Source: Bryobacteraceae bacterium | GTDB taxonomy: Bacteria; Acidobacteriota; Terriglobia; Bryobacterales; Bryobacteraceae | NCBI GenBank assembly: GCA_030039005.1 | Contig: JASHQT010000494.1 | Location: 1-21,236 of the forward strand | DNA length: 21,236 nucleotides | Reading direction: 5' to 3' | Shown: positions 1 through 21,236 of the stretch, piece after piece | How positions within the stretch are numbered: the first letter of the stretch is position 1 | How the letters are laid out: every line of letters begins with the position of its first letter | The notes under the pieces: model-generated | What the model was told of the DNA's origin: nothing | The model's input: the letters and a program-made list of their open reading frames with translations, nothing else | Database searches by the model: none | Position numbers and translations under genes: made by a program

Positions 1-109
1 TTGTCTGATGCCCCATACGGATCTCATTCCTGGGCCTCCCGATTGCTTTATATTTGCGTCGGAGTCGCCGGAGCTTTGTGCGTCTCGTTGTCTGTAGGCT
101 GCATCGTTA

Positions 110-161
110 TTAGTGTAACACATAAAGTCCTTGACCGCTGTCACTTATCGTATTACACTAA
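110..161 (+). repeat. 9-bp inverted repeat around the transposase promoter
   Basis: TTAGTGTAA at 110-118 and TTACACTAA at 153-161 are perfect inverted repeats separated by 34 bp. The right arm contains the predicted -10 hexamer. This is a plausible operator pair for a small DNA-binding protein such as the ribbon-helix-helix protein encoded at 1288-1491. The repeat is seen directly; the regulatory role is inferred. Confidence 0.5.
131..159 (+). promoter_or_regulatory. sigma-70-like promoter, leaderless transcript predicted
   Basis: TTGACC at 131-136, a 17-bp spacer and TACACT at 154-159 match a -35/-10 pair. The expected transcription start falls on or next to the A of the ATG at 166, so the mRNA would have little or no leader. 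I see no Shine-Dalgarno sequence before that ATG, which agrees. Confidence 0.55.
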
Positions 162-165
162 GTAC

Positions 166-999
166 ATGGCGAACGTACTCAACACGGACAAGCAAATCGG
201 CATCATCGGCGCACTATGCGAAGGCTCCAACATCCGCTCAATTGAGCGCACAACTGGCGTTCACCGTGACACGATCATGCGGCTTGGTGTGAAGGTTGGC
301 AAAGGATGCGCCTCTCTGATGGATGCCAAGATGCGGAACTTGGATCGCCATCGCCTGGAGATGGACGAGATCTGGGGGTATGTGGGCAAGAAGGAAAAGC
401 ACGTTCGCCGCCCTGGCGACGATCCCCAGTTCGGGAACGTCTGGACATACTGCGCCATCGACGCCGATACGAGGCTTGTTCCGGCTTTCCGTGTGGCTAA
501 GGATCGCGATCTGAGCAATACCACGGCGTTCGTGGCGGATGTGGCCAGCCGCATGAGGAATCGGCTGCAAATCTCTACCGACGGGCTTGGAGCTTACGTT
601 GATGCCGTCAACTGGGCATTCGGCGGACAGGTCGATTACGGCCAAATCGTCAAGACTTACGGTACCGAGGAATCCATCGAAGCACAGCGCCGCTACAGCG
701 CTCCCAGGATCGCCAGCGCCGAGAAGAAAGCGATCTTTGGCCGTCCCGATTTCGATCTAATCTCGACCAGTTACGTGGAGCGCCTGAACGCAACCACCCG
801 TCTGCACATGAAGCGGCTCGCTCGTCTTACGCACTCTTTTAGCAAGAAGCGTGAGAACTTTGAAGCGGCTGTCGGACTGCACTTCGCCTATTACAACTTT
901 GTCCGCCGTCATAACACGTTGCGCTGCACGCCTGCGATGGCCGCTGGTGTCGAGCAATCGTTCTGGACAGTAGCCGATCTGCTGGAGGCAGCGGCTTGA
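166..999 (+). CDS. IS1-like DDE transposase
   Basis: A 277-residue DDE recombinase of the IS1-like type. The N-terminal 45 residues form a helix-turn-helix. The catalytic triad I read is D67 (in MDEIW), D139 (in STDGL) and E205 (in YVERLN), followed by a C-terminal segment with YYNFVRRHNTLR and TPAMAAG, which is typical of these proteins. It would cut and join DNA ends. The ATG at 166 is preferred over an upstream TTG at 1: homology-like sequence begins there, and a promoter ending at 159 would start transcription at about 166, giving a leaderless mRNA. The next gene starts inside the stop codon. No terminal inverted repeats or target duplication were identified, so a complete IS is not shown. 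It could be a domesticated or accessory-carrying transposase. GC looks lower than in the rest of the window. Confidence 0.85.
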   Translation: MANVLNTDKQIGIIGALCEGSNIRSIERTTGVHRDTIMRLGVKVGKGCASLMDAKMRNLDRHRLEMDEIWGYVGKKEKHVRRPGDDPQFGNVWTYCAIDADTRLVPAFRVAKDRDLSNTTAFVADVASRMRNRLQISTDGLGAYVDAVNWAFGGQVDYGQIVKTYGTEESIEAQRRYSAPRIASAEKKAIFGRPDFDLISTSYVERLNATTRLHMKRLARLTHSFSKKRENFEAAVGLHFAYYNFVRRHNTLRCTPAMAAGVEQSFWTVADLLEAAA

Positions 1000-1304
1000 C
1001 GTATACCGAAGAGCTGCAGCGCGTCATTCGGCATCTGCATGGTGTTGAATCCACGCATTTAGAGAGTGTTCCAGTCAAGGAAATGTATCGCGGTCAAACA
1101 GTATGGGATGGCGTCGTGGAGGTTTTTGAGTTAATCGGTCATCCTACCGCGCATAGGCTTTATGCGTGGGTGCATGACACTGACGACCCACGTCAGCCAC
1201 GCCGTCATGTCACGGTCCTGCATTCACATCCAATCCAGTCAGCGCGAGACGCAGTACGGGCCGCGATAGTTCAGGAGTATCGAAGCCTTGAGCCAGCCGA
1301 ATAA
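996..1304 (+). CDS. unknown 102-aa protein coupled to the transposase
   Basis: I do not recognise a named family. The TTG start at 996 overlaps the transposase stop codon by 4 nt (TTGA), so the two are probably translated together. The protein is soluble, with no signal peptide or membrane segment. It has a compact alpha/beta look: an acidic N-terminal helix, a central strand region with VWDGVVEVFEL and RLYAWVHD, a basic turn (RQPRRHV), then a strand containing VLHSHPI and a C-terminal helix ending EEYRSLEP-like. The central part looks like a small beta-sheet with one helix, but no catalytic motif is visible. The tight coupling suggests it works with, or is carried by, the transposase. That role is an inference. 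Confidence 0.6.
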   Translation: MTYTEELQRVIRHLHGVESTHLESVPVKEMYRGQTVWDGVVEVFELIGHPTAHRLYAWVHDTDDPRQPRRHVTVLHSHPIQSARDAVRAAIVQEYRSLEPAE

Positions 1305-1491
1305 ACCTAAAAAGATCGGACGTCCGAAACTACCCAAGGGAGAAGCCAAGGGGCGCATCGTCCCGGTGCGCTTCAACGCGCAGGACATCAAGCGTATAGA
1401 AGCCGCCGCCCGCGCACGCCAGCAAACTGTTTCCGAATGGGTGCGAAGCACGATTAGTGCTGCCATGCGGGGGGCAACAGTAACATCGTGA
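1288..1491 (+). CDS. small ribbon-helix-helix DNA-binding protein
   Basis: A 67-residue basic protein starting with TTG at 1288, overlapping the preceding gene by 17 nt. Residues 6-20 are rich in Lys, Pro and Gly and contain an AT-hook-like core (KKIGRPKLPKG). Residues 24-58 fit a ribbon-helix-helix: a short strand IVPVRF, then helix QDIKRIEAAARAR, a turn, and helix TVSEWVRSTISAA. Such proteins bind DNA as dimers and act as repressors or antitoxins. No toxin-like partner is obvious except possibly the unknown upstream gene. The inverted repeat at 110-161 would be a natural target for autoregulation (inference). Confidence 0.65.
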   Translation: MSQPNKPKKIGRPKLPKGEAKGRIVPVRFNAQDIKRIEAAARARQQTVSEWVRSTISAAMRGATVTS

Positions 1492-1541
1492 GCGGAGATG
1501 AGATGCGGTATACTTCCCTCGGATTGGCTGTCATTTTCGCC

Positions 1542-1570
1542 TTGTATTCGCCAGAACATTTTGCTACTGT
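1542..1570 (+). promoter_or_regulatory. possible promoter for the dUTPase-fold gene
   Basis: TTGTAT at 1542-1547 and TACTGT at 1565-1570 are spaced by 17 bp and would start transcription near 1577, about 15 nt before the GTG at 1592. AAGAG at 1581-1585 could serve as a weak ribosome binding site. The match is partial. Confidence 0.35.
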
Positions 1571-1591
1571 TATGGTTTAGAAGAGCTTTCC

Positions 1592-2251
1592 GTGATCCTA
1601 ACCGCGCAACAGATTATCGAAGCCCACACCAAGGGTGATCTAATGATCGACCCGTTCGAAGAGGCGCAGGTTCAGGCGGCGAGTTATGATCTCCGGGTAG
1701 GTGAATCTGGGGCAACCACCAGCACAAAGAAAATCGTAAATCTGAAGGATGCTGGCTACATGTTGTTGCAACCAGGAGATTTCGCTGTCATAACGGTGCT
1801 TGAAGAATTACGCCTTGGCCCCCAATATGTCGCCCGATTCGGTCTACGATCTAAGTATGCCCGCAAGGGCATAATAGCCACCACTGGGCCACAAATTGAT
1901 CCCGGATATCGGGGGAGGCTCATATTGGGACTTACAAATCTGACGCCCAAGCCGATATCCATCCCGTACAAGGACGATTTCGTGACCGTGGAGTTCCATC
2001 GCTTGGAGCAAGCTACTACAAAGCCATATGACGGTCCGTACCAATCGAAAATTACACTCGGTCCAGACGATATTGAAGCAGTAGCTGAGACCGAGGGAAT
2101 GGCTTTTTCTGAGGTGATCACGACACTTAGATCGGTAAGCCAAAATGTAGCGGCCCTCGCGTCCGAGGTGAACACGTTGAGGTGGGTCATCCCAACTATT
2201 GTCGGTTTGGGCATTGCGATCATCGCCATCCTGATCGCATTTAAGAAATAA
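1592..2251 (+). CDS. membrane-anchored dCTP deaminase/dUTPase-fold protein
   Basis: A 219-residue protein. Residues 1-150 carry the dCTP deaminase/dUTPase fold: QAASYDLRVG near 28-37, RSKYARKG at 86-93 and QIDPGYRG at 101-108. Ser87 and Arg91 match the active-site Ser and Arg of E. coli Dcd, and Asp103 matches the dUTPase catalytic Asp region. The position of the Dcd catalytic Glu (LEF context) is Gly113 here, and the Dcd Arg before IDPG is Gln101, so deamination looks unlikely. A dUTPase-like or nucleotide-binding role is possible. Residues about 165-195 look helical, possibly coiled-coil, and 199-217 form one hydrophobic membrane segment ending FKK. Ordinary Dcd proteins have no such anchor. 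The GTG start at 1592 follows a weak AAGAG. The tail could place the enzyme on the inner membrane. Confidence 0.75.
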   Translation: MILTAQQIIEAHTKGDLMIDPFEEAQVQAASYDLRVGESGATTSTKKIVNLKDAGYMLLQPGDFAVITVLEELRLGPQYVARFGLRSKYARKGIIATTGPQIDPGYRGRLILGLTNLTPKPISIPYKDDFVTVEFHRLEQATTKPYDGPYQSKITLGPDDIEAVAETEGMAFSEVITTLRSVSQNVAALASEVNTLRWVIPTIVGLGIAIIAILIAFKK

Positions 2252-2346
2252 ACGGTCTTCGGCCCAAAATATCCCCATCTTCGGGAACTTAGGACACTAC
2301 CGCCGGGCCCGGACCGCCCAAACGGCCGCTCGAACGCCGTGGACAC

Positions 2347-2371
2347 GGGCTGGAGCATTTAGCTCCAGCCC
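2347..2371. terminator. 10-bp stem hairpin between converging genes
   Basis: GGGCTGGAGC (2347-2356), a 5-nt ATTTA loop and GCTCCAGCCC (2362-2371) form a perfect hairpin. It lies between the converging genes ending at 2251 (+) and 2386 (-). There is no long U tract on either side, so it is a stable hairpin or weak bidirectional terminator rather than a canonical one. Confidence 0.55.
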
Positions 2372-2385
2372 CGCCTCCGAATTCG

Positions 2386-3096
2386 TTAAGCGATAGCTGC
2401 GCGGCTGCGCCTGCTGCGCTGCCACACAACGATCAGAAAAACCATGCCCGTGCCGAGCAGCGGCAAAGTCGCCGGTTCGGGCACTGCGGACGTTGGACCC
2501 GTCAACTCGAATGCAAGCGTCTCGGGCAGGCTTGTCCAGCCGTCTGTTCCGTCGTTCCCTTCCAGGAACGCCCCGGCGGGAGCCGATGAGGTTGTTTCCC
2601 AGCCCCAGGTTCCTGAGGGCTCGGCTTCGGTCTCCTGGATCACCAGAAAGTAGGTCGTATCGGCGCTGAGGTTAGTGAATGCCCCAAAGCCCGCGCTGTA
2701 TTCGTATTCGTCCCATCCGCTCGAGCCCTGGATCATATTCCCCGTAGCGGCCTGATTGCCGTCGCCAACCGGGGCGAAATCCACTACCGTGCCCGGAGTT
2801 CCGCTGTCGTCGGTCCAGATGGAGATCTCAAAGGTACCGGAACCGCACGTAGTCGACGGGTAACAGCCGCCCCACCACTCGACACCTGTAATCTCCGTCT
2901 CCCCAGGAGAAAGTTCGAAGCTCATCGCTGCTGAACCGGGGAGCTCCGAGTAGATCTGGCCGCCCTGGTCCGGCGCGCCTCCGTTATAAATAACGTCTGC
3001 CGAAGCCGGCGCGAGCGACGCCGCCACAATGATGCACGATGCCAGGCCGCTGAAACGCAGTGGACGCAATTTGGCCCAGCGCATGAATAATTGCAT
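2386..3096 (-). CDS. PEP-CTERM sorted secreted protein
   Basis: A 236-residue exported protein. The start at 3096 (ATG) is chosen because GAGG lies about 6 nt upstream on the coding strand; a longer in-frame start exists at 3162 but lacks this. The N-terminus is basic and hydrophobic with a likely signal peptidase site after ASA near residue 34. The mature part is Gly/Ser/Thr/Trp/acid-rich, beta-type, with two cysteines in a CYPSTTC loop. The C-terminus has the PEP-CTERM signature: VPEPATLPLL, one membrane helix and an Arg cluster (RSRRSR). Such tails are processed by exosortase and mark proteins for the surface or extracellular matrix. No enzymatic motif is visible. No exosortase gene lies in the window. 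Confidence 0.85.
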   Translation of the reverse strand: MQLFMRWAKLRPLRFSGLASCIIVAASLAPASADVIYNGGAPDQGGQIYSELPGSAAMSFELSPGETEITGVEWWGGCYPSTTCGSGTFEISIWTDDSGTPGTVVDFAPVGDGNQAATGNMIQGSSGWDEYEYSAGFGAFTNLSADTTYFLVIQETEAEPSGTWGWETTSSAPAGAFLEGNDGTDGWTSLPETLAFELTGPTSAVPEPATLPLLGTGMVFLIVVWQRSRRSRAAIA

Positions 3097-3116
3097 ACGA
3101 TACCTCGATGAAGTCG

Positions 3117-3138
3117 AAATTAAGCTCTCAAAATTAAG
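3117..3138. repeat. two direct AAATTAAG boxes upstream of the PEP-CTERM gene
   Basis: AAATTAAG occurs at 3117-3124 and 3131-3138, 14 bp apart, 20-40 bp upstream of the start at 3096. It is an AT-rich island in GC-rich sequence and a candidate promoter or activator site for that gene. Function is inferred from position only. Confidence 0.3.
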
Positions 3139-3239
3139 TGTCGAAAATCGCCGGAACGTCATGCGCGCCGTGGCTCGCGCCGGTGCGCGATCGTACTAGA
3201 ACTAACGTTGGCTTGCTGGCAATGCCCGCCTCACGTTAC

Positions 3240-3782
3240 TTACAAGATAGCCGCTTTGATCGCGCTTATCCGCTCCGCCACGTTTGCCGGCTCGATCGAC
3301 ACCAGCTCGAAACCGAAGCCACGATAAATCTCCTCGTGAATTGTCTCGAATCGTACCGTGTCTTCAAAGCTGATTCGCCGCGCCTCAGTCGGCGTAATGA
3401 ACCCCAGATTGCGAATGAAGAACACTCGGCTTTCGTAGACCGCTTCGTTCCTGATGCGCTCCAGTTCGCTCGCGAGAAATGGCGAAAAATCGTAGCCCAG
3501 ATACACCGCCAGCGCCACCGTGCACACCGTGGAGCGGTCGTGAAACTGCACCTCATCCCCTCGATGCGCTGCTCGCATCTCGCGGGCCCTCTGTAGATGG
3601 GCAATGGCATCGATGAACGCGGGATCCCTCCAGGGTTCAACTTCTCCTCGTGCCTGCGCGGCGGCGATCACGTCAGTCGCGGCCTCCTCCACCACGCTGA
3701 ACCCGTCCAGCTCCAACTGCCGGACGATCGCCGTCTTCCCCGCGCCCGGCGCACCCGTGATGATGTAGCGCCGCAGCGGCAT
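3240..3782 (-). CDS. small P-loop ATPase/kinase (AAA_28-like)
   Basis: A 180-residue single-domain P-loop protein. The Walker A motif GAPGAGKT is at residues 10-17, right after the first strand (RRYIITG), and a DRS motif follows the second core strand (VQFHDRSTVCT). This layout is that of predicted nucleotide kinases/ATPases of the AAA_28 group, related to NadR-type kinases. The C-terminal half, with residues VYESRVFFIRNLGF and RFETIHEEIYRGFGFELVSIEP, fits the lid and final strand of that family. The substrate is unknown. The gene follows the pilin gene with a 25-nt gap, and GAAGAG precedes its ATG, so the two are probably co-transcribed, though a functional link is not obvious. Confidence 0.75.
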   Translation of the reverse strand: MPLRRYIITGAPGAGKTAIVRQLELDGFSVVEEAATDVIAAAQARGEVEPWRDPAFIDAIAHLQRAREMRAAHRGDEVQFHDRSTVCTVALAVYLGYDFSPFLASELERIRNEAVYESRVFFIRNLGFITPTEARRISFEDTVRFETIHEEIYRGFGFELVSIEPANVAERISAIKAAIL

Positions 3783-3807
3783 CGCTCGCTCTTCTTTTCC
3801 CGCGCGG

Positions 3808-4023
3808 TCAGCTCGTCGCCGCGTTCGCCATCACGCTCGACACCTTGCCGAAGATCTTACTGACGCTGCTCGATACGCCTGGCATGATCGACCCCGCCGC
3901 CACAGCCACAAACCCAACCATCAGCGCGTATTCGATCAAATCCTGTCCACGCTCGTCGCGCCAAATCGTGAAGCGGCAAATTACGTTCCAATACCGAAGC
4001 CCTAACTGATGAAGGATTTTCAT
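3808..4023 (-). CDS. Flp/Fap-type IVb pilin
   Basis: A 71-residue prepilin. After a 26-residue basic leader comes the prepilin peptidase site, RDERG followed by QDLIEYALM. Cleavage after Gly26 would place Glu at position 5 and Tyr at position 6 of the mature pilin, the hallmark of Flp pilins. The mature protein has a hydrophobic helix (ALMVGFVAVAAGSIM) and a short Ser/Val-rich tail. It would assemble into tight-adherence (Tad) pili. None of the tad secretion genes are in the window, so this is an isolated pilin gene. The leader is longer than usual for Flp. The start at 4023 lies just behind a 4-codon mini-ORF with a good ribosome binding site (4020-4034). Confidence 0.85.
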   Translation of the reverse strand: MKILHQLGLRYWNVICRFTIWRDERGQDLIEYALMVGFVAVAAGSIMPGVSSSVSKIFGKVSSVMANAATS

Positions 4024-4079
4024 AACTTCTTCATGCTATCCCCTCTAGACAGTAGTGGGAATGCGGTGAACGCTTGACA

Positions 4080-4098
4080 AAGATGTCGTAAACATCTT
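4080..4098. repeat. 7-bp palindrome in the flp/ATPase intergenic region
   Basis: AAGATGT (4080-4086) and ACATCTT (4092-4098) are perfect inverted repeats around CGTAA. The site lies 57 bp upstream of the pilin start in a divergent intergenic region, consistent with an operator. The rest of 4024-4271 shows no gene. Its only other structure is the heptamer array. Confidence 0.35.
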
Positions 4099-4216
4099 AG
4101 GACCACTCCGTCATTCGTTCCCTTAGCCCTAGTCTGTCGGCCCGTGGTCGTTTAACCGATTCACTGCCCGTTCACCACTATTCCCTCTCGATTTCCCCCG
4201 TTGCCAGAATCACTTC

Positions 4217-4251
4217 CCCAACCCCCGGCCCCCAATCCCCGGCCCCCGGCC
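4217..4251 (+). repeat. heptanucleotide tandem array 1 (CCCRRYC x5)
   Basis: Five consecutive 7-bp units without interruption: CCCAACC, CCCGGCC, CCCAATC, CCCGGCC, CCCGGCC. All fit CCCRRYC. The array ends 20 bp before the ATG at 4272, which has no Shine-Dalgarno sequence, so the array occupies the leader of that gene. Confidence 0.85.
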
Positions 4252-4271
4252 TTACCCTCAAGCCAAATCCC

Positions 4272-5708
4272 ATGCCCAAGCGCCTCACGCAATCCGAACA
4301 GGCGCTCGCCCTCCTCTACCATGCCCGTGCCGCCACGCCCTTCTTCGCCCAGAACGGCGAACCTTGCGCCTCCGTCCCCGGAAGCATCGACTCGGTCCGC
4401 GTCCTCCCCCTCCGCTCCGCCGATTTCCGCGACTGGATCACCGCCAATTACTACTCCGAATACGAAACCGCGCCCTCCGCTCTCGCCCTCCGCTCCGTCC
4501 TCCGCACGCTCGAAGCCCGCGCCCAATACTCGGGCTCGCCCGCCCACAAAGTCGATCACCGTATCGGCTTCGAAGGCGACCCCTTCGCACCCTCCAAAGT
4601 CTTCCTCGATCTCGCCAATCCTTCCGGCGAAATCCTCGAAATCACCTCCCAAGGCTGGTCAATCACCGACAATCTCGGCCGCTCCTTCCGCCAATCCCCG
4701 GGCATGCTTCCTTTGCCAGCCCCCCAATCCCCGATCCCCAACCCCGGCCTGCTCTTCGAACTCTTCCACCTTTCTCCAACCGCTCAAACACGCCTACTGT
4801 TCTGGCTCATCGCCTCGCTTCGTGCGACGGGCCCATACCCCATCCTCGTCCTCCGCGGTCCAGCCTCCAGTGGCAAATCCACGCTTGCCCGCGCTCTGCG
4901 CACCCTGATCGACCCCTCCGCCGCGCCCCTGCGCCGCCTCCCTCACAGCGATCGCGAGCTCCTCCACCTCGCCCTTCACAATTGGATTCTGGCCTTCGAT
5001 CACGTTCATCGCATCCCGCTCCAAATTTGCGAAGCCCTCTGCGCTGTCGCCTCGGGCGAAGCCATCGAAACCGCGCAGCCCGATTATCGTGATCCCGCGC
5101 TTGCCGAAATCGCCCGCCCCATGATCTTGATCGCGCCGCTCGATGAAGCCCAATGCCCCTGGACTCCCACGCGCGCCCTCTCCTCCCGAACGCTCGTCGT
5201 CGACCTCTCGCCTCTAACCAATCCGCGCGCCGAAGCTGCCGTTTGCTCCGAGTTCGAATCGCTCCGCGCCCCCATGCTCTCCACACTCGCCGATGCCGTC
5301 TCCTGCGCGTTGCGCAACATCCGCGATGTCGATCCTCCGCACGTCTCCCGATTTTCCGATTCCGTCGCTTGGGCCTCCGCGGCCGCGCCTGCCTTGGGCC
5401 TCACTCCCGCCGCTATCGTCGACGCCGTATCCGATCCCGAATCCGCGTGGCTCGGTGTCGACCCCCTCCGCGACACCCTCTATGCCCTCCTTGCCTCCGA
5501 ACCCACCCCCCACCCTTCGTGGTCCGGCGATTCCGCGGCTCTGCTCTCCCGTCTCCGCGCCATCGCCCCACTCGCCACCCTCCCCAGCACTCCCAAGTCT
5601 CTCCTCCAATCCCTCTCCCGCATCCCCGGCATCTCGGTTTCCCGTCACGGCCGGTCTCTCACGATCTCCAAGGTCAACCACCAAAGCACCGCGTCTCCCA
5701 ATCCCTAG
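4272..5708 (+). CDS. orphan D5-like phage/ICE helicase-type ATPase
   Basis: A 478-residue protein like the C-terminal ATPase part of phage and integrative-element replication proteins. An N-terminal domain (residues 1-150), with features such as LPLRSADFRDWI and VFLDLANPSGEILEIT, precedes a P-loop domain. Walker A is GPASSGKS at 196-203 (strand LVLRG before it), the Walker B position is WILAFD with Asp243, and a later segment, RPMILIAPLDE, matches the sensor region of this family. Members usually remodel or unwind DNA at replication start. No primase, integrase or other replication gene is next to it. The linker at residues 150-159 (APQSPIPNPG) is encoded by a heptamer array, and the stop codon lies in another. 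The initiation region lacks a ribosome binding site. Overall function is inferred. Confidence 0.6.
   Translation: MPKRLTQSEQALALLYHARAATPFFAQNGEPCASVPGSIDSVRVLPLRSADFRDWITANYYSEYETAPSALALRSVLRTLEARAQYSGSPAHKVDHRIGFEGDPFAPSKVFLDLANPSGEILEITSQGWSITDNLGRSFRQSPGMLPLPAPQSPIPNPGLLFELFHLSPTAQTRLLFWLIASLRATGPYPILVLRGPASSGKSTLARALRTLIDPSAAPLRRLPHSDRELLHLALHNWILAFDHVHRIPLQICEALCAVASGEAIETAQPDYRDPALAEIARPMILIAPLDEAQCPWTPTRALSSRTLVVDLSPLTNPRAEAAVCSEFESLRAPMLSTLADAVSCALRNIRDVDPPHVSRFSDSVAWASAAAPALGLTPAAIVDAVSDPESAWLGVDPLRDTLYALLASEPTPHPSWSGDSAALLSRLRAIAPLATLPSTPKSLLQSLSRIPGISVSRHGRSLTISKVNHQSTASPNP
4723..4750 (+). repeat. heptamer array 2, inside the ATPase gene
   Basis: CCCAATC, CCCGATC and CCCAACC follow each other exactly, then a degenerate unit CCGGCCT. 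It is the same CCCRRYC type as the arrays outside the gene, and encodes part of the linker between the two domains (residues 151-160). A change in copy number by one unit would shift the frame. Confidence 0.75.
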
Positions 5709-5754
5709 TCCCCGATCCCAGGCTCCCCCAATCCCTGATCCCAGTCCCGGCCCC
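5697..5754 (+). repeat. heptamer array 3, at the ATPase stop and DUF1592 leader
   Basis: Units from 5697 are CCCAATC, CCTAGTC, CCCGATC, CCAGGCT, then after 2 extra bases CCCAATC, CCTGATC, CCAGTCC, CGGCCCC. It is a degenerate form of the CCCRRYC repeat. The second unit supplies the TAG stop of the ATPase gene (5706-5708), and the array ends 15 bp before the GTG at 5770. Confidence 0.7.
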
Positions 5755-5769
5755 GGCTACACTGAAAAG

Positions 5770-7488
5770 GTGCGCCTCTCCGCACTCCTCCTGCTCTGCA
5801 CCGCCCTCCAAGCCCAGACCACTGCTCGCCGCCTGAATCGTTACGAATACAGCGCCACCATCCGCGACCTCCTCGCCGTTCCGTTCAACCCCGCCGCCGA
5901 TTTTCCCACCGACGATTCCGGCTACGGCTTCGATAACATCGCCAGCGTCCTCTCCACATCACCCAGCCTCATGGAACATTACCTCGCCGCCGCGGAAAAA
6001 GTCGCCAGGGCTGCCATAGTCCCTCCCACCCCTCCCGCGCCCTCTGTCCAGCGCTTCACGGCCACCGATTTTCATTTCAAAGTCGATTTCGAGGGCGATT
6101 ACGACGTCCTGATCGTCACCCAGATCGCCAAGAGTGACCCTTCCGATCCCGTCACCTTCTCCATCGATGGCGTCCCAATTGAAACTGGCGGCAACGAATT
6201 TCGCATCCACTTCGGCCGCGGCAATCCGCGCCTCTGGGCCGATTCGCCGTATCTTCGCTACGTCGAGCTCCGCGGCCCCTACAATCCCCTCCCGCCGCCG
6301 CTTCCCGAAAGCTATTTCCGCGTTTTCCGCTGCGGTCACTCGCCCGGCCATCACACGCTCGCCTGCGCCCGCGCGAATCTCGCCGACTTCGCCCGTCGCG
6401 CCTATCGTAGGCCCATCACCGACGACGAACTCGACGGCCTGATGCACTTCGTCGAACAGGCTCCCAGCATCGATCGCGGCATGCAACTCGCCCTTGAGGC
6501 CATCCTCGTCTCGCCGAAATTCCTCTTCCGCATCGAACCCGAATCCGGCCTCGACGATTTCCAGTTCGCCTCGCGCCTCTCTTATTTGCTGTGGAGCAGC
6601 ATGCCTGACGACGAGCTGTTCTCACTCGCCGCCCAACACCGCCTGCGTGATCCGGAAGTCCTCCGCGCCCAGATCCACCGCATGTTGCTCGACTCCAAAT
6701 CGCGCGCCCTTGCCGAAAACTTCGCCGGCCAGTGGCTCGAAACGCGCAATCTCGCGAGCATCCATCCCGATCCGGTCAAGTTCCCTGAGTTCACCCCCGC
6801 GCTGCGCCGCGACATGCAGCGCGAAACCGAGCTATTCTTCGACTCCATTTTTCGCGGCGATCGTCCGATTTCCGATTTCCTCGCCGCCAACTACACATTC
6901 TTGAACCAGCGCCTCGCCGCGTTCTACGGCATCCCCAACGTCCAAGGCCCGCAGTTCCGCCGCGTCGATCTTCCGCCCGGTTCCCATCGCGGCGGTATCC
7001 TCACCCAAGCCGCCATCCTCACCGTCACTTCTTATCCCGCCCGCACCTCACCCGTTCTGCGCGGCAAATGGATTCTCGAAAACTTGCTCGATTCCCCGCC
7101 GCCTCCTCCGCCGCCCAACGTCCCCAAGCTCGAGGAAACATCCTTGGGCGTAACCGCCACCGTGCGCCAGCGCCTCGAACGGCATCGTGCCAATCCCGCT
7201 TGCAGCGGCTGCCACACGCGCATGGACCCGCTCGGTTTCGGCCTCGAAAACTACGACGCCATCGGCCGCTGGCGCACCCAGGACGGCAATCTGCCCATCG
7301 ATTCGGGCGACGGCCCCGAAGCCCTGAAGCAGCATCTCCTCGCCGAGCAGGACCGCTTCGCCCGCTGTTTCGCCTCCAAGCTCGCCACCTACGCGCTCGG
7401 CCACAAGGCGACCTTTCCCTCTGCCAAAGGGAACGAAACCTTCTTCCAGCTCGTCGAAGAAATCATGACCGGGGATGCGCGTGACTAA
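5770..7488 (+). CDS. DUF1592/DUF1588/DUF1585 exported protein
   Basis: A 572-residue exported protein of the multi-domain type common in Planctomycetes, Acidobacteria and myxobacteria. The GTG at 5770 is chosen because a signal peptide follows (RLSALLLLCTALQAQ). After it come a DUF1587-like start (RRLNRYEYSATIRDLL), a DUF1595-like segment near 206-260 (FARRAYRRP), DUF1592 near 261-400 (FASRLSYLLW), DUF1588 near 405-500 and DUF1585 near 510-570. A haem-type CSGCH motif lies at C478-H482 within DUF1588. The separate N-terminal cytochrome c domain found in many relatives is absent, so the protein is shorter than usual. Biochemical activity is unknown; the pairing with DUF1552 is conserved. GC-rich, with many C-ending codons. 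The start has AAAAG directly before it rather than a spaced ribosome binding site. Confidence 0.8.
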   Translation: MRLSALLLLCTALQAQTTARRLNRYEYSATIRDLLAVPFNPAADFPTDDSGYGFDNIASVLSTSPSLMEHYLAAAEKVARAAIVPPTPPAPSVQRFTATDFHFKVDFEGDYDVLIVTQIAKSDPSDPVTFSIDGVPIETGGNEFRIHFGRGNPRLWADSPYLRYVELRGPYNPLPPPLPESYFRVFRCGHSPGHHTLACARANLADFARRAYRRPITDDELDGLMHFVEQAPSIDRGMQLALEAILVSPKFLFRIEPESGLDDFQFASRLSYLLWSSMPDDELFSLAAQHRLRDPEVLRAQIHRMLLDSKSRALAENFAGQWLETRNLASIHPDPVKFPEFTPALRRDMQRETELFFDSIFRGDRPISDFLAANYTFLNQRLAAFYGIPNVQGPQFRRVDLPPGSHRGGILTQAAILTVTSYPARTSPVLRGKWILENLLDSPPPPPPPNVPKLEETSLGVTATVRQRLERHRANPACSGCHTRMDPLGFGLENYDAIGRWRTQDGNLPIDSGDGPEALKQHLLAEQDRFARCFASKLATYALGHKATFPSAKGNETFFQLVEEIMTGDARD

Positions 7489-8767
7489 TCGCATGACCCG
7501 CCGCGCCCTCCTCCGCGCGATGGGCGCATGCATCTCATTACCTCTCCTGGACGCGATGACGCCTTCCGCTCCCACCACGCATCTCGCTTTCGTCTACGTC
7601 CCCAACGGCATCATCATGGACCAATGGACGCCGTTGACTGACGGCGCGGATTTTGAGCTCCCCCGCATCCTTGCCCCGCTCGCGCCACACCGCGATAACA
7701 TCTCAGTGCTCTCCGGGCTCACCCAAAATACCGGCCGAGCTCTCGGCGACGCCGATGGCGACCACGCTCGTGCCTCGGCCACGTACTTGACCGGCGTTCA
7801 TCCGAAAAAGACCGACGGGCCCGGCATCCACGCTGGCATTTCCGTCGATCAGGTTGCCGCCAGCCACGTGGGTGCCGCAACAAAATTGTCATCGCTCGAA
7901 CTGGCCTGCGAGGACGGCCGCTTGGTCGGCAATTGCGATTCCGGCTATAGCTGCGCCTACAGCAACACGCTCTCCTGGCGCACTCCCACCACGCCGCTCC
8001 CGCCCGAAACGAATCCCCGCGTCGTGTTCGAGCGCTTGTTCGGTGCACTCGACGAAAACCCGGCCGATCGCCTCCAGCGGCTGCAGGATGAAACAAGCAT
8101 CCTCGATTATGTTTTGGACGACACGCGCCGCCTCACCGCCCGCCTCGGCGCTTCCGATAACCATAAAATCGACGAATACCTGACTGCCGTCCGCGAAATC
8201 GAGCGCCGCATTCAAATCGCCGAGAAAGACGACAGCCAAACTCCGCCCTCGTTTCAAAAACCCAACGGCGTCCCCGCCGATTTCAGCGATTACGCGACAT
8301 TGATGTCGGATCTCATGGTCGCCGCGTTTCAGTCCGGCTCCACGCGCGTCGCTACCTTCATGCTGGGTCGCGAAGGCAGCCTGCGCGCCTACCGCGAAAT
8401 CGGCATTTCAGACGCCCACCATCCGCTCACGCACCACTCCGGCAATCCCGAATTGATTGAAAAGGTCGTCCGCATCAACACCTATCACATCGAACAATTC
8501 GCGTACTTATTAGGCAAATTGAAATCGACGCCCGATGGCGATGGCAGCCTGCTCGATCATGCGCAGATCGTCTACGGCAGCGGTTTGAGCGACGGCAACC
8601 GGCACCAACATAACAATCTTCCGGTTCTCGTAGCCGGTTCATCCGGCGGCCGCCACATCACGTATCCGGCCGAAACACCCATGAACAACCTGCACCTCGC
8701 CCTGCTCGATCGCATGGGCGTCCGCATGGATTCGTTGGGCGATTCCAGTGGAGAATTGTTCACATGA
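7475..8767 (+). CDS. DUF1552 exported protein (Tat-like signal)
   Basis: A 430-residue protein. The N-terminus has a twin-arginine-like signal (MTRRALLRAMGA, with Arg9-Arg10) and a short hydrophobic stretch, so export in folded form is likely. The body matches the DUF1552 family: FVYVPNGIIMDQW, SVLSGL near residue 80, DGDHARASATYLTG, NSYSCAYSN-like GYSCAYSNTLSW, SYDMLGREGS-like FMLGREGS and NNLHLALLDRMGV at the end. The family resembles the sulfatase/alkaline phosphatase fold in shape, but no activity is proven. The gene overlaps the DUF1592 gene by 14 nt (start ATG 7475 after GGGG), and a second ATG at 7493 is possible. The two proteins almost always occur together and probably act together outside the cytoplasm. 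Confidence 0.85.
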   Translation: MRVTNRMTRRALLRAMGACISLPLLDAMTPSAPTTHLAFVYVPNGIIMDQWTPLTDGADFELPRILAPLAPHRDNISVLSGLTQNTGRALGDADGDHARASATYLTGVHPKKTDGPGIHAGISVDQVAASHVGAATKLSSLELACEDGRLVGNCDSGYSCAYSNTLSWRTPTTPLPPETNPRVVFERLFGALDENPADRLQRLQDETSILDYVLDDTRRLTARLGASDNHKIDEYLTAVREIERRIQIAEKDDSQTPPSFQKPNGVPADFSDYATLMSDLMVAAFQSGSTRVATFMLGREGSLRAYREIGISDAHHPLTHHSGNPELIEKVVRINTYHIEQFAYLLGKLKSTPDGDGSLLDHAQIVYGSGLSDGNRHQHNNLPVLVAGSSGGRHITYPAETPMNNLHLALLDRMGVRMDSLGDSSGELFT

Positions 8768-9258
8768 TCCGGCTGACCATGTTCCTGTTTGCGTCCTCTC
8801 TCTTGGCGTTCCCTCAAGCCCCCGCGTCGCCTGCTCAATCCATCGCCGCCGGCTTTCAGGATGTCAATCGCCGCCTGCTCGACATGGCCAAGGATTTTCC
8901 CGAAGCCAAGTACGGCTACCGCGCCACCAAGGACGTTCGCTCCTTTCGCGAAGTCATCATTCACGTCGCTTCCGGCAACGCATATGCCGCTAAAGCAGGC
9001 CGCGGCGAGAAGGTGAAGTGGGACGAGATCGATCCCACGGGTTACACTACGAAAGCGGCAGCCGTCGCGCTGCTCGAAAAAACCATTGCGGACGCCACCG
9101 CCACCTTAAAGGCCACGCCGCCGGATCGCTGGTCCAAAACCGTCGAGCCGTGGCTCGATGTGATTGAACACGCCGGAGAACATTATGGCCAGCTTGTGGT
9201 TTATTATCGTAACAACGGGATGGTGCCTCCCGAGACCCGTCACAACGCCAACAGGTGA
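8764..9258 (+). CDS. secreted DinB-family protein
   Basis: A 164-residue DinB-superfamily protein starting at ATG 8764 inside the stop codon of the DUF1552 gene (ATGA overlap), so it is probably translationally coupled. Residues 1-24 look like a signal peptide (FLFASSLLAFPQAPASPAQ), which is unusual for DinB proteins but seen in this kind of bacterium. The four-helix-bundle metal-binding histidines appear as His67 (EVIIHVAS), His136 and His140 (EHAGEHYGQ), so the site looks complete. DinB proteins are metal-dependent thiol-transferase-like enzymes of mostly unknown substrate. Its end overlaps the end of the converging addA-like gene by 19 bp. Confidence 0.8.
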   Translation: MIRLTMFLFASSLLAFPQAPASPAQSIAAGFQDVNRRLLDMAKDFPEAKYGYRATKDVRSFREVIIHVASGNAYAAKAGRGEKVKWDEIDPTGYTTKAAAVALLEKTIADATATLKATPPDRWSKTVEPWLDVIEHAGEHYGQLVVYYRNNGMVPPETRHNANR

Positions 9259-12200
9259 GCCTCCACCGGCGCATTATTGAGGCGCGCCAGGGCAAAACAA
9301 TACCAGGACAATTGATTTTCGTAGCGCTTTCGCGCTCCTGCGATTTCCGCGTCGGTTTTGAAATCGATGACGTGCCACGTTCCGTTTTCCTCGAACGCCA
9401 GGTCGATCACGCCTTCGAGCATACGACGGCCTTGCATACGAGTGGTTGCGAGCTTCAAAAGAATCGGCAGCTCTCTGCGGCACAGTTTCGACTTTCGCGC
9501 TCGCTCCAGCAGCGGATGTTTCATCGCTGCCGCCGCGGCTTCGGCGGCGTGTTCGATTTCCTGCTCGGTCGCGCCCAATACTCGTCCGTGAACCTTTGCC
9601 AATGGCACGAGATCGGCGCCATCCAGCGCGGCATCGCGCAGGATCGTATGGACCAAAGTTCCGAATCGCGCGCCGCCGGGCCTTCCCGGCGCTTTCGGCA
9701 CTGTTTCAAAATGCACCGCGATCGAAAATCCTTCGGGCGCGCTGGCTGCTTCAGTCGCCGTGAAGACATCGAATTCCTGCTCGTGTCCCGCCGCGTTCGC
9801 CCGTTCGCGCCGTGCTTGCCATTCATGATAAGCGGTCAGGCTGGGCGACTCGTCTTCATTGAGATCGCCCGTCAGAATTTCTTCCTGCCGCAGCCCCAGG
9901 TTGGCCGGCGGCGTCAGTTTCAGAGTTTTCGGATCCCACCAAACCACTTCATGTGTTCCTTGCTGCGGCGTGTGCAGCCCCGGCTGCACGGAGGGTTCCT
10001 CGCGCTCCATGATCGGGCGATTGAATACCGAAGCATCGCCGAATTCTGGACAGCCCTCGCCTCGCGTTGCGTGGCGGTACCGGTCGTGCGCCGGATAGAT
10101 GGCTTTGTTCAGCGGCGCAAGCCATCCGTCGACCGGTTCATCGCCCACGCTCGGAATCACCAGCAGATCGCGCGCGCGAGTCGCCGCTACGTAGGCCACG
10201 CGAACGCCTTCAGCGCGCTCCCGTTCGCGCTCCTGCGCGTCGTTCTCGTGCAGTTCCCAAGGCGCGCAGCGCAGCAGTCGCTGGGCGCACAGACCCTCGC
10301 GCGCATCGACGTAGCGGTCCGGGTCGCCGGCCGCGATATGCGCGGTCATGTCCGCCAGAATCACTACGGGAAATTCCAGACCTTTGGCCGCGTGCACCGT
10401 CATCAGCCGCACGCCTTCGGCGCCTTCTTCAAGCACCGGCGCTTCGGCGGATTCGGCCTTTTCCGACTGTGCTTCCAGTTCTTCCACGAAACCGCGAAAC
10501 GAAACGCCGCCCGAGAGCTCGAACGTCCGCGCGAGGTCGGCCACACGATAGACGTTGGCAAGAACCTGGTGTCCGGCGGGGCGCAAGGCGAATCCGGCGT
10601 GCGCGCGAGTGGCTTCGAGCAGCGAATTTACGGTATCGGCAATCGGCCTGCGATTCCGCCCGCGATGCAGATCGGCCAGCAGGTCGAGAGCTTCGCGAAT
10701 CGGTTGAAAGTCCTCGCTCAGATCTTCAGGCAGCGCGCGAAACGGATGCAGCCGGCCGATTTCGTGATGGAAACGCAGCAGCAGATTGTCTGGAATCGCG
10801 AACAGGGAGCCCTTCAGCGTGGCGAACACCGAAAGCTCGTCGTCGGGCCATTCGATGGCCGTCAGCGCCGCGCGCATGGTTTCCACTTCTTCGCGGCTAT
10901 GAAACGATTTCGAGCCTACCAGAAGGTGCGGGATCTCGCGTGCTTCCAGGTTCCGGACATAATCACGCGTAATGTCCTTTCCATAATTGGTGAAACGGCG
11001 AAACAGCACGCAAATGTGGCGCGAGGAAATAGGAGCAAGTTCAGACCCTCTTTCCGGATCGCGCACTTGCCAGCCGCTTTCGCGGACCAGCCATTCGACA
11101 AACGCGACAATTGTGTCGGGCAGACAGGCGTCGATGGCGGCGCGCGAGATGCGCATGCTGCCGTAGGGCCGGGGCGCGGGCAGCGCGACGATGCTGGGTT
11201 GTCCGGCAAGAGCCGGTGTGTCGCCGTGCAGCGGGGCGTAAGCCGCCTGGCCGGCCGATGCATCGTCCTGCATCTCTGTTTGAAACGCGGAATTCACCAA
11301 ATGTTGGATCGGCCGGACGGCCCGGAAACTCGTGGTAAGCTGCACCACGCCCACGCCACAGGTGGCGAGCGTATCGCGGATATCCCGATACAGAACCACA
11401 TCGGCACGGCGAAACTTATAGATCGATTGCTTGGGATCTCCCACCACGAAAAGTTTGCCCGGCTTGGGCGCCGCTTTCCGCCAGTCCGATTTGCCGGCAT
11501 CGTCCGCGGCGAGCAACAGCAGGATCTCGGCTTGCAGCGGATCGGTATCCTGAAATTCGTCGATGAAAATGTGCGTGAAACGGTCCTGCAAATAGCGGCG
11601 AACATCGGGCTGGTTGCGCACCAAATCGCGCGCGAGCAGCAGCAGATCCAAGAAATCCAGCTTGCCCGCGCGGCGCTTGAGGCGGTCGTATTCTTCCACC
11701 AGCTCCCACATCTCCGCGCGCAGCGTGGCCGCGAGATCGGCCCCGGCGGCGTGCTGGAATGTCTCGAGTTGCTCGATCAGATGAGCGCGCGCCTGCACCA
11801 CCTGCTCGCGCGGAACGCCGTCGGCGAAAAAGCCCGAACCTTTTTGCGGGTTCTGGTTGATGTCGCGGATCAGCTTGATCAGGAGGCTTTCAAGGGCATC
11901 ATAATCGCGGGGGCCGGCCGCTTCCGCGCGGTCGATCCATGTCAGCAGGGCGCGCGCCGGTTGGAGCGATTTCACCAGATTGTCGTTGCGCCTCGCGCAG
12001 CGCGACGCGGCTTCGCCGATCACGCGCACCTGCTCTACCAGCCGATCGATTTCCGCCTCGCGGCGAAATTCCTTGATGCGCCACGGCGCGGGATGATCGC
12101 GCCATTCGATCAGCTTCCAGGCTGCGTATTGCAGTTGCTCGATAGGCGACGGGGCATCGGCGGATTCGCGCGAAGCCAGGCGCACCAGCGCGCGCCGGAG

Positions 12201-12683
12201 TCCGGGAGCGCCTTCGCTGAGCTTGTGTTCGAGCCACGCGCGGAAGGCGCGCTCATAGATCCGTGAAGCCTGCCGATCGTTCAATTCCTCGAACGCGGGG
12301 TCGACCACGGCTTCCACCGGGCGCTCGCGTAGAATCTGAGCGCAGAAGGAATGAATGGTTCCGATGGAGGCTTCTTCCAGGTGCTCGAGTGCGTGTTCGA
12401 TGTGCGAACGCCAGGCTGGATCCTTCGCGGCTTCGCGCGCGCGGTCCAATTCCTGGCGCAGGCGCAGCTTCAGTTCGCCGGCGGCCTTGTTGGTGAAGGT
12501 GACGGCCACGATGCGATCGATGGTCGTGAGGCCGCTGGCCAAAACGGCGACGATGCGGGCGATCAGTTCGGTAGTCTTGCCGGTTCCGGCCGAGGCTTCG
12601 ACCAGCAGGCTTTCACAGAGCGATGTGCGGATGCGCTCGCGCGCGGCGCGGTCGTCGAGTCGGGGCTGAATCACCGGGGTCAT
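9240..12683 (-). CDS. addA: AddA-like UvrD helicase-nuclease
   Basis: A 1147-residue helicase-nuclease subunit. The ATG at 12683 overlaps the upstream gene's stop (ATGA), and conserved sequence begins soon after it; in-frame sequence further upstream lies inside addB. SF1 helicase motifs are in order: Walker A ASAGTGKT (30-37), DEFQDTD near 375, VVGDPKQSIYKFR, TTSFR, MTVHAAKGLEFPVV and VAATRARDLL. A C-terminal PD-(D/E)XK nuclease follows with FGTLVHTIL, GVIDLAFEENG (Asp1094), VIDFKTD (Asp1107, Lys1109) and the QLSWY motif. This matches AddA/RexA: it would unwind and cut double-strand ends to prepare them for RecA and to destroy foreign linear DNA. All catalytic residues appear intact. It could also be called a RecB-like protein. 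Confidence 0.88.
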   Translation of the reverse strand: MTPVIQPRLDDRAARERIRTSLCESLLVEASAGTGKTTELIARIVAVLASGLTTIDRIVAVTFTNKAAGELKLRLRQELDRAREAAKDPAWRSHIEHALEHLEEASIGTIHSFCAQILRERPVEAVVDPAFEELNDRQASRIYERAFRAWLEHKLSEGAPGLRRALVRLASRESADAPSPIEQLQYAAWKLIEWRDHPAPWRIKEFRREAEIDRLVEQVRVIGEAASRCARRNDNLVKSLQPARALLTWIDRAEAAGPRDYDALESLLIKLIRDINQNPQKGSGFFADGVPREQVVQARAHLIEQLETFQHAAGADLAATLRAEMWELVEEYDRLKRRAGKLDFLDLLLLARDLVRNQPDVRRYLQDRFTHIFIDEFQDTDPLQAEILLLLAADDAGKSDWRKAAPKPGKLFVVGDPKQSIYKFRRADVVLYRDIRDTLATCGVGVVQLTTSFRAVRPIQHLVNSAFQTEMQDDASAGQAAYAPLHGDTPALAGQPSIVALPAPRPYGSMRISRAAIDACLPDTIVAFVEWLVRESGWQVRDPERGSELAPISSRHICVLFRRFTNYGKDITRDYVRNLEAREIPHLLVGSKSFHSREEVETMRAALTAIEWPDDELSVFATLKGSLFAIPDNLLLRFHHEIGRLHPFRALPEDLSEDFQPIREALDLLADLHRGRNRRPIADTVNSLLEATRAHAGFALRPAGHQVLANVYRVADLARTFELSGGVSFRGFVEELEAQSEKAESAEAPVLEEGAEGVRLMTVHAAKGLEFPVVILADMTAHIAAGDPDRYVDAREGLCAQRLLRCAPWELHENDAQERERERAEGVRVAYVAATRARDLLVIPSVGDEPVDGWLAPLNKAIYPAHDRYRHATRGEGCPEFGDASVFNRPIMEREEPSVQPGLHTPQQGTHEVVWWDPKTLKLTPPANLGLRQEEILTGDLNEDESPSLTAYHEWQARRERANAAGHEQEFDVFTATEAASAPEGFSIAVHFETVPKAPGRPGGARFGTLVHTILRDAALDGADLVPLAKVHGRVLGATEQEIEHAAEAAAAAMKHPLLERARKSKLCRRELPILLKLATTRMQGRRMLEGVIDLAFEENGTWHVIDFKTDAEIAGARKRYENQLSWYCFALARLNNAPVEAHLLAL

Positions 12684-15600
12684 GGCAGTTGCCGGATTTG
12701 GATGAGCGCATCCAGGCGATCGGGCAGTTTGCGTTTCACGCGGATCTCTTCGTAGGGCCCGCACACGGCGGTGTAATCGCATTGAGCACAGGCGCCGGTT
12801 TTGGGCGCGGCGGGCAGAAAGCCGTCTTCGAGCGCATGGTCGATGGTGTCGAGCACGCGGCGCAGGCGGAGGCGCGACTCGTCCTGGAGCGGAATATCGA
12901 TGGAGAAAAAACCGCCGCGCTGGGTGCAATAAAACAGCCGGCCGCATTCGACAGATTCGCCCAACAATGTTTCAGCGGCCTGCGCGTACAGCAAGGGCTG
13001 GAGGTGCACACCACCGCCGACGTAGTGCGGGTGCTCGGCAGGCGGCTTGCCGGTCTTGTGGTCGGTGACGCGGAGCGCTCCAGTTTTTACATGGCGTTCC
13101 ACGAGATCGATAGAGCCGCGCAATCGAACGCCGTCGAAAATAACAGCCTCCTGCTTGGTGCTGTGCGGATCGCGGTCTGGACCGGCGGGCAAGCCGAAAG
13201 CGAATTCCGAGTACAGGGGAAGCCACTCGGAGTGGTTGGCAACGGCATGCTGCAGCCAGCCCCGGAGATCAGTTCGTACGCTTTCGATTTCACTTTTCCA
13301 AACGCGAGGGATAGCGGGCGCGAGATCCTCTTCGAAGCGCGCCGCCACGCGATCCAGCACTCGGTCGACGAGGTCAAGCAGATTCGAAGAGTGCGCACGA
13401 GCGAGTTCCCGAAAGAGCTCGAATTGCGCCGAATGAAAGAGTGCGCCGCGGGTCAGTGGATCCATTTGCTCCAAATGCGCCGACTCCTCGCGTGGGCGGA
13501 ACTGAAAAATGGCGTGCAGGACGAAGCGATAGGGGCAGGCCGAGAAATGTTGCAGCGAGGACGGCGAGTAACTGCGGCGGGCTAGACGCTGGGAAGCGAG
13601 AGCCTGGAGCGTGGCGGCATCCGCGTCGACGATTCCGTCGGCCGCGGTCCAGCGATTGCGCCAGCGCCGTCCGCGCGCGCGGAGAGAGCGGGCAAGCGCT
13701 GTGTTGGTTTGCATTAGGTAACGGGCGCTGCCGGTGGCCGCGGCACCGCGAAGCTTGAGCGAGGCGTGCAGAGACGCCAGATCGTATTCCGCGTTATCGA
13801 TGCCGGCGCGAGGATCGGCGGGTGCGGGCCAATCCAGGCGCGATGGCGCCGCGCGGGCAGCGCGTTTTTCGAATTCGCGCAACGACGGCAGGCGGCCTTC
13901 GGCGGCGCGGATCACTTCGAGCGCATAAAAAGACGGCACGCGCGCGCGAGACTGCGCGATGTCCATGCGCGGATAGGAGACGATCAGGCTTTGTGAGGCG
14001 GCCGCGGCGGCAGAGCGCAGCAACAAGCGTTCGGCGGCCACGCGCTGTTCCTGCGTGGCGAGACCCGCCGGAAGTTTGCGGCGGTATTCATCGAGCAGCA
14101 GAGGGTCTTCGAGGGAGCGGCGGGGAAAAAGGCCTTCGGCGAGGCCGGGCAGAAAGACGACCTCGAAGGTGCGCCCGCGCGCTTCTTCGATGGAACCGAC
14201 AAAGACGCGGCCGTAGCGGCGTTTGGAAGGCTCCACGCGAAGGAAAGTCAGGCGATCGGAGAGAACTTCGTAGAGTTCGTCGAGCGAGACGGGGCCGACG
14301 TCGCGCATGGGTTCGAGTTCGCTCAAAACAGCGAGGACGGATTCGGGACGGCGGAGAGCCGTTTGCGCCAAACCGGCGAGGCGGTCGAGCCATTCGCCCC
14401 AGGCCGCCGAAGACGGAAGAGCGCCCAGCAGTTCGATCAGAGGAAGCGCGAAATGTTCCAAACGTTTTAGCTGGGTTATGCGGCGTTCGACATGGGTGCG
14501 CAGCGAATCGTCTTCCGACTCCAGGTCGCGCAGCTGCGCGTGCAGTTCGGCATCCAGGCCGCGCAGGCGCCGGGCCCAACGCTCGCGGCCGCCGATGACG
14601 GCGGCGTCTACCAGGAGCTTTTCCCATCCAACGGGGACATCGAGCGGCGGGGCGTCTTCTGGGGCAAATTGCGCGGCTTCGACTCCGGGCGGCGGCGTTT
14701 CAAAATTCGTAAGAATGTCGTCGTCCGCGGGAATCCATTGCGGTGCGTGGGCGAGCGGAGCGCCAGCGGAATCGAGAGGCGGCGTCTGGCCGAGCGACAG
14801 ATATTCGGCAAAGCGCGAGGCGGAGCAATGATCGGCGGCGCAGGCCAATAGCGCAAGAAAAGCGCGGCCGGCCGGAGCGGGACGCGCGGCGCCCCGGCTG
14901 AAATAGTGACGAATGCCCGCGCGGCGCAGCGCTTCTTCGACGAGCGGCTGATAAAGGTCGACGTTGCGGAGCAAGATAGCGACGCGATCGAACCGTGTGC
15001 CCTGCTCGGCGAGCGCGCGGATCCGGCGCGCGATTTCCACGCACTCGAAACTTTCACCGGGGGCGGAGAAAAGCAGCGACGGATCGGGCGGCGCGATGGG
15101 CGGCGGTTCGGACGAGAACAGCCATGCGCGCACGCGATCGAGCGTGGCCACGAGCGGAGTGCGATCGAGATCCACGGCGCGCGTCGAGAGAATGCGTTCG
15201 AGCGATGGAATGGCTTCATCGCCGGTGATCGCAGTGGCGAAAACGTGGGGCGACGAATTGATGAGGTTGGCGAGCAGCCGCTCATGACTGGACGACTCGA
15301 TGGGCACGCCGAGCAGAAGCACGGGCAGGCCCGCATAGCGATGAGCGGCGCGAGAGGCTTCTTCGGCGGCCAGGCGCAGCAGCAGCGGGAAGTCCGCCAT
15401 GGAGCGCTCGTCGAGCTCCGCTTCGTAAAGATCCATCAGGTGCGCCAGATCGCGGCCCGGTGCGCCGACGGCGGCGAGAGATGGCGCGTCCACGGATTCC
15501 AGGCGAAGTTCGGTGATCGTTCTGGCGAGCGCGCGCGCGAAGCCCGGCGTTTGCGCGACGGGAGCGAAGTACGGCAAACGCTGCCCGGATGCGGCGGAAT

Positions 15601-15901
15601 AAACAATGCGCGCGGCGAGCGCTTCGATGCCCAGGCGAGAAATGGGCGCGAGCGCGAGCCTACCCATCGATTGCGTGGCAAGCAGCGCGGCCAGCTGCGT
15701 GACCGTGAGCGCGTGAACGCCTGCGCAGCCTTGCGGAAAAGCGTGCGACGCGATTTCGTTCGCGGCAGCGCGGGTGGGTGCAAGAATCAGAATTTCTTCG
15801 TGTGGGGATTTAGCGGCGAGGAATTCGGCAGCGCGGGAAAGCAGCGTGGCGTTGGAGCGGGAGTGAACCAGAGAGCATTGAGCTGGGGAGCACGGGGCCA
15901 C
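12680..15901 (-). CDS. addB: AddB-like PD-(D/E)XK nuclease subunit
   Basis: A 1073-residue partner of the gene downstream, ending 4 nt inside it. The C-terminus has a nuclease core: GSIDLV, then TDHKTG (Asp947, Lys949) and QPLLYAQ. Four cysteines, C789 (in SACPYRF) and C1038, C1041, C1047 (CAQCDYTAVC), are placed like the iron-sulfur cluster ligands of Bacillus AddB. The N-terminal half looks like an inactive helicase. Where AddB has a P-loop, this protein reads VHSRSNATLL, without GxxxxGKT, so ATP binding is probably lost. The GTG at 15901 is the most upstream in-frame start that fits a TATAAT box ending at 15907. Exact start is uncertain. Together with AddA it would act in recombinational repair. 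Confidence 0.85.
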   Translation of the reverse strand: MAPCSPAQCSLVHSRSNATLLSRAAEFLAAKSPHEEILILAPTRAAANEIASHAFPQGCAGVHALTVTQLAALLATQSMGRLALAPISRLGIEALAARIVYSAASGQRLPYFAPVAQTPGFARALARTITELRLESVDAPSLAAVGAPGRDLAHLMDLYEAELDERSMADFPLLLRLAAEEASRAAHRYAGLPVLLLGVPIESSSHERLLANLINSSPHVFATAITGDEAIPSLERILSTRAVDLDRTPLVATLDRVRAWLFSSEPPPIAPPDPSLLFSAPGESFECVEIARRIRALAEQGTRFDRVAILLRNVDLYQPLVEEALRRAGIRHYFSRGAARPAPAGRAFLALLACAADHCSASRFAEYLSLGQTPPLDSAGAPLAHAPQWIPADDDILTNFETPPPGVEAAQFAPEDAPPLDVPVGWEKLLVDAAVIGGRERWARRLRGLDAELHAQLRDLESEDDSLRTHVERRITQLKRLEHFALPLIELLGALPSSAAWGEWLDRLAGLAQTALRRPESVLAVLSELEPMRDVGPVSLDELYEVLSDRLTFLRVEPSKRRYGRVFVGSIEEARGRTFEVVFLPGLAEGLFPRRSLEDPLLLDEYRRKLPAGLATQEQRVAAERLLLRSAAAAASQSLIVSYPRMDIAQSRARVPSFYALEVIRAAEGRLPSLREFEKRAARAAPSRLDWPAPADPRAGIDNAEYDLASLHASLKLRGAAATGSARYLMQTNTALARSLRARGRRWRNRWTAADGIVDADAATLQALASQRLARRSYSPSSLQHFSACPYRFVLHAIFQFRPREESAHLEQMDPLTRGALFHSAQFELFRELARAHSSNLLDLVDRVLDRVAARFEEDLAPAIPRVWKSEIESVRTDLRGWLQHAVANHSEWLPLYSEFAFGLPAGPDRDPHSTKQEAVIFDGVRLRGSIDLVERHVKTGALRVTDHKTGKPPAEHPHYVGGGVHLQPLLYAQAAETLLGESVECGRLFYCTQRGGFFSIDIPLQDESRLRLRRVLDTIDHALEDGFLPAAPKTGACAQCDYTAVCGPYEEIRVKRKLPDRLDALIQIRQLP

Positions 15902-15906
15902 ACATA

Positions 15907-15912
15907 ATTATA
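15907..15912 (-). promoter_or_regulatory. TATAAT -10 box at the addB start
   Basis: A perfect TATAAT lies 5 nt before the GTG at 15901, so the transcript would be leaderless or nearly so. I see no convincing -35 at 16-18 bp. The stop codon of the decayed upstream gene is part of the box. Confidence 0.4.
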
Positions 15913-16442
15913 GGGCGTCGTAATCAACGATCGTGCGGCGTTCGCCGTTGCCGATGGAAAAATCGGAATGATCGTCAGAGCGCACCTGGACGATTGTGCT
16001 GGTCCAGTTGCCGCGTGACCCTGATAGTATTCTGTGGTGAGGCGGCCGTCGGCCAGTGAGCCGAAAGCAGAACGAAGCGTTTCGATACGCTGTCCCAGCG
16101 AGTTGTAGCGATGCAGAGGCCGGTTCATAGGATTCGATCAGGTTGCGCGCTCGTCGTACTGGAAATCGACGCGTTCACGAGAGCGCCGTTGCTGTCGTGG
16201 AAGAGCAGTTCGGCGGGACGGCCGGCTGCATCGTGGATGGTGGCAACGATGGCCGCGTTGGGCGCGGAGTAGAAGATTGGGCCGCCTTCGACCGCATAGC
16301 CGTAATGAAGTGGCCCGCGGCACGTGATGGCGCCGTCGGGACGGAACTCGACCACGCCGCGGTCCATTTTATCGACCCAGGTGCGATGCAACTCGGCGCT
16401 GCGGGCGGGGCCGCGGAGGTCCCATTTCGCGCGCCCGGCCAT
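15908..16442 (-). pseudogene. decayed YD/RHS-type repeat protein remnant
   Basis: This stretch has no intact gene but clear protein-like pieces in shifting frames on the minus strand. From 16442: residues with VEFRPDGAITCRG, APNAAIVATIHDAAGRPAEL and HDSNGALVN in one frame; then RVDFQYDER in another near 16165; LIESYEP in the third near 16140; RYNSLGQRIETLRSAFGSL and LTTEYYQG near 16040-16110; and SRGNWTSTIVQVR to VDYDAL before TAA at 15908-15910. Piece by piece it resembles YD-repeat proteins (YDERGNL, YNSLGQR). At least two frame changes and a stop or further compensating shifts are needed, so it is degraded or misassembled. It begins where the permease gene ends (TGATG). Two short open frames here (16125-16442 and 15787-16128) are fragments of it. 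Confidence 0.55.
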
Positions 16443-19080
16443 CAGTCCGTCCGGAGCGCGACCATCGGATCGGTGCGGGCGGCGGTGAGCGCGGGGATGA
16501 CCGCCGCGGCAATGGAACAGGCGGCGAGTAGCGCGGCTACGATAGCGATGGTGAACGGATCGCGCGGCGGCGTTTCAAACAGCATCGCCTGGAGCGAGCT
16601 TCCGATGAGGAGCGAACCGGCGATGCCGAGCGCGGCTCCGGCGAGCGTAAAGCGCAGGGCCGACCGTAGCACCAGCGTGGCGATATTGGCGGGCGCGGCT
16701 CCGAGGGCGATGCGAACGCCGATCTCCTGCGTGCGGCGGGCGACGAGGAAGCGGATCAACCCATAGAGTCCCGTGACCGCGAGCAGCAGCGTGATGGCGG
16801 CAAAGAGGCTGAACAGAATGGCATGAAAACGTTGTGGCACGGCAAAGTCGCGCACACGATCCTGCATGGTCATCACATCCACGGGGACGTCCGGATCGAG
16901 CGCATGGACCTGATCGCGCAGCCAGGATTCGAGGAACTGGGAGCGCAGGGGGCTGCGGATGGCAATCGCGATGTGGCGGCCGGTGATGCCTCGAAGCCAG
17001 AAGTCGGAGTACTGGTCGCGATCGATACAGAACTCGGGATCGGGCGCGCCGGCGAGCCCGGAATTACGAACGTCGGCGGCGACACCGACGATGGTATAGG
17101 TTCCCGAATTGGAAAGCGTGAGCCGCTGGCCGAGAGGATTTTCCCCGGGCAGGAGCTTGCGCGCGAGTGCTTCATTCAAGATGATCACCGGCCCGGCGTG
17201 AACGTCGGACGCGTCGAAAGGGCGGCCTTGGAGCACCGCACGTGGAACGTTCGGAAATAGCCGGACGAGACGGCGCGCCAGGGCACCATGCCGCCGACGC
17301 CGCGATCGAACGGCGGGTGTCCGGCAACGTGGAGCACGAAAAAGGGCATGGAGCGAGTTTGGCCGCCGGGAGGGATGGAGTCGGCGAGCGCGATGCTCGC
17401 GATGCCGGGCTGGCTGCGCAGGCGCTGGTCGAGACGCTCGGAAAACGCGCGAAGTCGAGCGGAGTTGTAGCTCGCGCCGAGGGTGAATTGCGCGGTGACG
17501 AGGTGCTCGGCATCCAGGCCGAGCGGCACGCTTTCCAGTTTCCACAGCGTGCGAAGCATCAGGCCCGCGGCGGTTAGCATGATGAGCGATCCGGCGATTT
17601 GCAGCGCCACCAGCGCGTCGCGCAGCGAGGTTCGGCGAAGCGATGTCGCGCGCCATCCGGTGAAGACTTCGAGCGTTGGCTGGCGGAAAGAGGGGAGCGA
17701 TCCGAAGAGCAGGCTGCTTGAGAGCGAAAGCAGCGCGGCGAACGCGAAGATACGCGGGGAAAAGTGGACTTCGGTGAGTCCGGGGATGCTGTCGGGCGCG
17801 GCGAGCAGGATGAGTTTCAGAAGCAGGAATGCGAGCGCGCAGCCGAACAAGCCGCCGCAAAAACCCAGAACGACGTTTTCGGTGATGGCGTGGCGGGCCA
17901 GCCGCAGCCGGCCTGCGCCGAGAGCCTGGCGCATGGCGAGTTCGCGCTGCCGGCTGGTGGAGCGGGCCAGCAAGAGGCTGGAGATATTCATGCAGGCGAG
18001 CAGGAGCACCGCCAGGACGGCGAGCAGCAGCACCCAGGAGGTGCGGCGGCGGTCGCCCGATTGCCAGTCGCGCAACGCGCGAACGCCGATGTGGATTTCA
18101 TTCTTGTAGGCGACGGGCGCGCCTGCAGCATCGCGCTGGAGTACGGGCTGGAGAGCGTCCACGGCTTGCGCGGGAGTCCAGCCGGGGCGTAAACGCGCGA
18201 AGGTGCGGAGCGTCATGCCGGCGTTGGGAAATACTTGCGCGGCCTCGTTCAGTTGCATGGGGAGCATGACGTCGAAGCGGCCGAGGGTCGGCATCACGAA
18301 ATCGCGCGGCAGGACTCCGATGATGGTGACGGGCGCGTTATCGAGCGAAAAAGTGCGGCCCAGAACGTTCGGCTGTCCCGCGTAGCGCGATTGCCAGAAG
18401 TTGTAGGAGAGCAGAGCGGTTAAGGGCGCGCGGAATCGATCCTCGGTGCGCGTGAAATTGCGGCCGATCAATGGTTGGACGCCGAAGAGCGGAAGATAAG
18501 TGGATTCGACGCGCACGCAAGCCAGACGTGCAGGGTTGGGCTCAGTGAGATCGCAGGGTTGATCGCCTGGGTACATCGCGGTGACGGCTTCGAACGCCGG
18601 AATGTTGCCGCGCCAGTACAGATAATCGAAGCCAAAGAGGAACTCGCGCGTTTCGATAGGCGCCTTGATTCCGTAGGCGACGATGCGATCCGGATCGCGG
18701 TAGGGTCCGGAGCGGAAGAGGACGCCATCTACCACGGTGAAGACCGCGGTGGTGGCTCCAATGCCGAGAACGAGAATAAAAAGCACCGCGAGGGAGAAGG
18801 AGGGGTTGCGGAAGAGCTGCCGGACGGCCTGATGAAGATCCTGAAGCACGCTTTCCAAGAACGGGACAATGTGAAAGCGGCGCGTGTCTTCGAGGACCAG
18901 CGTGGCGTTGCCGAATTTCTTGCGCGCGGAGTCACGGGCCTGGGGGTCGCTGAGGCCACTCTGTCGCTCGAGCGCGGCGCGCATCGCGATGTGCGACTCG
19001 ATTTCCTCGGCGATCTCGGCATTGACGCGCGAGCGCCGGAACAAAGTACGCCAGAATCGTTGCGTCCTTGCCGGTTTCAT
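16442..19080 (-). pseudogene. ADOP-type MacB/FtsX permease, frameshifted
   Basis: A long ABC permease of the Acidobacteria-type duplicated orphan permease kind. Intact parts are 19080 to about 17240 (prefix domain RRSRVNAEIAEEIESHI, TM1 SLAVLFILVLGIGATTAV, MacB core, a first FtsX set of TMs near residues 340-470) and about 17240 to 16442 (VIILNEALARKLLPGENPLGQR, a second FtsX set ending MVALRTD). The frame changes near 17240. The coding strand reads CACGTGCGGTGCTC where a member of this family would have GTGCCGGTGCTC (HVPVLQGRPF); adding one C makes 2640 nt, exactly 880 codons. So one base seems lost, by mutation or by sequence error. It starts inside the padR stop (ATGA). No ABC ATPase gene is adjacent. 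Such proteins probably act in efflux or lipid/protein release. Confidence 0.75.
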
Positions 19081-19406
19081 ACAAACCTCAGGATGCGTGT
19101 TACACCTTTGGAGACGCTTTCCCAGTTGGATTGCGCCTGTTCCAGGCGCTCGCGGCCGCCCGGGGTGAGTTTGTACACACGGGCTCGGCGGCCGTTTTCA
19201 GTTTGAACCCAGGAGGCCTTGACGAATTTATCGCGCTCCAGGCGGTGCAGGGCGGGGTAGAGCGAGCCCTCCTCCACGCGCAGCAGTCCTTCGGAGACGC
19301 TTTGGATGTGGAGCGCGATGCCGAAGCCATGGTTGGGACCGCGGGCGAGCGTTTTCAGGATCAACAGGTCGAGGGCGCCGAGGAGCGCGTCGAAGGAGCG
19401 GGCCAT
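19077..19406 (-). CDS. PadR-family transcriptional regulator
   Basis: A 109-residue winged-helix protein. Residues 8-75 are typical PadR: LLGALDLLILKTLARGPNHGFGIALHI-type first helices, VEEGSLYPALHRLERDKFV as recognition helix and the wing VQTENGRRARVYKLTPGGRERL. It is the short (subfamily-2-like) form with one C-terminal dimer helix. The permease starts inside its stop codon (ATGA), the usual arrangement for duplicated permeases in Acidobacteria, so it very likely controls that operon and itself. A palindrome just before its start is the probable operator. ATG at 19406. Confidence 0.88.
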   Translation of the reverse strand: MARSFDALLGALDLLILKTLARGPNHGFGIALHIQSVSEGLLRVEEGSLYPALHRLERDKFVKASWVQTENGRRARVYKLTPGGRERLEQAQSNWESVSKGVTRILRFV

Positions 19407-19409
19407 GCC

Positions 19410-19433
19410 CTAGATATCTAGCATAGGTGTCTA
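19410..19433. promoter_or_regulatory. probable PadR operator
   Basis: CTAGATATCTAG at 19410-19421 is a perfect 12-bp palindrome that begins 3 bp upstream of the padR ATG. A related box TAGGTGTCTA lies 13 bp away at 19424-19433. A TATGCT hexamer on the minus strand between them could be the -10, so bound PadR would block transcription or translation start. The regulatory role is inferred. Confidence 0.5.
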
Positions 19434-19483
19434 GGTGAGTCAAGCCCCGGACGAGCGGATCGCGATACAGTTGTATATGGCTC

Positions 19484-19525
19484 TTAGCTGTTAGCTATTG
19501 GCCATCGGCTACGGCGATTGGCGAT
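19484..19525 (+). repeat. heptanucleotide array 4 (TTRGCTN type), at a start codon
   Basis: Units TTAGCTG, TTAGCTA, TTGGCCA, TCGGCTA run at exact 7-bp spacing, then with one base of slip GGCGAT and TGGCGAT. The last unit runs into the ATG at 19524. It differs in sequence from CCCRRYC but shares the 7-bp period and the position before a gene. No Shine-Dalgarno sequence is visible. Confidence 0.6.
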
Positions 19526-20942
19526 GAAAGTAGCGGCACTCTTGCTTTTGGGAACTGCGGCGGTGTGGGCCGCGACGGTGGACGACACCATCGCGCTGGG
19601 CCGCAAGGCACTGGCTAACGACGGCGTGGCCACGGCGTGGAGGCTGGCGCAACAGGCCCTTCAAGACGCGCCGGATTCGGCCATGGCGCACGAGTTTGCC
19701 GGTGAAGTGCACTTCCGGCGCGGGGAAATCGGCCAAGCGGACGAGGAGTTCAAGAGCGCGGTGGAATGGAACCCGCGCCTGGCCCTGGCGTGGTTCGAAC
19801 TGGGCCGCGTGGCCGACTGCGCGGCGATGAACAAGACGGCGGTGGAGGATTTGCATCGCGCCTACCAACTGGACCCGAACAATCCGCGTATTTTGAGCGC
19901 GTGGGTCCCGCATATAAAAGGATCGGAACGCGCGGAGGCACTGAAGCGCTACGAGGCGATGGTGACGGCGGAGGGCCAACGCGGCGATTCGAAGGCGGGC
20001 GATTCAAAGGCATTAGACGCGCTGCGCGAGCAGGAGGCGCTGGCGAAGGCGCTGAACGGCCGCGTACCGACGACGCTGGCCAGTGGCTACAAAGCGACCG
20101 AATTGCCGCTCCAAGCGTTCGTCAGCGCAGCGACGCACGTGCGGACCTACGGGTTGGATGTGTTGGTGAACGGACAGCCGGTGCGGTTGGTGCTGGACAC
20201 CGGCGCCGCGGGAATCGTGCTGTCGCAAGGGGCGGCGCAGCGGGCGGGCTTGACGCGCGTGGCGGACGGGGCGGTTCACGGCATCGGCGACAACACCAAG
20301 CTGACCGGCGGATATCGCGCCATCGCGCAAAGTTTTCGCCTCGGGGACGTGGAATATCGCGACGCTTTGATCAGCGTGGCGGACCAGAATTTCGTCGGCA
20401 TTGAGGATGGGCTGATCGGGACGAACGTGATGGACGAGTTCCAGATCACGCTGGATTTCGGAGCGCGAAAGCTGCGCCTGGATCCGCTGCCGAATTATCA
20501 CGCGGGCGAAGATCTTCCGGACCGCAGCGCGGGCCCGCGGATGGCGAATGCGACGCGCGTGTTCCGGTTCGGGCACCTGCTGCTGGTGCCGGTGGGCGTC
20601 GGCAACCAGCGCGAGCGGCTCTTCGTGCTGGACACGGGCGCGGGCAGCACACTGATTTCCTATGAGCTCGCCGCGGAGGTCGGCAAGCTGGCGCGCGACG
20701 ATAAGACTGCGCTGCGCGGATTGAACGGGCGGGTGAGCGACGTCTATCAGACCGGCAACGTGGTGCTGCGATTCGCCGGATTCGAGCAGAGGAACCTGAG
20801 CATGTCGTCGTTCGATACGTGGCAACTGAGCCATTCCCTCGGCACGGAGATTTCGGGCTTTTTGGGGCTGCCGGTGCTGGACCTGTTTACGTTGACCATT
20901 GACTATATCGACGGGCTGGTGAAATTCGAGCGGAGGCAATAG
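19524..20942 (+). CDS. exported TPR and double aspartic-protease protein
   Basis: A 472-residue exported protein. A signal peptide (KVAALLLLGTAAVWA) is followed by about 130 residues of TPR-like helices (ALGRKALAND, AMAHEFAGEVHFRRGEIGQADEEF, LALAWFELGRVADCAAMNKTAVEDL) and a low-complexity link. Two retropepsin-like domains follow: the first has LVLDTGAAGIVL with Asp225, the second has FVLDTGAGSTLI with Asp370. Each single-domain site normally supplies half of an active site, so the two could pair within one chain. It would be a periplasmic or secreted protease. The ATG at 19524 is preferred over TTG at 19518 because the signal peptide begins there. The coding strand is G-rich, unlike the C-rich coding strands of its neighbours. 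Converges on the S4 gene with 15 bp between. Confidence 0.82.
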   Translation: MKVAALLLLGTAAVWAATVDDTIALGRKALANDGVATAWRLAQQALQDAPDSAMAHEFAGEVHFRRGEIGQADEEFKSAVEWNPRLALAWFELGRVADCAAMNKTAVEDLHRAYQLDPNNPRILSAWVPHIKGSERAEALKRYEAMVTAEGQRGDSKAGDSKALDALREQEALAKALNGRVPTTLASGYKATELPLQAFVSAATHVRTYGLDVLVNGQPVRLVLDTGAAGIVLSQGAAQRAGLTRVADGAVHGIGDNTKLTGGYRAIAQSFRLGDVEYRDALISVADQNFVGIEDGLIGTNVMDEFQITLDFGARKLRLDPLPNYHAGEDLPDRSAGPRMANATRVFRFGHLLLVPVGVGNQRERLFVLDTGAGSTLISYELAAEVGKLARDDKTALRGLNGRVSDVYQTGNVVLRFAGFEQRNLSMSSFDTWQLSHSLGTEISGFLGLPVLDLFTLTIDYIDGLVKFERRQ

Positions 20943-20957
20943 CGGTCCAATACTGAA

Positions 20958-21236
20958 CTAGGGGCGGCCGCGAAGTCGGTTGATCTCGCGGCGGTCGCGC
21001 TTGGAGGGTTTCCCGAAGCGCGTGGTTTCGAAGCTGGGTATGGCTTTCCGCGCTTCGGCCAATTTGCGGCGCGATTCGCGGCTTTCTTCGGTTTCGCGAT
21101 AGAGCGCCTGTGCCACGGGCGCGGGGCCGCGCATATCGCTCAAGCCCAAGACCTCGATTTGGAATTCGCCGCTGTCGTTTTTCACCTGCAGCATTTCGCC
21201 GAGGTGAAGGTCGCGCGCGGGTTTGACGAGCTGGCC
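20958..21236 (-). CDS. S4-domain RNA-binding protein, 3' part (Hsp15-like)
   Basis: The gene runs off the right edge; 92 codons plus the stop are visible. The visible start reads GQLVKPARDLHLGE, the end of an S4 fold, then VKNDSGEFQIEVLGLSDMRGPAPVAQALYRETEES, a helix and a basic tail, RFGKPSKRDRREINRLRGRP. This is the C-terminal half of S4 proteins of the Hsp15 (HslR) kind, which bind 50S ribosomal subunits carrying nascent chains. The S4 core's N-terminal part is outside the window. An internal ATG at 21194 is not the likely start because the frame continues upstream with conserved residues. Confidence 0.8.
   Translation of the reverse strand, partial: GQLVKPARDLHLGEMLQVKNDSGEFQIEVLGLSDMRGPAPVAQALYRETEESRESRRKLAEARKAIPSFETTRFGKPSKRDRREINRLRGRP

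Follow-up and report, generated by a model that had tools for sequence, protein, structure and literature searches.

The 21,236-nt stretch analysed here (the window; GCA_030039005.1, contig JASHQT010000494.1) carries three arrays of a C-rich heptamer before, inside and at the end of a single ATPase-like gene. We consider it likely that these arrays are the product of slippage-driven turnover in a dispersed repeat family, which belongs to a lineage that appears to be the Bryobacterales and is tolerated in leaders, at gene ends and in linkers. The window arrays are above chance, and in related genomes the arrays are dispersed, biased in position, held to a strand rule within open reading frames (ORFs), and switch unit type while keeping their period. 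We read frame switching by these repeats as a side effect and not as a dedicated phase switch.

The ATPase-like gene (4272..5708, + strand) encodes 478 residues with a P-loop, GPASSGKS, and an AAA_16 match at residues 172-242 whose score of 24.6 bits lies below the curated cut-off of 32.6. Array 1 (4216..4251, +) occupies the 5′ leader with its C-rich strand as sense and comprises five units, CCCC followed by AAC, GGC, AAT, GGC and GGC; read as CCCRRYC, it is perfect five times over at 4217-4251, and the ATG at 4272 follows 20 nt after the array. Array 2 (4722..4748, +) has three perfect CCCRRYC units (4723-4743) and an imperfect fourth that reaches approximately 4748, giving four C4 tracts. 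It encodes PQSPIPN ahead of the ATPase core, in what appears from the sequence to be a linker between domains. Array 3 (5697..5754, +) codes for the final residues (...SPNP), contains the TAG stop at 5706-5708, and fills most of the gap before the next gene, a DUF1587/1595/1592/1588/1585-type (PSD/PSCyt) gene (5770..7488, +) whose GTG start lies 15 nt after the array. Its CCC tracts start at 5697, 5703, 5710, 5717, 5726, 5733, 5740, 5746 and 5751/5752, so that the steps are uneven (6, 7, 7, 9, 7, 7, 6 and 5-6 nt), and it is absent from the Tandem Repeats Finder output at score 30; it looks like a decayed array. The preliminary description had assigned the three arrays to the front, interior and end of one ATPase gene, with the second as linker and the third as stop and next leader, and these placements stand. 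The strict 7-bp period that it gave all three holds for the perfect units of arrays 1 and 2 and fails for array 3, with steps of 5-9 nt. Elsewhere in the 21 kb, neither strand has a further run of two CCCRRYC or three CCARYNN units. A different 7-bp tandem, TCCGATT (2.4 copies, 6864-6880), was reported by Tandem Repeats Finder inside the downstream gene. The window also contains a small ORF divergent from the ATPase gene (3808-4023, -), which had no match in the Pfam scan and has an RGQDLIEYALM motif that we take to resemble a Flp-type pilin, as well as adjoining genes for an AddA-like UvrD helicase/nuclease and an AddB-like PD-(D/E)XK protein (9240-15901, -).

These arrays are commoner than in shuffled sequence, which the preliminary description had left as a point to be checked. 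Dinucleotide shuffling of the whole window (n = 300) produced no array of at least three units, against two observed, and 2,000 such shuffles of 4200-5760 never reached two arrays of at least three units and reached two arrays of at least two units once. Codon shuffles of the ATPase gene gave a 3-unit array in 1 of 20,000 cases. When the protein was held fixed and synonymous codons were redrawn, array 2 was recovered in 984 of 20,000 draws, indicating that it partly follows from the peptide itself; peptide and DNA repeat are inseparable in full from the window gene alone. Chance codon use, in a gene that is rich in Pro and in C, would fit this resampling, as it would two orthologous linkers that lack heptamers. 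Array 1, however, is non-coding, the shuffles yield no comparable array, and the linkers of homologues fit two different heptamer codes at one place. Chance codon use is accordingly an extremely improbable explanation.

The homologues show that the ATPase linker is a recurrent array site. We found 324 homologues at E ≤1e-3; the 120 of them listed are mostly full length, and the few named by organism are Bryobacteraceae or Acidobacteriia. A linker was taken to fit when at least eight consecutive residues are encodable by a CCCCRRY or a CCARYHR array in any phase. Among the 120 listed of 324 (window protein counted), 16 fit CCCCRRY and 26 fit CCARYHR, the latter a code inferred from peptides whose DNA was observed at other genes and never in an ATPase linker. 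The total of 42 compares with a mean of 0.08 and a maximum of 1 in 200 residue shuffles, and all 42 peptides fall within a single 20-residue linker window, with none in the other 23 windows. When the 45 typed homologues are placed on a quick tree that leaves out linker and tail, back-translation indicates that the two linker codes have replaced each other at least 12 times. Orthologue DNA from five relatives (L082-L086) provides a direct view of this site. The linker of L082 (genome G200) has CCCCAAA, CCCCAAC and CCCCAAT units, and those of L085 (G201) and L086 (G199) have CCCCAGT and CCCCAGC units. L083 (G202) and L084 (G203) have the linker without heptamers, and both genomes are almost free of the repeat family. 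Such homologues had been named beforehand as a sign of chance codon use; they do occur, but chance codon use is not thereby shown. The arrays are thus optional for the ATPase protein, yet they do not look like chance codon use. Two assembly features were observed here: in L085 (1479-1545) an N gap of unknown length lies inside the linker array with a TAG behind it, and in L086 (1-50) the assembly ends at the linker array, where two G199 contigs end.

The tail of the ATPase at the stop carries array-type peptides too (SPIPNP, PTANSQ). Crude rules typed 43 of the 120 rows at both ends, giving 24 CC, 6 CN, 4 NC and 9 NN for linker and tail (Fisher p = 0.004), and slightly different rules typed 38 rows (21, 5, 4 and 8). 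After correction for the tree, the agreement is non-significant (5 independent pairs, 3.2 the same way and 0.1 the other way, median p = 0.25). Because the raw p of 0.004 is lost on the tree and stricter typing keeps 9 rows, we did not retain this agreement as evidence that linker and tail change in concert.

An initial search of genomes with the window ATPase as query found no relative. A scan with the DUF1552 protein, from which 80 loci were kept, served both as a route to relatives and as a control set from many phyla; searched by script, these 80 loci showed no copy of the ATPase and no 3-unit CCCRRYC array. Genome counts are of overlapping match positions, not arrays, with the pattern read backward as control. 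Within the order of G001, three CCCCRRY units followed by CCCC are present in 14 of 257 genomes and five CCARY cores at 7-bp spacing in 12 of 257. The former pattern outnumbers its control in G199 (8 vs 1), G200 (1 vs 0), G201 (11 vs 1) and G175 (15 vs 0). Matches to four CCARYNN units, with the control in brackets, number 75 (20) in G199, 31 (0) in G201, 19 (0) in G175 and 15 (3) in G200, with one each in G202 and G203 and none in G204, G001, G003 and G027. In several genomes the backward control exceeds the CCCCRRY pattern (110 vs 40 in G118, 134 vs 54 in G163), and in the five-core CCARY search control and pattern gave 32 vs 15 in G163 and 26 vs 26 in G133; these high control counts arise at least partly because units ending in C fit both directions. 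Through the relatives, the window arrays look like members of a dispersed repeat family, and the window genome would be expected to behave alike. Dispersal, together with placement outside coding sequence and near starts, supports the earlier suggestion of a repeat family, although not an unrecognised one, as heptamer families are already in print.

The arrays of the relatives are strongly biased in position. We analysed 80 stretches around arrays of G175, G200, G201 and G199, which hold 84 arrays, and classified 82 after leaving out two at contig edges. Genes were called with a small codon-usage model that was trained on the window and recovers its main genes. Intergenic arrays make up 46 of 82, compared to 13.4% of random positions in those stretches, and 8 of 82 lie at a stop (3.0% of random positions). 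The 28 of 82 inside ORFs compare with 81.8% of random positions, and the start choice of this gene finder can push leader arrays into ORFs. In all 28 ORF arrays the C-rich strand is coding. In thirteen of these 28 the distance to the called start exceeds 150 nt, and some ORF arrays are probably leaders with the start called too far upstream. Among pairs of an array and a start within 100 bp, 24 of 31 are same-sense and 7 opposite (p = 0.003, two arrays counted twice). Where an array lies at a stop or no more than 50 bp from it, the G-rich strand is coding in 12 pairs and the opposite holds in 14 (a few arrays counted twice). Clustering at gene starts and stops, which the preliminary description had suggested testing, is seen in the relatives for position and for the sense of start pairs, and no strand preference accompanies it at stops.

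Within proteins, some of the arrays lie between domains. A Pfam scan of 17 array-bearing proteins of the relatives placed the array between two matches in six: between the helicase C-terminal domain and the tudor domain of UvrD, the phosphoesterase and ligase of LigD, the first two domains of TilS, the HHH and OB domains of a DnaE-like protein, the DEAD-associated domain and third winged helix of Lhr, and a RAMP match (below its cut-off) and Csm4_C in a Csm4-like protein. In another seven the array lies ahead of the first match, including one orthologous POR-like pair and one RNase H-like pair. The array follows the last match in DnaX and lies inside the domain of a GH20 protein, and two of the 17 have no Pfam match. 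The array-bearing genes serve many functions, with housekeeping genes among them.

Comparison of close genomes reveals that the arrays change in place. An alignment was obtained for ten locus pairs of G199 and G201, nine of which were inspected. At one site in a POR-like gene (L198/L242), CCAGCCC CCAGCCC CCAGTCC in one genome stands against three CCAGCCA units in the other. The two lengths differ by 3 nt, which keeps the frame; this switch from CCAGCCC to CCAGCCA separates orthologues that are 93% identical. At L202/L223 a 35-nt gap corresponds to five units. The arrays of L211/L227 are identical and those of L209/L226 nearly so, indicating that some arrays are static. In L233 and L248, one unit type passes into another of equal period. 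At L201/L238 and L206/L234 the unit types differ and the alignment stops at the array; in the latter pair, most of the G201 upstream flank has its counterpart at the end of another contig region of G199, whereas for the G199 flank the only match in G201 is 95 nt long at 76%. We make no claim that arrays are rearrangement breakpoints at these two pairs, as misassembly may be the cause. The L206/L234 pair carries an RNase H-like (PF13482) gene (L234 1355-2716, -; L206 2415-3662, +) that is approximately 93% identical after the array and different before it, and ahead of its array in G199 is a stretch matching ATPase residues 8-153 (40%). Gene fusion at the array and misassembly there would each account for this locus.

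These changes of unit bear on two sequence-specific explanations. The earlier proposal of a target for a sequence-specific DNA-binding protein is not supported, as the unit sequence changes at fixed sites where period and place persist. Alternatively, the arrays could be G-quadruplex or i-motif elements, in which folding of the G-rich template strand, while it is being transcribed or replicated, would tune expression of the ATPase and the next gene. The window arrays have the sequence potential for this, with G4Hunter scores of 2.33, 2.22 and 1.51 for arrays 1, 2 and 3 and at least four tracts of three or more G in each. In addition, such oligonucleotides fold in vitro according to the available text on the Nostoc and Xanthomonas repeats, which also lie before starts with the G-rich strand non-coding (PMC4692102), and 24 of the 31 start pairs in the relatives agree with that placement. 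Against this, the relatives use units with GG tracts only (CCAGCAA and CCAACAA; G4Hunter 0.62 and 0.73), the linker code has changed repeatedly among the typed homologues and the L198/L242 switch is seen in DNA, the functions of the array-bearing genes are diverse, and a regulatory role could not be identified by the authors in the part of PMC4692102 available. Unit type changes at fixed sites while the 7-bp step is kept, and therefore G-quadruplex formation is not the conserved property. Taken by themselves, the window arrays agree with the G-quadruplex reading; the GG-only units of the relatives do not, and we consider it unlikely.

The 7-bp step itself appears to extend beyond the family. 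Once the selected arrays were masked, a period of 7 or 14 was found for 27 of the 75 tandem arrays in 374 kb, compared with 20 of the 192 in the 1309 kb of the 80 control loci; this excess was measured beside selected arrays, and the controls come from many phyla with unmatched composition. The period-7/14 arrays include units unrelated to CCARYNN (AACGAGA, CTGCTTT, CCTGCCG). Perfect arrays of an unrelated unit (AACGAGA, CTGCTTT) were observed in these same genomes at L233 2518-2546, L201 919-950 and L239 3311-3368. It is tempting to speculate, though only tentatively, that a writing activity or replication property with a fixed 7-bp step acts on any unit sequence, seeds the linkers of UvrD, LigD, TilS, the DnaE-like protein and the window ATPase, and tends to give nearby arrays of one gene the same unit type. 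If true, new flexible linkers are being written into core proteins by a non-triplet repeat.

A repeat of 7 nt, which is no multiple of three, could also act as a phase-variable switch, the ATPase being turned on or off whenever array 2 gains or loses a unit, as had been suggested for this gene. Searching with the N-terminal 165 residues identified 32 short homologues, of which 16 are too short behind the linker to test. The frame is lost within the linker array in P0127, P0131, P0141 and P0144 (4 of the 32, or 4 of the 16 long enough). P0131 and P0144 lie on contigs of 19 and 15 kb, and P0127, which lies on a 900-base contig, shows no difference from the full-length P0078 across 150 residues. 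A further protein, P0125 (134-kb contig), ends in array-like residues in a sequence too short to test the frame. The assembly gap with a TAG behind it in G201 and the two G199 contigs that end at the linker array are also compatible with a switch. Nevertheless, among the 16 testable homologues the frame is shifted elsewhere in six (P0124, P0128, P0129, P0134, P0146 and P0152) and kept in six. Off-frame alleles exist in the data, and part of the shifts may reflect errors or decay. Most of the listed homologues are full length, housekeeping genes carry arrays, L198/L242 differ by an in-frame 3 nt, and to our knowledge the window ATPase gene has no surface or antigen role. Phase variation thus survives as a side effect of the arrays, while a dedicated switch is quite unlikely.

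Insertion by a mobile or templated repeat element, instead of slippage in place, would bring arrays to many sites. Identical unit types at dozens of G199 and G201 sites, block-wise type changes at fixed sites, and the tendency of linker and tail types of one gene to agree are consistent with this idea. However, inspection of the 84 arrays by eye found no common flank or hairpin beside them, and several unit sequences have only the period in common; the conserved ends and hairpin of REP/MITE-type elements are likewise absent from the 84 arrays, whose flanks fold weaker than random 45-mers. A composite mobile element was also considered and rejected, as the palindrome found after some arrays (L198, L211) is not general. 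We regard a mobile origin as very improbable.

Repeat turnover by slippage remains the preferred explanation, and we propose the following scheme, in which slippage or local conversion would be the engine and selection for flexible in-frame linkers the filter. The CCCCRRY subtype of the window appears to overlap a wider CCARYNN family. Arrays would arise, expand, contract and switch unit type through slippage at replication or through local gene conversion, with 7 bp as the preferred step, and they would persist where harm is least, in short leaders, stop-codon regions and flexible linkers, where those of the relatives are enriched. In a linker, three units, 21 nt in all, make seven codons. 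Since 7 = 1 mod 3, a pure array yields one and the same heptapeptide in each of its frames (PQSPIPN for CCCCAAT). The peptide of the C-rich strand, rich in Pro, Gln, Ser, Thr and Asn, would suit a flexible linker, and that of the G-rich strand would be rich in Gly, Trp and Leu. Selection may therefore keep the sense orientation and an in-frame total length, with off-frame alleles as a product of the same turnover process.

The reason for a 7-bp step in long bacterial repeats was left as a hypothesis in the available text of two earlier studies (PMC4692102, PMC4679880), both of which raise the idea that a 7-nt period reflects DNA polymerase contact. Here, in one lineage, the period persists at fixed sites of close genomes even though the unit is exchanged, which makes the period separable from sequence and from G-quadruplexes and the 7-bp question testable. 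In addition, the recurrence of a non-multiple-of-three repeat as a protein linker in housekeeping genes offers a handle on the origin of interdomain linkers and the frequency of frame breaks.

The window arrays are similar to G/C-rich heptanucleotide arrays that have already been described, among them GGGGA(C/T)T of Nostoc, and short tandemly repeated sequences of heterocystous cyanobacteria are named STRR. Among the literature matches listed, which leave most subscription journals outside coverage, none describes heptamer repeats in Acidobacteria or Bryobacterales. The accessible part of a Solibacter paper reports many short repeats and names no heptamer, the text of a short tandem repeat survey mentions no heptamer, heptanucleotide or Acidobacteria, and a survey of DNA structure features, in the part available, names Acidobacteria once, apparently in a figure legend.

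The closest likeness is to the GGGNATC and GGGGA(C/T)T heptameric repeats of Xanthomonas and Nostoc (Rehm et al. 2015, PMC4692102), a paper whose available portions also mention heptanucleotides of Calothrix. The reverse complement of the window unit, GGGGRYY, includes GGGGATT itself, and 3 of the 8 perfect units of arrays 1 and 2 fit the published patterns when reverse-complemented (GGGGATT twice, GGGGATC once), the others being GGGGGCC and GGGGGTT. As far as the accessible text goes, those repeats share with the arrays of the relatives dispersal, intergenic enrichment, a position near starts with the G-rich strand non-coding, and a variable unit number (PMC4692102); window array 1 agrees with this strand placement. 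In contrast, the relatives have unit types with GG tracts only, as well as ORF arrays with the C-rich strand coding, some of them between domains. The preference for a coding G-rich strand behind stops given in the same text (PMC4692102) is absent in the relatives, and window array 3 has the opposite orientation. A preference for four units is a further trait of the published repeats; the CCARYNN pattern applied to the relatives required at least that number.

Other repeats share single properties with the family, as far as the parts of the sources available describe them. Geobacter metallireducens has 49 copies of a heptanucleotide repeat with a different unit (consensus GGACCGG), proposed there as regulatory RNA elements (PMC2700814). 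The TAACTGA repeats of marine Beggiatoaceae and cyanobacteria also form heptamer arrays before start codons, and their residues within ORFs lie mostly outside assigned domains, but they consist of a single unit (PMC4679880). The tandem repeats of Borg elements evolve fast and create disordered protein segments, as we propose for the linkers here, but their unit lengths within ORFs are always divisible by three (PMC9879509), which the 7-nt unit is not. Finally, the constant-size, variable-sequence tandem repeats of Bacillus likewise keep their period while the sequence varies, at periods of 20-21 or 52 nt instead of 7 (PMC8161180).
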